Assembly (NCBI RefSeq): GCF_020510425.1
Contig: NZ_JAHBAH010000001.1
Location: 806,001 to 870,000, forward strand
Direction of reading: 5' to 3'
Origin: Quatrionicoccus australiensis
GTDB lineage: Bacteria; Pseudomonadota; Gammaproteobacteria; Burkholderiales; Rhodocyclaceae
DNA length: 64,000 bases
Part shown: positions 1 to 64,000 of the stretch, in pieces
Numbering within the stretch: position 1 is the stretch's first letter
How the letters are laid out: the number at the start of each line of letters is the position of its first letter
Position numbers and translations under genes: made by a program
Notes under the pieces: generated by a model
What the model saw: only the letters and a program-made list of their open reading frames with translations
Database searches by the model: none
What the model was told of the DNA's origin: nothing

Positions 1-690
1 ACGCTGGCCCGCCTCGAAGACCGCTATTTCGGCCATGTCCGCCGCCTTGAGCAAGCCGACATCGTCAAGTTCATGGGCGAGATCGAAGCCACCCTGCCCC
101 GCCTGCGCAAGCATTTCCAGGCTGCGGAAGCGGTCACCGGCATCGACTGGCGGCTGATTGCCTCGATCGCCTACCACGAGTCGCACTGGGACCCGAACGC
201 GACCAGCTACACCAATGTGCGCGGCATCATGATGCTGACCGAGGAAACGGCTGACCGCATGGGCGTCAGCAACCGGCTCGACCCGCAGGAAAGCATCCTG
301 GCCGGGGCGCGTTACCTGAACATCCTGCGGGAACAGGTTGGCGAAAACATCCAGGAACCGGACCGCACCTGGCTGGCGCTCGCTGCCTACAACATCGGCC
401 CCGGCCACTTCAATGCGGCGCGCCGCCTGGCCAAGGTGCTCGGCAGCGAAGACAACAACTGGTTCGAGATGAAGCGCATCTTGCCCCTGCTTGCCCAGTC
501 CAAGTACTACCAGCGCATCAAGTCGAGCCGGGCGCGCGGCGGCGAAGCGGTCATTCTGGTCGAGAACATCCGCAGCTATTACGACATCCTGCAGCGCAAC
601 GAGCGCCCCTACCTGTCGCTGGCCGACAAGATCGAAGGCATGGCCGGCCGACTGGGCAGCAGCCCCGGCCTGAAACTGAAGCACCCATGA
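1..690 (+). CDS. mltF: MltF-like membrane-bound lytic murein transglycosylase, 3' part
   Basis: The reading frame is open from base 1, so the gene starts before the window and only the C-terminal lytic transglycosylase domain is present. The visible part has the SLT-type pattern: the catalytic Glu in YHESHWDP, then RGIMMLTEETA, then ALAAYNIGPGH. The end (YYQRIKSSRARGGEAVILVENIRSYYDIL) is the typical tail of MltF. In this family an N-terminal solute-binding-like domain precedes the catalytic domain; that part is outside the window. It cleaves peptidoglycan glycan strands with formation of 1,6-anhydro-MurNAc at the outer membrane. A Met at base 73 is internal, not the start. The stop is followed at once by a terminator. 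Confidence 0.85.
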   Translation, partial: TLARLEDRYFGHVRRLEQADIVKFMGEIEATLPRLRKHFQAAEAVTGIDWRLIASIAYHESHWDPNATSYTNVRGIMMLTEETADRMGVSNRLDPQESILAGARYLNILREQVGENIQEPDRTWLALAAYNIGPGHFNAARRLAKVLGSEDNNWFEMKRILPLLAQSKYYQRIKSSRARGGEAVILVENIRSYYDILQRNERPYLSLADKIEGMAGRLGSSPGLKLKHP

Positions 691-719
691 AAAATCCCCG
701 CCGCAGCGGGGATTTTTTC
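691..719. terminator. Bidirectional terminator between mltF and serS
   Basis: Directly after the mltF stop codon there is an ATCCCCGC / GCGGGGAT inverted repeat with a 4-base loop, flanked by A-run on the left and T-run on the right, so it can terminate transcription from both converging genes (mltF on +, serS on -). Confidence 0.85.
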
Positions 720-738
720 GTCAGGCAAACCGAGTGGC

Positions 739-2070
<1,332 letters not shown>

Positions 2071-2161
2071 TTATACGCGAGGCACCAAACCGCCTGCGCT
2101 GCGGACAAATGCCCCGGCGCCGATTATCATTAGGACATAGTTATTTCCGCCAGATTGCTCC

Positions 2162-3217
2162 ATGTCCCGCTTTGCCTACGTACTCCTGGTCAGCCTGCTG
2201 TTGCCGACCTTCTCTTGCGCCACCCCGGCCAAGGAACCCGCCAGAGCAGCCAAAACCGCGGCAGCCAAGGCAAAACCGGCACACGGCACGGGCAAAGCCA
2301 GGGCAGCAAAAAAAGCCGCCCCCGGCCACACCGCACGTCCGGCAGCGGCCACACCGAGCACCGTGACAGCGGCCGCCCCCAAACCACCTGCAAGCGTCCC
2401 TGCGCAGATACCGACAAGCGAAGACTGGTGCGCCGCCATCGGCAAGCGCCTGGGCAGCGTGCCACCGCCGCTCTGCAACAAACTCGGGCTGGAAGCGGCG
2501 GCAGTTGTTTCCGGAAATGGCCACGCGCTGATGTCGCGCGACATCGCTCCGCCCACCCGCAAGATCGCCCAGGCCGGCAAGCCCTCCGTCCGCGCCCGGC
2601 GGATCCTGCTGATCGGCGGCATTCACGGCGATGAACTGACCTCCGCCTCGATCGTCTTCCGCTGGCTGCAATGGCTCGACGAAGCCGACAGCGAGGCCCG
2701 CCAGTACCACTGGCGCGTCATCCCGGTCGCCAACCCGGACGGCCTGCTCGCCAACCCGCCGCAGCGCGTCAACAGCCACGGCGTGGACCTCAACCGCAAT
2801 TTCCCGACGCCGGACTGGGAAAGCGATGCGCAGGCCTACTGGGCCAAGAAAACCGGCCGCGACCCGCGCCGCTTCCCCGGCCAGAAACCGATGTCGGAGC
2901 CGGAAACGCGCTGGCTGCACGATGAAATCGAGAAATTCCAGCCCGATGTCGTGGTCAGCGTGCATGCCCCCTACGGCATCCTCGACTACGACGGCCCGGC
3001 GCACCAGCCGCGCCGCTTCGGCCATCTCGACCTGAACCGCCTCGGTATCTACCCCGGCTCGCTCGGCAACTACGGCGGCGTGCACAAGAACATGCCGGTC
3101 ATCACCATCGAATTGCCCAACGCGACCAGCATGCCACCGGCCAAGGAGCAGCGCGAAATCTGGGAAGACATGCTGACCTGGCTGCGCCGCAACATCGCCG
3201 GCAAGACGACCTCCTGA
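2162..3217 (+). CDS. Exported M14-family zinc carboxypeptidase (MpaA-like)
   Basis: 351 aa with an N-terminal hydrophobic export signal, then a low-complexity Ala/Lys/Pro-rich linker (about residues 20-85) that may let it sit on or span near the cell wall, then the peptidase domain. Zinc ligands of the M14 family are visible: GIHGDE (His155, Glu158) and the later His in SVHAPYG; substrate-binding NRNFP and a late Glu in TIELPNA fit the catalytic Glu. The closest family is the murein peptide amidase/ gamma-D-Glu-DAP carboxypeptidase group, so a role in trimming peptidoglycan peptides is inferred. A Cys at residue 19 follows the hydrophobic stretch but the lipobox is weak. It converges with rarA, 4 bases apart. 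Confidence 0.75.
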   Translation: MSRFAYVLLVSLLLPTFSCATPAKEPARAAKTAAAKAKPAHGTGKARAAKKAAPGHTARPAAATPSTVTAAAPKPPASVPAQIPTSEDWCAAIGKRLGSVPPPLCNKLGLEAAAVVSGNGHALMSRDIAPPTRKIAQAGKPSVRARRILLIGGIHGDELTSASIVFRWLQWLDEADSEARQYHWRVIPVANPDGLLANPPQRVNSHGVDLNRNFPTPDWESDAQAYWAKKTGRDPRRFPGQKPMSEPETRWLHDEIEKFQPDVVVSVHAPYGILDYDGPAHQPRRFGHLDLNRLGIYPGSLGNYGGVHKNMPVITIELPNATSMPPAKEQREIWEDMLTWLRRNIAGKTTS

Positions 3218-3221
3218 CGCC

Positions 3222-4595
3222 TTACTGCTCGCCGCCTTCGTTGCCGTTCTGGCGCGTACGGCGGCGCGCCTGCTGGTCGAGGGCGCGCAAATGCCCGAGT
3301 TTTTCGCCGATCTTGCCTTCCAGGCCGCGCGGCGTCGGCTGGTACCAGCCCGGCTCCGGCATGCCGTCCGGCAGATAGCTTTCGCCGGCCGCGTAGGCTT
3401 CCGGCTCGTCGTGTGCGTAGCGATAGGCGTGGCCGTAGCCGAGTTCCTTCATCAGCTTGGTAGGCGCATTGCGCAGATGCACCGGCACCGGCGCCGAACC
3501 CGCCTTGCTGACGAATGCGCGTGCCTGGTTGTAGGCCATGTAGCCGGCGTTCGACTTGGCGGCGACGGCCAGATAGATCACCGCCTGCCCCAGCGCCAGC
3601 TCGCCTTCCGGCGAACCGAGACGCTCGTAGGTGGCGGCCGCGTCGTTGGCGATCTGCATGGCGCGCGGATCGGCCAGGCCGATGTCTTCCCAGGCCATGC
3701 GGATGATGCGCCGGGCCAGGTAGCGCGGGTCGGCACCGCCGTCGAGCATGCGGGTCAGCCAGTACAGTGCGCCGTCCGGGCTGGAGCCGCGCACCGACTT
3801 GTGCAGCGCCGAAATCTGGTCATAGAAGGCATCGCCGCCCTTGTCGAAACGGCGCAGGCTCTGCGCCAGCGTTTCTTCGATAAATTCGCCGTCGACCGTC
3901 TGGCGCTGGGCGGTTCGCGCCGCCGTGCGCACCTGTTCGAGCAGATTGAGCAAACGCCGCGCATCGCCGTCGGCCAACCCGACCAGACGTTCGCGCGCCG
4001 TCGCGTCGAACTCGAGATCGGCCAGCGAACGCTCGCGGGCGCGGTCGAACAAGGAGCCCATCTCGGCCTCGTCGAGCGACTTCAGCACATAGACCGAGGC
4101 CCGCGACAACAGCGCCGAATTGACCTCGAACGACGGGTTTTCGGTGGTCGCACCGATGAAGGTGAACAAGCCGGATTCGACAAACGGCAAAAAGCCGTCC
4201 TGCTGCGCTTTGTTGAAACGGTGGATTTCATCGACGAACAGGATGGTGCGCTTGCCCTGCGCCCGCCACATCTCGGCCTGCACCACCGCCTCGCGCACTT
4301 CCTTAATGCCGGAAAAAACCGCCGACAACGCGATGAACTCGCACTGGAACTGCGTCGCCATCATCCGCGCCAGCGTCGTCTTGCCGACACCGGGCGGCCC
4401 CCACAGGATCATCGAATGCGGCTGGCCCGATGCAAACGCCAGGCGCAGCGGCTTGCCCGGGCCAAGCAGATGCTGCTGGCCGATCACCTCGTCCGGCGTT
4501 TGCGGGCGCAATTGCTCGGCGAGCGGCGCATTGGCCGCCGCGGCAGCGTCCTGCGGCGTACGGTCGACCGCGTTTTGCGAGAACAAATCACTCAT
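3222..4595 (-). CDS. rarA: Replication-associated recombination protein A (MgsA/RarA AAA+ ATPase)
   Basis: 457 aa counted from the ATG that opens MSDLFSQNAV; a longer in-frame extension upstream overlaps ccdB and is Arg/Ser/Trp-rich nonsense, so it was not used. Walker A is GPPGVGKTT (near residue 67) and Walker B is ILFVDEIHRFN. The C-terminal part carries the family-specific MgsA tetramerisation region (YLARRIIRMAWEDIGLADP, then GYMAYNQARAFV). RarA acts at stalled replication forks with SSB. In many betaproteobacteria it follows lolA and precedes serS; here lolA is near but the integron and ccdAB lie between, which is a hint that this block was inserted there. Confidence 0.95.
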   Translation of the reverse strand: MSDLFSQNAVDRTPQDAAAAANAPLAEQLRPQTPDEVIGQQHLLGPGKPLRLAFASGQPHSMILWGPPGVGKTTLARMMATQFQCEFIALSAVFSGIKEVREAVVQAEMWRAQGKRTILFVDEIHRFNKAQQDGFLPFVESGLFTFIGATTENPSFEVNSALLSRASVYVLKSLDEAEMGSLFDRARERSLADLEFDATARERLVGLADGDARRLLNLLEQVRTAARTAQRQTVDGEFIEETLAQSLRRFDKGGDAFYDQISALHKSVRGSSPDGALYWLTRMLDGGADPRYLARRIIRMAWEDIGLADPRAMQIANDAAATYERLGSPEGELALGQAVIYLAVAAKSNAGYMAYNQARAFVSKAGSAPVPVHLRNAPTKLMKELGYGHAYRYAHDEPEAYAAGESYLPDGMPEPGWYQPTPRGLEGKIGEKLGHLRALDQQARRRTRQNGNEGGEQ

Positions 4596-4599
4596 TGCA

Positions 4600-4929
4600 T
4601 CACCCCCAAGCCCGCGAGAACACTTCGTCGAGCGCTGCCACCACGCTATCGCCCTCTTCTGCCAGCGAGGCCACCAGCGGCCCGAGCGCATCGAGCGACA
4701 GCGAAACGATATCGAGCGGATTGAGCACAACCCGCCGCCCCTCGACCACGAATGCCGGATTGACCGGCGAAGCCGGCAAATCGACCGCACCGGCCAGCAG
4801 ATCGCCGGCCACCAGCGGCACGACCACACGCCGGCGCCGCGCGTCGAACGCCGCCGACTGCACGACCACGACATAGGGCACCTGCGCCGCCTGCCGCCCG
4901 ATATTGCGATGCACGTCGAACTGACTCAT
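4600..4929 (-). CDS. ccdB: CcdB-family toxin
   Basis: 109 aa. The protein begins MSQFDVHRNIG and has the CcdB pattern of a short beta-rich domain (PYVVVVQSAAFD, RRRVVVPLVA, NPAFVVEGRRVVLNPLDI). In the F-plasmid protein the C-terminal Trp-Gly-Ile tail poisons the GyrA subunit of DNA gyrase; here the protein ends in Trp-Gly, so the key Trp is kept. It overlaps ccdA by 4 bases (ATGA), the usual toxin-antitoxin arrangement with the antitoxin first. It ends 4 bases from the rarA start. Chromosomal CcdB homologues are not always active on gyrase; activity is not shown by sequence. Confidence 0.85.
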   Translation of the reverse strand: MSQFDVHRNIGRQAAQVPYVVVVQSAAFDARRRRVVVPLVAGDLLAGAVDLPASPVNPAFVVEGRRVVLNPLDIVSLSLDALGPLVASLAEEGDSVVAALDEVFSRAWG

Positions 4930-5177
4930 AGCGTCGAATGCTCGTCGGCAAAGGAACCATGAGCCTCTTCAAAACGATTCCAGGCCCCGGAAACGTCGGC
5001 ATAGCGCTGCTGCTGATCCTGGCGCAATTGCTGCTCGCGCGCCACGAACTCGGCGAGCAGGCCATCGACGGTCGACGACAAATTACGGGTAAAAACCCGC
5101 GCCTGCTGTACCGTGCTTTCATTGAGCAACAAATTCACCGGGCGCTTGGCCGGCAAGGATGGGGAAACGGGTTTCAT
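4926..5177 (-). CDS. ccdA: CcdA-family antitoxin
   Basis: 83 aa. The start is the ATG of MKPVSPSLPA because it has a strong ribosome site (AGGAGGCC) 5 bases upstream; the open frame runs further up but into the end of intI. The first half (AKRPVNLLLNESTVQQARVF) looks like a ribbon-helix-helix DNA-binding region and the second half (FVAREQQLRQDQQQRYADVSGAWNRFEEAHG) is the acidic, flexible toxin-binding tail. CcdA neutralises CcdB and, as a complex, represses its own promoter. The pair lies directly between the integron integrase and rarA. Confidence 0.85.
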   Translation of the reverse strand: MKPVSPSLPAKRPVNLLLNESTVQQARVFTRNLSSTVDGLLAEFVAREQQLRQDQQQRYADVSGAWNRFEEAHGSFADEHSTL

Positions 5178-5191
5178 GGCAAGGCCTCCTG

Positions 5192-5208
5192 TGCGCATGG
5201 TATGCGCA
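5192..5208. promoter_or_regulatory. Candidate ccdAB operator
   Basis: A perfect inverted repeat, TGCGCAT-GGT-ATGCGCA, lies 14 bases upstream of the ccdA start and between it and the end of intI. Autoregulated toxin-antitoxin operons usually carry such a palindrome in the promoter. Function is inference. Confidence 0.45.
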
Positions 5209-5226
5209 GCCACTTGAAAAAGCCAG

Positions 5227-6201
5227 TCAGCGCACCGCATCGAGCGGCGAAACCACGCCGCGCCCGCCGCGATTGAGCACATGGGTGTAGATCATCGTCG
5301 TCGACACATCGGAATGGCCGAGCAGTTCCTGCACAGTGCGAATGTCGTAGCCCGATTCCAGCAGATGCGTGGCGAAAGAATGGCGCAGGGTGTGCGTCGA
5401 CGCCGGCTTGGCGATACCCGCCCCCGGCAGCCCCTGCTTGATCGCCCGTTGCAGGGCCTGCTCATGCGTGTGGTGACGACGCTCAATGCCGCTACGCGGA
5501 TCGACCGAAAGACTGCGCGCCGGGAAAGCCCAGAACCATCCCCAGGAAGCCGGAGCAGCGGGATATTTGCGCGCCAGCGCTTCCGGCATCTGCACGCCGG
5601 CCCGCCCGGCCACCCGATCGGCCTCCCACAAAGCACGCACCCGCCCCAGATGGGCCTGCAATTCGACCACCAGCGACAGTGGCAACATCGTCCGCCTGTC
5701 CTTCCCCCCTTTGCCATCGCGCACCGTCAATTCGTGCCGCTCGAAATCGACATCCTTGACCCGCAAGCGCACACACTCCATCAAGCGCATTCCAGTGCCA
5801 TACAGCAGCCGGGCCATCAAGGCATGCGTACCCTGCAGTACCGCCAGCAAGCGCTCAACCTCGGCTCGAGACAAGACCACCGGCACCCTTTTCGGCTTTT
5901 TCGGCCGGTCAAGATCATTCAGCCAGGGCAACTCAAGCCCCAACACTTCGCGATAGAGAAAGAGCAGCGCCGACAACGCCTGCTGGTGCGTTGAAGCAGC
6001 CACATTCAAGTCCGCCGCCAGATGGGAAAGAAAAGCCCTGACCTCAGCCGCGCCCATCTCGCGCGGGTGTTTTCGCCCATGGAATGCGACAAAACGCCTG
6101 ACCCACTCGACATAAGAACACTCCGTCCGTATGCTGTAGTGCTTGTAACGAATGACCTCGCGGACACGCCCGATGAGGGTCAAGGGCTGGCTGGATTCCA
6201 T
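5227..6201 (-). CDS. intI: Integron integrase (tyrosine recombinase)
   Basis: 324 aa. The N-terminal SAM-like domain has the IntI signature (VREVIRYKHYSIRTECSYVEW). Catalytic residues of the tyrosine recombinase domain are present: Arg139 (GTGMRLMECVRLRVKD), His270 and Arg273 (HTLRHSFATHLLESG), His296 (LLGHSDVSTT) and Tyr305. Between them is the extra stretch specific to integron integrases (about residues 200-255, with ARKYPAA, WGWFWAFPA and HTHEQALQRAIK), which binds the extrahelical bases of folded attC. It inserts and excises cassettes at attI and attC. It is oriented away from the cassette array, as in known integrons. A LexA box 26 bases upstream suggests SOS control. No frameshift or lost residue is seen, so it is probably active. 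Confidence 0.96.
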   Translation of the reverse strand: MESSQPLTLIGRVREVIRYKHYSIRTECSYVEWVRRFVAFHGRKHPREMGAAEVRAFLSHLAADLNVAASTHQQALSALLFLYREVLGLELPWLNDLDRPKKPKRVPVVLSRAEVERLLAVLQGTHALMARLLYGTGMRLMECVRLRVKDVDFERHELTVRDGKGGKDRRTMLPLSLVVELQAHLGRVRALWEADRVAGRAGVQMPEALARKYPAAPASWGWFWAFPARSLSVDPRSGIERRHHTHEQALQRAIKQGLPGAGIAKPASTHTLRHSFATHLLESGYDIRTVQELLGHSDVSTTMIYTHVLNRGGRGVVSPLDAVR

Positions 6202-6226
6202 GACGTATTTACCCCACGCAAAACAA

Positions 6227-6242
6227 CTGTGAATAAATACAG
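6227..6242 (-). promoter_or_regulatory. LexA box upstream of intI
   Basis: CTGT-GAATAAAT-ACAG matches the proteobacterial LexA consensus CTGT-N8-ACAG exactly, with an AT-rich centre, 26 bases upstream of the intI start. SOS control of integron integrases by LexA is well established in Vibrio and class 1 integrons. Confidence 0.8.
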
Positions 6243-6497
6243 TAGATCACCGCAAACCATCTGGCAAGCAGCCTCTTGCGCAAGCATTCCGCTCCGAATG
6301 AACGGCAAGGCGCCAGCATATACGGCATTTTTGCCGCCCATTCTGGCCAAACGCCGCGTTTTAACGCCGTATACGCTGCCCGGACAGCATGCCATTCAGC
6401 GCAAAACCAGACCAAATCAGGCCACAGCCAACACTGACCTTTCCAGAATAGGCGGCAGCCCCCTGGAATATACGGCGGTGACGCCGTCCACTTCACG
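6243..6497 (+). other. attI: attI region of the integron
   Basis: This 255-base noncoding stretch lies between intI and the first cassette. It ends in ACGTTAGAGG; the recombination point is placed between G6497 and T6498 because the first attC begins CTCTAAC, the exact complement of GTTAGAG. The octamer TATACGGC occurs at 6319 and 6469 and inverted at 6366, and ACGGCG-GTGA-CGCCGT (6473-6488) can fold as a hairpin right before the core site. Accessory integrase sites or a cassette promoter are expected here from known integrons, but I cannot assign a promoter with confidence. Confidence 0.7.
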
Positions 6498-6508
6498 TTA
6501 GAGGGCTC

Positions 6509-6769
6509 ATGGTCTATCTGGTACTCACACGCAATGGCTACGAGGAACTCATTGGGCAGTTTCAATGCGTGCCATCACCGCTATGGGTCAATAAGGACGT
6601 CCTCACCAAAACCGAACTTAGTTCTCTTCGGTCTTCCGGCATCGCGCTCACTGATTTCATTTACTCCATTTCGCCGTCAGACACTCAAGAGGTTTCAGAC
6701 GCTGCCTATACCGTTAAAGAGCACCACCCCAATGAAAGTGTGTGGGTCGAGTATGTCCCAGCCCTCTAA
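6509..6769 (+). CDS. Cassette 1 gene, hypothetical protein
   Basis: 86 aa, no recognised family and no signal or membrane segment. It starts at an ATG only 12 bases inside the cassette and its stop codon TAA is embedded in the 5' core of attC1 (CTCTAAC), a very compact cassette. The sequence is acidic and soluble (EELIGQFQCVP, SISPSDTQEVSDAAYTVKEHHP). As first cassette next to attI it should be the best expressed of the array if a cassette promoter exists in attI. Function unknown. Confidence 0.75.
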   Translation: MVYLVLTRNGYEELIGQFQCVPSPLWVNKDVLTKTELSSLRSSGIALTDFIYSISPSDTQEVSDAAYTVKEHHPNESVWVEYVPAL

Positions 6770-6838
6770 CATCCCGGTCAAGGCGCGGCCTTTGGCCGCT
6801 GGGACGTCCCGCAAGCGGGCCGCCCCTTACCTAAAACG
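6764..6838 (+). repeat. attC: attC1
   Basis: Starts with the 5' core CTCTAAC and ends at the G of ACGTTGGGC. The 5' core is the exact complement of GTTAGAG at the attI/cassette 1 junction. The inner part is GC-rich with GGCC-TTTGGCC and CCGC-AAGCGGG short hairpins; it differs from the other attC sites of the array. Confidence 0.8.
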
Positions 6839-6850
6839 TTGGGCATCTCA

Positions 6851-7153
6851 ATGAACGATCCATGGTTCCCTTTGTTGCTCATATTCTTAGCCCTGCTGCC
6901 GTTCTACGTGGCTGACCGGTTGCGCTTCAAAAAGACACAGTCCATTCAGGGTGCATTTCAGTGTTTTAGGTGCGGCACTCAATTGGCGCCAATGCAGTCG
7001 AGCGAAGTCCCTGTTGCAGGTGGCCCTTTGGCATCGACCAAGGCCTGCGTTTGTCCTAGGTGCGCGAAGCGAGACCGAGTTATTCGTCGCCTTACTTGGC
7101 TTGCCATGGCAGGCGCGTTTGCATTCACCGGGTTTCTGCTTTGGCAACAATGA
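6851..7153 (+). CDS. Cassette 2 gene, small membrane protein with zinc-ribbon-like CxxC pairs
   Basis: 100 aa from the ATG of MNDPWFPLLL; an in-frame TTG at the cassette start (base 6839) is also possible but would begin in the recombination core. There is one hydrophobic helix at each end (about residues 6-22 and 82-98), and between them two Cys-x-x-Cys pairs (CFRCG and CPRCAKRD), spaced about 30 residues, which looks like a zinc ribbon exposed on one face of the membrane. No specific family recognised. GC content is lower than the surrounding chromosome. Confidence 0.75.
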   Translation: MNDPWFPLLLIFLALLPFYVADRLRFKKTQSIQGAFQCFRCGTQLAPMQSSEVPVAGGPLASTKACVCPRCAKRDRVIRRLTWLAMAGAFAFTGFLLWQQ

Positions 7154-7154
7154 T

Positions 7155-7220
7155 GCCCAACATCACAATCCACCGGACCTTCGGCAAGCTGCGCTTGCCT
7201 TCGTCCGGTGATTTTCAACG
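7155..7220 (+). repeat. attC: attC2
   Basis: GCCCAAC to ...TTTTCAACG, 66 bases. The central part ACCGGACCTTCGGCAAGC / GCTTGCCTTCGTCCGGT is a near-perfect inverted repeat. The 5' core is the exact complement of GTTGGGC at the start of cassette 2. Nearly identical to attC7 and attC8. Confidence 0.9.
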
Positions 7221-7230
7221 TTAGCCACTA

Positions 7231-7770
7231 ATGGCAGCCGCTCGCCCCTTCCTCGCACCGGTCGAAAAGCGACTACTGGCGTTTGCGTTGGACTCGGCAC
7301 TTCTGCTTCTCGCCGCATTGGTCATTTACGGTGTGCTCGATGCGTTGGGGCAAGGGCCAATGCTACTGATAGGGGCACTCCCTATCCTCTACTTTGGCTA
7401 CCACGTTGGCGCACTGCTAAATCAACGCTTTGCCTTTGGTCGCGTGGTTGCAGGGGTCTCCGTCGTATCAATTCGGGGGGATGCACTGACGCATACTCAA
7501 GCGTTTGTCCGTTCAGTCGCTCGGGCAATTCTCGTGGCCCTGGGCTTCGCAGGAGCATTTCTCAGTCACCAGCCCTGGATCATTGCTATGCCTTGCACAC
7601 TCGAAGTGGCGCTAATCGTTTTAAACCCATGGCGCCAGTCCATTGCCGATGTGTTGGCCGGTACATTAGTAGTGAGAGCTCCTGAGGTTCAGCCTCATCG
7701 TGCCCCTGCGGGTCCAATGTTCAGCCGCACCGACGCCGAATTCGGAAATCCACCAAAATGGCGCGGCTAA
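7231..7770 (+). CDS. Cassette 3 gene, RDD-family membrane protein
   Basis: 179 aa with three to four hydrophobic helices (FALDSALLLLAALVIYGVL, GPMLLIGALPILYFGYHVGALL, SVARAILVALGFAGAFL). The first helix contains the Arg-Leu...Asp-Ser pattern of RDD proteins and the next segment has FGRVVAGVSVV, the typical RDD spacing. RDD proteins are small integral membrane proteins of mostly unknown or transport-related role. The C-terminal 30 residues (EVQPHRAPAGPMFSRTDAEFG) are hydrophilic. The stop codon lies inside the 5' core of attC3. A start 10 bases into the cassette leaves almost no leader. Confidence 0.75.
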   Translation: MAAARPFLAPVEKRLLAFALDSALLLLAALVIYGVLDALGQGPMLLIGALPILYFGYHVGALLNQRFAFGRVVAGVSVVSIRGDALTHTQAFVRSVARAILVALGFAGAFLSHQPWIIAMPCTLEVALIVLNPWRQSIADVLAGTLVVRAPEVQPHRAPAGPMFSRTDAEFGNPPKWRG

Positions 7771-7826
7771 CCCATCATTCCACCGGACCTGCGCGAAAAG
7801 CCGCGCAGGTCCGGTGAATTCAAACG
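7765..7826 (+). repeat. attC: attC3
   Basis: GGCTAAC to ...CAAACG. Central inverted repeat CACCGGACCTGCGCG / CGCGCAGGTCCGGTG. 5' core GGCTAAC is the exact complement of GTTAGCC at the start of cassette 3. Closest to attC6. Confidence 0.88.
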
Positions 7827-7837
7827 TTAGAGGTCAC

Positions 7838-8107
7838 ATGTCGCTATTCGATCTGCTCCTTGTTGGCGCTTTGATTGCCATCGTTTTTTCACTCCTTCGC
7901 GCGAACGATGTGCTCGGCAATAACCCGCATCAGCAAGTTAAAGCCCTCGAAGATTTAGTCGGGCCATTTCCTACAAAAATGTCGTTCGCTGAAAAGCTAC
8001 GCCTCAACAATTTGTATGGGATTTCCCCGACCAACCCACGCCGGGCTCGTTGGCTCGCTGTTGTTGTCGCGCTTTTCTTCCTCGCCATGCTTTGGCTAAA
8101 GCAATGA
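7838..8107 (+). CDS. Cassette 4 gene, small membrane protein
   Basis: 89 aa from the ATG 11 bases into the cassette. One hydrophobic helix at each end (LLLVGALIAIVFSLL and WLAVVVALFFLAMLWL) with a soluble loop of about 45 residues between (NNPHQQVKALEDLVGPFPTKMSFAEKLRLNNLYG). No family recognised. The shape, two helices around a short soluble loop, is like cassette 2, but the loops are unrelated. Confidence 0.7.
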   Translation: MSLFDLLLVGALIAIVFSLLRANDVLGNNPHQQVKALEDLVGPFPTKMSFAEKLRLNNLYGISPTNPRRARWLAVVVALFFLAMLWLKQ

Positions 8108-8108
8108 C

Positions 8109-8187
8109 CCCTAACATTGCGCTCAACGCCGCTCCCTTCGGTCGCTGGACGCTGCGCGATAAGGCCGCGCAGCGCCCGTTAGCTCAA
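8109..8187 (+). repeat. attC: attC4, interrupted near its 3' core by IS copy 1
   Basis: 5' core CCCTAAC, then GC-rich arms (GGACGCTGCGCG / CGCGCAGCG), ending GTTAGCTCAA where the IS begins. The expected 3' core CGTTAGGC is found on the other side of the IS at 9663-9670. The 5' core pairs with the cassette 4 start (GTTAGAG) with one mismatch. Confidence 0.75.
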
Positions 8188-8203
8188 CTACAAGGGCTTC
8201 CCC

Positions 8204-8530
8204 ATTCTTTGCAAGCGTTCTGAAGTTTTATCGTTTCATTCCTGATCCCGTTTTCCTGCTGTTCATCGATTCACTGTCGTGCCGGTGCGAGAAGGTAAAG
8301 GACTGCGGTACTACAACCGGTCATCTTGGGCTTTTGCCCGGACCCTGATGAAAGACGCGCGCGGGGGCCTCATTCGTTAGCCGGGAGTCACTTGCCTCCC
8401 CTGGAGCTAATCAGGCTCTCCCCGCGCGGGTCCAACCCGCTTCACATCAACGCTGCAGTGCTTCGCTGGGCTTGGGCCGCCAGCGATCAGCCAGTGATTC
8501 CTTTCTTTTTCCTATAGACGCTTTTGCTGT
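8204..8530 (-). ncRNA. Candidate guide (bridge/seeker) RNA region of IS copy 1
   Basis: Roughly 330 noncoding bases follow the transposase stop on the same strand, where IS1111 elements are reported to encode their guide RNA. Read on the minus strand it can form a 9-bp stem CGCGCGGGG / CCCCGCGCG (around 8426-8419 and 8366-8358) enclosing two single-strand-like sides and an inner GGGAG / CTCCC hairpin. One side of this loop corresponds on the + strand to CATTCGTTAGCC (8371-8382), which matches 11 of 12 bases of the right element/attC junction. A second hairpin CGCTGG / CCAGCG lies nearer the transposase. RNA expression is not shown; exact ends are unknown. Confidence 0.5.
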
Positions 8531-9556
8531 TCAGGCGGTCTCGTCGATGAGTCGGAAATCATCTCCGTAGTGCATGACCGCCCAGGCCAGTCGCAGGTTC
8601 TTGGCGGCGATGGCGACCGCCGCTTTCCAGTAACCCCGTCGTTCGACCAGACTTCTCGCCCAGCGACTGAACCGGTCCTGCTTCTCTCCGAGGCCGGCGA
8701 GAACGGCGCGGGCACCCATGACGAGCAGGCTGCGCAGGTAGGCATCACCGGCCTTGGTGATTCGGCCCAACCGCGCTTTGCCGCCACTGCTGTATTGGCC
8801 GGGAACAAGGCCAGCCCAGGCGGCGAGTTGCCGACCGTTCTTGAAATCATGACCGCCGCCCAGGCTGGCAACCAGGGCGCTGGCTGTGGTCGGGCCGATG
8901 CCGGGGAGTTGCATGAGCTGCCGGCTGCGTTGGTCTTGTTTGGCAGCTTGGGCGATGGCCTTGTCGTACTCGTCGATGCGTTCATTAAGGCGGTCGGCGT
9001 GTACGAGCAGATCGCCGACGCAGCGGTTGGCCCAGCCGGGGAGTGCTTCAAGGTGGGCACCGATTTCCCGGCGCAGGCGTTCGACTTTCTGCGGTAGAAC
9101 AATGCCGAACTCGCTGATTAGGCCACGCAGGCGGTTATAGAGCGCCGTGCGTTCTTCAATGAAGCCTTGCCGGGTGCGGTGCAGGCAGAGGATGGCTTGT
9201 TGATCGACATCCTTGACCGGGACGAAGCGCATGTTCGGCCGGGTGACGGCTTCGCAGATGGCGGCGGCATCGGCGGCGTCGTTCTTGCCGCGCTTGCCGC
9301 TCATCCGGTACGGCGCCACGAACTTCGGTGCCATCAGCTTGACGGTGTGGCCGAAGCGGCTGAACTCTCTTGCCCAGTAGTGTGCGCCGGAGCAGGCTTC
9401 CATGCCGATCAGGCAGGGTGGCAACTGGGCGACCATTTCGAGCAATTGGCCGCGAACCACCTTGGGCTTGATGAAAACCGCCTTGCCGCTCTGGTCAATA
9501 CCATGCAAAGCGAATACATTCTTGGCGAGATCGATGCCTACGGTGACAATATTCAT
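8531..9556 (-). CDS. IS110-family (IS1111 group) transposase, copy 1
   Basis: 341 aa DEDD-type transposase. The N-terminal RuvC-like part has Asp8 in VGIDLAKNVF, Glu in MEACSGAHYW and the KNDAADAAAI motif with the paired Asp. A long helical middle follows, then the C-terminal Tnp20 domain with the helix-hairpin-helix LPGIGPTTASALVASLGG and the likely catalytic Ser in that region (YSSGGKARLGRITKAG). Such enzymes use an RNA guide to join element and target. It appears intact and differs from the second copy at only two residues seen (Gln/Leu in LLEMVA-x-LPP, Gln/Arg in DQRSR-x-LM). Confidence 0.95.
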   Translation of the reverse strand: MNIVTVGIDLAKNVFALHGIDQSGKAVFIKPKVVRGQLLEMVAQLPPCLIGMEACSGAHYWAREFSRFGHTVKLMAPKFVAPYRMSGKRGKNDAADAAAICEAVTRPNMRFVPVKDVDQQAILCLHRTRQGFIEERTALYNRLRGLISEFGIVLPQKVERLRREIGAHLEALPGWANRCVGDLLVHADRLNERIDEYDKAIAQAAKQDQRSRQLMQLPGIGPTTASALVASLGGGHDFKNGRQLAAWAGLVPGQYSSGGKARLGRITKAGDAYLRSLLVMGARAVLAGLGEKQDRFSRWARSLVERRGYWKAAVAIAAKNLRLAWAVMHYGDDFRLIDETA

Positions 9557-9685
9557 GGACTTCCCCTTTCGAACGAATGATTTGGTCTGGAAACTTAATC
9601 ATGGCAGCAACTGCTGCCGGCGGCTTCCGCCGCTAGTTCGGGACGGGGAAGTCCCTTTCATTCGTTAGGCACATCAGGAGAGAAA

Positions 9686-10300
9686 ATGCGCCATTCGTAC
9701 TTAATGTCTATCGCCTCTATTCTGTTAGTCGCTGGTTGCGCGGCGGTGAACCCCAATCCGAATGTCGGAATGAGAACAACCGACCTTGCATTCGCAAGCG
9801 GCGATTGCCTGAGTGCCAGGAAGCTTGCGGAACCGGCCGCACTCAGAGGTGAGCCTTGGGCTCAATTCCGTATGGGAGCCCTGCTTATCGACAAGAGTTG
9901 CCCCAACCGGTCGTCAAAAGACGCGCTGGAGGCAATTGAGTGGCTTAGTAAGGCTGCCTGTTTTGAGAGCAAATCGCTTTGGGAGCGAGGGAACGAATTG
10001 GTGGTGGGTCCATCGGGCTATTTCAATGCACGCGCGTCGTCGACAAAAGCTGCCATCATGCTGGCAGATGCTTACCTTCATCTTCAAAGAGCCGGCTTGG
10101 CGTGGTACTACATTGACCGTGCTCGGAGCCAATACGCAGAGGGCGAACTACCCTACAACGAGCTAACGAAACAGCTAACGTACATTGAGTCACAGATAGG
10201 ACCGGATCTGTTCTCAAAAATGAAAAAAGAGAAACCGAACCTCTGCATATCCAGGCAGCCGAGTGCCCAACCCAACAGTCAACCGGACGCTGCGCTATAA
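9686..10300 (+). CDS. Cassette 5 gene, predicted lipoprotein with Sel1/TPR-like repeats
   Basis: 204 aa, starts 8 bases after a good ribosome site (AGGAG). The N-terminus is a lipoprotein signal (LMSIASILLVAGC, Cys19). The mature part has repeat-like helices (CLSARKLAEPAALRGEPWAQFRMGALLI, DALEAIEWLSKAACFESKSLWERGNEL, KAAIMLADAYLHLQRAGLAWYYIDRAR) that resemble Sel1-type TPR units, so a role in protein contacts in the periplasm is inferred. The cassette is bracketed by the two IS copies: its 5' end touches the right end of copy 1, and its attC is cut by copy 2. Confidence 0.7.
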   Translation: MRHSYLMSIASILLVAGCAAVNPNPNVGMRTTDLAFASGDCLSARKLAEPAALRGEPWAQFRMGALLIDKSCPNRSSKDALEAIEWLSKAACFESKSLWERGNELVVGPSGYFNARASSTKAAIMLADAYLHLQRAGLAWYYIDRARSQYAEGELPYNELTKQLTYIESQIGPDLFSKMKKEKPNLCISRQPSAQPNSQPDAAL

Positions 10301-10321
10301 AGCCGCGCCTGTTACTTTCAA
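10266..10321 (+). repeat. attC: attC5, interrupted by IS copy 2
   Basis: Begins GCCCAAC inside the end of the cassette 5 coding region and runs through AACCGGACGCTGCG / CCGCGCCTGTTACTTTCAA to the IS border. The 3' core continues at 11799 as CGTTGGCC. The core pairs with the cassette 5 start (GTTAGGC) with one wobble position. Confidence 0.65.
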
Positions 10322-10337
10322 CTACAAGGGCTTCCCC

Positions 10338-10666
10338 ATTCTTTGCAAGCGTTCTGAAGTTTTATCGTTTCATTCCTGATCCCGTTTTCCTGCTGTTCAT
10401 CGATTCACTGTCGTGCCGGTGCGAGAAGGTGAAGGACTGCGGTACTACAACCGGTCATCTTGGGCTTTTGCCCGGACCCTGATGAAAGACGCGCGCGGGG
10501 GCCTCATTCGTTAGCCGGGAGTCACTTGCCTCCCCTGGAGGTAATCAGGCTCTCCCCGCGCGGGTCCAACCCGCTTCACATCAACGCTGCAGTGCTTCGC
10601 TGGGCTTGGGCCGCCAGCGACCAGCCGGTGATTCCTTTCTTTTTTCCTATAGACGCTTTTTGCTGT
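10338..10666 (-). ncRNA. Candidate guide RNA region of IS copy 2
   Basis: Same layout as in copy 1. CATTCGTTAGCC is kept (10505-10516). In the opposite side of the predicted loop there is one substitution relative to copy 1 (G10541 for C8407), turning the minus-strand loop text GATTAGCTCC into GATTACCTCC. If this is a target guide, the two copies may differ in preferred attC. Inference only. Confidence 0.45.
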
Positions 10667-11692
10667 TCACGCGGTCTCGTCGATGAGTCGGAAATCATCT
10701 CCGTAGTGCATGACCGCCCAGGCCAGTCGCAGGTTCTTGGCGGCGATGGCGACCGCCGCTTTCCAGTAACCCCGTCGTTCGACCAGACTTCTCGCCCAGC
10801 GACTGAACCGGTCCTGCTTCTCTCCGAGGCCGGCGAGAACGGCGCGGGCACCCATGACGAGCAGGCTGCGCAGGTAGGCATCACCGGCCTTAGTGATCCG
10901 CCCCAGCCGGGCTTTGCCGCCACTGCTGTATTGGCCGGGAACGAGTCCGGCCCAAGCGGCGAGTTGCCGACCGTTCTTGAAATCATGACCACCACCCAGG
11001 CTGGCAACCAGGGCGCTGGCTGTGGTCGGGCCGATGCCAGGGAGTTGCATCAGGCGCCGGCTGCGCTGGTCTTGTTTGGCAGCTTGGGCAATGGCTTTGT
11101 CGTACTCGTCGATGCGTTCATTAAGGCGGTCGGCGTGTACGAGCAGATCGCCGACGCAGCGGTTGGCCCAGCCGGGGAGTGCTTCAAGGTGGGCACCGAT
11201 TTCCCGGCGCAGGCGTTCGACTTTCTGCGGTAGAACAATGCCGAACTCGCTGATTAGGCCACGCAGGCGGTTATAGAGCGCCGTGCGTTCTTCAATGAAG
11301 CCTTGCCGGGTGCGGTGCAGGCAGAGGATGGCTTGTTGATCGACATCCTTGACCGGGACGAAGCGCATGTTCGGCCGGGTGACGGCTTCGCAGATGGCGG
11401 CGGCATCGGCGGCGTCGTTCTTGCCACGCTTGCCGCTCATCCGGTACGGCGCCACGAACTTCGGTGCCATCAGCTTGACGGTGTGGCCGAAGCGGCTGAA
11501 CTCTCTTGCCCAGTAGTGTGCGCCGGAGCAGGCTTCCATGCCGATCAGGCACGGCGGCAACAGGGCGACCATTTCGAGCAATTGGCCGCGAACCACCTTG
11601 GGCTTGATGAAAACCGCCTTGCCGCTCTGGTCAATACCATGCAAAGCGAATACATTCTTGGCGAGATCGATGCCTACGGTGACAATATTCAT
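10667..11692 (-). CDS. IS110-family (IS1111 group) transposase, copy 2
   Basis: 341 aa, intact, same motifs as copy 1 (VGIDLAKN, MEACSGAHYW, KNDAADAAAI, LPGIGPTTAS). The few nucleotide differences between the copies are mostly synonymous, which suggests recent transposition or gene conversion. Both copies can in principle supply transposase in trans to each other. Confidence 0.95.
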   Translation of the reverse strand: MNIVTVGIDLAKNVFALHGIDQSGKAVFIKPKVVRGQLLEMVALLPPCLIGMEACSGAHYWAREFSRFGHTVKLMAPKFVAPYRMSGKRGKNDAADAAAICEAVTRPNMRFVPVKDVDQQAILCLHRTRQGFIEERTALYNRLRGLISEFGIVLPQKVERLRREIGAHLEALPGWANRCVGDLLVHADRLNERIDEYDKAIAQAAKQDQRSRRLMQLPGIGPTTASALVASLGGGHDFKNGRQLAAWAGLVPGQYSSGGKARLGRITKAGDAYLRSLLVMGARAVLAGLGEKQDRFSRWARSLVERRGYWKAAVAIAAKNLRLAWAVMHYGDDFRLIDETA

Positions 11693-11809
11693 GGACTTCC
11701 CCTTTCGAACGAATGATTTGGTCTGGAAACTTAATCATGGCAGCAACTGCTGCCGGCGGCTTCCGCCGCTAGTTCGGGACGGGGAAGTCCCTTTCATTCG
11801 TTGGCCGTC

Positions 11810-12394
11810 ATGAGAGTCTATCGCCGCCACTTTCTGAAAATGCTCAGTTTCAGCGTGTTGCTTGCCGGTGTCGCCTCTTCTGCAAGCGCGAAAGGAGAAT
11901 CAATGGAGCCGAAGAAGTTCTGGGAAATAGTTGGCGCAGTAAAAAAATCAGCGGGAAGTGATCTTGAGTCTCGCCCAAGAGTATTGGAACAAAAACTGAG
12001 CGCCCTCCCAACGTCGCACATTCAGGCATTCCAGCGTACCTATGAGAGTTTCTTGCTGAATGCAAACCGTTGGAGTCTTTGGGGTGCTGCGTATCTCATG
12101 AATGGCGGCTGCTCAGACGATGGATTTAAATACTTCCGAGACTGGCTGATCTCAGAAGGGCAGGATGTTTACGAGAGCGCCATTGCAGATCCGGACTCAT
12201 TGGCTTCTTTCGCAAAGAGAGATTTCTTTGAGCTTGAGCTTTATGGATACTCTGCGCTGCATGCCTTTGCGCAAGCTGGCGCCGGGGAACTGGAGCGTGA
12301 TTTCAGCTTAGAGATTGCAAGTCCAACGGGGGTAGAGTGGAGGGAAGATGATCTTCCTAAGCTATTTCCAAAGTTGGCAGCGAAGTACCTGTAG
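11810..12394 (+). CDS. Cassette 6 gene, DUF4240-like protein with a twin-arginine-type signal
   Basis: 194 aa from the ATG of MRVYRRHFLKML. The first 30 residues (RRHFLKMLSFSVLLAGVASSASA) look like a Tat signal peptide. From residue 32 (MEPKKFWEIVGAVKK) the protein resembles the DUF4240 family: WSLWGAAYLMNGGCSDDGFKYFRDWLISEGQDVYESAIADPDSLA is the typical conserved block. DUF4240 proteins are usually cytoplasmic and unsigned, so the signal is unusual. Role unknown. The attC6 site begins 18 bases after the stop. Confidence 0.75.
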   Translation: MRVYRRHFLKMLSFSVLLAGVASSASAKGESMEPKKFWEIVGAVKKSAGSDLESRPRVLEQKLSALPTSHIQAFQRTYESFLLNANRWSLWGAAYLMNGGCSDDGFKYFRDWLISEGQDVYESAIADPDSLASFAKRDFFELELYGYSALHAFAQAGAGELERDFSLEIASPTGVEWREDDLPKLFPKLAAKYL

Positions 12395-12412
12395 GTGGCC
12401 CGCCGAAATGAC

Positions 12413-12475
12413 GGCCAACCCCACATATCACCGGACCTTGCGCGTAAAGCCGCGCAAGTCCGGTGAATTTCGACG
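12413..12475 (+). repeat. attC: attC6
   Basis: GGCCAAC to ...TTTCGACG; inverted arms TCACCGGACCTTGCGCG / CGCGCAAGTCCGGTGA. 5' core is the exact complement of GTTGGCC, the start of cassette 6 right after IS copy 2. This shows that the IS entered at the cassette border and did not remove the cassette start. Confidence 0.9.
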
Positions 12476-12485
12476 TTAGAACGCA

Positions 12486-12716
12486 ATGGCAATTCCCATC
12501 GGAATCGAAGGCCGCATATCAAACAGCGAACACCATTCGCATGTTGTCGTGGTGCAAGACGACACCGGCAATACGGGCGGATTCCTCATCTTTGAATCAT
12601 GGGCGGGTTCTGATGGCCCCAACCCAAGCGGAGCCTTTGATAGTTGGGTGGAAAGCATTTCCGCGCTTGAGCAGTTCTTTGCAGAATCGGGCTGGGTTGT
12701 TCAATGGAAGTCATAA
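12486..12716 (+). CDS. Cassette 7 gene A, hypothetical protein
   Basis: 76 aa, starting at the ATG 10 bases into the cassette. Soluble and acidic, no signal (MAIPIGIEGRISN, HVVVVQDDTGNTGGFLIFES, FFAESGWVVQWKS). No family recognised. It shares its cassette with a second reading frame 43 bases downstream. Confidence 0.7.
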   Translation: MAIPIGIEGRISNSEHHSHVVVVQDDTGNTGGFLIFESWAGSDGPNPSGAFDSWVESISALEQFFAESGWVVQWKS

Positions 12717-12759
12717 ACTTTACCGTGGCTTTCAGGCCCGCATCTAACCAAAGCCAATC

Positions 12760-12987
12760 ATGAGTTGGTTTTTTTCAAAATCTCGCACTGGCAAGGTCAT
12801 AGAAGGGGGCTTAAATCTCCTTGATGGCGCTGTTGGTTTCGGCTTGTTATCCGGGGCGGCTGTTGTCATGGCGTTCGGCAACTTCCTCTTAGGTGGTGTG
12901 CTTGGTGCTTTCGCCCTTGGGGTGTTCGCTCGGTTGAGCCGCCGCACAAAGTCCAACGCAGCCTCATCCCCAAAAAAACGCACATGA
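12760..12987 (+). CDS. Cassette 7 gene B, small Gly-rich membrane protein
   Basis: 75 aa. One long hydrophobic, Gly-rich span (about residues 24-57: GAVGFGLLSGAAVVMAFGNFLLGGVLGAFALGVF) that may form a helical hairpin, with a basic N-terminus (KSRTGKVIEGG) and a basic C-terminus (RLSRRTKSNAASSPKKRT). Toxin-like or phage-holin-like shape is possible but cannot be claimed. It lies in the same cassette as gene A with no complete attC between. Confidence 0.6.
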   Translation: MSWFFSKSRTGKVIEGGLNLLDGAVGFGLLSGAAVVMAFGNFLLGGVLGAFALGVFARLSRRTKSNAASSPKKRT

Positions 12988-13000
12988 ATAACGCGTTGCT

Positions 13001-13066
13001 TTCTAACATCACAATCCACCGGACCTCCGGCAAGCTGCGCTTGCCTCCGTCCGGTGATTTTCAACG
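13001..13066 (+). repeat. attC: attC7
   Basis: TTCTAAC to ...TTTTCAACG. The core TTCTAAC is the exact complement of GTTAGAA, which opens the cassette at 12475-12481, proving that both cassette 7 genes belong to one cassette. The arms are almost identical to attC2 and attC8. Confidence 0.9.
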
Positions 13067-13081
13067 TTGGGCGTCTTGAGT

Positions 13082-13603
13082 ATGCGCACTATCTTCGTCG
13101 CTCAGGCTCTCTTTGCCACTTTCGCTCTGTCAGTGGTCTCCTTCGCTGCCTTCGCAAGAGAGGAACGCAGTCTTACGACCGCGGCACAAAATTTCATTGT
13201 GAAGGGGGCGGAACCAACGCTAAGGAAGTGCGCCCTTCCTAAACCTCGCTGCGGTGACGCCAAGCTCCTTGGTAACGAGAATCTCCCAGGAGAAAGCAAC
13301 GACGAAAAGAGGCTTACTCGAATCATCACCTTTGACGGTCTCGAAATTGCGCTAACCATTCCAGTAATGAACCGACATCGCTACCTAGTGGGGAAAGTCG
13401 AGATATCCAGTTCCAAGTGGCCCGTCGACCACGGACTCCAAGTTGGTCAGCTTCAAAACAGGGTTGTCGATGTACTTGGCCTCCCAACAACCGAAGCCGG
13501 CAACTGCATTCAATACTTCAACGAAATTTCTCAGAGTTCGGTGGGCTTCTGCTTTTCCAGCGGTCGTATTGCAAAAATCCTGTGGGAGCGCTGGATTGAC
13601 TGA
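13082..13603 (+). CDS. Cassette 8 gene, secreted hypothetical protein
   Basis: 173 aa from the ATG of MRTIFVAQALFAT; an in-frame TTG sits at the cassette border (13067) but would start in the recombination core. A clear Sec signal peptide (FVAQALFATFALSVVSFAAFA) is followed by a soluble domain with several Cys (KCALPKPRCGDA, NCIQYF, GFCFSSGRI). No family recognised. The Cys content fits a periplasmic disulfide-bonded protein. Confidence 0.7.
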   Translation: MRTIFVAQALFATFALSVVSFAAFAREERSLTTAAQNFIVKGAEPTLRKCALPKPRCGDAKLLGNENLPGESNDEKRLTRIITFDGLEIALTIPVMNRHRYLVGKVEISSSKWPVDHGLQVGQLQNRVVDVLGLPTTEAGNCIQYFNEISQSSVGFCFSSGRIAKILWERWID

Positions 13604-13606
13604 AAC

Positions 13607-13672
13607 GCCCAACATCACAATCCACCGGACCTCCGGCAAGCTGCGCTTGCCTGCGTCCAGTGATTTACAACG
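13607..13672 (+). repeat. attC: attC8
   Basis: GCCCAAC to ...TTACAACG. The exact complement of GTTGGGC at the start of cassette 8. Same arms as attC2 and attC7 with two or three substitutions. Confidence 0.9.
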
Positions 13673-13710
13673 TTGGGCATCAACCTACTTCTTTCCTTCA
13701 CTCGCCGACG

Positions 13711-14205
13711 ATGAACACCCAAATTCCCGCAATCGCAATCGTTCTCTCACTTTCGGTGGCGTCATGCGCAACTCGATATGAGCCGCCACCTGATGGCGTG
13801 AGAAGCGCTTCCGTTTTTCTAATCGGCAATGGTGGTCAAGTGCCGGGCGGACGAAACAACATCGCCGTAAATATCGCGGATCCGTCTTCTTGCGAAAATT
13901 TACAGCACATAGGACCGGTTGCGGCAGGCGAAACAAAGGAACTGAAGCTTCGTGTAGGGGTACCAGTCACAATCAAGCTCAGCTACTTTCGCCTCCGACC
14001 GGAGCCCGTAATAGGGAAGGGGCCTATTGAAAATTGCCAAGACGGAGTTACGTTCACACCCCAAGATGGCAAGGAATATCAAGTCGGTTTGGATTCAAGA
14101 GCCCTACGGTATATGAGGATGAGGTGTGACAACGAAGTGAGAGTGCGCTCCGTCGGCGAAAAGGTCTGGAAGAACGCAGAACGTGAGCGAGTTTGCGCAG
14201 ATTAG
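13711..14205 (+). CDS. Cassette 9 gene, predicted lipoprotein
   Basis: 164 aa from the ATG of MNTQIPAIAI. Lipoprotein signal IVLSLSVASC with Cys18. The mature domain has a PEGA-like or carboxypeptidase-regulatory-like feel (SVFLIGNGGQVPGGRNNIAVNI, GPVAAGETKELKLRVGVPVTIKLSYFRLRP, FTPQDGKEYQVGLD), suggesting a beta-sandwich. Three Cys pairs may be oxidised. No family was recognised with confidence. Confidence 0.65.
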   Translation: MNTQIPAIAIVLSLSVASCATRYEPPPDGVRSASVFLIGNGGQVPGGRNNIAVNIADPSSCENLQHIGPVAAGETKELKLRVGVPVTIKLSYFRLRPEPVIGKGPIENCQDGVTFTPQDGKEYQVGLDSRALRYMRMRCDNEVRVRSVGEKVWKNAERERVCAD

Positions 14206-14224
14206 CGATGACGAATCAAATGCG

Positions 14225-14284
14225 CCCTAACATGGTGGACAACCGGACCTACGCGAAAAGCCGTGCAGGCCGGTTACCTTCACG
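14225..14284 (+). repeat. attC: attC9, interrupted by an IS1182-like remnant
   Basis: 5' core CCCTAAC, arms AACCGGACCTACGCG / CGTGCAGGCCGGTT, then CACGTT where the remnant begins. The rest of a core, GTTAGAGG, appears at 15099 past the remnant. GTT is present on both sides, a possible 3-base target duplication. Confidence 0.7.
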
Positions 14285-14327
14285 TTGACGCTGTAGAAAA
14301 ACCCTTTTCCAGCCCGATTTTCAGCAA

Positions 14328-14358
14328 AAAATGGCGCAGGTTTTCTCTGCGCCATTTT
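14328..14358. terminator. Hairpin near the left end of the IS1182-like remnant
   Basis: AAAATGGCGCAG, 7-base loop, CTGCGCCATTTT: a perfect 12-bp stem with A/T-rich feet. It lies downstream of the broken transposase gene on the minus strand and could end transcripts in both directions. Confidence 0.55.
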
Positions 14359-14452
14359 GCTTTTTCATTCATGCATCTGAACTGGTCAACCGCTGCGTCC
14401 TGCTGTCGTTGATGGCGGCGACCATCTGGCGGGGAAATTCCCCCTTCTTTGC

Positions 14453-15005
14453 CTACTGCCCGAACCCGTGATGTGCCAGCTTCTCGATGTTGTGCACCAG
14501 GCAATACAGTTTCCACTGCGTATCAACCATCTGCTGCCCACGTAGCGTAAACCGATCCAAGCGCTTGTTGTGCCTCAGGTTGCCAAACACCGGTTCGACC
14601 GTGGCAAATCTCCTTCCGTAACGGGCTTTGCCTTCTTCACTGTCGATGGCCCGCTTCATCCGGTCGGTGTGGCTTTCTTCCGTTGTATCGGCCTTGCCGC
14701 GGAAGAGGGCGACCTGCCGGACTTGGCTCATCTCTGATGACGTGTTCGCGGCACAGCCGCTCGATGCCCCGGCTGCTCACCACACCCTGGGTACAGGCGC
14801 AGAAAATGACCTTGAGCAGCATCCATGGCGGGTAGGCGCAGGCGCCGCTCTGGTCGTTACGGTAACGGGTATCGAAGAGGGAAAGGTCGAATTCGTGCTC
14901 AATCAGGTGATGCACGGCATGCTCGAAACTGCCTGGCAGCAGTTGCTTCTCCATATCCACCGCCAGAAACCTCGGGCTGGTATCGATTGCTTTGTAGCGG
15001 GCCAT
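14453..15005 (-). pseudogene. Broken IS1182-family transposase
   Basis: The N-terminal part (from 15005: MARYKAIDTSPRFLAVDMEK, then SFEHAVHHLIEHEFDLSLFDTRYRND, PPWMLLKVIFCACTQGVVSSRGIERLCREH) is followed, after a jump and frame change near 14730, by the C-terminal part (KADTTEESHTDRMKRAIDSEEGKARYGRRF, VEPVFGNLRHNKRLDRFTLRG, KLYCLVHNIEKLAH). About 250 middle residues with the catalytic Asp residues are missing. It is a dead gene. Confidence 0.85.
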
Positions 15006-15169
15006 CGCCGTCTCCTGAACTCGTCTTCAGGCTGGAACCTTGTTATTCCATATGGTTTGCGGCAGGATGCGGGCATGAATACTATTTTTCTACAGCGTCG
15101 TTAGAGGTCAGAGCGTTTCTGTCATGCTCAACCGCAAAGCTTCCGCGTAGGCGTCGCAAATTCGATCTC

Positions 15170-15511
15170 ATGTCATCACATCCGGAATACCCACCCACTG
15201 GCGAGACGCACGAAAATCCTCCGGTGACCGAAGTCGTCAAAGACCGCTGGCTCACTGTGGCGCTGCTTGCAACTGCAGTCCTTTACTTCGTCCTGCTGCT
15301 GCTCCGCCCGAGCGGCGAAGGTTGGGGTCGCGGCTGGAACATGGTCGCCTTTGTAATCTATTCAGTACCAACATCCATCGTGGCAGGAGCCGTAGCCCTA
15401 TGGAGAGTTGGAAAAGTCTCCGGACAAGCCCGAAGAGTTGCCGTCTGGCTAACTGCCGCAGCCTTCATATTTCCAATTGTCTGCATCCTCGTCGTGCGCA
15501 TGAAGGCGTAA
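15170..15511 (+). CDS. Last cassette-like gene, membrane protein
   Basis: 113 aa from the ATG of MSSHPEYPPTG; the open frame upstream runs into the transposon and is not used. After a 27-residue hydrophilic N-terminus there are three hydrophobic helices (WLTVALLATAVLYFVLLLL, NMVAFVIYSVPTSIVAGAVAL, VAVWLTAAAFIFPIVCILVV). It follows GTTAGAGG at 15099, which is a cassette border, so it is probably the final cassette, but no attC was found after it; either the attC was lost or the array was truncated here. No family recognised. Confidence 0.65.
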   Translation: MSSHPEYPPTGETHENPPVTEVVKDRWLTVALLATAVLYFVLLLLRPSGEGWGRGWNMVAFVIYSVPTSIVAGAVALWRVGKVSGQARRVAVWLTAAAFIFPIVCILVVRMKA

Positions 15512-15658
15512 TCGGCGAAGTCACGGCAGCGCATGAAGACAAGCCCCGCAGTCAGCCAGACCTGCACAGCAAGACACGTAGACCGCCTTGGGCAAGCGCA
15601 GTGAGCAGCAGGCGCACCAACCAACCGGCCGGCAAGGTTTCACTGGAGGCGCTTGATC

Positions 15659-15771
15659 ATGACCAATCCTCCCCCCGCCTGATCCGCCGTCTACCCTATT
15701 TCGGCATTGCCTTCATGACGATGGGCGCGACCATCCTGGTGCTGTCTTTCCTGCGCAAGCGCCAGGCCTGA
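15659..15771 (+). pseudogene. Short membrane-protein frame with a C6-tract frameshift
   Basis: The 375 bases between the last cassette gene and the M16 peptidase hold little else. An ATG at 15659 follows GGAGG by 9 bases and opens MTNPPP, but the frame stops after 7 codons. One extra C in the C6 run at 15671-15676 would join it to RLIRRLPYFGIAFMTMGATI and on to LVLSFLRKRQA, a 37-residue single-helix protein. It may be a sequencing slip, a decayed gene or a phase-variable one. The CGGTCGACCG palindrome lies at 15795. Confidence 0.4.
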
Positions 15772-15886
15772 GCGGCATTTTTACTGTTTTTTGCCGGTCG
15801 ACCGCTGGCTATACCGTACAGCTTTTTTTCGGGGCAGCCTTTAAGATAGGCCCCCGTCGTATCCACTCCCGCAAGGCCCTCTCGTC

Positions 15887-18613
15887 ATGATGCATCTCAA
15901 GCGTTCCGTCCTCGCCATTTCCGCCCTCTTCCTACTCGGCAGCGGACCGCTGCTCGCTGCGCCCGGCAAGGCTGCGGCGCCCGCCACGCTGGAGGCGCAG
16001 GCGGGCGGCTTTTCGTCCTACGTGTTGCCGAACGGTTTCCGGATCATCCTGGCGCCCTTCCCGGCGGCGGCCAATGTGCGGGTCGAGCTGCTGGTCAAGA
16101 CCGGCTCGAAGCTGGAAGGTTATGGCGAAACGGGCATGGCGCATCTGCTTGAGCACATGCTGTTCAAGAGCGCCGGCCCGCGCAAGGACATCAAGAGCGA
16201 CCTGACGGCGCTGGGCGCCAACTGGAACGGCACGACCAACGCCGAGCGCACCAACTATTTCGAGACGGTGGCGGCCGAGCCAGACAAGGTGGATGCGGCG
16301 ATCCGCCTTGAGGCCGACCGTTTCATCCGCGCCAGTTTCACCAAGGAGCATCTGGCCAGCGAAATGACCGTGGTGCGCAACGAGCTGGAGCGCAACGACA
16401 GCGACGCCGGCAGCCTGGTCATGCGCGCCCTGCAACGGCAGAGCTATTTCTGGCACGGCTATTCGCGCCCGACGATCGGCGCGCGCAGCGATATCGAGGA
16501 TGCGCCGTTCAGCGCGCTGCAGGCCTTTCACAAGAAACACTACCGCCCGGACAACGCCGCCCTGATCGTTTCCGGCAATTTCGACGCGGCACGCGTGCTG
16601 GCGCTGGCCGGCAAGCTGTTTGCCGAAGCGCGCAACCCGGCCAACCCGAAGATCGCCAGCTGGACGCGCGAAGAAGCCCGCGCCACGACCAACCGCAGCG
16701 AACTGACCCTGCCTGCCGGCAAGACCATCGCCGCCAGCGCCTGGAAGCTGCCCGGCATGACCGAGCGCGAAACCTACGCCCTCGACCTCGCAAGCAGCGC
16801 GATCTGCGCCGAGGACTGGGGCAGCCTGCGCAAGGAGCTGGTGCTCGAACGCAAGCTGGCCGTCTCGGCCTATTGCGGCACGCAGATCCAGAGCGACTAC
16901 AGCCTGCTGATCGCCTCCGCCGCGGCCGGCAAGGACGCCGATGCCGAAGCGCTTTCCGCCGCCCTGCGCAGCCATCTGGAAAAAGCCGCAGCGAACGGGA
17001 TCAGCGCCGAACAACTGGAAAGAGCCCGGCAAAACGAGTTGACCGCCTGGGAGCGCCTGGAAAGCGACCACGAAACCCTGGCGCCGCTGCTCTCGCAGGC
17101 CGAGCTGGGCGGCGACTGGCGCCTGTTCTTCTGGCAGCGCGACATGGTCAAGGTGGTGACGCTGGACGAGGCCAATGCGGCACTGAAGAAATGGCTGGTG
17201 GCAGTCAATCGCAGCGACGTACTGCTGCGCCACGCCGACGGCGTCAGTGCGCCGGAAATCGGCAAGGCAACGCCGGCCGCCGGGCTGGTCCGGGGCAAGA
17301 CCTGGGCGCCGGTCGCCAAGAGCGCCGATCCGATCCCGACGTCGGTCGGCGAACTGGCACGCGCCACGCAGAAAATCGCCCTTGATGGCGACAAGGCCCG
17401 CGCCGCGCTGATCTCGCGCCGCACCCAGGGCAATCTGGCATGGGTAGTTCTGGCCAATGATTACGGCAACGAAGCGACGCTGAGCGGCCGCCGCGCTGCC
17501 TGCGCGATGGGCAACAACCTGCTCGCCTACGGTGGCGCCGGCCTCAGCCGCGACCAGCTCAGCGCAAAACTCGAAGCCCTGCAGGCCGAATGGTCGCTCG
17601 GTCTGGGCGGCATCGTGCTCGAAGCGCCGCGCCAGAACATCGACGCCGCACTCGACATCCTGCTCGCCGCCTGGGCCGCACCGGCGCTACCGGTCAACGA
17701 GTTTGAACGCATCAAATCGGCGAGCATTGCCAGCCTCGAAGCGGCCCTGAAAAACCCCGGCAACGTTGCCGCCACGCAAAGCGGCCTGCGCTTTGACAAC
17801 TACCCGGCCGGCCACCCCTTGCAACCACGCCCGCTCGAACAGCAGCTGGCCGAAAGCCGCGCCGTGACGCTGGCCGACGCCACCGCCTGCGTCAATGACT
17901 TTGCCGGCATCGGCCATGTTCGCCTGGCCATGGTTGGCGCCTTCACGCCGCAGGACGTCAGCGCCACCTGGAGCAAGATCGCCAAGCTGCCTGCTGCCCG
18001 GATTCCCTACGCCCGGGTCAGGGATGTGGCCGTTCCGGCAGCGGTCGACACCACGCCGATCCGCATTTCCATGCCGGAGAAACCGAATGCCAGCATCAGC
18101 GGCGCTGCCCTGCTGGCGATGACCGACGAGTCGCCCGACTTCCCGGCCCTGCGCATTGCCATCAAGATTCTTGGTGGCGACGCCGACAGCCGCGTCTGGA
18201 AGCGCCTGCGCGAAACCGACGGCCTCGCCTACGGCGCCGGCGTTTCCCTGGCTGGCAGCTCCTTCGAGCCGCGCAGCCGGGTGACGCTGCAGGCAAGTGC
18301 CGCCAGCGACAAGTCGGAAGCCGCCCTCGCCGCCCTGCAGGAAGAACTGGTACGGGCGCTCAAGGACGGCTTCTCGGAGCAGGAAGTGAGCCGCGCCAAG
18401 AAGGCCTGGGCGGAGGAGCGCAAGAACATGCTGCGCGCCGAAAAGTCCTTCGCCGGCACGCTGGCGCAGGGCTTGTACACCGGCCACGATTACGCCTGGG
18501 TGGCGCAGTACGACGCAAAGATCGCCCAACTCAGTACAGCCGAAGTGAACGCCGCGCTGCGTAAATACCTGCAGGATGCGCCCATCGTCTGGGCGATCGG
18601 ACGCGGCAACTGA
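15887..18613 (+). CDS. Exported M16-family (insulinase-type) zinc metallopeptidase
   Basis: 908 aa, two fused M16 halves as in full-length bacterial processing-protease-like proteins. A signal peptide (SVLAISALFLLGSGPLLAA) sends it to the periplasm. The active half has the inverted zinc motif HLLEH (His86, Glu89, His90) and a downstream Glu in RLEADRF. The second half keeps the fold (ISMPEKPNASISGAALLAM, WKRLRETDGLAYGAGV) but no HxxEH, as normal for the inactive partner. Two ATG codons are adjacent at the start. Substrate is unknown. It ends just before a strong palindromic terminator facing lolA. Confidence 0.88.
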   Translation: MMHLKRSVLAISALFLLGSGPLLAAPGKAAAPATLEAQAGGFSSYVLPNGFRIILAPFPAAANVRVELLVKTGSKLEGYGETGMAHLLEHMLFKSAGPRKDIKSDLTALGANWNGTTNAERTNYFETVAAEPDKVDAAIRLEADRFIRASFTKEHLASEMTVVRNELERNDSDAGSLVMRALQRQSYFWHGYSRPTIGARSDIEDAPFSALQAFHKKHYRPDNAALIVSGNFDAARVLALAGKLFAEARNPANPKIASWTREEARATTNRSELTLPAGKTIAASAWKLPGMTERETYALDLASSAICAEDWGSLRKELVLERKLAVSAYCGTQIQSDYSLLIASAAAGKDADAEALSAALRSHLEKAAANGISAEQLERARQNELTAWERLESDHETLAPLLSQAELGGDWRLFFWQRDMVKVVTLDEANAALKKWLVAVNRSDVLLRHADGVSAPEIGKATPAAGLVRGKTWAPVAKSADPIPTSVGELARATQKIALDGDKARAALISRRTQGNLAWVVLANDYGNEATLSGRRAACAMGNNLLAYGGAGLSRDQLSAKLEALQAEWSLGLGGIVLEAPRQNIDAALDILLAAWAAPALPVNEFERIKSASIASLEAALKNPGNVAATQSGLRFDNYPAGHPLQPRPLEQQLAESRAVTLADATACVNDFAGIGHVRLAMVGAFTPQDVSATWSKIAKLPAARIPYARVRDVAVPAAVDTTPIRISMPEKPNASISGAALLAMTDESPDFPALRIAIKILGGDADSRVWKRLRETDGLAYGAGVSLAGSSFEPRSRVTLQASAASDKSEAALAALQEELVRALKDGFSEQEVSRAKKAWAEERKNMLRAEKSFAGTLAQGLYTGHDYAWVAQYDAKIAQLSTAEVNAALRKYLQDAPIVWAIGRGN

Positions 18614-18622
18614 AAATCGGCA

Positions 18623-18648
18623 TTTCCGGGCGGTCGACCGCCCGGAAA
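18623..18648. terminator. 26-base perfect palindrome between M16 peptidase and lolA
   Basis: The stem centre is CGGTCGACCG, extended on both sides by GGG/CCC and then CC/GG and A/T feet to 13 bp per arm, followed by AAAA. It lies between two converging genes and can act on both strands. It shares its centre with other CGGTCGACCG sites in the window. Confidence 0.7.
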
Positions 18649-18656
18649 AGGCAAAA

Positions 18657-19277
18657 TTACTCGCCGATCACATCAACGCCGACCGGCGGCGTGAATTTGA
18701 AGGCATTCGCCGGCAGGGCCGGGTTGCGCTCCAGCGCCGAGAAGGTGATCAGCGTCGTCTGGCCGAAGCTGTCATACAACTCCATGGCCTTCAAATCGGC
18801 TGCGGCAAAGCCGAGACGCACTTTCTCGAAACCGCTGTCGCCGCCCTTCGGCGTCGCCTCGACCCAGTTCAGGCCTTCGGCGCTGCCGGCTTCGGCCAGC
18901 GTGAAATTCTTTTCCAGGTCGTTCTTGCCGGCGAGCAGCGCCGCCGGCGAGCCGCCGATCGCCTTGCCGACCGGACGCACCGTAACCTGCTGCAGTTCGG
19001 TGTCGTAGATCCAGATCTTCTCGCCGTCGCCGACGATCAGTTGCGGCGAGGGCTTGCGGATTTCCCAGCGCAGCTTGCCGGGCCGCGAAATGGCGACGAC
19101 GCCGGACGATTGCTGCGGCTTGCGGCCGCCCTTGGCGACCACCAGTTGCGCAAAATCGGCCTTGAGCGTGCGCGTGCTCTGCAGGAACTGGTGCAACTGG
19201 TCGATCGCGCCGGCTTCGGCGAGCAGCGGGAAGATAGCCGTCGCAACGGTCAACAGGGTTTTACGGGCAAATTTCAT
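18657..19277 (-). CDS. lolA: Outer-membrane lipoprotein carrier protein LolA
   Basis: 206 aa with a signal peptide ([18 protein letters not shown]). The mature part has the LolA pattern: [44 protein letters not shown] and [13 protein letters not shown]. LolA carries lipoproteins across the periplasm from LolCDE to LolB. It overlaps the end of ftsK by 4 bases (ATGA), so the two are translationally coupled; the ftsK-lolA(-rarA-serS) order is widespread in gammaproteobacteria and betaproteobacteria. Confidence 0.95.
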
Positions 19278-21586
19278 TCAGCTTCCTTGCGGGCGAGAAC
19301 TTCGCGGCCGCCACGGCCGTCCATGGAAGAAACCAGGCCGGCCTTTTCCATGGCTTCGATGAGACGCGCCGAGCGGTTGTAACCGATACGCAGATGGCGC
19401 TGGACCAGCGAGATCGAGGCCCTTTTGTTCTTCAAAACGATGTCGACCGCCTGGTCGTAAAGCGGATCGGCCTCGGCATCGCCGCTTTCGCCGCCTTCGC
19501 CACCGCCCTCTTCATCATCGCCGCCACCACCATTGAGGATGTCCTCGATGTATTCCGGCGCGCCGGTTGCCTTGAGGTGTTCGACGACGCGGTGCACTTC
19601 GTCATCGGAGACGAAAGCGCCATGCACGCGGGTCGGGTAGCCAGTGCCGGGCGCCAGATAAAGCATGTCGCCCTGGCCAAGCAGCGCTTCGGCGCCCATC
19701 TGGTCGAGGATGGTGCGCGAGTCGATCTTGCTTGAGACCTGGAAGGACAGGCGGGTCGGGATGTTGGCCTTGATCAGGCCGGTGATCACGTCCACCGACG
19801 GACGCTGCGTCGCCAGCACGAGGTGGATGCCCGAGGCACGCGCCTTCTGCGCCAGGCGGGCGATCTGCTCTTCGACCTTCTTGCCGACCACCATCATCAG
19901 GTCGGCCAGCTCGTCGATGATGACGACGATGAAGGGCATGGTTTTCAGCGGCTCGGGCGTTTCCGGCGTCAGGCTGAGCGGGTTCGGGATGTGCTCGCCG
20001 CGCTTCTCGGCATCGCGGATCTTGGTGTTGAGGCCGGCGATGTTGCGCACGCCCATCGCCGCCATCAGCTTGTAGCGCTTTTCCATCTCGGTGACGCACC
20101 AGTGCAGCGCGTTGGCCGCCTGCTTCATGTCGGTGACGACCGGCGCCAGCAGGTGCGGAATGCCTTCGTAGATGGACAGTTCGAGCATCTTCGGGTCGAC
20201 CATGATCAGGCGCACCTGGTCCGGCTCGGCCTTGTAGAGCATGGACAAAATCATCGCATTGACGCCGACCGACTTGCCGGAACCGGTCGTACCGGCAACC
20301 AGCAGGTGCGGCGTCTTGGCCAGGTCGGCAACCACCGGCAGACCGCCGATGTCCTTGCCGAGGCAGACGGTGAGCGGGCTGCTCATGTCGTTGTAGGGCC
20401 GGCTCGAGATGATCTCGGAGAGCTTGACCATCTGCCGCTTCGGGTTGGGCAGTTCGAGCGCCATGCACGACTTGCCGGGCACCGTTTCGACAACGCGGAT
20501 CGAGACCATGGCCAGCGCGCGCGCCAGGTCGCGCGCCAGATTGACGATCTGGGCGCCCTTGACGCCGACTGCCGGCTCGATTTCATAACGGGTGATGACC
20601 GGGCCGGGCAAGGCCGCCAGCACCTTGACCTGGACGCCGAAGTCGGCGAGCTTGCGCTCGATCAGACGCGACGTGTATTCCAGCGTTTCGGCACTGACCG
20701 TCTCGGTGACCGGCGGCGCCGGGTCGAGCAGGTGCAGCGGCGGCAACTGGCCGCCAAACACGGCCTCGGGGAAGAGCACCGCCTGCTTTTCGCGCTCGAC
20801 GCGGGCCTCGGCCTTTTTCGAGACCGGCACTTCGACCGGGGCCGGCGTTTCGATGATGATAGGTTCGTGCAATTCGACGCGACGTTTCTCTTCTTCGACG
20901 ACGACTTCGCGCTGCTGCGCGACTTCCTTGCCGATCTGGCGATCGCGCCAGGCATCGACACGGCCGTAGAAGAAGCCAACGAAATTCTCCAGCCCGGCAC
21001 CGAGCTTCTCGAAGGCCCACAGCCAGGACATGCCGGAGAACACGCTCCAGCCGGCCGCCATCACGGCGAGCAGGAGCAGCGTCGAGCCGGTATAGCCGAT
21101 CTGATGGGCGAGGACGCGGCTGACCTCGATACCGAGCATGCCGCCCGGACTGAGCGGCAATTCGAGCTTCAGGGAGTAGAAGCGCAGGGCTTCCAGCGTC
21201 GAACTGGCGACCAGCAGGAAGACAAAACCGATCAGCGCCAAGTAGAGCGGCCGGCTTTGTGCGGCATCCTGCGTATTGAGCTTGTGAAAGCCCCACCAGA
21301 CGAACATGCCGAGCAGCACGATCCACCACCAGGCGGAAAAACCGAACATGTAGAGCATCAGGTCGGAAATCCAGGCGCCGGCGCGCCCGGCCGGGTTATG
21401 CATGCCCTGCCCGACGATGGCGTGCGACCAGCCCGGATCTTCGCGGCTGAAGCCCCACAGGGCCATCGACAGGAACAGGGCGACGGCGCCGACGGCGAGC
21501 CAGCGCGACTCCTGCAGCAGAGTGCCGATTTTTTCCGGCAAGGGACTTGCCGTGTTGCGCTCGATATTGCGTCTAGCCATGTTCAA
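19274..21586 (-). CDS. ftsK: DNA translocase FtsK
   Basis: 770 aa. Four to five hydrophobic helices in the first 200 residues anchor it at the septum ([66 protein letters not shown]). A charged linker follows, then the motor with Walker A ([15 protein letters not shown]) and Walker B ([14 protein letters not shown]). The C-terminal gamma winged helix is present ([33 protein letters not shown]), which reads KOPS and activates XerD. It pumps chromosome termini to daughter cells. The next Met, two residues in (MARRNI), is an equally possible start. Confidence 0.95.
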
Positions 21587-21763
21587 ACTCCGGCGATGAT
21601 CGGCCGATCATCCTTGCCAACAATAGAAGCGGCGCGCCCGGAAAACAGGCTGCAGCCAAAAAATCCTGAAGACACAAATCACTTTCCAGTCATACAGTTA
21701 CGCGATGATTATAAACTGCTTTCCCAAACAACATGGGAACTTGGCGGAAAAGCCCGCCTCTGA

Positions 21764-23648
<1,885 letters not shown>

Positions 23649-23660
<12 letters not shown>

Positions 23661-23673
23661 GCTGTCCCTTTTT
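23649..23673 (+). terminator. Terminator at the end of the trxB-smr unit
   Basis: GGGACAGC-CTGA-GCTGTCCC followed by TTTTT; the loop contains the Smr stop codon, so the terminator starts inside the gene. Confidence 0.88.
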
Positions 23674-23707
23674 GCCACCGCCGTAGCGGTCGACCGGTAA
23701 AAAGCGC

Positions 23708-25688
<1,981 letters not shown>

Positions 25689-25689
25689 C

Positions 25690-26238
25690 TTAGTAGTTCG
25701 GCTTGTCTTTCGCGTCGTTGAAACGCTGGACGCCGGTCATCACTTCGCTGCGGGCGGCTTCAATGCCTTCCCAGCCATTGACCTTGACCCACTTGCCCGG
25801 CTCGAGATCCTTGTAGTGCTCGAAGAAGTGCGAAATCTGCTTGCGCAGCAGTTCCGGCGTGTCTTCGAAGGTCTTGACGTCCTTGTAGAGCGGGGTCAGC
25901 TTGTCGACCGGCACGGCCAGCAGCTTGGCATCCTCACCGCCTTCATCGGTCATCGACAGCTGACCAAGCGGACGGCAGCGCACGACCACACCCGGCGGCA
26001 GCGGGAAGGGGCTGATCACCAGCACGTCGACCGGGTCACCGTCACCGGCGATAGTGTGCGGAATGTAGCCGTAGTTGCACGGATAGTGCATCGCGGTAGA
26101 CATGAAGCGATCAACGAAAATGGCGCCACTTTCCTTGTCGACTTCGTACTTGACGGGATCGGAATGGGCAGTGATTTCGATGATGACATTGAAATCATCG
26201 GGAAGGGACTTGCCGGAAGGAACGTTGTTAAGAGCCAT
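25690..26238 (-). CDS. ppa: Inorganic pyrophosphatase (family I)
   Basis: 182 aa. Metal-binding Asp residues are in [42 protein letters not shown] and [15 protein letters not shown] are typical of the soluble hexameric bacterial enzyme. It hydrolyses PPi and drives biosynthetic reactions forward. The start codon follows AGAGATAAAA. First gene of the ppa-nadE-glnB run. Confidence 0.96.
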
Positions 26239-26297
26239 TTTTATCTCTCTGCGCTTTGGGTTGAAATCCGGACATTATACCGCTGCACTACGCTTCT

Positions 26298-27083
26298 TCA
26301 GCCCCAGGCGGCGAGAAACTGCTGCCAGTGCGGCGCACCGATCTTGCCGAGTTGCGCCTTGACGAAATCGCATTCGGCCTTTTCTTCGGCGGCACTGAGT
26401 TCACCGCGCAAGCGGCGGAAGCGGTTGTACACCAGGTAGGTATTGATGACGTCGGTTTCGCAGTAATCGCGAATCTCGCCGCCCTTGCCGGCCTGCCAGG
26501 CCTCCCAGACCTTGCTGCCGTCCATGCCGAGCTTGCCGGGAAAGCCGTAAAGCTTGGCCAGATCGTCGAGCGGAGCGTTGGCACGGGCGTTGTAGAGCGC
26601 CAGCAGGTCCATCAGGTCGAGATGCCGCGTGTGGTAGCGGCTGATGTAGTTGTTCCACTTGAATTCGCGCGAATCGGCGTAATCGCCCTCGCCCATGTCC
26701 CAGTAACGCGGCGCGGCAACGCCGTGCAGCATGCCGCGGTAATGCAGGACCGGCAGGTCGAAACCGCTGCCGTTCCACGAGACGATCTGCGGCGTGAATT
26801 TCTCGATGCCGTCGAAGAAGCGCTGGATGATCGCGCCTTCGTCCAGGTCAGGTTCGGACAGCGACCAGACCTTGAGACCTTCACCGGTGCGCAGTACGCA
26901 GGAGATGGTGACGACGCGCTGCAGATGGAGTTGCAGGAAATCGTTGCCGGTCCGCGCCCGCCGTTGCTGAAAGGCAAGCTCGGCGACTTCGTCGTCGGAA
27001 AGGCCGGCCGGCAGATCATTCAGACGGCGCAGGCCGGCGACATCGGGAATCGTCTCGATGTCAAAAACGAGAACCGGCTTCAT
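26298..27083 (-). CDS. Predicted 3'-5' exonuclease, PolB-like DEDD type
   Basis: 261 aa. The DEDD motifs are visible: FDIETIPD at the N-terminus, SWNGSGFDLPVLHYR in the middle, and RDYCETDVINTYLVYNRF near the C-terminus, the pattern of the DNA_pol_B_exo2 family. Such stand-alone proofreading-like exonucleases are common in proteobacteria; the partner is unknown. Overlaps the end of cysM by 4 bases, so it is probably the next gene of the same transcript. Confidence 0.85.
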   Translation of the reverse strand: MKPVLVFDIETIPDVAGLRRLNDLPAGLSDDEVAELAFQQRRARTGNDFLQLHLQRVVTISCVLRTGEGLKVWSLSEPDLDEGAIIQRFFDGIEKFTPQIVSWNGSGFDLPVLHYRGMLHGVAAPRYWDMGEGDYADSREFKWNNYISRYHTRHLDLMDLLALYNARANAPLDDLAKLYGFPGKLGMDGSKVWEAWQAGKGGEIRDYCETDVINTYLVYNRFRRLRGELSAAEEKAECDFVKAQLGKIGAPHWQQFLAAWG

Positions 27084-27979
27084 GCCGGGAAGACGCCGGT
27101 CGACAGGTAACGGTCACCGCGATCGCAGACGATGGAAACGATCGTCGCATTTTCCAGCGTCTGCGCCAGGCGCAGCGCCACGGCCAGCGCACCGCCCGAG
27201 GAAATGCCGGCAAAGATGCCTTCCTCGGTTGCCAGGCGGCGCGTCATCGCTTCGGCATCGCCCTGGCTGACATATTCGATACGGTCGACGTTGGTTTTAT
27301 CGTAAATCTTCGGCAGGTAGGCTTCCGGCCATTTGCGGATACCCGGGATCTGGCTGCCGTCTTCCGGCTGGCAACCGACGATCTGGATCGCCGGCTTGAC
27401 CGACTTGAGGAAGGCGGAGGTGCCCATGATGGTACCGGTGGTGCCCATGCTTGAAACGAAATGCGTGATCCGGCCGTCGGTGTCGCGCCAAATTTCCGGG
27501 CCGGTGCCTTCGAAATGCGCCAGCGGATTGTCGGGATTGCCGAACTGGTCAAGGATGATGCCCTTGCCTTCGTTGCGCATCTTTTCAGCGATGTCGCGAC
27601 ACAGTTCCATGCCGCCATCCTTGGGCGTCAGCACCAGCTCGGCGCCGTATGCACGCATGCTCTGGCGGCGCTCGATGCTCTGGTTTTCGGGCATGACCAG
27701 GATCATCCTGTAACCCTTGATCGCCGCCGCCATGGCCAGAGCAATACCGGTATTGCCGGAAGTCGCTTCGATCAGCGTATCGCCCGCCTTGATCTCGCCA
27801 CGCGCTTCGGCATGCACGATCATCGACAGCGCCGGCCGATCCTTGACCGAACCCGCCGGGTTGTTGCCTTCAAGCTTGGCGAGAATGACGTTGCCACGCC
27901 TGTCGTTGTCGGCGCCGGGGATGCGCTGCAAACGTACCAGCGGCGTGTTTCCGACAAAATCCTGCAGGGTTTTATACAT
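27080..27979 (-). CDS. cysM: Cysteine synthase B
   Basis: 299 aa, PLP enzyme that makes cysteine from O-acetylserine with sulfide or thiosulfate. PLP Lys46 in [12 protein letters not shown], phosphate loop/ substrate motif [34 protein letters not shown]. The length and [19 protein letters not shown] start are those of CysM, not the longer CysK. It overlaps hldD by 8 bases and the exonuclease by 4, so it is embedded in the heptose operon. Confidence 0.95.
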
Positions 27980-28970
27980 GCTTGTTCAGCCACTCGATGT
28001 ATTGGGAGACGCCTTCCTCAACCGTGGCCATCGGAGCAACGTAGCCAGCAGCGCGCAACTTGGCCAGATCGGCCTGCGTGTACGCCTGGTACTTGCCCTT
28101 CAGCGCCTCGGGGAAGGCGGTGTATTCGAGCAAGCCTTGTGCCCGCAACTGGGCGAGATCGAGCGGTGCCTCGCTTTTTGCCTTGCGGCAGCCGTTGACC
28201 GCTGCGACAGCCACATCGTTGAAGCTCTGGGCGCGGCCGGAACCGAGATTGAAGATGCCGGATTTTTCCGGATGATCGAGGAAGAACAGATTGACCTTGG
28301 CGACGTCGCCGACATAGACGAAATCGCGCATCTGGCCGCCGTTTTCATAACCGTGCGAGCCTTCGAACAGCTTGACCTTGCCGTCGGCGCGGAACTGGTT
28401 GAAGTTGTGAAACGCCACCGAGGCCATGCGCCCCTTGTGCAGTTCGCGCGGGCCATAAACATTGAAGTAGCGGAAGCCGACGATCTGCGACGACGGATTT
28501 TCAGCGAGGCGCTGGCGCACGATCTGGTCGAACAGGAACTTCGAGTAACCGTAAACGTTGAGCGGCCCTTCGAACTCGCGCTCTTCCTTGAAGACGCTGG
28601 ACGCACCGTAGGTCGCTGCACTCGACGCGTAGAGGAACTGGACATCCTGGTCCAGGCACCAGTCAAGCAGGATGCAGGAGTAACGGTAGTTGTTCTCCAT
28701 CATGTAGCGACCGTCGGTTTCCATGGTGTCGGAACAGGCGCCTTCATGGAAGATCGCGTCGATCTCGCCGTCGTAGTGGCCGGCCTGGATGCGCGCAATG
28801 AAATCGTTCTTGTCGATGTAGTCACTGATCTCGCAATCGATCAGGTTCTTGAACTTTTCGGCCTTGGCCAGGTTGTCGACCGCGATGATCTTGGTCACGC
28901 CGCGCTCGTTGAGCGCCTTGACGATGTTGGAACCGATAAAACCGGCAGCGCCGGTAACGACTATGTACAT
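27972..28970 (-). CDS. hldD: ADP-L-glycero-D-manno-heptose 6-epimerase
   Basis: 332 aa short-chain dehydrogenase-type epimerase (also rfaD, gmhD). NADP-binding [18 protein letters not shown], family-specific [22 protein letters not shown], catalytic [10 protein letters not shown], and [10 protein letters not shown]. It converts the D,D- to the L,D-form of ADP-heptose for LPS inner core. The gene for the heptose kinase lies 9 bases upstream, in the same operon. Confidence 0.97.
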
Positions 28971-28979
28971 GGCTATTCC

Positions 28980-29906
28980 TTACAGGGCAGCGGCGAGTTC
29001 TTCACGGGTGACGACGGCCGTCCCCAACTTGCCGACAACGATGCCGGCGGCGACATTGGCGGCGCGGATGGCTTCCGCCCAGTCGGCACCGGCGGCGAGC
29101 ATGACGGCGAGCGTGGCAATCACGGTATCGCCGGCACCGGAGACATCGAACACCTCACGCGCCTGCGCCGGCTGGTGGTGGATCTCGTCGGCGGCAAACA
29201 GCGTCATGCCTTCTTCACTGCGCGTCACAAGCAAGGCTTCGAGGCCCAGTTCGGTGCGCAGCTTCTGCGACTTGGCGAATAGTTCTTCGTCCGAGGCCCA
29301 GCGCCCGACGACTTCGCGCAATTCCGAGCGATTCGGCGTGATCACCGTGGCGCCGGTGTACTTGGCGTAATCGTCGCCCTTCGGGTCGACCAGCACCGGT
29401 TTGCCGGCGGCACGCGCCAGACGGATCATTTCGGCAATGTGCGTCAGACCGCCCTTGCCGTAATCGGAGAGAATCACCGCGTCGCACTCGGCGACCCGGC
29501 GCTCGAACTCGGCAAGCTTGGCGTCGAGAATTTCATGCGACGGCGTCGTTTCGAAATCGATGCGCAGCAGTTGCTGCTGCCGGCCGATGACGCGCAACTT
29601 GACCGTGGTATCGATCGCCCGGTCGACGTGCAAACCGGCATCGATTTGCCCCTCGGCAAGCAGGCGTGCCAGAGTGCGCCCGGCATCGTCGTCACCGACC
29701 ACCGAGAGCAAGGCAGTCCGGGCGCCGACCGCCGCCGCGTTGCGCGCGACGTTGGCGGCGCCGCCCAGGCGCTCCTCACTGCGCTCGACCTTGACCACCG
29801 GCACCGGCGCTTCCGGCGAAATGCGATTGACCTCGCCGAACCAGTAGCGGTCGAGCATGACATCGCCAACGACCAACAGGCGCACCTGCAAGACTTTGTC
29901 CAGCAT
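28980..29906 (-). CDS. hldE1: D-glycero-beta-D-manno-heptose-7-phosphate kinase (RfaE domain I)
   Basis: 308 aa from MLDKVLQVRLLVVGD; an earlier in-frame ATG would overlap ugd deeply and adds an unlike Arg/Ser-rich piece. PfkB/ribokinase fold: DVMLDRYWFGEVNRISPEAPVPVV, GGAANVARNAAAVGA, and the anion-hole motif FDVSGAGDTVIATLAV with the catalytic Asp. In E. coli this domain is fused to an ADP-transferase; here only the kinase is present, so the transferase (RfaE2) must be elsewhere. It acts two steps before HldD in ADP-heptose synthesis. Confidence 0.93.
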   Translation of the reverse strand: MLDKVLQVRLLVVGDVMLDRYWFGEVNRISPEAPVPVVKVERSEERLGGAANVARNAAAVGARTALLSVVGDDDAGRTLARLLAEGQIDAGLHVDRAIDTTVKLRVIGRQQQLLRIDFETTPSHEILDAKLAEFERRVAECDAVILSDYGKGGLTHIAEMIRLARAAGKPVLVDPKGDDYAKYTGATVITPNRSELREVVGRWASDEELFAKSQKLRTELGLEALLVTRSEEGMTLFAADEIHHQPAQAREVFDVSGAGDTVIATLAVMLAAGADWAEAIRAANVAAGIVVGKLGTAVVTREELAAAL

Positions 29907-29910
29907 GCAG

Positions 29911-31230
29911 TTACCGTCCGATCGCGAAGTATTCGATCCCCTGCTCGCGCACGAACTTCGGATCGTAAAGATTGCGACCGTCAAAAATAACCGGGTGCTT
30001 CAGAGCCTCTTTGATGGCATCGAAATCCGGGCTGCGGAATTCCTTCCACTCGGTGACGATAAGCAGGGCATCGGCCTTGTCGAGCGCGCCCATCGGATTC
30101 TCGGCATAGTGCAGACGGCTGTCGTCGCCGAAGATGCGCTGCGTTTCGTGCATGGCGACCGGATCGTAGGCGGAGACCGTGGCACCGGCAGCAAACAGGT
30201 CGGCGATCAGCTCGCGGCTCGGCGCTTCGCGCATGTCGTCGGTATTCGGCTTGAAGGACAGACCCCAGAGTGCGAAATGCATGCCCTTGAGGTCGCCGAA
30301 GCGCGCCTTGAGCTTCCTGGTCAGGATGTGTTTTTGTTCGTCGTTGGCTTCCTCGACGGCGGTCAACACCTTGAGGGTGATACCGGCATCGTCCTGGGCG
30401 GTGGCGATCAGTGCCTTGACGTCCTTCGGGAAACAGGAACCGCCGTAGCCGCAACCGGGATACAGGAAGTGGTAACCGATACGCGGATCGGAACCGATGC
30501 CCTGGCGGACCATTTCGATGTCGGCACCGAGTACTTCGGCCAGGTTGGCGAGTTCGTTCATGAAGCTGATGCGCGTCGCCAGCATGGCGTTGGCGGCGTA
30601 CTTGGTCAGCTCGGCGCTCTTCACATCGGTGATGATCAGGCGTTCGTGATTGCGCTGGAAGGGTGCGTAGAGCGCACGCATCAGGTGGATGGCCTGTTCT
30701 TCCTCGGCGCCGACGACGATGCGATCCGGCCGCATGAAGTCTTCAACAGCCGCACCTTCCTTGAGGAATTCCGGGTTGGAAACGACGCTGTAGGGGATGT
30801 CGACCGCACGCTTGGCCAGTTCGTCGGCAATCGCTGCCTTGACCTTGGCGCCGGTTCCGACCGGCACCGTGCTCTTGTCGACAACGACCTTGTAGTCGGT
30901 CATCAGGCGGCCGATGTTGCGCGCCGCGCCGAGCACGTACTGCAGGTCGGCCGAGCCGTCTTCATCCGGCGGCGTACCGACCGCGATGAACTGGATGGTG
31001 CCGTGCTGCACGGCTTTTTCAATATCGGTCGTGAAATGCAGTCGACCGGCGGCAACGTTGCGCCGGACCATTTCCTGCAGACCCGGTTCGTAAATGGGAA
31101 TACCGCCCTCTTCGAGGATGCGGATCTTTTCCGGATCGACGTCCAGACAGAGAACGTCGTTACCCACTTCAGCAAGACAGGTGCCACTGACCAGACCGAC
31201 ATAGCCGGTGCCGACAACGGTAATTTTCAT
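29911..31230 (-). CDS. ugd: UDP-glucose 6-dehydrogenase
   Basis: 439 aa. NAD-binding [20 protein letters not shown] at the N-terminus, catalytic Cys in [18 protein letters not shown], and the C-terminal UDP-binding domain ([19 protein letters not shown]). It oxidises UDP-glucose to UDP-glucuronate for capsule, exopolysaccharide or lipid A modification. Ugd sits 4 bases before the heptose kinase on the same strand, linking it with envelope sugar supply. Confidence 0.96.
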
Positions 31231-31239
31231 GGATGTTTC

Positions 31240-32412
31240 CTACAATGTTTGATCGAATTCTTCACTACGCCGGGGCGGATAGGTTTCCCAGCCACCGCAG
31301 GCGGGACAGCGCCAGTAGAACTGGCGGGCCTTGAAGCCGCAATTATCGCACCGATAACGCGACAGGCGCTTGGTGTAGCCCTGGATGATGGTCTTGGCCA
31401 ACTCGACATCGACCCGGACTTCGGGCGAAACCAGAGGCAGACGCGCGCTCATCAGCTTTTCCAGGCCAAGCAGGGTCGGATTGCGCTGCAACTCGTCGCG
31501 CACCAGACGGTAAGCCGACTCGGTACCCTCGCCTTCGAGAATCAACTGATAGACGACGTCGAGCAGATCGAGCGAGGGATAGCGTTCGAGATAGGCACGC
31601 AGCAGCGCAGCCCCTTCGTCGCGCCGCTCCAGCTTGCGATAGGTTTCGAGCAGGCGCTGGGCCACCAAGGCCAGGTAGGCCGGATCCTGCTGCTCGATGC
31701 GCTGCCAGGCCTCGATGGCTTCGAGGAGCTTGCCCTCCTGCAGCAGCAAGTCGCCCTGCAGCAGGCTGGCACGCACGCACTTGCGGTTTTGCTGCATCGC
31801 CTGCTCAAGGTATTCGCGCGCCGACTCGGGGCGCGAACGCATGATTTCGTTGGCAGCCAGTTCGCAGTAATACTCGGCGACATCGCGCTGCGAAGCGATT
31901 TCCGGCAGCTCGCGGGCAATCTCGACCGCCTTCAGCCACTCCTTCTCGACCTGGTAGATCTCGAGCAGGTTGCGCTTGGCTTCGGCATCGAACGAGGTGC
32001 CGAGCAGTTTGTTGAACATCTCCTCGGCACGGTCGAGCAAGCCGGCCTTGAGGTAATCCTGAGCCAGTTCTGAGAGGGCATGCAGGCGAACCTTCTCATC
32101 GAGATCTTCCCGATCGATCAGGTTCTGGTGCATGCGGATCGCCCGCTCGGTTTCACCGCGGCGGCGAAACAGGTTGCCGAGCGCAAAATGCAGCTCGACG
32201 GTCTGCGAATCGACCTTGGCAACCTCGAGAAAAGAATCGATGGCCTTGTCCGGCTCTTCGTTGAGCAGGAAATTCAAGCCCTGAAAATAGGAGCGCGGCA
32301 AGGCGCGCGACTCATGCACCACCTGGCGCATATCCACCCGTGCCGCCGCCCAACCCAGCGCAAAAAAAACCGGGATCAGCAGCAGTTGCCAGTATTCGAA
32401 CAGATCGTTCAT
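31240..32412 (-). CDS. lapB: LPS assembly regulator LapB (YciM), TPR protein with rubredoxin-like domain
   Basis: 390 aa. N-terminal membrane anchor (YWQLLLIPVFFALGWAAARV), then about nine TPR units (from SYFQGLNFLLNEEPDKAIDSFLEV on), and a C-terminal metal-binding domain with two CxxC pairs (YRCDNCGF and WRCPACGGW). LapB controls FtsH-mediated turnover of LpxC and so the LPS level. It overlaps lapA by 4 bases, and the following genes make LPS core sugars, a sensible grouping. Confidence 0.95.
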   Translation of the reverse strand: MNDLFEYWQLLLIPVFFALGWAAARVDMRQVVHESRALPRSYFQGLNFLLNEEPDKAIDSFLEVAKVDSQTVELHFALGNLFRRRGETERAIRMHQNLIDREDLDEKVRLHALSELAQDYLKAGLLDRAEEMFNKLLGTSFDAEAKRNLLEIYQVEKEWLKAVEIARELPEIASQRDVAEYYCELAANEIMRSRPESAREYLEQAMQQNRKCVRASLLQGDLLLQEGKLLEAIEAWQRIEQQDPAYLALVAQRLLETYRKLERRDEGAALLRAYLERYPSLDLLDVVYQLILEGEGTESAYRLVRDELQRNPTLLGLEKLMSARLPLVSPEVRVDVELAKTIIQGYTKRLSRYRCDNCGFKARQFYWRCPACGGWETYPPRRSEEFDQTL

Positions 32413-32693
32413 ACGGCAGGTGGCTCAGGAACAACGACGGCGGCAGCCTTGGTTTCACTCGCCACACGCTTGAGGCGCGATATTTCGCGGCGCTGGCGAT
32501 AAATCACCCCGAGCAGCGAAAGAACACCGAGGAGTGCACCACCGGCAAAAAAAGCGAGCAGAACAATGACCAGCGGCGCCTGCCAGATCTGGCCGAGAAC
32601 GAAATTCAGATTGACCGGATCGGTATTCTGCAGGGCAAAGAGCAGCAGAAACGAAAAGATGATGAGCCGTACGGCCCAGGTGATTGCAGTCAT
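32409..32693 (-). CDS. lapA: LapA-family (DUF1049) membrane protein
   Basis: 94 aa. Two hydrophobic helices (AVRLIIFSFLLLFALQN and APLVIVLLAFFAGGALLGVLSLLG) flank PVNLNFVLGQIW, the hallmark of LapA/YciS. The cytoplasmic tail is coiled-coil-like (QRREISRLKRVASETK). It works with LapB in LPS assembly. A terminator lies just upstream (between ihfB and lapA), so lapAB may depend on readthrough or on its own promoter. Confidence 0.93.
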   Translation of the reverse strand: MTAITWAVRLIIFSFLLLFALQNTDPVNLNFVLGQIWQAPLVIVLLAFFAGGALLGVLSLLGVIYRQRREISRLKRVASETKAAAVVVPEPPAV

Positions 32694-32703
32694 GGATTCA
32701 AAT

Positions 32704-32734
32704 AAAAAGGGGCAGTGAAATGACTCACTGCCCC
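32704..32734 (-). terminator. Terminator after ihfB
   Basis: On the minus strand GGGGCAGTGA, 6-base loop, TCACTGCCCC, then TTTTT. It separates ihfB from lapA, leaving only 10 bases before the lapA start, so it likely acts as a partial terminator. Confidence 0.85.
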
Positions 32735-32762
32735 GAATCTACCACATTGCGCCTGCGCGACG

Positions 32763-33047
32763 TCAGATCGACTGATCGACCCGCTCACGCAGTTCCTTGC
32801 CTGCCTTGAAGTGGGGAACCCACTTGGCAGGTACGCTGACCTTGTCCCCCGATTTGGGGTTACGACCGGTGCGCGGCGGCCGGTAGTTGAGCGCAAAGCT
32901 GCCGAAGCCGCGGATCTCGATACGATCCCCACGCACCAAGGCGTCGGACATCGCATCGAGCATCATCTTGACCGCGAAATCAGCATCCTTCGCCACCAAC
33001 TGCGGAAATCGCTCCGCCAGCCGGGCGATGAGCTCGGATTTGGTCAT
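32763..33047 (-). CDS. ihfB: Integration host factor beta subunit
   Basis: 94 aa. [48 protein letters not shown] is the HU/IHF DNA-bending arm and the start MTKSEL plus position after rpsA identify the beta subunit. IHF bends DNA at specific sites. rpsA-ihfB spacing is 12 bases. Cotranscription with rpsA is widespread. Confidence 0.95.
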
Positions 33048-33059
33048 GCTTTTTGCCTA

Positions 33060-34739
33060 TCAGCCTTGCTGGTTGAGCTTGGCCTTGAGCAGGGCACCCA
33101 GATTGGTCGTACCGGAAGCAGCGGAGTTCGACTCGGCAGAGAACTTCTGCAGGGCTTCGTGCTGTTCGGCTTGATCCTTGGCCTTGATGGACAGGTTGAT
33201 ACCACGGGTCTTGCGATCCACGTTGATGATCATGGCTTCAACGGTATCGCCCACCTTGAGGTGTTGCGACAGGTCGTCGATACGATCACGCGAGAACTCG
33301 GAAGCACGCAGGTAGCCTTCGTTTTCACCGTCCAGCGTCAGCACGGCACCCTTGGCGTCAACAGTCTTGACGGTGCAGTTAACGATGCTGTTCTTTTCGT
33401 GGGTAGCGATGAAGTTGGTGTACGGATCGCCTTCGAGCTGCTTGATGCCCAGGGAAATACGTTCCTTTTCAACATCAATGCCGAGGACGACGGCTTCAAC
33501 TTCGTCACCCTTCTTGAAGTTGCGGATAGCTTCTTCGCCGGTGGCCGACCAGGACAGGTCGGACAGGTGAACCAGACCATCGATACCGCCAGGCAGACCG
33601 ATGAAGATGCCGAAGTCGGTGATCGACTTGATGGCGCCCTTGACCTTGTCACCCTTCTTCTGGTTCATCGCGAAGTCATCCCAAGGATTCGGGGCACATT
33701 GCTTCATGCCGAGCGAAATGCGGCGACGCTCTTCGTCGATTTCCAGGATCATGACTTCAACTTCATCACCCAGGGAAACAACCTTGGACGGATGAACGTT
33801 CTTGTTGGTCCAGTCCATTTCGGAAACGTGAACCAGGCCTTCGATGCCTTGTTCGATTTCAACGAATGAACCGTAGTCGGTCAGGTTGGTGACCTTGCCG
33901 AACAGGCGGGTACCGGCCGGGTAACGGCGGGCAATACCAACCCACGGATCGTCGCCCAGTTGCTTCATACCCAGGGAGACGCGGTTCTTCTCGGCGTCGA
34001 ACTTGAGGATCTTGGCGGTAACTTCGTCACCAACGTTGAGCACTTCGCTCGGGTGACGGACGCGGCGCCAGGCCAGGTCGGTGATGTGCAGCAGGCCATC
34101 GATACCGCCGAGGTCGACGAATGCGCCGTAGTCGGTGATGTTCTTGACGATACCCTTGACGACGGTACCTTCCTTGAGGTTCTCTAGAAGCTTTTCGCGA
34201 TCTTTGTCAGCGGTGGCTTCGAGCACGGCACGGCGGGACATCACGACGTTGTTGCGCTTGCGATCGAGCTTGATCACCTTGAATTCAAGGGTCTTGCCTT
34301 CGTACGGGGTGGTGTCCTTGACCGGACGCATGTCGACCAGCGAGCCCGGCAGGAAGGCACGGACGCCGTTGGACATGACGGTGAGACCGCCCTTGACCTT
34401 GCCGGTAATCGTACCGGTGACCAGCGAGTTGTTGTTCAGGGCTTCTTCCAGGAAGTTCCAGGCGGCGATGCGCTTGGCGCGATCACGCGACAGGCGCGTT
34501 GCGCCGTAGCCGTCTTCCAGCATTTCGATAGCGACCTGGACGAAATCGCCAACGGCAACTTCCAGTTCGCCCTGATCATTCAGGAATTCTTCGAGCGGAA
34601 CATAGGATTCCGATTTCAGGCCGGCATTGACCACAACGAAGTTGTGATCGATGAGCACCACTTCTGCAGTGATGACTTCGCCTTGACGCATTTCCTGGCG
34701 AGCCAGGGATTCTTCAAATAGTTGAGCAAAAGATTCCAT
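33060..34739 (-). CDS. rpsA: 30S ribosomal protein S1
   Basis: 559 aa with six S1 repeats; the last four are easy to see through repeated [81 protein letters not shown] blocks. S1 helps the ribosome bind structured mRNA leaders. Codon use is highly biased, as for strongly expressed genes. Lies after aroA-cmk (93-base gap with a hairpin) and before ihfB. Confidence 0.98.
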
Positions 34740-34800
34740 TGACGGAGAGAGCTTTCATGCCGCGAATCGCTAAATCCACAGCGGGTTAGAGTTGAAAAAC

Positions 34801-34823
34801 ATATCGCCGGCCCGTCGGCCGGC
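34801..34823 (-). terminator. Hairpin between aroA-cmk and rpsA
   Basis: GCCGGCC-loop-GGCCGGC (34806-34823), followed on the minus strand by GATATGTTTTTC. It could be a terminator or attenuator ahead of rpsA, whose own expression is normally autoregulated. Confidence 0.5.
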
Positions 34824-34832
34824 AACACCTTG

Positions 34833-36785
34833 CTACATCGCTTCCTTGCTCCACGCCAGCACCTGGTTCACCGCCTGTTCGATGGTGAGGCCTGTCGTAT
34901 CAAGCAACTTGGCATCTGCCTCCTGCCTGAGCGGCGCCACGCTACGTTGGGAATCCCGTTCGTCACGTTGCTGCAGGTCTAACAGAAGGTCCGCGAGATT
35001 AGCAGAGAATCCTTTTTCGATCAACTGCTTATAACGGCGTTCGGCGCGCGCCTCGGCACTGGCCGTGAGGAAGACCTTGAGCGGCGCTTGCGGGAAAACC
35101 ACCGAGCCCATGTCGCGCCCGTCGCCGATCAGGCCCGGTGCGCGATTGAAGGTGCGCTGACGGAACAGCAGGGCGTCGCGCACCGCCGGCAGGGCAGCGA
35201 CTTTCGAGGCGCCGGCCGAGATTTCCTCGGTCCGGATCGAATCGCCGACCAGCTCGCCGTTGAGACGGATATCGCCGGCCGTGAATTCGACATCAAGCCG
35301 CGTCGCGATGGCGGCGACACCGCTTTCGTCCGCCCAGTCGACGCCGGATTTTTGGGCCGCCAGCGCGGTCAACCGGTAAAGCGCCCCGGAATCCAGATAG
35401 TCATAGCCCAAGGCTGCCGCGACGCGCGCCGCTACCGTGCCCTTGCCGGAAGCCGACGGGCCGTCGATGGCGATCACCGGCGCCGCCTTGCTCACCCCGG
35501 CGAAGCAGGCGAAATAATCGGGGAAGGTCTTGCCGACGCATTTCGGATCGTTGATGCGCAAGGGTGTGCCGAAGGCCGCCAGCGAGAAGCACATCGCCAT
35601 GCGGTGATCGTCGTAGGTGTCGATCGCGGCCGGCTGCAGGCTGGCCGGGGTGACGCGGATGTAGTCGGCGCCCTCCTCGACGTCGGCACCGAGTTTGCGC
35701 AGTTCGGTCGCCATCGCGGCGATGCGGTCGGTTTCCTTGACGCGCCAGCTGGCGATGTTGCGCAGCGTCGTCGCCCCCCTGGCGAACAGCGCGGCGGTGG
35801 CCAGCGTCATTGCCGCGTCGGGAATGTGGTTGCAATCGAGATCGACCGCGACGAGGCCGCCTTGCGGCGCGCGCGCTTCCATCCAGTTCGGGCCGGTCGT
35901 GATGACCGCGCCCATCTGTGCCAGCGCTTCGGCAAATTTGACGTCGCCCTGGATCGATTCGCTGCCGACGCCTTCGACGCGCACCGGCCCGCCGCCGATG
36001 GCGCCGAGCGCCAGGAAGTAGGAAGCCGAGGAAGCATCGCCCTCGACGTAAATGGTACCCGGCGAGACGTAGCGACTGCCGGCCTTGACGGTGAAACGCT
36101 GCCAGCCGTCGCGCTCGACGACGACGCCGAAGCGCGCCATGATCGCCAGCGTGATCTCGATGTAGGGCTTGGAAATCAGCTCGCCGACGACGTCGACCGC
36201 TACCGTTTCGCCGGTCAGCGGCAAGGCCATCAGCAGGCCGGTCAGGAACTGGCTGGAGACATCGCCGCGCACCTTGACCACGCCGCCCGGCTGGATCGCG
36301 GCCGGCTTGAGCTGCAGCGGCGGGAAGCCTTCGTTGCCGAGATAGCTGATGTCGGCGCCGAGCTGACGCAGACCGTCGACCAGATCGCCGATCGGCCGCT
36401 CGTGCATGCGGGCGACGCCCTTCAAGACGTAATCGCCGCCGGCCAGCGCCAGCGCCGCGGTCAGCGGCCGGAAGGCCGTGCCGGCATTACCCAGGAAAAG
36501 CTCAGCCTGGCGCACCGGGAAATGCCCGCCGCAGCCGGTGATCGTCCAGCTTTCACCACCCAGCGAGGCAACGCCGACGCCGAGCGTCTGCAGGGCATCG
36601 AGCATGCGCTCGGTATCGTCGGAGGCAAGCAGGTCGCGCACCTCGGTTGTCCCCTCGGCAAGCGCCGCGAGCAGCAGCACGCGATTGGAAATGCTCTTCG
36701 AACCGGGCAGGCGCACCGTGCCGCCGGCCGAGATCAACTGGGGAAGATCGAGAAATTCAGTACTCAAGGACAACTCCGTTTGCAA
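34833..36785 (-). CDS. aroA-cmk: Bifunctional 3-phosphoshikimate 1-carboxyvinyltransferase / cytidylate kinase
   Basis: 650 aa, a fusion of two genes that are neighbours in most proteobacteria. Residues 1 to about 430 are AroA (EPSP synthase): [55 protein letters not shown]. From about residue 437 comes Cmk: P-loop [34 protein letters not shown], then [15 protein letters not shown]. Each half is about normal length and keeps its motifs, so both activities (shikimate pathway and CMP phosphorylation) are expected. Single frame, no stop or internal start is needed. Confidence 0.95.
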
Positions 36786-36847
36786 TGGCGACGCCGCACC
36801 GGGCGCCCGCCTGATTCGTTACCGGCCGGGCCGCAAGGCCGGCCGTT

Positions 36848-37396
36848 TCAGGAAAATTTTTCGCAGGCCGCGAGATCGAGCCCCTGCCGGTCCTTCGCCG
36901 AGAGCAGCGGGCCACCGGCCGGCAGTGGCCAGGCGACACCGACTGCCGGATCGTCCCAGCGCAGACAGCGCTCGCTGGCCGGATCGTAATAGTCGGTGGT
37001 CTTGTAGAGAAACTCCGCCGTTTCGCTGAGTACCAGGAAGCCGTGCGCGAAGCCTTCAGGAATCCACAGCTGCTTCTTGTTTTCCGCGCTGAGCCTGACC
37101 CCGGCCCATTGCCCGAAGGTTTTCGAGCTTTTCCGGAGGTCGACCGCTACGTCGAAAACCTCACCTTGTACGACCCGAACCAGCTTACCTTGCGGCTTGC
37201 CGACCTGGTAATGCAGACCGCGCAGCACGTTCTGCGCCGATTTCGAGTGGTTGTCCTGGACGAACTGGCAGTCGATACCGGTGGCCTGCGCAAACTCGCG
37301 CGCATTGAAGCTTTCGAAGAAAAAGCCGCGCTCGTCGCCGAAGACTTTCGGCTCGATCAGCAGCACACCGTCAAGGGCCGTCGGACTGACTCGCAT
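36848..37396 (-). CDS. rfbC: dTDP-4-dehydrorhamnose 3,5-epimerase
   Basis: 182 aa from [20 protein letters not shown], which overlaps the rfbA stop by 4 bases or less (ATGA type); the longer open frame upstream is an artefact within rfbA. Motifs: DERGFFFESFNAREF, FVQDNHSKSAQNVLRGLHYQ with the catalytic His, and IPEGFAHGFLVLSE. It acts between RfbB and RfbD in dTDP-L-rhamnose synthesis. Last gene of rfbB-rfbA-rfbC. Confidence 0.96.
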   Translation of the reverse strand: MRVSPTALDGVLLIEPKVFGDERGFFFESFNAREFAQATGIDCQFVQDNHSKSAQNVLRGLHYQVGKPQGKLVRVVQGEVFDVAVDLRKSSKTFGQWAGVRLSAENKKQLWIPEGFAHGFLVLSETAEFLYKTTDYYDPASERCLRWDDPAVGVAWPLPAGGPLLSAKDRQGLDLAACEKFS

Positions 37397-38280
37397 CAGA
37401 ACGGCCGATCCTGCAACAGGGCGAGCAGATACTGCCCGTAGCCATTCTTGGCCAGCGGCGCCGCCAGTTTTTCCAGATGTCCGGCATCGATCCACTTCAT
37501 CCGGAAAGCCACTTCTTCCGGACAGGCCACTTTCAGACCCTGGCGTTTTTCGATGGTGGCGATGAACTGGCTGGCTTCAAGCATCGACTCGTGCGTACCG
37601 GTATCAAGCCAGGCGTAGCCGCGCCCCATGATCTCGACATTGAGCTTGCCTTGCTCGAGGTAGATCCGGTTTACATCGGTAATCTCGAGTTCACCACGCG
37701 CCGAAGGCCGGATGCTCTTGGCAACGTCGACCACCTGGCTGTCGTAAAAATACAGACCGGTGACCGCGTAATTCGACTTCGGCTGCAGCGGCTTTTCTTC
37801 CAGGCTGGTGGCGCGCCCGGCGGCATCGAAGGCAACCACGCCATAACGCTCGGGATCGGTGACGTGGTAGGCAAAAACCGTCGCGCCCTGCTCCTGCTCG
37901 CTGGCATTGGCGAGCAGCTTGTAGAACTCGTGGCCGTAGAAAATGTTGTCGCCCAGCACCAGCGCGGCATTGTCGCCGGCGATGAAGTCCTCGCCGATGA
38001 TGAAGGCCTGCGCCAGGCCGTCCGGACTGGGTTGCACGGCGTAGCTCAGGTTGATGCCCCACTGGCTGCCGTCGCCGAGCAGTTGCGCGAAGCGCGGCGT
38101 GTCCTGCGGCGTCGAGATGATCAGGATGTCACGCATACCGGCCAGCATCAGCGCGGTCAGCGGGTAGTAGATCATCGGCTTGTCGTAAATCGGCAGCAGC
38201 TGCTTGGAGACCGCCAGCGTCGCCGGATAGAGCCGGGTGCCGGAACCGCCGGCGAGGATGATGCCCTTGCGTTTGCTCAT
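37396..38280 (-). CDS. rfbA: Glucose-1-phosphate thymidylyltransferase
   Basis: 294 aa, [21 protein letters not shown] at the N-terminus is the nucleotide-binding signature; [28 protein letters not shown] and the C-terminal half [19 protein letters not shown] follow. It makes dTDP-glucose from dTTP and glucose-1-phosphate. Coupled to rfbB by a 4-base overlap. Confidence 0.97.
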
Positions 38281-39341
38281 GCGCGTGCTCCGTAATTTTT
38301 ATCCAGCCACTGGCGATAGCTGCCGCTGGTGACGTTATTCACCCAGGCCTGGTTGGCGAGATACCACTGCACCGTCTTGCGGATGCCGGTTTCGAAGGTT
38401 TCAGCCGGTTTCCAGCCCAGCTCGCGCTCAAGCTTGGAAGCATCGATCGCGTAACGGCGGTCGTGCCCGGGGCGGTCGGTAACGTAGGTAATCTGCGTTT
38501 TGTAGGGCTGGCCGTCGGCGCGCGGCTGCAGTTCGTCGAGAATGGCACACAGCGTATGCACGACGTCGAGATTGGGCTTCTCGTTCCAGCCGCCGACATT
38601 GTAGGTCTCGCCGACCCGGCCGGCTTCGAGCACGCGGCGGATGGCGCTGCAGTGATCCTTGACGTACAGCCAGTCGCGGACCTGCTGGCCGTCGCCGTAG
38701 ATGGGCAGGGCCTTGCCGGCGAGCGCGTTGAGGATGACCAGCGGAATCAGCTTTTCCGGAAAATGATAGGGACCGTAGTTGTTCGAGCAATTGGTGGTCA
38801 GCACCGGCAGGCCGTAGGTGTGATGGTAGGCGCGCACCAGGTGGTCGCTCGCCGCCTTGCTCGCCGAATACGGGCTGTTCGGCTCGTAGCGGTTGCTTTC
38901 GGCAAAGGCCGGATCGTCCTTGCCGAGCGAACCGTAAACCTCATCGGTCGACACATGCAAAAAGCGGAAATTCGCCTGGTCGACCGCTGCCAGCCCGTTC
39001 CAGTAGGCACGCACGGCTTCGAGCAGGTGAAAGCTGCCGACGATATTGGTCTGGATGAAATCTTCCGGGCCGTGGATGCTGCGGTCGACATGCGATTCGG
39101 CGGCAAAATTGACGATGGCGCGCGGCTGGTGTTCGGCGAGCAGGCGGCCGAGCAGCGCGGTGTCGCCGATGCTGCCATGGACGAAGATGTGACGCGGATC
39201 ATCCTTGAGACTGGCCAGGTTCTCGAGATTGCCGGCATAGGTCAGCGCGTCGAGATTGACGACCGGCTCGGCACTGCCGGCCAGCCAGTCGAGGACGAAA
39301 TTGCTGCCGATGAAGCCGGCACCGCCAGTCACGAGGATCAT
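38277..39341 (-). CDS. rfbB: dTDP-glucose 4,6-dehydratase
   Basis: 354 aa. [23 protein letters not shown] motif, STDEVYGSL catalytic region, [19 protein letters not shown] with the Tyr-x-x-x-Lys pair. First gene of the rfbBAC set. rfbD, the last enzyme of the pathway, is not in this window, so it must be elsewhere or the product is another dTDP-6-deoxyhexose. The set sits between ligE/tyrA and aroA-cmk. Confidence 0.97.
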
Positions 39342-39390
39342 GAGAAACAGTCCACCCTGAAGTAATCCCGAATTTTAACGCGCCCCGCCC

Positions 39391-40224
39391 TCATTCCTGA
39401 CGTATCCGCAGGAAGCTGGCAAAACGCGGCAGCCCCTTGGCAGTCAGATCACGGTAGCGATAAGTCACCGTCACGCCGAGCGGCGGCGGGTCGCGCCGCT
39501 GCGCATCGCTCAAGCCGCTGCCCAGCGCAAACTCGCGCCCGTCCGGCGTGCGCACGCGCAAGGCGCCGAGCTGACCGAGATACTTGCCCTTGCCCGGCAG
39601 ATGCGCGATGACCGCTGCCTCGGCATCGGCCCAGGGCTTCATCTTGAGCAGCACGTCACTGCGCCCGGTGACATAGGGTGCGTCCGCCAGATGCAGCATC
39701 AAGCCTTCGCCGCCGGCCGCAACGACGGTCTTGAAACGTTTTTCGAGTTCCGACCGGTCGACCACCGGAAACTGCCCGATTTCAGCCAGCCAGGGCACGC
39801 TGGCCTGCGCCACCAGTTGCCGGATCGCCACGGCCCGTTCGCTGAAACTGCCGGGCGCACCGGGCAGTTCGAAGATCATGTAGCGCACTGCCCGCCATTC
39901 GGCGTCGTCCGGCTGTTCGCGCCGGACCATGCCGGACAGGCGCTCGAACTGGCCGCGCCCCAGCCACAACTCGCCGTCGAGCGGCGTTTTCGGCAAGGCG
40001 GCGATGAACCAGGCCGGTGCCGGCACCACATTGCCGCTGCGAAAACGCAGGACTTCGCCATCCCAGATCGCACGCACGCCATCGAGTTTTTCGCTGACCA
40101 GATAGCGGGAAACATCGACCTGGCCGCGATAGATTTCGGCGAGCAGGATGACCGGCACCTCGCCTGCCGCGAACGCCGGCAGCAGCGTCACGCCGAGCAG
40201 CAAGGCGCTCAGCAGGCTGCGCAT
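39391..40224 (-). CDS. ligE: Periplasmic ATP-dependent DNA ligase (Lig E type)
   Basis: 277 aa with a signal peptide (LLSALLLGVTLLPAFAAG), so the enzyme is likely periplasmic. Adenylation motif I is SEKLDGVRAIWDG (nucleophilic Lys), motif IV EGLMLHLADAPY and motif V LLKMKP. The OB domain at the C-terminus is small and has no zinc finger or other extras, as in minimal Lig E ligases of naturally competent bacteria. Joining or repair of imported DNA is the usual suggestion, not proven. Its ATG shares one base with the tyrA stop (TGATG), so it is coupled to tyrA. Confidence 0.9.
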   Translation of the reverse strand: MRSLLSALLLGVTLLPAFAAGEVPVILLAEIYRGQVDVSRYLVSEKLDGVRAIWDGEVLRFRSGNVVPAPAWFIAALPKTPLDGELWLGRGQFERLSGMVRREQPDDAEWRAVRYMIFELPGAPGSFSERAVAIRQLVAQASVPWLAEIGQFPVVDRSELEKRFKTVVAAGGEGLMLHLADAPYVTGRSDVLLKMKPWADAEAAVIAHLPGKGKYLGQLGALRVRTPDGREFALGSGLSDAQRRDPPPLGVTVTYRYRDLTAKGLPRFASFLRIRQE

Positions 40225-41105
40225 CAGTCCTCGCCGGCCCAGTCGCGGCGCGCCTGGCGGGCGATGCCGAAGATTTCTTCGAGACGCGCCCCGTCGTTGC
40301 GCGCCAGGGCCGTGCGCAATTCATCGAGCTGCGCCCGGTAGGAATCGAGTTCGCCGAGCAATGCCGCACGATTGGCGAGACAGATGTCACGCCACATTTC
40401 CGGGTGACTGGCGGCAATGCGCGTGAAATCGCGAAAACCGGAGGCGGCGAAGGTGAAGAAGATGTCGGCATCCTCGCGCACCGCGAGATCATGCACCAGC
40501 GCGAAGGAGAGCAGATGCGGCAGGTGGCTGACCGCGGCGAAGACGCGGTCGTGCGCTTCCGGCGTCAGTTCGTAGATGTCGGCGCCGCACAGCGACCAGG
40601 CGCGCTTGATGCGGTCTAGCGTGTCATCGCTGTTTTCCGGCAGGGGCGTGACAACGACCTTCCTGCCCTGATAGAGATCCCAGCGCGCCGCCGCCGGACC
40701 GCTGTTTTCGGCACCGGCAATCGGGTGTGCCGGCACGAACTGGCTGATCTTGTCGCCGAGCCCGGCGCGCGCTGCGGCGACCACGTCGCCCTTGGTCGAA
40801 CCGCCGTCGGTGACGATGGTGTTCGGCCCGAGATAGGGCGCGATCTTGGCGAAGATTTCCGGCATCTGGGCGACCGGCGTCGCGACCAGCACGATGTCGG
40901 CTTCCTCGATTTCATGCGTCGGGTTGATCCCGGCGCGGTCGATCACACCCAGCTGCTGCGCCGCCCGCAAGGTCGCCGGCGTGCGGCCGAAACCGACCAC
41001 CTCCTCGACCGCCCCGGCTTCTTTCAAGGCCAGCGCGAAGGAACCGCCGATCAGGCCGGTCCCGAAGATGATGACCTTGCCGAACTCGGGCATGCCGGCC
41101 GACAT
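40224..41105 (-). CDS. tyrA: Prephenate dehydrogenase
   Basis: 293 aa. FGTGLIGGSFALALKEAG NAD motif, then DGGSTKGDVV, VPAHPIAGAENSGPAAA with the catalytic His, and YQGRKVVVTPLPENSDD. No chorismate mutase or ACT domain, so it is a monofunctional TyrA; chorismate mutase is supplied by pheA. It makes 4-hydroxyphenylpyruvate for tyrosine. It follows hisC directly and precedes ligE. Confidence 0.94.
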   Translation of the reverse strand: MSAGMPEFGKVIIFGTGLIGGSFALALKEAGAVEEVVGFGRTPATLRAAQQLGVIDRAGINPTHEIEEADIVLVATPVAQMPEIFAKIAPYLGPNTIVTDGGSTKGDVVAAARAGLGDKISQFVPAHPIAGAENSGPAAARWDLYQGRKVVVTPLPENSDDTLDRIKRAWSLCGADIYELTPEAHDRVFAAVSHLPHLLSFALVHDLAVREDADIFFTFAASGFRDFTRIAASHPEMWRDICLANRAALLGELDSYRAQLDELRTALARNDGARLEEIFGIARQARRDWAGED

Positions 41106-42194
41106 TCAGAGGGCCTTTTCCAGGGCCTCCAGGAACCTGGAGTTCTCGGCCGCCGTACCGATCGTCACGCGCAGCCATTCGGGCAGGCCGTAACCGGCAA
41201 TCGGCCGGACGATGACGCCCTGCTGCAGCAGCTTCTGGTTGACCGCCGCCGCGTCGCCCGCCTTGAAGGTGACGAAATTGCCGTGCGGCTTGATGTACTC
41301 GAGACCGAGCTTTTCCAGACCGGCAACGATCTGCGCCATGCCGCTGCGGTTCAGCTCGTAACTCGCCCGCAGGAATTCGTCGTCGCCAAGCGCCGCAATC
41401 GCCCCGGCCAGCGCCAGGTTATTGACGTTGAACGGCTGACGGACGCGATTCATCAGGTCCGCCACCTCCGGCGAAGCCAGCCCGTAACCGATGCGCAGAC
41501 CGGCCAGGCCGTAGATCTTGGACAGCGTGCGGCAAACCACGAGATTGGGAAAATCCTTGATCCAGCCGGCGACATCGACGCGGTCAGCCGGTGGCAGGTA
41601 TTCGTTGTAGGCCTCGTCGAGCACGACGACGACATCCCTGGGCACGCTTTCGAGGAAGGCACGCACTTCCGGATAGGGCAGGAAGTTGCCGGTCGGGTTG
41701 TTCGGATTGGCAATCCAGATCAGGCGCGTATCGGGGCGGATCGCGGCACGCATCGCGGCGAGGTCGTGACCGTAATCCTTGGCCGGTACGGCGATCAGTT
41801 CCGCACCGGTCGACAGCGTCGCCAGCGGGTAAACCGCGAAAGCGTGTTGGGCAAAGATCGCCGAGCGACCAGGCGCCAGGAAGACGCGGGCGATCAGGTC
41901 GAGCACGTCGTTCGAACCGTTGCCGAGCACGACCTGGCTTTGCGCCACGCCAGCCCGGGTCGCCACCGCCTTGATCAGGTCGAACTGATCGGGATAGCGC
42001 TCGATGCCGTCAATCGCGGCAGCCACGGCCAGCTTGGCCTTCGGGCTCATGCCGAGCGGATTCTCGTTGGAAGCCAGCTTGACGATGCTTTCAACCGGAA
42101 TGCCCATTTCGCGGGCCAGTTCGGTGATCGGCTTGCCCGGCTGGTAGGCGGAAATGGCGCGCACGTAGGGCAGCGCCTGTTCGACAAGACTCAT
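41106..42194 (-). CDS. hisC: Histidinol-phosphate aminotransferase
   Basis: 362 aa PLP aminotransferase. N-terminal YQPGKPITELARE, SNENPLGMSPKAK, and PLP Lys in RTLSKIYGLAGLRIGYG, plus C-terminal FGVRPI-like IVRPIAGYGLPEWLRVTIG. Within the aromatic block between pheA and tyrA it probably also serves as aromatic aminotransferase, as known for related HisC/TyrB-like enzymes (inference). Confidence 0.93.
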   Translation of the reverse strand: MSLVEQALPYVRAISAYQPGKPITELAREMGIPVESIVKLASNENPLGMSPKAKLAVAAAIDGIERYPDQFDLIKAVATRAGVAQSQVVLGNGSNDVLDLIARVFLAPGRSAIFAQHAFAVYPLATLSTGAELIAVPAKDYGHDLAAMRAAIRPDTRLIWIANPNNPTGNFLPYPEVRAFLESVPRDVVVVLDEAYNEYLPPADRVDVAGWIKDFPNLVVCRTLSKIYGLAGLRIGYGLASPEVADLMNRVRQPFNVNNLALAGAIAALGDDEFLRASYELNRSGMAQIVAGLEKLGLEYIKPHGNFVTFKAGDAAAVNQKLLQQGVIVRPIAGYGLPEWLRVTIGTAAENSRFLEALEKAL

Positions 42195-42204
42195 GCGGTA
42201 TTCC

Positions 42205-43296
42205 TCAGTAAACGGCGAGCGGGTAGGACCCGAGAATTTTCAGATAGGCGGCATTCTTGGCCAGCCCGTCGAGCGCCGCCTTAACGGCCGGCTCGTCGCG
42301 ATGCCCTTCGACATCGACGTAGAAAACGTATTCCCAAAGCGCATTGCGCGCCGGCCGCGACTCGAGGCGCGACATCGAGACGCCGCTGGTCGAAAAGGGC
42401 AGCAGCAGTTCATGCAGGGAGCCGGTACGGTTCGGTGCCGACATGATCAGCGAGGTCTTGTCGCGCCCGGACGGACCGGCATCGTGCTTGCCGAGCACAA
42501 GGAAGCGCGTCGTGTTGTTCGGCTCGTCCTCGATGTTCTCGACCAGCTTGGGCAGCTTGAAACGCTCCGCCGCCGCTTCACCGGCAATCGCGGCAACACC
42601 AGACTCTTCGGCCGCCATCTGCGCTGCCAGCGAGTTGCTCGCCACTGAAATACGCGGCACGCCCGGCAGATGGTGATTCAGCCATTCGTGACACTGCGCC
42701 AGCGACTGGGCGTGCGAATAAATCTTGGTGATTTTGCCGAGATCCGTCTCGTTCGAGAGCAGGTTCTGGTGGATGCGCAGCACCACTTCGCCGCAAATCT
42801 TGAGTTGCGTGCCGAGCAGCAGATCCATGGTGCGACCGACCGCGCCTTCGGTCGAATTCTCGACCGGCACCACGGCGTAATGCGCATGCCCGGATTCAAC
42901 TTCACGGAAGACGTCGTCGATCGAGGCCTGCGGCAGCAGGCGGGCGGCGTGCCCGAAATGCTTGGTCGCGGCGCTGCCGGTAAAGGAACCGAGCGGCCCG
43001 AGGAAGGAGATACCGAGCGGCTCTTCGAGCGACAGGCAGGCCGACATCACTTCACGGAAGAAGAAGGTGATGTTCTCGCCCGGCAGCGGGCCGGGGTTGG
43101 CGTCCTGCAAGCGACGCAGCACCTGGGCTTCGCGCTCCGGCCGGTAGATGTGGCCGGCTGCGCCATGCTCGGCCTTGATTTCGCCGACCTTCTGGGCGCA
43201 GCGGGCACGGGCATTCAGCAGGCGCAGCAACTCGGCATCGATGCCGTCGATTTCGGCGCGGACGCCGGCCAGGGCCTGGGTAAGAGCGTCACTCAT
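42205..43296 (-). CDS. pheA: Chorismate mutase / prephenate dehydratase (P-protein)
   Basis: 363 aa with three parts: AroQ-type mutase (about 1-95: IDGIDAELLRLLNARARCAQKVGEIKAEHG), prephenate dehydratase (about 95-275: FLGPLGSFTGSAATKHFG, VPVENSTEGAVGRTMDLL, NTTRFLVLGK) and ACT regulatory domain (about 285-363: PNRTGSLHELLLPFSTSGVSMSRLESRPAR, which carries the ESRP phenylalanine-binding motif). Phe feedback inhibition is therefore expected. Follows serC by 6 bases. Confidence 0.96.
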   Translation of the reverse strand: MSDALTQALAGVRAEIDGIDAELLRLLNARARCAQKVGEIKAEHGAAGHIYRPEREAQVLRRLQDANPGPLPGENITFFFREVMSACLSLEEPLGISFLGPLGSFTGSAATKHFGHAARLLPQASIDDVFREVESGHAHYAVVPVENSTEGAVGRTMDLLLGTQLKICGEVVLRIHQNLLSNETDLGKITKIYSHAQSLAQCHEWLNHHLPGVPRISVASNSLAAQMAAEESGVAAIAGEAAAERFKLPKLVENIEDEPNNTTRFLVLGKHDAGPSGRDKTSLIMSAPNRTGSLHELLLPFSTSGVSMSRLESRPARNALWEYVFYVDVEGHRDEPAVKAALDGLAKNAAYLKILGSYPLAVY

Positions 43297-43302
43297 GCGG
43301 GG

Positions 43303-44388
43303 TCAAGCCTTGCGTTGGGCGAAATCGTTCATGAAGGCCACCAGCGCCTGCACGGCTTCCAGCGACACGGCGTTGTAGATCGAGGCGCGCATGCCGCCAA
43401 CCGACTTGTGGCCCTTCAGCGAAGCCAGGCCGGCCGCTTTCGACTCGGCCAGGAAGGCAGCATCGAGCTCGGAATTGGCGAGCACGAAAGGCACATTCAT
43501 GCGCGAACGGCAATCGGGATCGACCGGGTTGCTGTAGAAGCCGCCCGACTGGTCGATGGCGTCGTACAAAATGCGTGCTTTTTCGGCGTTGACCGCATCG
43601 ATGCCGGCCAGACCGCCCTGCTTCTTCAGCCACTGAAAAACCAGGCCGGCGATGTAGATGCCGTAGGTCGGTGGCGTGTTGAGCATCGAGCCGTTCTCGG
43701 CCATCACCGCATAGTCCATGACCGTCGGAATATTCAGCGGCGCCATGCCGAGCAGGTCTTCACGGATGATGACCAGGGTCAGGCCGGACGGGCCGATGTT
43801 CTTCTGCGCGCCGGCATAGATCAGGCCGAATTTCTCGACATTGACCGGGCGCGACAGGATGTGCGACGACATGTCGACCACCAGCGGCACACCAGTATCG
43901 GCAATACGCTGCGCGGGAATCTCGACACCGTGGATGGTCTCGTTGGTACAGACGTGCAGATAGGCGGCAAACGGGTCGAGCTTGATTTCCTCAGCCGTCG
44001 GCAGACGGGTGAAACCGCTCTCCTCGGTCGTCGCGGCACAACGTACCGTACCGATGCGCTGCGCTTCCTTGTAGGCCTTCTTCGACCATGAGCCGGTCAC
44101 GATGTAGTCGGCCGAACGTCCGGCCAGCAGGTTCATCGGGATCTGCGCGAACTGCTGCGTCGCACCGCCCTGCAGGAACAGCACCTTGTAATTGGCAGGG
44201 ATGCCCATCAACTCGCGCAGATCGGCTTCGGCCTGCTCGAGAATGGACGTGAACTCCTTGCCGCGATGGCTCATTTCCATGACGCTGCAACCGGCGCCAT
44301 GCCAGTTGAGCAGCTCTTCCTGCGCCTGCTTGAGAACTTCTTCAGGAAGCGCAGCCGGGCCGGCGCTGAAATTCCAGATTCGAGTCAT
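43303..44388 (-). CDS. serC: Phosphoserine aminotransferase
   Basis: 361 aa. [22 protein letters not shown] Lys in IYAGAQKNIGPSGLTLVII, SEC-like SMLNTPPTYGIYIAGLV. Makes 3-phosphoserine and, in pyridoxine synthesis, phosphohydroxythreonine. Its ATG shares a base with the gyrA stop (TGATG), so it is translationally linked to gyrA. Conserved position before pheA. Confidence 0.97.
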   Translation of the reverse strand: MTRIWNFSAGPAALPEEVLKQAQEELLNWHGAGCSVMEMSHRGKEFTSILEQAEADLRELMGIPANYKVLFLQGGATQQFAQIPMNLLAGRSADYIVTGSWSKKAYKEAQRIGTVRCAATTEESGFTRLPTAEEIKLDPFAAYLHVCTNETIHGVEIPAQRIADTGVPLVVDMSSHILSRPVNVEKFGLIYAGAQKNIGPSGLTLVIIREDLLGMAPLNIPTVMDYAVMAENGSMLNTPPTYGIYIAGLVFQWLKKQGGLAGIDAVNAEKARILYDAIDQSGGFYSNPVDPDCRSRMNVPFVLANSELDAAFLAESKAAGLASLKGHKSVGGMRASIYNAVSLEAVQALVAFMNDFAQRKA

Positions 44389-47045
44389 CAGACCTCTCCA
44401 CCTTCGTTGCTCTCACCTTCGCTTGCTGCCGCTTCATCACCAGCAGGGGCCGGCGTTTCAGCAGCTGCCTCGGCAACAACTTCAGCTTCGGCTTCGGCAT
44501 CAACCTCGGCAACCGATTCGGCAACCTTTTCGAGGCCGGCCAGCTTTTCGCCTTCATCAAGCGAGATCAGCGTCACGCCCTGCGTGGCCCGACCCATGCC
44601 GCGGATTTCCGCGACGCGGGTGCGAATCAGCACACCACCGGTGGTGATCAGCATGATTTCGTCGTCATCACCCACCAGCTTGGCACCAACCACGTTACCG
44701 TTGCGCTCGCTGTCGGCAATGGCGCGCACGCCCTGGGTACCGCGGCCAGAGTGGCGGAAATCGGCCAAAACGGTACGTTTACCGTAGCCGTTCTCGGTCG
44801 CCACCAGCACGGTCGCCTGGTCGCTCTCGGCAACCAGCAGCGAGATGACCGACTGGCCTTCCTGCAGCTTCATGCCGCGCACACCACGGGCGCCACGGCC
44901 CATCGGACGGACATCTTCTTCGTCGAACCAGACCGCCTTGCCGGCATCCGACACCAGCACGATGTCGCTCTGGCCGGTGGTCAGCTCGACGCCGACCAGG
45001 ATGTCGCCCTCGTCCAGTGCCACGGCGATGATGCCGGCCTTGCGCGGATTGGAGAAGTCGGACAGTGGCGTCTTCTTGACCGTACCCATCACGGTCGCCA
45101 TGAAGATGTACTGGTCGTCGGAGAATTCCTTGACCGGCAGCACGGCATTGATGCGTTCGCCTTCCTCGAGCGGGAAGAGATTGACGATCGGCTTGCCGCG
45201 ACTGGTCCGGCTGCCCTGCGGCGCTTCGTAGACCTTGAGCCAGTAGCAGCGGCCGCGATTCGAGAAGCACAGGATGTAGTCGTGCGTATTGGCGACGAAC
45301 AGGTGATCGACGAAATCCTCATCCTTGATCGCTGCCGCCTGCTTGCCGCGTCCGCCGCGCTTCTGGGCGCGGTAATCGGCGAGCGGCTGGGCCTTGATGT
45401 AGCCACCGTGCGACAGGGTAACCACCATGTCCATCGGCGTGATGAAGTCTTCGATGCCGAGTTCCTGCGTGTGCAGCACGATTTCGGAGCGACGCTCGTC
45501 GCCGAACTGCTCGCGGATCGCGGTCAGTTCGGTCACGATGATTTCGGTGATGCGTTGCGGCTTGGCCAGGATGTCGAGCAGATCAAGGATCTTGGCCATG
45601 ACGTCCTTGTACTCGCTGACGATCTTGTCCTGCTCGAGACCGGTCAGGCGTTGCAGACGCAGTTCGAGAATGGCCTGGGCCTGAGCATCGGACAGGCGAT
45701 AGCCCTGCTCCGACAAACCGAACTCGGGCGCCAGACCGTCCGGACGCGAGGCGTCCGACGAAGCCCGCACCAGCATTTCCTCGACCACCGGGCTGCGCCA
45801 CTGGCGCTCCATCAGGCCGCGCTTGGCGTCCGGCGGCGTCGGCGCGGCCTTGATCAGGGCGATGATTTCATCGACATTGGACAGCGCGACCGCCAGACCT
45901 TCGAGGATGTGACCGCGTTCGCGCGCCTTGCGCAATTCGAACACGGTACGCCGGGTGACGACTTCGCGGCGGTGCGACAGGAAGCACTCGAGCAGTTGCT
46001 TGAGATTGAGCAGGCGCGGCTGGCCATCGACCAGCGCCACCATGTTCATGCCGAAGGTGTCCTGCAACTGCGTCTGCTTGTACAGGTTGTTGAGGATGAC
46101 CTCGCCGACTTCGCCACGCTTCAGTTCGATGACGACGCGCATGCCGGACTTGTCCGACTCGTCGCGAATATCCGAGATGCCTTCGATCTTCTTCTCGTTG
46201 ACCAGTTCGGCGATCTTCTCGATCAGCGACTTCTTGTTAACCTGGTAGGGAATCTCGTCGACAATCAGCGCCTGCCGGCCGTTGCCCTTGTCCATGTCTT
46301 CGAAGTGGGTGCGGGCACGCATGATGACGCGACCACGCCCGGTCTTGTAACCTTCGCGCACCCCCATCACGCCATAGATCAGCGCAGCAGTCGGGAAGTC
46401 CGGCGCAGGGATGTACTCGATCAGGTCGTCGATCGAAATCGCCGGATTCTCGAGCAGCGCCAGGCAACCAGCAATGACTTCGTTGAGGTTGTGCGGCGGG
46501 ATGTTGGTCGCCATACCCACGGCAATCCCGGACGAACCGTTGATCAGCAGGTTGGGGATACGCGCCGGCATGACCAGCGGCTCGTTTTCCGAACCGTCGT
46601 AGTTCGGTCCGAAATCGACGGTTTCCTTGTCGAGGTCTTCCAGCAACTGATGCCCGATCTTGGCCATGCGCACTTCGGTGTAACGCATTGCCGCCGCGCT
46701 GTCGCCGTCGACCGAACCGAAGTTGCCCTGACCATCGACCAGCATGTAACGCAGCGAAAAATCCTGCGCCATGCGAACAATGGTTTCATAGACTGCGGAG
46801 TCGCCGTGCGGGTGATACTTACCGATCACGTCACCGACGATACGCGCCGATTTCTTGTAGGCCTTGTTCCAGTCGTTGTTCAGCTCGTGCATCGCGAACA
46901 GTACGCGGCGATGCACCGGTTTCAGGCCGTCGCGCGCATCTGGCAGCGCCCGGCCGACGATCACGCTCATCGCGTAATCGAGATAGGAACGCCGCATCTC
47001 GTCTTCGAGGCTGATCGGCAGAGTTTCTTTGGCGAATTGGTCCAT
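44388..47045 (-). CDS. gyrA: DNA gyrase subunit A
   Basis: 885 aa. Quinolone-resistance region [19 protein letters not shown] has Ser at the usual resistance position and Glu at the next (Asp in E. coli, natural variation). Catalytic Tyr in [10 protein letters not shown], GyrA box QKRGGRGK, and the beta-pinwheel with repeated GxGxRxxLxxxR-like blocks ([21 protein letters not shown]). The tail is unusually acidic and Ala-rich ([29 protein letters not shown]). It is the expected target of the CcdB toxin in this window. Confidence 0.97.
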
Positions 47046-47143
47046 GTCTCACAATCGCACCGCTTGCGCGATGCCTTATTGGTTGAATTGAGCGTAATTT
47101 GCTATTTTACCACGCCCCAACCAATGAGCAGACGCCGTTTTCC

Positions 47144-48469
47144 ATGACAACAACACCTGAATCCATCGACCTCCTGATCGAATCCCGCTGGGTCGCAGCG
47201 GTCGACCCTGATGTTGTGCTCAAAAACCATGCCGTCGCCGTGCATAACGGCCGCATTCTGGCCATCCTGCCAAGCGGTGAAGCTCGCCTGCGCTACCAGG
47301 CAAAACAACGCGTCCAGCTCGACGACCACATCCTGATTCCCGGCCTGATCAACCTGCACACCCACGCCGCGATGTCGCTGATGCGCGGCATCGCCGACGA
47401 TCTGCCGCTGATGGACTGGTTGCAGAAGCATATCTGGCCGACCGAAGCCGCCCACATGTCACCGCAGTTCGTACTCGACGGCACGCGTCTGGCCTGCGCG
47501 GAAATGCTCAAGGGCGGCATCACCTGCTTCAACGACATGTATTTCTTCCCCGATGCCGCCGCGACAGCCGCCAGCGAATTCGGCATGCGCGCCGCCCTCG
47601 GCATCACGACGCTCGAATTCCCGACGCCATACGCCAGCGATGCCGACGATTACATCAACAAGGGACTGGCAGTCCGCGAAAAATGGCTGGACAACCCGCA
47701 GATCAGTTTCTGCCTGGCACCGCACGCACCGTACACAGTGTCGGATGCGACCTTCGAGCGCCTCCAGACGCTCTCGGCGCAAATGAATCTGCCCATCCAC
47801 TGCCACATTCACGAAACCCGGCACGAAGTCGAGGAAAGCCATCGCCAGCACCAGCAAGGCCCGCTCGCCCGCCTGCACAAACTCGGCCTGCTCGGCCCCG
47901 GCTTCATTGGTGTACATGCCGTACATCTCACCGAGGACGAACTGCAACTGCTCGCCAAAACCGGTTGCAGCATCGCGCACTGCCCGACTTCCAACCTGAA
48001 ACTGGCGAGCGGCATTGCCCCTGTGGCAAGAATGAGACAACTGGACATCAATATCGGACTCGGCACGGACGGCGCGGCGAGCAACAACCGCCTCGACCTG
48101 TTCGGTGAAATGCGCCTCGCCGCCCTGCTCGCCAAGGGCAGCACCGGCGACGCCAGCGCCCTGCCAGCCCATGCCGCATTGCGCATGGCCACCCTGAACG
48201 GCGCCATCGCACTGGGACTCGGCCATGAAATCGGCTCCATTACCCCAGGCAAGGCCGCCGATCTTTGCGCGATCAGCCTTGGCGCCCTTGAAACCCAACC
48301 CTGCTTCGACCCGGTGTCACATCTCGTACATGTTGCAGGGCGAGAATGCGTCACGCATGCCTGGGTGGCCGGAAAGTGTTGCGTAGAGCACAAAACTTTA
48401 CTCGCGAACGGCCAAAATGACTTGGAATCAGCGATTGCCCTATGGCAAAATAGGTTGGAAGTCCGCTAG
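47144..48469 (+). CDS. mtaD: 5-methylthioadenosine/S-adenosylhomocysteine deaminase-type amidohydrolase
   Basis: 441 aa from MTTTPESIDLLIES; the frame is open 45 bases further up but without a better start. Metal site LHTHAAMSLMRG, second His in CHIHETRHEVEES, HAVHLTEDE, and Asp in GLGTDGAASNN. This is the TRZ/ATZ group that deaminates methylthioadenosine or SAH; exact substrate cannot be read. Divergent from gyrA (98 bases), upstream of an OmpA gene and ubiG, an order common in betaproteobacteria. Confidence 0.85.
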   Translation: MTTTPESIDLLIESRWVAAVDPDVVLKNHAVAVHNGRILAILPSGEARLRYQAKQRVQLDDHILIPGLINLHTHAAMSLMRGIADDLPLMDWLQKHIWPTEAAHMSPQFVLDGTRLACAEMLKGGITCFNDMYFFPDAAATAASEFGMRAALGITTLEFPTPYASDADDYINKGLAVREKWLDNPQISFCLAPHAPYTVSDATFERLQTLSAQMNLPIHCHIHETRHEVEESHRQHQQGPLARLHKLGLLGPGFIGVHAVHLTEDELQLLAKTGCSIAHCPTSNLKLASGIAPVARMRQLDINIGLGTDGAASNNRLDLFGEMRLAALLAKGSTGDASALPAHAALRMATLNGAIALGLGHEIGSITPGKAADLCAISLGALETQPCFDPVSHLVHVAGRECVTHAWVAGKCCVEHKTLLANGQNDLESAIALWQNRLEVR

Positions 48470-48536
48470 GCGCCCTGTTTTCAGGTCAATTCGCGGGTCA
48501 AAGAGATTTTCAAATTTTCTTCAACGAGGGAAAACA

Positions 48537-49199
48537 ATGATCAAGAACATCGCCAAGAAATCACTGGTTGTCGCACTGCTGGCCGGCATCGGCTTCTCTG
48601 CTGTTGCCCAGGAACGTGTTTACGCCATCGACCAACGCGACACCGTCGTCAAGAGCGGTTTCGGCCTGTGCTGGCGTGATGGCTACTGGACCCCGGCTGC
48701 TGCCGCCAAGGACAAGGCCGGTTGCGAATGCGACAAGGACCTGCTGCCGGCTGAAGCCTGTGCCGCCCCGGCCGCCAAGGGCGCCGCTGCCGCTCCGGCC
48801 GTTGCCGGCGTGAAGCCGTCCGGTGAAAAGATCACCGTCGCCGCCGACGCCCTGTTCGACTTCAACAAGGCTGTCCTGCGCCCCGAAGGCAAGGCCAAGC
48901 TCGACGACGTCGTTGCCAAGTCCAAGGCCATCAAGCTCGAAGTGATCCTGGCCGTTGGCCACACCGACCGTATCGGTGGTGACGCCTACAACCAGAAGCT
49001 GTCGGAAAAGCGCGCTGCTGCCGTCAAGGAATACCTGGTTGCCAAGGGTATCGAAGCCAACCGTGTTTACACCGAAGGCAAGGGCGAAAAGCAACCGGTC
49101 ACCGGCGACAAGTGCAAGGGCAATGCCAAGACCAAGGCTCTGATCGACTGCCTGCAGCCGGATCGTCGCGTTGACATCGAAGTCATCGGCACCAAGTAA
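48537..49199 (+). CDS. OmpA-family outer-membrane protein
   Basis: 220 aa. Signal peptide ([18 protein letters not shown]), a short N-terminal region ([31 protein letters not shown]) with paired Cys residues, an Ala/Pro hinge, and a C-terminal OmpA domain ([49 protein letters not shown]) that binds peptidoglycan. It has no 8-strand barrel, so it is a periplasmic/OM linker protein of the type common in Rhodocyclaceae and Burkholderiales. Strong codon bias and a strong ribosome site indicate an abundant protein. Terminator follows. Confidence 0.9.
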
Positions 49200-49216
49200 G
49201 CTGCCGACGCTTCAAC

Positions 49217-49243
49217 AAAAGCCCCGCAGTGCGGGGCTTTTTC
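49217..49243 (+). terminator. Terminator after the OmpA gene
   Basis: AAAAGCCCCGC-AGT-GCGGGGCTTTTTCTTTT: strong stem and T-run. Confidence 0.92.
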
Positions 49244-49269
49244 TTTTCAACCATTTTTTTGTGAATCCC

Positions 49270-49968
49270 ATGCTCAACGCCGACCCTGCCGAACTGGACA
49301 AATTTGGTGAACTCGCCCACCGCTGGTGGGACCCGAACAGCGAATTCAAACCGCTGCACGAGATCAATCCGCTGCGTCTCGACTGGATCGACCAGAACAT
49401 CGGCCTGGCCGGCAAACGCATCCTCGACGTCGGCTGCGGTGGCGGCCTGCTTTCCGAGGGCATGGCAGCACGTGGCGCCGAAGTGACCGGCATCGACCTT
49501 TCCGAAAAGCCGCTCGGCGTCGCCAAGTTGCACCTGCTCGAAACCGGGCAGAAGGTCGACTATCGCAAGATCGCCGTCGAACAGTTGGCCGAAGAGATGC
49601 CCGGCGCCTTTGACGCGGTGACCTGCCTCGAAATGCTCGAGCACGTACCGAACCCGTCGAGCATCGTCAGCGCCTGCTCCCGCCTGGTCAAACCCGGTGG
49701 CCAGGTCTTCTTCTCGACCCTGAACCGCAACCCGAAGTCCTACTTGTTCGCGGTGATCGGTGCCGAGTACATCCTCAACATGCTGCCCAAGGGCACGCAT
49801 GACTACGCCAAGTTCATCAAGCCGTCCGAGCTGTCGCGCTGGGCCAAGCTGGCCGGCCTGGAACCGGAAGAACTGATCGGCATGAGCTACAACCCGCTGA
49901 CGCAGCAGTATTCGCTCGGCCGCGACAGCAGCGTCAATTATCTGCTGCGTACGATCCGGAATGTTTGA
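49270..49968 (+). CDS. ubiG: Ubiquinone biosynthesis O-methyltransferase UbiG
   Basis: 232 aa. [22 protein letters not shown] start is typical of UbiG; a GTG 9 bases upstream is the alternative start. SAM motif [36 protein letters not shown], and [29 protein letters not shown] which is specific for UbiG. It does both O-methylations of ubiquinone. Overlaps gph by 8 bases. Confidence 0.96.
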
Positions 49969-50629
49969 GGCGGTTCTTTTCGACCTTGACGGAACCCTGG
50001 CCGACACCGCTCCCGACCTCGGCGGTGCGGCCAACATTTTGCTGCTTCAGGAAGGTCGACCGGAACAGCCGCTCGCAGCCCTGCGCCCGCACACTTCGCA
50101 AGGAGTACGCGGCATGCTGCGCGCCGGTTTCGGCATCGACAACACGCACCCGGATTACGAACGCCTGGCCGCTGCCTTTCTCGAGATCTACGCCGCCCGC
50201 CTGTGCGATGAAAGCCGGCTGTTTGCCGGCATTCCCGAACTGCTCGACCAGATTGAAAACCTGAATCTGGACTGGGGCATCGTTACCAACAAGCGCATGC
50301 GCTTCACCGATCCGCTGGTCGAACTGCTGCAGCTTTCACCACGCACCCGTTGCGTCGTCAGCGGCGACACGACGGCTGAAGCCAAGCCCTCGCCGCTGCC
50401 CATCCTGCATGCCTGCGCCCTGCTCGGCTGCGCCCCGGAGAAAGCAATCTACGTCGGCGACGACCAGCGCGACATCATCGCCGGCCGTGCCGCCGGCTGC
50501 ATGACCGTGGCAGCCACCTACGGCTACCTCGGCACCGGCGAGCCGCCGGCAGCGTGGAATGCCGACCTGATTATCGAGCAGCCAGCCGAGCTGGCCGCCT
50601 ACCTCAGTCAGCGCGTTCGGCCGAAATAA
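49961..50629 (+). CDS. gph: HAD phosphatase, Gph/MupP type
   Basis: 222 aa. HAD motif [17 protein letters not shown], motif II VTNKR, motif III KPSPLPI and [17 protein letters not shown]. Phosphoglycolate phosphatase is the usual label; in pseudomonads the ubiG-linked gene is MupP, a MurNAc-6-P phosphatase in cell-wall recycling. Here the context is the same (after ubiG), so either role is possible. The last 26 bases overlap the converging methyltransferase gene. Confidence 0.88.
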
Positions 50630-51779
50630 GCAGATTGCGCGGCGTCAACCGCTGCGCGCAAAAGCTCTGCAAGTTGACCGCATAGCCCAGTTCCTCGAGA
50701 TAGACCGCCAGGTCAAGCACCAGCCAGATTTCCAGCGCCCGCCGGAAGGCCTGGCGCGGCAATGAAAGGCGCATCACCTCGTGCTGGCGTCGCCAGCCGG
50801 CCACCTCCCATTGCGCGCAATTTGCCGCCAGCGGAGCCGGCAAGCCTTCGCGCACCGCCATCTGCTGCAGGAATCCCGAAAAGTCATCAGCAAACCAGGC
50901 CGCCGGCACCGACCTGAAGGTCCGGTAACCCGCATCGGACGAAGCCCGACGATAGGCATCGAAGCCCAGCTTCCAAGCCATTTCCCGATCACGACGCCGG
51001 GCCAGGCGTGGCGAGGCGGTCACCGTTTCGGTCACGGCCAGACGCACGTCATCGCGCGTCAGTGCCAGAGCGGAGCCGCTCGACAAGGGTTGATAAAAAT
51101 CGCCAACACCACGGTGATAGCAGCACGGCGCGACGTCGAAACGCCGCACGCCCTGCGCCGCCCCCTGCCGCAGCAGGCGCCGATGCAATTCGCCACAGGC
51201 ATGCAAGGCCACTGCATGCTGCCCGCGCTGAGGCCAGTCCATCGTCGCCAGGGCATCGGCGACGATGAAGTGCTGTTCGGCTCTTTGGCGCAAAGACAGA
51301 CGCTCGCCTTCGGCGCAGAGTACGGCATCGATTTCCAGCGTATGCACGGGTTGCTCCCACTGCCCGGCGAGCAGGCGTCCGAGATGCCCCTTGCCACCGC
51401 ACCAGTCGATGACCGGCTGTCCGCTGCAGCGGGCACTGCCTGCAAAAGCCTCGATCTGCGCCCGCTTGCGTCCGGGAATTTCCCAGGCCCAGCGCTCACC
51501 CACCGGCGACGGCGGCACGGCAGCGGCCGGCGCAACGCGAATCAGCGAGCGCAACGCATCGATCTCCGGCAGGTACGATGCCAGCCAGACGAGCGCAGCA
51601 TCGTTGTCGGCACTCAGGGCATCGAACTGCGCCTGGTCGAGCGCCAGCAAATCCGCACTCAAGGCGGGATAGGCGAGACACCAGTCCGGCTGCAATTCGC
51701 GAAAGGGTTGCGGATGCCAGCAATCGCGATAGTGCCGCAGGAGATCTTCGAGCTGCCGCTGCCGTTCGCCCGACCTCAC
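50604..51779 (-). CDS. Putative SAM-dependent methyltransferase (PF13679-like)
   Basis: 391 aa. SAM motif VIDWCGGKGHLGRLLA, then VALHACGELHRRLLR and FDVAPCCYH. The CCYH block is the hallmark of the Methyltransf_32 group, related to eukaryotic tRNA methyltransferase TRM13 and GSTCD. Substrate unknown. The N-terminal 110 residues have no clear family. It overlaps the solute-binding protein gene by 4 bases (upstream) and gph at its 3' end (convergent, 26 bases). Confidence 0.75.
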   Translation of the reverse strand: MRSGERQRQLEDLLRHYRDCWHPQPFRELQPDWCLAYPALSADLLALDQAQFDALSADNDAALVWLASYLPEIDALRSLIRVAPAAAVPPSPVGERWAWEIPGRKRAQIEAFAGSARCSGQPVIDWCGGKGHLGRLLAGQWEQPVHTLEIDAVLCAEGERLSLRQRAEQHFIVADALATMDWPQRGQHAVALHACGELHRRLLRQGAAQGVRRFDVAPCCYHRGVGDFYQPLSSGSALALTRDDVRLAVTETVTASPRLARRRDREMAWKLGFDAYRRASSDAGYRTFRSVPAAWFADDFSGFLQQMAVREGLPAPLAANCAQWEVAGWRRQHEVMRLSLPRQAFRRALEIWLVLDLAVYLEELGYAVNLQSFCAQRLTPRNLLISAERAD

Positions 51780-53920
51780 TTCAGGCCCGCCCGCCGCTCA
51801 CGCCGGCGATAAGCGATCAGGGCGGGCAGCAAGGCTGAAAGAAGCAGCACCAGACCGGCAACGAAGGGCCAGACCACCGGCGCATTCCAGGCACTCCGGG
51901 CCGCCATGCGGTCGACCGCATCAATGCGCTGATATTTGAGGATGTTGTTGCCGACCTCGCTCGGCTTGCGATTCTTCAGCCAGCGATGGGTCAGCGTATA
52001 GCTCTTCGGATGCAGCCCGAAGACCCAGGGCGCGTCGTGCTGCAGGATGCCATTCATCTGGCGGACGATGGCCAGCCGCTCCGGCGTGTTGTCCATGTTC
52101 TTCATGCGCAGGAAGAGACGGTCAAACTCGGGATTGGCATAGTTCGAGGCATTCTCGCCACCGTGCGCCACCTTGCCTTCGTTGCCATCGAGCAGGAAGA
52201 AGAAATTCTCGGGATCGGGGTAATCGGCATTCCAGCCCAGGGAATAGAGCTGGACATTGCCCTTGCGCAGCTTGTCCTGGAAACGGTTGTAATCGGTCGC
52301 ACGCACGACGAGCTGGATGTCGATGCCAGCCAGTTGCCGGGTCAGCCAGTCAAGGTAAGACTTGTCGCCACCGCTGCCGCCCGTGCTGTCGAGATAGACG
52401 ACCAGCGGCTCGCCAGTACGGGCGTCGCGCCCATTCGGGTAACCGGCCTCCGCAAGCAGCTTCTTTGCCGCTTCGAGCGGCTTGCGTTTTGGTTTGCCAT
52501 CGATCCAGTCGTACACGACGCGATTGATCCCCGCCTCGCCGTTTTCGTAGCCGAAGATGCCGGGCGGTAGCGCACCTTGCGCAGCAATACCGCGGCCATT
52601 GGCGAAAATCGAAATGTATTCTTCCTGATCGATGGCGATTGAAATTGCCTGCCGAATCCGGGTCGACCGCTCGGACAAGCCGCCCACCACCGGGTCGAGC
52701 ATGTTGAAGCCCATGTAGAAGATCGATGCCTTGACCGTGGTCAGCAGACGGATGCCGCGCGCCTGCATCGCATCGCTGAGCGCCGCGTCGCCACCAACAT
52801 TGACACGCACCGCCTGATCGAAGCTGTCGGAGGAAATCCCCGAGGCGTCGTAGTAGCCTTGCAGGAATTTGTTCCAGTAGGGAATCGCTTCCTTCTCGCG
52901 GGTAAACACCGCCTGCTCGATGAACGGCAACGCCTTGCCACAATCCGCGAGCAGGCCGGCGGCGCGGTCAGCGGCCTCACCGTCGCAGGGATAATGCTGG
53001 GCGTGGAAATTCGGATTGCGGCTGAGCACCATGCGCCGGTTCGGATCGTTCTCGCTCAACATGTACGGGCCGCTGCCGACCGGCCACCAGTCGAGCGTCA
53101 GGTTCTTTTCGGCCATGCCGGGCTGGGCATAGAAACGGTCGGCTTCGCGCGGCACCGGCGCAAAGAAGGGCATCGCCAGCCAATACAGAAATTGCGGATA
53201 CTTGCCCTTGATGCGGATGCGCCAGGTGCGCTGATCGACCTTCTCGACGCCGGCCAGCGGATATTGGTCGAGATCCAGCCACTCGCCGGCCGGCACCTTT
53301 TTGGCCGCCTGCCCCAGGCTGGCACCAAGCTCCTTCAGACCCACGATCTTGTCGGCCATCATGCCGAAAATCGGCGAATGCAGGCGCGGATGTGCCAGGC
53401 GCTTGATCTGGTAAATGTAGTCGTCAGCCGTCACTTCGCGGCTGGCCATTTGCGGAAAATCGGCCAGGGTCTGGCGCCCCTCGGCGGCATTTTTGCCCAA
53501 ATACAGCGGTCGACCGTCTGGCGCCAGCGCAAATGCCGGATGCGGCTGGAAGCGCACACCGGCCTGCAACTTCAGTTCATAGACGCTTTCGGCGATGCGC
53601 TCGGCCGGCGCATCGGCCGCCAGCGGGCGGCCCGCCGCATCGTAGTAGCGCGGCATGGGAACCTGCTCGACAGTCGCTGGCTCCAGCGCATAGGGGCGCT
53701 TCAGGTAGTGATACTGCAGCGGCGGCTCGTAGATCTGGCCAGTGAAGACCAGCTCGTCCTCGCTGTAGGACTGGGCCGGATCAAGATGCTTGGGCCGCTC
53801 GGTAAACGCCGTGTAGAGAATGCTTTTCCCGGCATCGGCCGCCGGATAGGGATCATTCCAGGACTGGCCACAAGCGGACAGGCAAGCAAGGAGAACGAGA
53901 CTGGCGCAAATTTTTCGCAT
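51776..53920 (-). CDS. Extracellular solute-binding protein (family 5), lipoprotein with C-terminal membrane helix
   Basis: 714 aa from MRKICASLVLLACLSACGQS, the lipoprotein signal with Cys17 (an in-frame ATG 18 codons earlier would hide it). Body is SBP_bac_5: ILYTAFTERPKHLDPAQSY, VGSGPYMLSENDPNRRMVLSRNPNF, FNMLDPVVGGLSERSTRIRQAISIAID, LVVRATDYNRFQDKL. Unusually the C-terminus is a hydrophobic helix and basic tail (WPFVAGLVLLLSALLPALIAYRRRERR), so it may be anchored at both ends. No ABC permease or ATPase is adjacent; the permeases could be elsewhere. Ligand unknown (peptide-like). Confidence 0.82.
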   Translation of the reverse strand: MRKICASLVLLACLSACGQSWNDPYPAADAGKSILYTAFTERPKHLDPAQSYSEDELVFTGQIYEPPLQYHYLKRPYALEPATVEQVPMPRYYDAAGRPLAADAPAERIAESVYELKLQAGVRFQPHPAFALAPDGRPLYLGKNAAEGRQTLADFPQMASREVTADDYIYQIKRLAHPRLHSPIFGMMADKIVGLKELGASLGQAAKKVPAGEWLDLDQYPLAGVEKVDQRTWRIRIKGKYPQFLYWLAMPFFAPVPREADRFYAQPGMAEKNLTLDWWPVGSGPYMLSENDPNRRMVLSRNPNFHAQHYPCDGEAADRAAGLLADCGKALPFIEQAVFTREKEAIPYWNKFLQGYYDASGISSDSFDQAVRVNVGGDAALSDAMQARGIRLLTTVKASIFYMGFNMLDPVVGGLSERSTRIRQAISIAIDQEEYISIFANGRGIAAQGALPPGIFGYENGEAGINRVVYDWIDGKPKRKPLEAAKKLLAEAGYPNGRDARTGEPLVVYLDSTGGSGGDKSYLDWLTRQLAGIDIQLVVRATDYNRFQDKLRKGNVQLYSLGWNADYPDPENFFFLLDGNEGKVAHGGENASNYANPEFDRLFLRMKNMDNTPERLAIVRQMNGILQHDAPWVFGLHPKSYTLTHRWLKNRKPSEVGNNILKYQRIDAVDRMAARSAWNAPVVWPFVAGLVLLLSALLPALIAYRRRERRAGLK

Positions 53921-54005
53921 GGGCAGGAGTTTAGCAAATGACCGGTTGACCGTTCTGCCGGGATTTGCCGACAATGAAGCAACTCAAACGATAAAAGGCA
54001 GGCAC

Positions 54006-54461
54006 ATGCTCGATACGAAAATCCCCGACTTCTCACTGCCCGCCACCAGCGGCCAGACCTTCACGCTGTCGGCCCAGGCCGGCAAGATCGTGGTGATCTA
54101 TTTCTACCCCAAGGACAGCACGCCGGGTTGCACCACCGAGGGCCAGAACTTCCGCGACCTCTACGCCGAGTTCTCGGCGGTCGACGCCGTCATTCTCGGC
54201 ATTTCCCGCGACAGCCTGAAGTCGCACGAAAACTTCAAGGCCAAGCAGGAATTCCCCTTCGAACTCGGCTCGGATGCCGATGAAGCCGTCTGCAACCTGT
54301 TCGCTGTCATGAAAATGAAAAACATGTACGGCAAACAGGTACGTGGCGTCGAACGCAGCACCTTCGTCATCGACCGCAGTGGCGTTTTGCGCCGTGAATG
54401 GCGCGGTCTCAAGGTGCCCGGTCACGTTCAGGAAGTACTGGATTTCGTCAAAACCCTTTAA
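54006..54461 (+). CDS. bcp: Peroxiredoxin Q / bacterioferritin comigratory protein
   Basis: 151 aa. IPDFSLPATSGQTFTLSAQAGK start, peroxidatic Cys42 in YPKDSTPGCTTEGQNF, FELGSDADEAVCNLFAV. E. coli Bcp has a resolving Cys 5 residues after the first; that position is Gln here, but the Cys in DEAVCNLF may resolve instead, as known for some PrxQ. It reduces peroxides with thioredoxin; trxB is elsewhere in the window. Precedes the PhoH gene by 30 bases. Confidence 0.95.
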   Translation: MLDTKIPDFSLPATSGQTFTLSAQAGKIVVIYFYPKDSTPGCTTEGQNFRDLYAEFSAVDAVILGISRDSLKSHENFKAKQEFPFELGSDADEAVCNLFAVMKMKNMYGKQVRGVERSTFVIDRSGVLRREWRGLKVPGHVQEVLDFVKTL

Positions 54462-54491
54462 ACCTCCCAACCCCAACCAAAGGCCCATTTC

Positions 54492-55916
54492 ATGCCGCGC
54501 AAACCCGCAGCCGTCAAGAAGCCCGCCGTTACCAAACTTTTCGTCCTCGACACCAACGTGCTGATGCACGACCCAAGCAGCCTTTTCCGCTTCGAGGAAC
54601 ATGATGTCTTCCTGCCCATCATGACGCTGGAAGAACTCGACAACAACAAGAAGGGCATGTCCGAAATTGCCCGCAACGCCCGCCAGACCTCGCGCATGCT
54701 CGACGAGTTGCTGGCCGCCGGCGACGACATCGATGAAGGCATCGATCTCTACCCGCCGTCGAACAAGCTGGCCAGCGGCCGCCTCTTCCTGCAGACCGAG
54801 GCGATCAGCAGCGAACTGCCGCAAGGCCTGCCGACCTCCAAGGTCGACAACCAGATCCTCTCGGTGGTCATCCACCTGCAGAAGAAATTCCCCAAGCGCC
54901 CGGTCATCCTGGTGTCGAAAGACATCAACATGCGCATCAAGTCGCGCGCGCTGAACCTGCTCGCCGAGGATTACTTCAACGACAAGGTTCTCGAAGACAC
55001 CGACATCCTGTACACCGGCACCCGCGCCCTGCCCGAGAACTTCTGGGACAAACACGGCAAGGGCATGGAGTCGTGGAAGAAGGAGGCCAAGACCTATTAC
55101 AAGGTGAATGGCCCGCTCTGTCCGCAGATGCTGGTCAACGAGTTCGTCTGGCTGGAAAAGGACGGCTTCTCGGCCATCGTCAAGGAAACCGCCGGCAAGA
55201 GCGCGGTGCTGGAAACCCTGGTCGATTACACGCACCCGAAAAATGCCGTGTGGGGCATCACGGCGCGCAATCGCGAACAGAATTTTGCGATGAACCTGCT
55301 GATGAACCCGGATATCGACTTCGTTACCCTGCTCGGCCAGGCCGGCACCGGCAAGACCCTGCTGACGCTGGCCGCCGGCCTGACCCAGGTCCTGGAAAGC
55401 AAGCAGTTCGCTGAAATCATCATGACCCGCGCCACCGTGCCGGTCGGCGAGGATATCGGCTTCCTGCCCGGCACCGAGGAAGAGAAAATGGCGCCGTGGA
55501 TGGGGGCACTCGAAGACAACCTTGACGTCCTCACCCATACCGACGAAGCGAGCAGCGGCGCCTACGGCGGCGACTGGGGCAAGGCGGCGACCAATGACAT
55601 CATCCGCTCGCGGATCAAGGTCAAGTCGATGAACTTCATGCGCGGCCGCACCTTCCTCAAAAAGTACCTGATCATCGACGAGGCGCAGAACCTGACGCCA
55701 AAACAGATGAAGACGCTGGTCACGCGCGCCGGCCCAGGCACCAAGGTGGTCTGCCTCGGCAACATCGCGCAGATCGACACGCCCTACCTGACCGAAGGCA
55801 GTTCCGGCCTAACTTACGTGGTCGACCGCTTCAAGGGCTGGGCGCATTCCGGTCACATCACGTTACAACGTGGCGAGCGTTCCCGCTTGGCTGACCACGC
55901 TGCTGAAGTGCTATAA
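54492..55916 (+). CDS. PIN-PhoH protein (predicted RNase/RNA helicase-like ATPase)
   Basis: 474 aa. N-terminal PIN domain (VLDTNVLMHDPSSLFRFEEHD, with Asp residues, and later RPVILVSKDINMRIK), C-terminal PhoH ATPase with Walker A VTLLGQAGTGKTLLTLAAGL, FLPGTEEEKMAPWMGALEDNLD, and Walker B YLIIDEAQNLTPKQMKTLVTRAG. PIN-PhoH fusions (PhoH2 in mycobacteria) are RNA-targeting toxin-like proteins, but the long bacterial version like this one is a housekeeping gene of unclear role. Preceded by AACCAAAGG. Confidence 0.88.
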   Translation: MPRKPAAVKKPAVTKLFVLDTNVLMHDPSSLFRFEEHDVFLPIMTLEELDNNKKGMSEIARNARQTSRMLDELLAAGDDIDEGIDLYPPSNKLASGRLFLQTEAISSELPQGLPTSKVDNQILSVVIHLQKKFPKRPVILVSKDINMRIKSRALNLLAEDYFNDKVLEDTDILYTGTRALPENFWDKHGKGMESWKKEAKTYYKVNGPLCPQMLVNEFVWLEKDGFSAIVKETAGKSAVLETLVDYTHPKNAVWGITARNREQNFAMNLLMNPDIDFVTLLGQAGTGKTLLTLAAGLTQVLESKQFAEIIMTRATVPVGEDIGFLPGTEEEKMAPWMGALEDNLDVLTHTDEASSGAYGGDWGKAATNDIIRSRIKVKSMNFMRGRTFLKKYLIIDEAQNLTPKQMKTLVTRAGPGTKVVCLGNIAQIDTPYLTEGSSGLTYVVDRFKGWAHSGHITLQRGERSRLADHAAEVL

Positions 55917-55933
55917 TCGTCCGCAATCAAACA

Positions 55934-55962
55934 AAGGGGCCGTGTCAGTGACACGGCCCTTT
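55934..55962 (+). terminator. Terminator after the PIN-PhoH gene
   Basis: GGGCCGTGTCA-G-TGACACGGCCC followed by TTT; 11-bp stem, one-base centre. Confidence 0.85.
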
Positions 55963-55999
55963 CGTTTCAGCCACGGGCTGTCTTTGCCGGAGGAAATTT

Positions 56000-57271
56000 T
56001 TGAAACGTCGCACTTTTCTCGCATCAGCCGCCGCCCTCTCCGCCATCATTTCCGATGCCTGGGCTGCCAAGAAATCAAGCCCGGCCAAGGCGTCGACCGC
56101 CAAACCCGGAACCGCGAAAGCCAAATCCGGACGCAGCGCCAAGCCCAGTCGCAAACCGTCGAGTCGATCAGCGCAGCGCTATGCACCGATTTCGGCGCCG
56201 GTTGCGCATACGGCCGACGACCCGGTCATCGAGAGCCCACCGCCCGGCACGACAGCCAGCCGACTGCCGCCGGTCAAAGCGGCCGAGCCGCCCAGCGAAT
56301 GGCGCACCTACGAGATCACGACGACGGTCAATCTCAAAGGGAGCGGCAGCAGCAAAATATGGCTCCCCCTGCCGCTCAACCAGGACACCCTGTTCCAGCG
56401 CACACTGGGCCACTCCTGGGAAGGCAATGAGAACAATGCCGGCATGCGCCGCCTGCCCGATGGCGACCTCGAGGTCTTCCATTGCGAATGGCGGGACAGC
56501 AGCGAAGGCAAGTTGCAGCTGAAAACCCTGGTCACCACCGCTGACCGCCACTTCGACGTCACCCGCCGCACGGTTGCACCGGAACGCGAAGACATCCTGC
56601 GCCGCAACCTGCAGGCCTCGCGCCTGATTCCCAACGATGGTCTGGCCTATCAACTCGGCGAACGCATCCTCGGTCGTATCAAGGACCCGGTTGCCCAGGC
56701 CAAGGCAATCTACGACTGGGTGGTGGACAACTCGATCTATGACCCCTCCCTGCCCGGCTGCGGCACCGGCGATGTCCGGCAGCAACTGGTACGAGGTCAG
56801 TATGGCGGTCGCTCGGCCGACATCAATGGGCTGTTCGTCGGCATTTGCCGCGCCATCGGCATCCCGGCACGCTGCGTCTATGGCTTGCGGGTCGGTCCGT
56901 CACGACTGTTCCGCAGCCTCGGATTGACCAGCGACGATGCAACGCGTGGCCAGCATGTCCGTGCCGAATTCTACATTCCGGGTTACGGCTGGATTCCGGT
57001 AGACCCCAGCGATGTGCGCCGCGCCATCTCCATGGAAGTCCTTTCGGATCGCGACAGCAAGCTGTCTTCGCTGAAAAAGATCCTGTTCGGCGTCTGGGAA
57101 ATGAACTGGATCGCCTACAACGTCGGCAGCGATATCACACTACCCGGCAAGAACTACAACCAGCCTTTCCTGCTGCAACCGCAGATGGAGTCGCGTGAAA
57201 GCCTCTACCGCGACCAGGGGGCCCCACAAGCCTTCCCGTACACCATCAGCGCACGCCGGGTCGAACTCTGA
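56000..57271 (+). CDS. Transglutaminase-like protein with a twin-arginine-type signal
   Basis: 423 aa starting at TTG with a strong ribosome site (GGAGGAAA). N-terminus MKRRTFLASAAALSAIISDAWA is a Tat-like signal, then a Lys/Ser/Ala/Pro linker to about residue 90. The transglutaminase core is at 240-330. Where active relatives have Gly-Lys-Cys-x-Asp, this protein has GGRSADINGLFVGICRAIGIPAR, so Ser272 replaces the catalytic Cys, while the His (HVRAEFYIPGYGWIPVDPSD) and Asp appear to be kept. It may be a non-catalytic or altered enzyme. Function unknown; next gene on the other strand is dnaB. Confidence 0.8.
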   Translation: MKRRTFLASAAALSAIISDAWAAKKSSPAKASTAKPGTAKAKSGRSAKPSRKPSSRSAQRYAPISAPVAHTADDPVIESPPPGTTASRLPPVKAAEPPSEWRTYEITTTVNLKGSGSSKIWLPLPLNQDTLFQRTLGHSWEGNENNAGMRRLPDGDLEVFHCEWRDSSEGKLQLKTLVTTADRHFDVTRRTVAPEREDILRRNLQASRLIPNDGLAYQLGERILGRIKDPVAQAKAIYDWVVDNSIYDPSLPGCGTGDVRQQLVRGQYGGRSADINGLFVGICRAIGIPARCVYGLRVGPSRLFRSLGLTSDDATRGQHVRAEFYIPGYGWIPVDPSDVRRAISMEVLSDRDSKLSSLKKILFGVWEMNWIAYNVGSDITLPGKNYNQPFLLQPQMESRESLYRDQGAPQAFPYTISARRVEL

Positions 57272-57278
57272 AGCAGGC

Positions 57279-57311
57279 CGGTTTCGTCAGTTCTGTGAAT
57301 CGACGAAACCG
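57279..57311. terminator. Hairpin between the transglutaminase gene and dnaB
   Basis: CGGTTTCGTC ... GACGAAACCG, 10-bp stem, in the 15-base convergent gap and the end of dnaB. No T-run, so its role as terminator is uncertain. Confidence 0.4.
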
Positions 57312-58696
57312 CCGCTCGCCAGATTCTGGAAGCGGGTGAATTCGCCGACGAAATTCAGGCGGACCGTACCGGTCGGACCATTACGCTGCTTGCCGATAAT
57401 CACTTCGGCCAAGCCCTTGTTATCCTGGCTTTCCTTGTTGTAGTACTCGTCGCGGTACATCATCAGGATCACGTCGGCATCCTGCTCGATAGCGCCGGAT
57501 TCGCGCAAGTCGGACATCATCGGGCGCTTGTCGGTACGCTCTTCGACCTTACGCGAGAGCTGAGACAGCGCCACGATGGGCACCTGCAACTCCTTGGCCA
57601 GCGACTTGATCGAGCGGGAAATTTCGGAAACTTCGGTCGCCCGGTTCTCGCCCTGCTTGTTGCCGCTCATCAGCTGGATGTAGTCGATAACCAGCAGACC
57701 AAGCTTGCCGCCATATTGACGCGCCAGGCGTCGGGCGCGGGCGCGCAGGTTGGCCGGACTCAGACCGCCGGTCTCATCGATATAGAGTGGTGCCTCGTGC
57801 AGCTTGCCAAGCGCAAAGGACAGCTTGGACCACTCTTCGTCGTTCATGCGCCCGGTACGCAGGCTCTGCGAATTCAGGCGGCCAATCGAGGCGAGCATCC
57901 GCATCGCCAGTTGGGCGCCGCCCATTTCCATCGAGAACACGCCGACCGGTAAACCACTTTCAACGGCCACATTTTCGGCAATGTTCAGCGCGAATGCCGT
58001 CTTGCCCATCGAAGGACGACCGGCAACAATGATCAGATCCCCTGGCTGGAAACCCGAAGTCTTCTGATCGAGGTCGATGAAGCCGGTCGGCACACCGGTG
58101 ATGTCGGACGGATTGTCGCGATCATGCAACTCCTGGATACGCTCGACGACCTGCGTCAGCAGCGGATTGATGTGCACGAAACCTTCGTTGTGACCGGCCC
58201 CGGCTTCGGCAATCTTGAAAATTTTCGACTCTGCTTCATCGAGCAGGGTCTCGGCATCACGACCAAGTGGATTGAGCGCGTCCGCAGCAATTTCATCCGC
58301 CGTAGCAACCAGCTGGCGCAGCACAGCACGCTCGCGCACGATTTCGGCATAGCGCTTGATATTGGCCGCCGAAGGGGTATTTGCTGCCAGTTCGCCGAGA
58401 TAGGCGAGGCCGCCGGTCTGTTCGCCTTCCCCTGCCGCATCGAGCGCTTCGGCGACGGTAACGACGTCGGCCGGTTTGGCACGCTCCAGCAGGTTGCGGA
58501 TCTGGCGAAAAATCCGCCTATGTTCATCGCGATAAAAGTCACTGTCGGTCAACAAATCGCCGATCCGGTCCCAGGCCTGGTTATCCAGCAACAGACCACC
58601 CAGCACCGATTGTTCGGCTTCAATGGAATGCGGCGGCACGCGCAGATGGGCGAGCGAAGGATCGATAGCTTTGGGTTTTTGCGGGCGTTGATTCAT
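57287..58696 (-). CDS. dnaB: Replicative DNA helicase
   Basis: 469 aa. N-terminal domain VPPHSIEAEQSVLGGLLLDN; RecA-like domain with Walker A IIVAGRPSMGKTAFALNIAEN, GVFSMEMGGAQLAMRM, LLVIDYIQLMSG, ALSQLSRKVEERTDKRPMMSDLRESGAIEQDADVI. Hexameric fork helicase. dnaB follows rplI in the rpsF-priB-rpsR-rplI group but a terminator separates them. No intein is seen. Confidence 0.98.
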   Translation of the reverse strand: MNQRPQKPKAIDPSLAHLRVPPHSIEAEQSVLGGLLLDNQAWDRIGDLLTDSDFYRDEHRRIFRQIRNLLERAKPADVVTVAEALDAAGEGEQTGGLAYLGELAANTPSAANIKRYAEIVRERAVLRQLVATADEIAADALNPLGRDAETLLDEAESKIFKIAEAGAGHNEGFVHINPLLTQVVERIQELHDRDNPSDITGVPTGFIDLDQKTSGFQPGDLIIVAGRPSMGKTAFALNIAENVAVESGLPVGVFSMEMGGAQLAMRMLASIGRLNSQSLRTGRMNDEEWSKLSFALGKLHEAPLYIDETGGLSPANLRARARRLARQYGGKLGLLVIDYIQLMSGNKQGENRATEVSEISRSIKSLAKELQVPIVALSQLSRKVEERTDKRPMMSDLRESGAIEQDADVILMMYRDEYYNKESQDNKGLAEVIIGKQRNGPTGTVRLNFVGEFTRFQNLASGGFVDSQN

Positions 58697-58713
58697 GGCG
58701 GACAGTTTAAATT

Positions 58714-58743
58714 AAAAAGGCCCCGCCTTCGCGGAGCCTTTTT
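58714..58743 (-). terminator. Terminator after rplI
   Basis: AAAAAGGC-stem-GCCTTTTT (with CCGC/GCGG arms and a TTC loop). Runs of A on one side and T on the other make it work for the ribosomal operon on the minus strand. Confidence 0.85.
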
Positions 58744-58762
58744 GAGTGGGCAGCAACCGGTA

Positions 58763-59209
58763 TTAAGCGGCAACCACAACCACGGTGATGTTGGCCAGCA
58801 CATCGGTGTGCAGGGCAACGTCAAGCGGGAACTCGCCAATTGCCTTGAGCGGACCTTCCGGCATGCGGACGGACGACTTGTCGACAACAAAACCGGCAGC
58901 CTTGAGGGCTTCGGCGATATCGGCGTTGCCGACGGAACCGAACAGGCGACCATCCATACCGGCCTTGCGGGCGACGGAAACGGACAGACCAGCCATCTTT
59001 TCGGCAACGCCCTGGGCAGCGGCGAGCTTTTCAGCAGCCAGCTTTTCCAGTTCGGCGCGACGGGCTTCGAACTCAGCCATGGCAGCCGGCGTAGCACGCT
59101 TGGCCATGCGCTTCGGGATCAGGAAGTTACGGGCGTAACCATCCTTGACCTTGACGACTTCACCGAGGTTACCGAGGTTAACAACCTTTTCGAGCAGAAT
59201 GATTTGCAT
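58763..59209 (-). CDS. rplI: 50S ribosomal protein L9
   Basis: 148 aa. [40 protein letters not shown] is the N-terminal 23S-binding domain, followed by a long helix and C-terminal domain ([22 protein letters not shown]). Starts 18 bases after rpsR. Confidence 0.97.
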
Positions 59210-59227
59210 GTTTCGTCTCCCCGAAAA

Positions 59228-59503
59228 TTATTGATGGTTATCGGTAAAAGGCAGCAGGGCCAGGAAGCGGGCGCGCTTGATGGCGGTGCCCAGCTGGCGC
59301 TGATAGCCGGCCTTGGTACCGGTCAGACGAGCCGGCATGATCTTGGCGTTTTCCTGGATGTATTCCTTCAGGACGTCAACATCCTTGTAGTCGATCTGTT
59401 CGACCTTTTCTGCCGTGAAGCGGCAGAACTTGCGGCGCTTGAAGAGACCACCACCGCGTTTCTTTTTCTTGTCGTCATCCTTCTTCTTGAAGAATCGAGC
59501 CAT
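59228..59503 (-). CDS. rpsR: 30S ribosomal protein S18
   Basis: 91 aa. [19 protein letters not shown] then [27 protein letters not shown] and [14 protein letters not shown], a standard S18 with a longer Lys/Asp-rich start. It overlaps the end of priB by 29 bases in another frame. Confidence 0.97.
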
Positions 59504-59804
59504 TTTCGTTTCCTTCCAAAAATTCTATTGAATTCACATGCAGTACGGGCAGCTTGCTGGTACGACTTTTTGCAGCCAGAAATCCGGTAATTTTTACCGC
59601 TCCCCCCAGGGGGGCTGCCTGCAGCCAGCGGGCAGCTTCGCCCAGGGCCAGCACAGCAATTTCCAGTTCTACCTGTCGTTCCGCACCGTTTTCAGTTTGC
59701 GGGGCGCTGTGTTGCAGCCACCCTTCGCTTACTGGAATCCCGGCTGGCGTGTAGCGCAGTGCTTTGCGCTCGACCAGATTGCCGGAGAGTTCGATGCAGT
59801 TCAG
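59475..59804 (-). CDS. priB: Primosomal replication protein N (PriB), CTG start
   Basis: About 109 aa. The frame [32 protein letters not shown]... [13 protein letters not shown] ... [26 protein letters not shown] is a clear PriB OB fold in the conserved rpsF-priB-rpsR slot. Between the rpsF stop (59829-59831, same frame) and the OB fold there is no ATG, GTG or TTG; the best start is CTG at 59804, 7 bases after GGGA. The tail ([14 protein letters not shown]) runs 29 bases into rpsR out of frame. PriB stabilises PriA-DnaT loading of DnaB at restarted forks. Confidence 0.8.
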
Positions 59805-59828
59805 CCGTAATTCCCGTACAAATATCCG

Positions 59829-60215
59829 TTAGGCAGCCGGGGCTTCGGCAGCAGCCGGAGCAGCAGCAACTTCACCACCAAGCAGGGACTTGGACTTTTC
59901 TTCCTTCATCATCGGGGAAGGAGTCGTCACGGCAGCCTTCATCTTGACGGTGAGGTGGCGCAGCACGGCGTCATTGAACTTGAAGGAATGTTCGAGTTCG
60001 TTCAGCGTTTCGCCGTCGCACTCGATATTCATCATGACGTAGTGGGCCTTGTGGATCTTCTGGATCGGGTAAGCCAGTTGACGGCGACCCCAGTCTTCCA
60101 GACGGTGAATCGTACCGTTCTTGGCGGTGACGATGGCACGGTAACGTTCAACCATGCCGGGCACTTGTTCGCTTTGGTCCGGGTGGACGATAAAGACGAT
60201 TTCGTAATGGCGCAT
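59829..60215 (-). CDS. rpsF: 30S ribosomal protein S6
   Basis: 128 aa from [25 protein letters not shown], with a strong ribosome site (AAAGGAG); the longer frame upstream is not used. [28 protein letters not shown] is the family core, and the tail is Ala/Glu-rich ([19 protein letters not shown]). S6 pairs with S18 in the platform. First gene of the rpsF-priB-rpsR-rplI operon. Confidence 0.97.
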
Positions 60216-60272
60216 GCAAACTCCTTTTGGCAAATACCCCCCGTCATGCGTTCGCGGTGGGGCAAGGTGGAA

Positions 60273-60304
60273 AAGCCCGCGACTATAACAGAAATCGCGG
60301 GCTT
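60273..60304 (-). terminator. Terminator after the acyl-CoA dehydrogenase gene
   Basis: AAGCCCGCGA / TCGCGGGCTT arms with a 12-base loop, followed on the minus strand by TTTT. The loop includes TATAGT on the minus strand, which could be part of an rpsF promoter, so terminator and promoter may overlap. Confidence 0.65.
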
Positions 60305-60325
60305 GCGGGCAAAACAAAGAGGGAA

Positions 60326-62107
60326 TCAGAAGCTGTCGTCAGCTATCTCAAGTGCACCGGCCGCGCCGGAGATCACGGACTCAGCCAGACCAGCCGCCTG
60401 GGTCAGGAAATGATCGGCATAGAAGCGGGCCGTTGCCAGCTTGGCGGCCCAGAAGGGGTCATTCTCTCCGGCAGCGATCCGGGCACGCGCGATGACGGCC
60501 GCTCGCCCCATCTGCCAGCCACCGGCCACAATCCCCAGCAGATACAGGAAAGGAACCGCGCCGGCATGAGCTGCCTTGGGGTCACCGGCAAAATTGGCAA
60601 CAATCCAGGAAACCGCCTTTTCCAAGGCGTCGACCGCTACGGACTGACGCGCTCCGATAGCCTGTAAATCGCCATCCAGGGACCGCAACGCAGCACGCAT
60701 CTCGGCAATCACAGCCGCGATCGTGACACCCTTTTCACGCGCAATCTTGCGGCCGATCAGGTCATTCGCCTGAATCGCCGTTGTACCTTCGTAAATCGCG
60801 GTGATGCGCGCATCACGCAGATGCTGGGCAGCACCGGTTTCCTCGATATAGCCCATGCCGCCATGCACCTGCACGCCCAGCGAGGCAATATCGATTGCGC
60901 TTTCGGTACTCCAGCCCTTGACGACCGGAATCATCAGATCGGCAAATGCCTGCCCGGCCTTGCGCCCGGCTTCATCGGGATGATTGTGGGCATTGTCCTG
61001 CGCGGCAGCAGTAACGTAAGCCAGCACCCGCATCGCTTCAATGCGCGCCCGCATCGACATCAACATGCGCCGCACGTCCGGATGCTTGATGATCGGCACC
61101 TTCGGACCACCACGCACACCAACCTCGGTTCCCTGCACCCGTTCTTTCGCATAGACAACGGCGCGCTGATAGGCACGCTCGGCATCGCCCAGACCTTCGA
61201 GGCCGACATTGAAGCGGGCGGCATTCATCATGATGAACATGTACTCAAGGCCGCGATTCTCCTCGCCAACCAGCGTACCGATCGCACCACCGTGATCACC
61301 GAATGCCAGCACCGCCGTCGGACTGCCGTGAATACCCAGCTTGTGTTCAATCGAGACACAATAGACATCATTGCGCTCACCCGGCGTTCCATCCGCCTTG
61401 AGCAGAAACTTGGGCACCACAAACAGGGAAATCCCCTTGACGCCTTCAGGCGCCCCCGGGGTGCGGGCCAACACGAGATGGACGATGTTATCCGTCATGT
61501 CGTGCTCACCATAGGTGATGAATATCTTCTGCCCGAAAATCCTGTAACTGCCATCACCCACCGGCTCGGCGCGACTGCGCACCGCAGCAAGGTCCGACCC
61601 GGCGGAAGGCTCAGTCAGGTTCATGGTACCGGTCCATTCGCCGGAAACCAGATTCGGCAGGTAAGCCGCCTTCTGCGCATCGGTGCCGGCAATCATCAGC
61701 GCCTCGATGGCACCTTGCGTCAGCATTGGACACAGCGAGAAGGCATGGTTGGCGGCTTTCCACATTTCACTGACCGCAGTGGACAGCAGCTTGGGCAAAC
61801 CCTGGCCACCGAACTCCGGATCACACCCCAGGCCATTCCAGCCGTTATCGACGAATTGCCGATAAGCCTCCTTGAACCCGGGAGAGGTCGTGACCACCGT
61901 ATCTTTCCACTTGGCCCCGTCGCGGTCACCCACGCGATTCAGTGGCGACAAGACTTCTCCGGAGAAGCGGGCAGCCTCTTCGAGAATGGCATCCACCACA
62001 TCCGGCGTAGCCTCTTCATATCCAGGCAAGGCGACGACCTGCGCCAAGCCGGCGAGATCCTGCATGACAAAACGAATATCCTTGAGCGGTGCGATGTATT
62101 CACTCAT
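60326..62107 (-). CDS. Acyl-CoA dehydrogenase with C-terminal Acyl-CoA_dh_C domain (DmdC-like size)
   Basis: 593 aa, larger than the 380-aa classic type. N-terminal extension then [41 protein letters not shown] (FAD region), catalytic Glu in [23 protein letters not shown], and an extra C-terminal domain (from about residue 475). This is the family of long-type dehydrogenases that includes methylmercaptopropionyl-CoA dehydrogenase DmdC; substrate not predictable. Overlaps fimV-like gene by 4 bases (ATGA). Confidence 0.88.
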
Positions 62108-63918
62108 GACGCAACAGTTTCCTTTTCCATACGATGAGCCGTTTCCTTCAGTTCAATGAGGAAAAGAATTTCCTCAACAACAGGAAGCGCAAAGCCGACA
62201 CGTTGACCACCCCGGTTGTCACGCAGGAGTTGATAGAGGTAACCGACCACGTCGCCCGCACTCCACAGATCGGAAACCATCCCCATCAAGCGCGGCATGT
62301 CCTCCAGACACTCCGGCTTTGGCGCCAACGGTGCCGCGGCGGCCGCCGGCTCGGCGACATCATCGAGCACCAGATCCAGCGTATGCGAACCGGCCGCTGC
62401 GTTGACTCCACTCCACTGCTGAACTTCGACATTGAAATTCTGGTTCAGGTTGCGCGAGACCGCCTCGAACTCGTTACGCATACCCGCCATGCGATAGACA
62501 TCCATCAGGCGAATCCAGGGTTGCAAGGCTTCCTGCGGATTATTGTCGATATACTCCTGGAGGGCCTGGGCTGCGCCCTTGACCCGTCCGAAGGACAGCA
62601 TGATGTCGGCCAGTTCCATTACCGGATTGGCCTCAAAATGCTCATCCAGCGTCGTTGCCGAAATGGAAAGCACCGAGTCCATCGACTCGGAAGCTGACGA
62701 TGCAGCCGCCACGGGAGAAACTGCAGGCGCCTCGCCCCCGTCCAGCTCAAGATCGACAGCCATCGGCGCAGCGGAAACATTCGGCTCGACCGCAAGGTCA
62801 ACCACGCCGGACTCTTCACGCTCATCTTCGCGCCTTGGATCGACCCTCAGATCAGGAGCAGCAACCCGGTAACCGGGATCAGTCTCATCCAGCCGTCGCT
62901 CCTGGTATTTCCGCCAGCCAAACCAGCCGCCAAGACCCAGCACGACGCCAAGAATGACACCGTAGAAGCTCCAGTCGGAAATGCCGGAGGAATCATCCTC
63001 CGCCCCCCCGACCGCCACTGGCGGCACAGCAACCGGCGCCGCATCGGATTTCGCTGCCGGAACTTCCGCCGGCGCCCCTTTTTCGACCCGCTGGGAAAAC
63101 TCGGCAGCGCGCTGCTGCAAATCCCCCAGCGTGCTTTCCATGTTGCGCAACTTTTCAGCCGTTGCCAGCTGACTCGTCGCCTGCTCATTCATCGACAGCA
63201 ACATGCGGAACTCAAGGCGCAGAATTTCACGCTGAGCCTCTGTCGCCTCCGCCGTCTTCGCCCCGGGAGTCAGCGAAAAAAGATCGGTCGCCAGACGCAG
63301 CGACGGCTCCCCGACATCTTCACCATTGGACAACAACAGGCGATCCGGCACCGGATTGGGCGCCAGCCGCCTTTCTGCAACGTGCGGCTTCAACCGCTCC
63401 GGCACATCGGACTGACGCGGCGCCAGACTTCTTGGCCGGACAAGCGGCGCCGGTTTTTTGGCAGATGTCCCGAGGTTTGCCGAGGGAACAACCTCCTGGC
63501 GCGCCGGCAAATCCGGCTGGGCAGCCTTGGGCGGCGAAGCGAATATTACATACTCACGCCCAACTTCATGCCCGCAGGCCACTTGCAACGCAAGCACAGT
63601 CACCGGATCGCGCAGAGGCGTCTCGGAACTGATCTCGAGAATGGAAGGAGAACCCTTGCGAATACTGAGCGAAGCTTTTTTCAGCCAGGGCAGATCGCCG
63701 CCACTTGCAGGTGGTATCAGACGAAAGCAGGAAGGATCCAGTGCCGCCTTGCCATCACCAAGGATCTCAACCTCCAGCCGAAAACGCTCTCCCAGGCTAG
63801 GTTGACCGCGCAACTCTCCCAAGCCGAGCGCATAAGCTGCGCCCGACAAGGCAAAAAGCAAAACGGGCAACGAATACCGAAAAGCCAAACGATTCAACGA
63901 GGGACTCCTTGGAAACAA
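62104..63918 (-). CDS. FimV-like protein
   Basis: 604 aa. Signal peptide (SLPVLLFALSGAAYAL), then the FimV N-terminal region LGLGELRGQPSLGERFRLEVEIL, a linker, a predicted coiled coil (about 225-270: ATEAQREILRLEFRMLLSM ... LRNMESTLGDLQQRAAEF), one membrane helix (FYGVILGVVLGLGGWFGWRKY, near 315-335), an acidic cytoplasmic part and a C-terminal TPR-like region (MELADIMLSFGRVKGAAQALQEYIDNNPQEAL) typical of FimV. FimV organises type IV pilus and polar machinery. No pilus genes are adjacent. Confidence 0.8.
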   Translation of the reverse strand: MFPRSPSLNRLAFRYSLPVLLFALSGAAYALGLGELRGQPSLGERFRLEVEILGDGKAALDPSCFRLIPPASGGDLPWLKKASLSIRKGSPSILEISSETPLRDPVTVLALQVACGHEVGREYVIFASPPKAAQPDLPARQEVVPSANLGTSAKKPAPLVRPRSLAPRQSDVPERLKPHVAERRLAPNPVPDRLLLSNGEDVGEPSLRLATDLFSLTPGAKTAEATEAQREILRLEFRMLLSMNEQATSQLATAEKLRNMESTLGDLQQRAAEFSQRVEKGAPAEVPAAKSDAAPVAVPPVAVGGAEDDSSGISDWSFYGVILGVVLGLGGWFGWRKYQERRLDETDPGYRVAAPDLRVDPRREDEREESGVVDLAVEPNVSAAPMAVDLELDGGEAPAVSPVAAASSASESMDSVLSISATTLDEHFEANPVMELADIMLSFGRVKGAAQALQEYIDNNPQEALQPWIRLMDVYRMAGMRNEFEAVSRNLNQNFNVEVQQWSGVNAAAGSHTLDLVLDDVAEPAAAAAPLAPKPECLEDMPRLMGMVSDLWSAGDVVGYLYQLLRDNRGGQRVGFALPVVEEILFLIELKETAHRMEKETVAS

Positions 63919-64000
63919 GAATTCTCCTTAATTGTAATCGTTATTTATCCGCAAGATAACGGGAATCATCAAAAGTAATAACCCAATCTGGCCGATAAAC

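Follow-up and report, generated by a model that had tools for sequence, protein, structure and literature searches.

A seekRNA, the IS1111 form of bridge RNA, is very probably encoded in the 3' noncoding region of an IS1111-type element of Quatrionicoccus australiensis, where it would guide the transposase to integron attC sites by means of the two strands of an internal loop. The window, i.e. the whole stretch of DNA analysed (G000:C1:806001-870000, 64,000 nt), carries two copies of the element. In the first of them the RNA is located at 8339-8436 on the minus strand, and it is real and conserved as a structure. One of its loop strands, here called B, is expected to read the R' box of attC, and the other, T, probably reads the L' box, R' and L' being the names of attC boxes.

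According to the proposed mechanism, the transposase would bind the seekRNA and use the two internal-loop strands to find attC. In the left flank (YTAAC|G), strand B would base-pair with the R' box on the bottom strand; in the right flank, the partner of strand T would be the top strand across the L' box. A circular intermediate would then insert at the R' boundary in a single orientation. We infer transcription, transposase binding, circle formation and RNA-guided insertion from published relatives.

The integron and its attC array

A chromosomal integron is present in the window. It starts with a tyrosine recombinase gene at 5227-6201 (minus strand; Pfam Phage_integrase and Phage_int_SAM_4), which stands at the head of an array of cassettes with attC sites and which, judging from this array, would be the integrase gene intI. 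Nine attC sites, picked by eye and then scored against the guides, lie at 6820-14290, four being TTA-type and five TGA-type according to their L' box. The IS is found in two of the four TTA-type sites and in none of the five TGA-type sites, numbers that are too small to count. Automatic attC finding performed poorly: one run returned 19 candidates, two of which were accepted, and another returned five in the window array, with three accepted, and three around the third copy of the element (see below), with none accepted.

Among the cassette genes, the one at 7231-7770 encodes an RDD family protein, and the one at 11801-12394, directly after the second IS copy, a DUF4240 protein (Pfam PF14024). 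Just past the last attC of the array, transposase remnants extend over 14453-15005 on the minus strand in two overlapping frames, with the Pfam domains DDE_Tnp_1_6 at 14453-14731 and, slightly below the cut-off, DUF772 at 14637-15005.

Copies, transposase and ends of the element

Copy 1 (8189-9663, 1475 bp) and copy 2 (10323-11799, 1477 bp), both with the gene on the minus strand and both delimited by subterminal inverted repeats and flank joining, are inserted at two different attC sites and share 97.1% identity over 1539 bp (blastn). A third copy, likewise at an attC, resides at 2.66 Mb in the same genome (G000:C1). The 341-aa transposase is intact in all three copies, and is encoded at 8531-9556 in copy 1 and at 10667-11692 in copy 2, both on the minus strand. 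It is an IS1111-family enzyme of the IS110-type DEDD kind, with the Transposase_20 domain and the GL-P----S(T)G motif; the domains (Pfam DEDD_Tnp_IS110 and Transposase_20) were checked in copy 1, where the motif reads GLVPGQYSSG. Two solved structures are matched by the transposase sequence, those of the ISCro4 and IS621 transposases, the latter (8wt6) with an E-value of 3.4e-10.

The anatomy of the ends is that of IS1111 elements, with extensions of 7 bp on the left and 3 bp on the right of 12-bp repeats that match at 10 of 12 positions. In copy 1, the left end (9645-9663, minus strand) consists of the extension GAATGAA and the subterminal inverted repeat AGGGACTTCCCC, and the right end (8189-8203, minus strand) of the repeat GGGGAAGCCCTT and the extension GTA. 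A long noncoding region of the IS1111 type separates the gene stop from the right end (342-344 nt), and 107 bp lie upstream of the gene. Throughout the collected homologues, ends were located in 65 of 83 elements by a search pattern that required NAATG and favoured a terminal TA; those of L024 were set by hand.

Rejoining of the flanks, in cassette orientation, restores an uninterrupted attC end in all three copies (GTTAGCTCAAC joined to GTTAGGC, GTTACTTTCAAC to GTTGGCC and TTACCTAAAAC to GTTAGCC), without extra bases and with one base ambiguous. The site split by copy 1 is the attC of the upstream cassette; it occupies 8109-8188 on the plus strand, with R'' assigned by eye, and resumes at 9664-9670 with the R' box GTTAGGC. 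All three genome copies are in the same orientation and directly precede the GTT of the R' box, as in IS1111-attC insertions. This IS1111-attC group of elements inserted at attC was reportedly described by Tetu and Holmes in 2008 and by Post and Hall in 2009.

Joining the right end to the left end, as in a circle, creates a -10-like TAGAAT across the joint. The TA at 8189-8190 and the NAAT at 9660-9663, and likewise the ends of other elements, would make up a TANAAT -10 box only once circularised. In 75 rows, with two insertions counted twice, the joint reads TANAAT in 73, and in 70 the -10 of the best sigma-70-like site coincides exactly with it, counts that are partly circular because the ends were found with a pattern requiring NAATG and favouring TA. 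A -10 box at the circle junction may explain the constant AATG of the left end. For ISEc11, the available text of PMC11187229 describes a promoter at the junction.

A conserved RNA fold downstream of the transposase gene

Homologues were drawn from 80 loci with related transposases and from further copies within the genus. The RNA was found in 70 of 77 elements, in 63 distinct forms. Alignment A1 includes 44 of these 63; the 19 omitted before counting have longer hairpins in most cases, and some are near-repeats. The RNAalifold prediction for the 44 RNAs has three paired elements (outer stem, CCU/AGG stem and apical hairpin), and each side has a single unpaired strand. The earlier note had staked its proposal of a guide RNA on structural conservation in homologues, and the fold is indeed kept, with changes on both sides (compensatory) in 13 of the 14 base pairs (44 sequences). 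Paired cells amount to 92.3%, compared with 68.3% in shuffled alignments (0/500 as good) and at most 52.8% with slid partners; covariation reaches 0.640, compared with 0.215 after shuffling (none of 500 as high), and stays at or below 0.142 when the partners are slid.

A covariance model (CM) trained on 34 RNAs from outside the genus recovers two places in the window at E ~1e-17, both on the minus strand: 8339-8436 in copy 1 (83.2 bits, E 1.2e-17) and 10473-10570 in copy 2 (82.3 bits, E 1.8e-17). Each is a seekRNA core made up of the outer stem, the CCU/AGG stem, two loop strands and the apical hairpin, and the next best match in the window has an E-value of 1.3. In the whole genome, matches at E <=0.001 are confined to the three IS copies. 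Under stricter filters, 44 of 399 genomes of the order, its own included, have a match at E <=1e-6. No Rfam family matches in the window at gathering scores, and none in 8150-8600 even at E up to 1. A terminator or attenuator was considered as the identity of the region and rejected. Features of the seekRNA class found here are a conserved folded RNA in the noncoding region, loop strands that match the top and bottom strands of the target, and the position of T 5' of B.

The candidate had been placed at 8204-8530, in the 3' noncoding part of an attC-targeting IS1111 element, and it does look like an RNA of the seekRNA/bridge-RNA type. That range is the 3' noncoding region, but the RNA proper is the narrower minus-strand segment given above. 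The GC stem said to close an internal loop is present on the minus strand; the fold of 8346-8430 has a free energy of -40.3 kcal/mol (z -2.87), equalled by 3 of 200 shuffles. One side of the loop corresponds, as reported, to the plus-strand 12-mer CATTCGTTAGCC at 8371-8382. IS/attC junctions match this 12-mer in 11 of 12 bases at both window copies, again as reported, and in 12 of 12 at the third copy.

Five of the 12 bases (CATTC) belong to the left end of the IS itself and not to the target. In 3000 shuffles the full match is equalled 2 times for copy 1, 5 times for copy 2 and never for copy 3, and that of the seven target bases alone 1665, 2218 and 85 times. Since at both window copies the seven target bases match equally well in over half of the shuffles, the 12-mer says little by itself about target reading; such a single match could not carry the claim, and homologues were therefore needed; their comparison supports target reading strongly. 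The statement that the loop reads attC held in part: the strand reading R' is there, but bases of the IS end had been counted as target and the strand reading L' had been overlooked.

Loop strands follow the flanks of insertions

In copy 1, strand T (GATTAGCTCCAG, 8401-8412, minus strand) complements the right flank's top strand, and its TTAGCTC equals the L' box of its own attC at 7 of 7 positions. Strand B (GGCTAACGAATG, 8371-8382, minus strand) corresponds to the left flank, the attC R' box, and runs on as the IS left end. Copy 2 has the same B (GGCTAACGAATG, 10505-10516) and a T that is one base off that of copy 1 (GATTACCTCCAG, 10535-10546), both on the minus strand.

The two strands were cut without target information in 58 rows, 50 by fold and 8 by sequence pattern. 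Two of these are short of right flank, leaving 56 for T, which was scored as the reverse complement of the right flank with small register freedom. On average, 7.23 of 10 positions of T agree with the right flank of the same element and 4.57 with shuffled flanks (56 rows), and for B 5.95 of 7 positions agree with the left flank of the same element and 4.17 with shuffled ones (55 rows); in neither case did any of 20,000 shuffles do as well. Two insertions are counted twice in these sets (L004/L115 and L005/L116). With the duplicates removed, the values become 7.28 vs 4.55 for T (54 rows) and 5.92 vs 4.11 for B (53 rows), and with one element per distinct guide pair 7.37 vs 4.38 (41) and 5.97 vs 3.88 (40), with 0/20,000 throughout.

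The covariation was also assessed on held-out insertions from other families of the order. For this set, 60 places were fetched and ends were found for 23 of 61 RNAs, giving 21 insertions after two repeats were dropped. Model R1, which was used to cut their loops, had been trained on the first set, in which no held-out T guide occurs. The averages are 6.81 vs 4.12 for T and 5.48 vs 3.08 for B (0/20,000 each), and the result is likewise 0/20,000 with one insertion per distinct T guide (n=17). Variation of the loop together with the insertion site among homologues, the other point on which the earlier note had made its proposal depend, is accordingly present.

Four elements whose left flank does not contain the AAC of R' (L018, L028, L071 and L081) have loops that fit their own sites of non-attC type, with T at 8-10/10 and B at 5-6/7. 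A poor T match (<=5/10) was seen in 7 of 54 distinct insertions: L007, L014, L020, L056, L067, L115 and L121. Among the held-out insertions, the match is poor for both strands of L223 (4 for T and 3 for B) and for strand B of L182 (4) and L207 (3). The three T bases that adjoin the junction do not match in copies 1-3.

Single-base guide differences among near-identical copies

Nineteen close attC-type elements carry the T variants TTAGCTC, TTACCTC, TTAACTC, TTACCTA, TTAGCTA and TCACCTC. These match their own flank at 5.74 of 7 positions, compared with 5.13 for shuffled flanks (0/50,000); in the 15 elements of the genus, 16 of 50,000 shuffles were as good. At one variable T position, guide and site agree in 14 of the 19. 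Copy 1, with the guide TTAGCTC, is located at TTAGCTC, the sole attC among the nine of the array that fits at 7/7. Copies 2 and 3, both with TTACCTC, are located at TTACTTT and TTACCTA. The site of copy 2 fits its guide at 5/7, though three other attCs of the array fit at 6/7 (one of them holds copy 1), and L121 has the same RNA as copy 1, yet its site is TTACCTT. This fine-scale match is only suggestive, because copies of one genome are not independent and the attCs within an array are alike.

The spacing from the L' match to the junction is 3 nt in copy 1 and 4 nt in copies 2 and 3, with loop length unchanged. Loop strands of equal length likewise go with different distances from L' match to insertion point among L119, L120, L124, L011 and the strand at 8401-8412 of the window.

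Alternative explanations

That the 12-base match is due to chance, or is a copy of the IS end, would account for the frequent equalling of the seven target bases in shuffles at the window copies, but we give this account next to no probability, as two loop strands covary with two flanks across the family and do so again on held-out insertions. A role without guide function, as a conserved regulatory RNA or as a transposase-binding DNA site, is likewise very improbable for the region. A conserved stem situated between the gene and the right end would suit such a role, but the loop strands vary and follow the flanks, and the Rfam searches described above returned no family.

A guide in which only strand B acts on attC, with T resembling L' since L' boxes are alike within a lineage, is improbable, though it has several observations in its favour: the T register differs between copies of identical loop length, the junction-adjoining T bases mismatch in copies 1-3, and copy 2 and L121 lie at L' boxes that fit their guides at just 5/7. 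Against this, the match of T to its flank is strong family-wide, non-attC relatives included; it holds within the attC-type elements, both in the 19 and in the 15 of the genus; and copy 1 occupies the one attC, among nine, that its guide matches in full. Somewhat less improbable, but still unlikely, is a B strand that spans the junction, pairing through its terminal GAATGA with the element's own left end so that target and donor would be read on one strand. In this element group B does equal the left junction including the left end, the tail is AATG in 26 of 39 rows with a left end starting with G (two insertions counted twice), and in ISEc11 circle formation needs intact target flanks, according to the available text of PMC11187229. 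The left-end AATG, on the other hand, is nearly constant in a search that required it, which puts it beyond the covariation test; the 16 rows whose core bases are different mostly have GATC, GATT or GATG as their tail, with a match of only 2.31 of 4; and the AATG of the DNA is explicable by the -10 box of the circle junction, with the partly circular count of 73/75 rows. The reading we prefer remains that of two loop strands, with R' read by B and probably L' by T.

Comparison with known systems

In the seekRNA class, an RNA of 70-100 nt is bound by the transposase and needed for transposition. The available text of Siddiquee et al. 2024 (PMC11187229) reports seekRNAs purified with transposase from the attC-targeting ISKpn4 and ISPst6, and an attC seekRNA predicted for ISPa25, whose transposase is 46% identical to TnpKpn4. 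A natural attC guide, which had seemed unusual in the earlier note, was thus already on record in that text, and the one described here is a fresh example of a known guide type. It resembles ISKpn4 and ISPst6 in having a noncoding region downstream of the transposase gene, a short folded RNA, an attC target at one end of the site, and two segments matching the top (5') and bottom (3') strands of the target. The RNAs differ in that those were purified with transposase, whereas ours is known from sequence and likened to them by description. ISPa25 is similar in its attC-class target and predicted guide, but has a diverged transposase, and is again likened by description. In three plasmid searches by transposase, no record with the name ISKpn4, ISPst6 or ISPa25 was among the matches listed (60, 60 and 30, each out of at least 5000).

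ISEc11 and ISXne4, IS1111-family elements with natural redirection, provide a parallel in that loops of relatives differ with the target, as they do here between attC-type and other relatives. Their targets are non-attC and much of the loop differs, whereas here single bases also differ between near-identical copies. Bridge RNAs were predicted in 93.0% of IS1111 elements, as stated in the available part of Durrant et al. 2024 (PMC11208160). From the same part of that paper, IS621 shares with our element a DEDD recombinase and a structured noncoding RNA with an internal loop reading both target strands, but IS621, like the IS110 group to which it belongs, has a left-side RNA in which the donor is bound by a simple internal loop.

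What appears new here, and is suggested by the sequences, is the occurrence of near-identical copies with single-base guide differences that tend, with exceptions, to fit the attC each copy occupies. The literature search, which covered listings of papers and the available text of the two articles cited above, returned no description of co-resident copies whose guides differ by single bases. The dozens of elements compared here offer independent comparative evidence that IS1111 loop strands follow insertion sites, and one-base guide changes between near-identical copies are documented within one genus. It is possible, though we consider it less than probable, that attC-hunting IS1111 elements use a split guide which reads both attC boxes separately and tolerates varied spacing, and that co-resident copies diversify by single bases of the L' strand toward different attC subclasses. 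If the L' strand were truly used, such copies would amount to point mutants, made by nature, of a programmable guide. They could show how many mismatches are tolerated and what spacing, and would help to explain how integron cassette arrays gather insertion sequences.

Several copies with the same guide were observed within single genomes: five in G663, and two of one guide together with four of another in G627. In G660 there are six places, of which four were fetched, with one guide. The multi-copy loci are L171-L175, L177-L178, L199-L202 and L225-L228. Genomes of this kind amount to natural replicates in which the tolerance of target choice could be measured.
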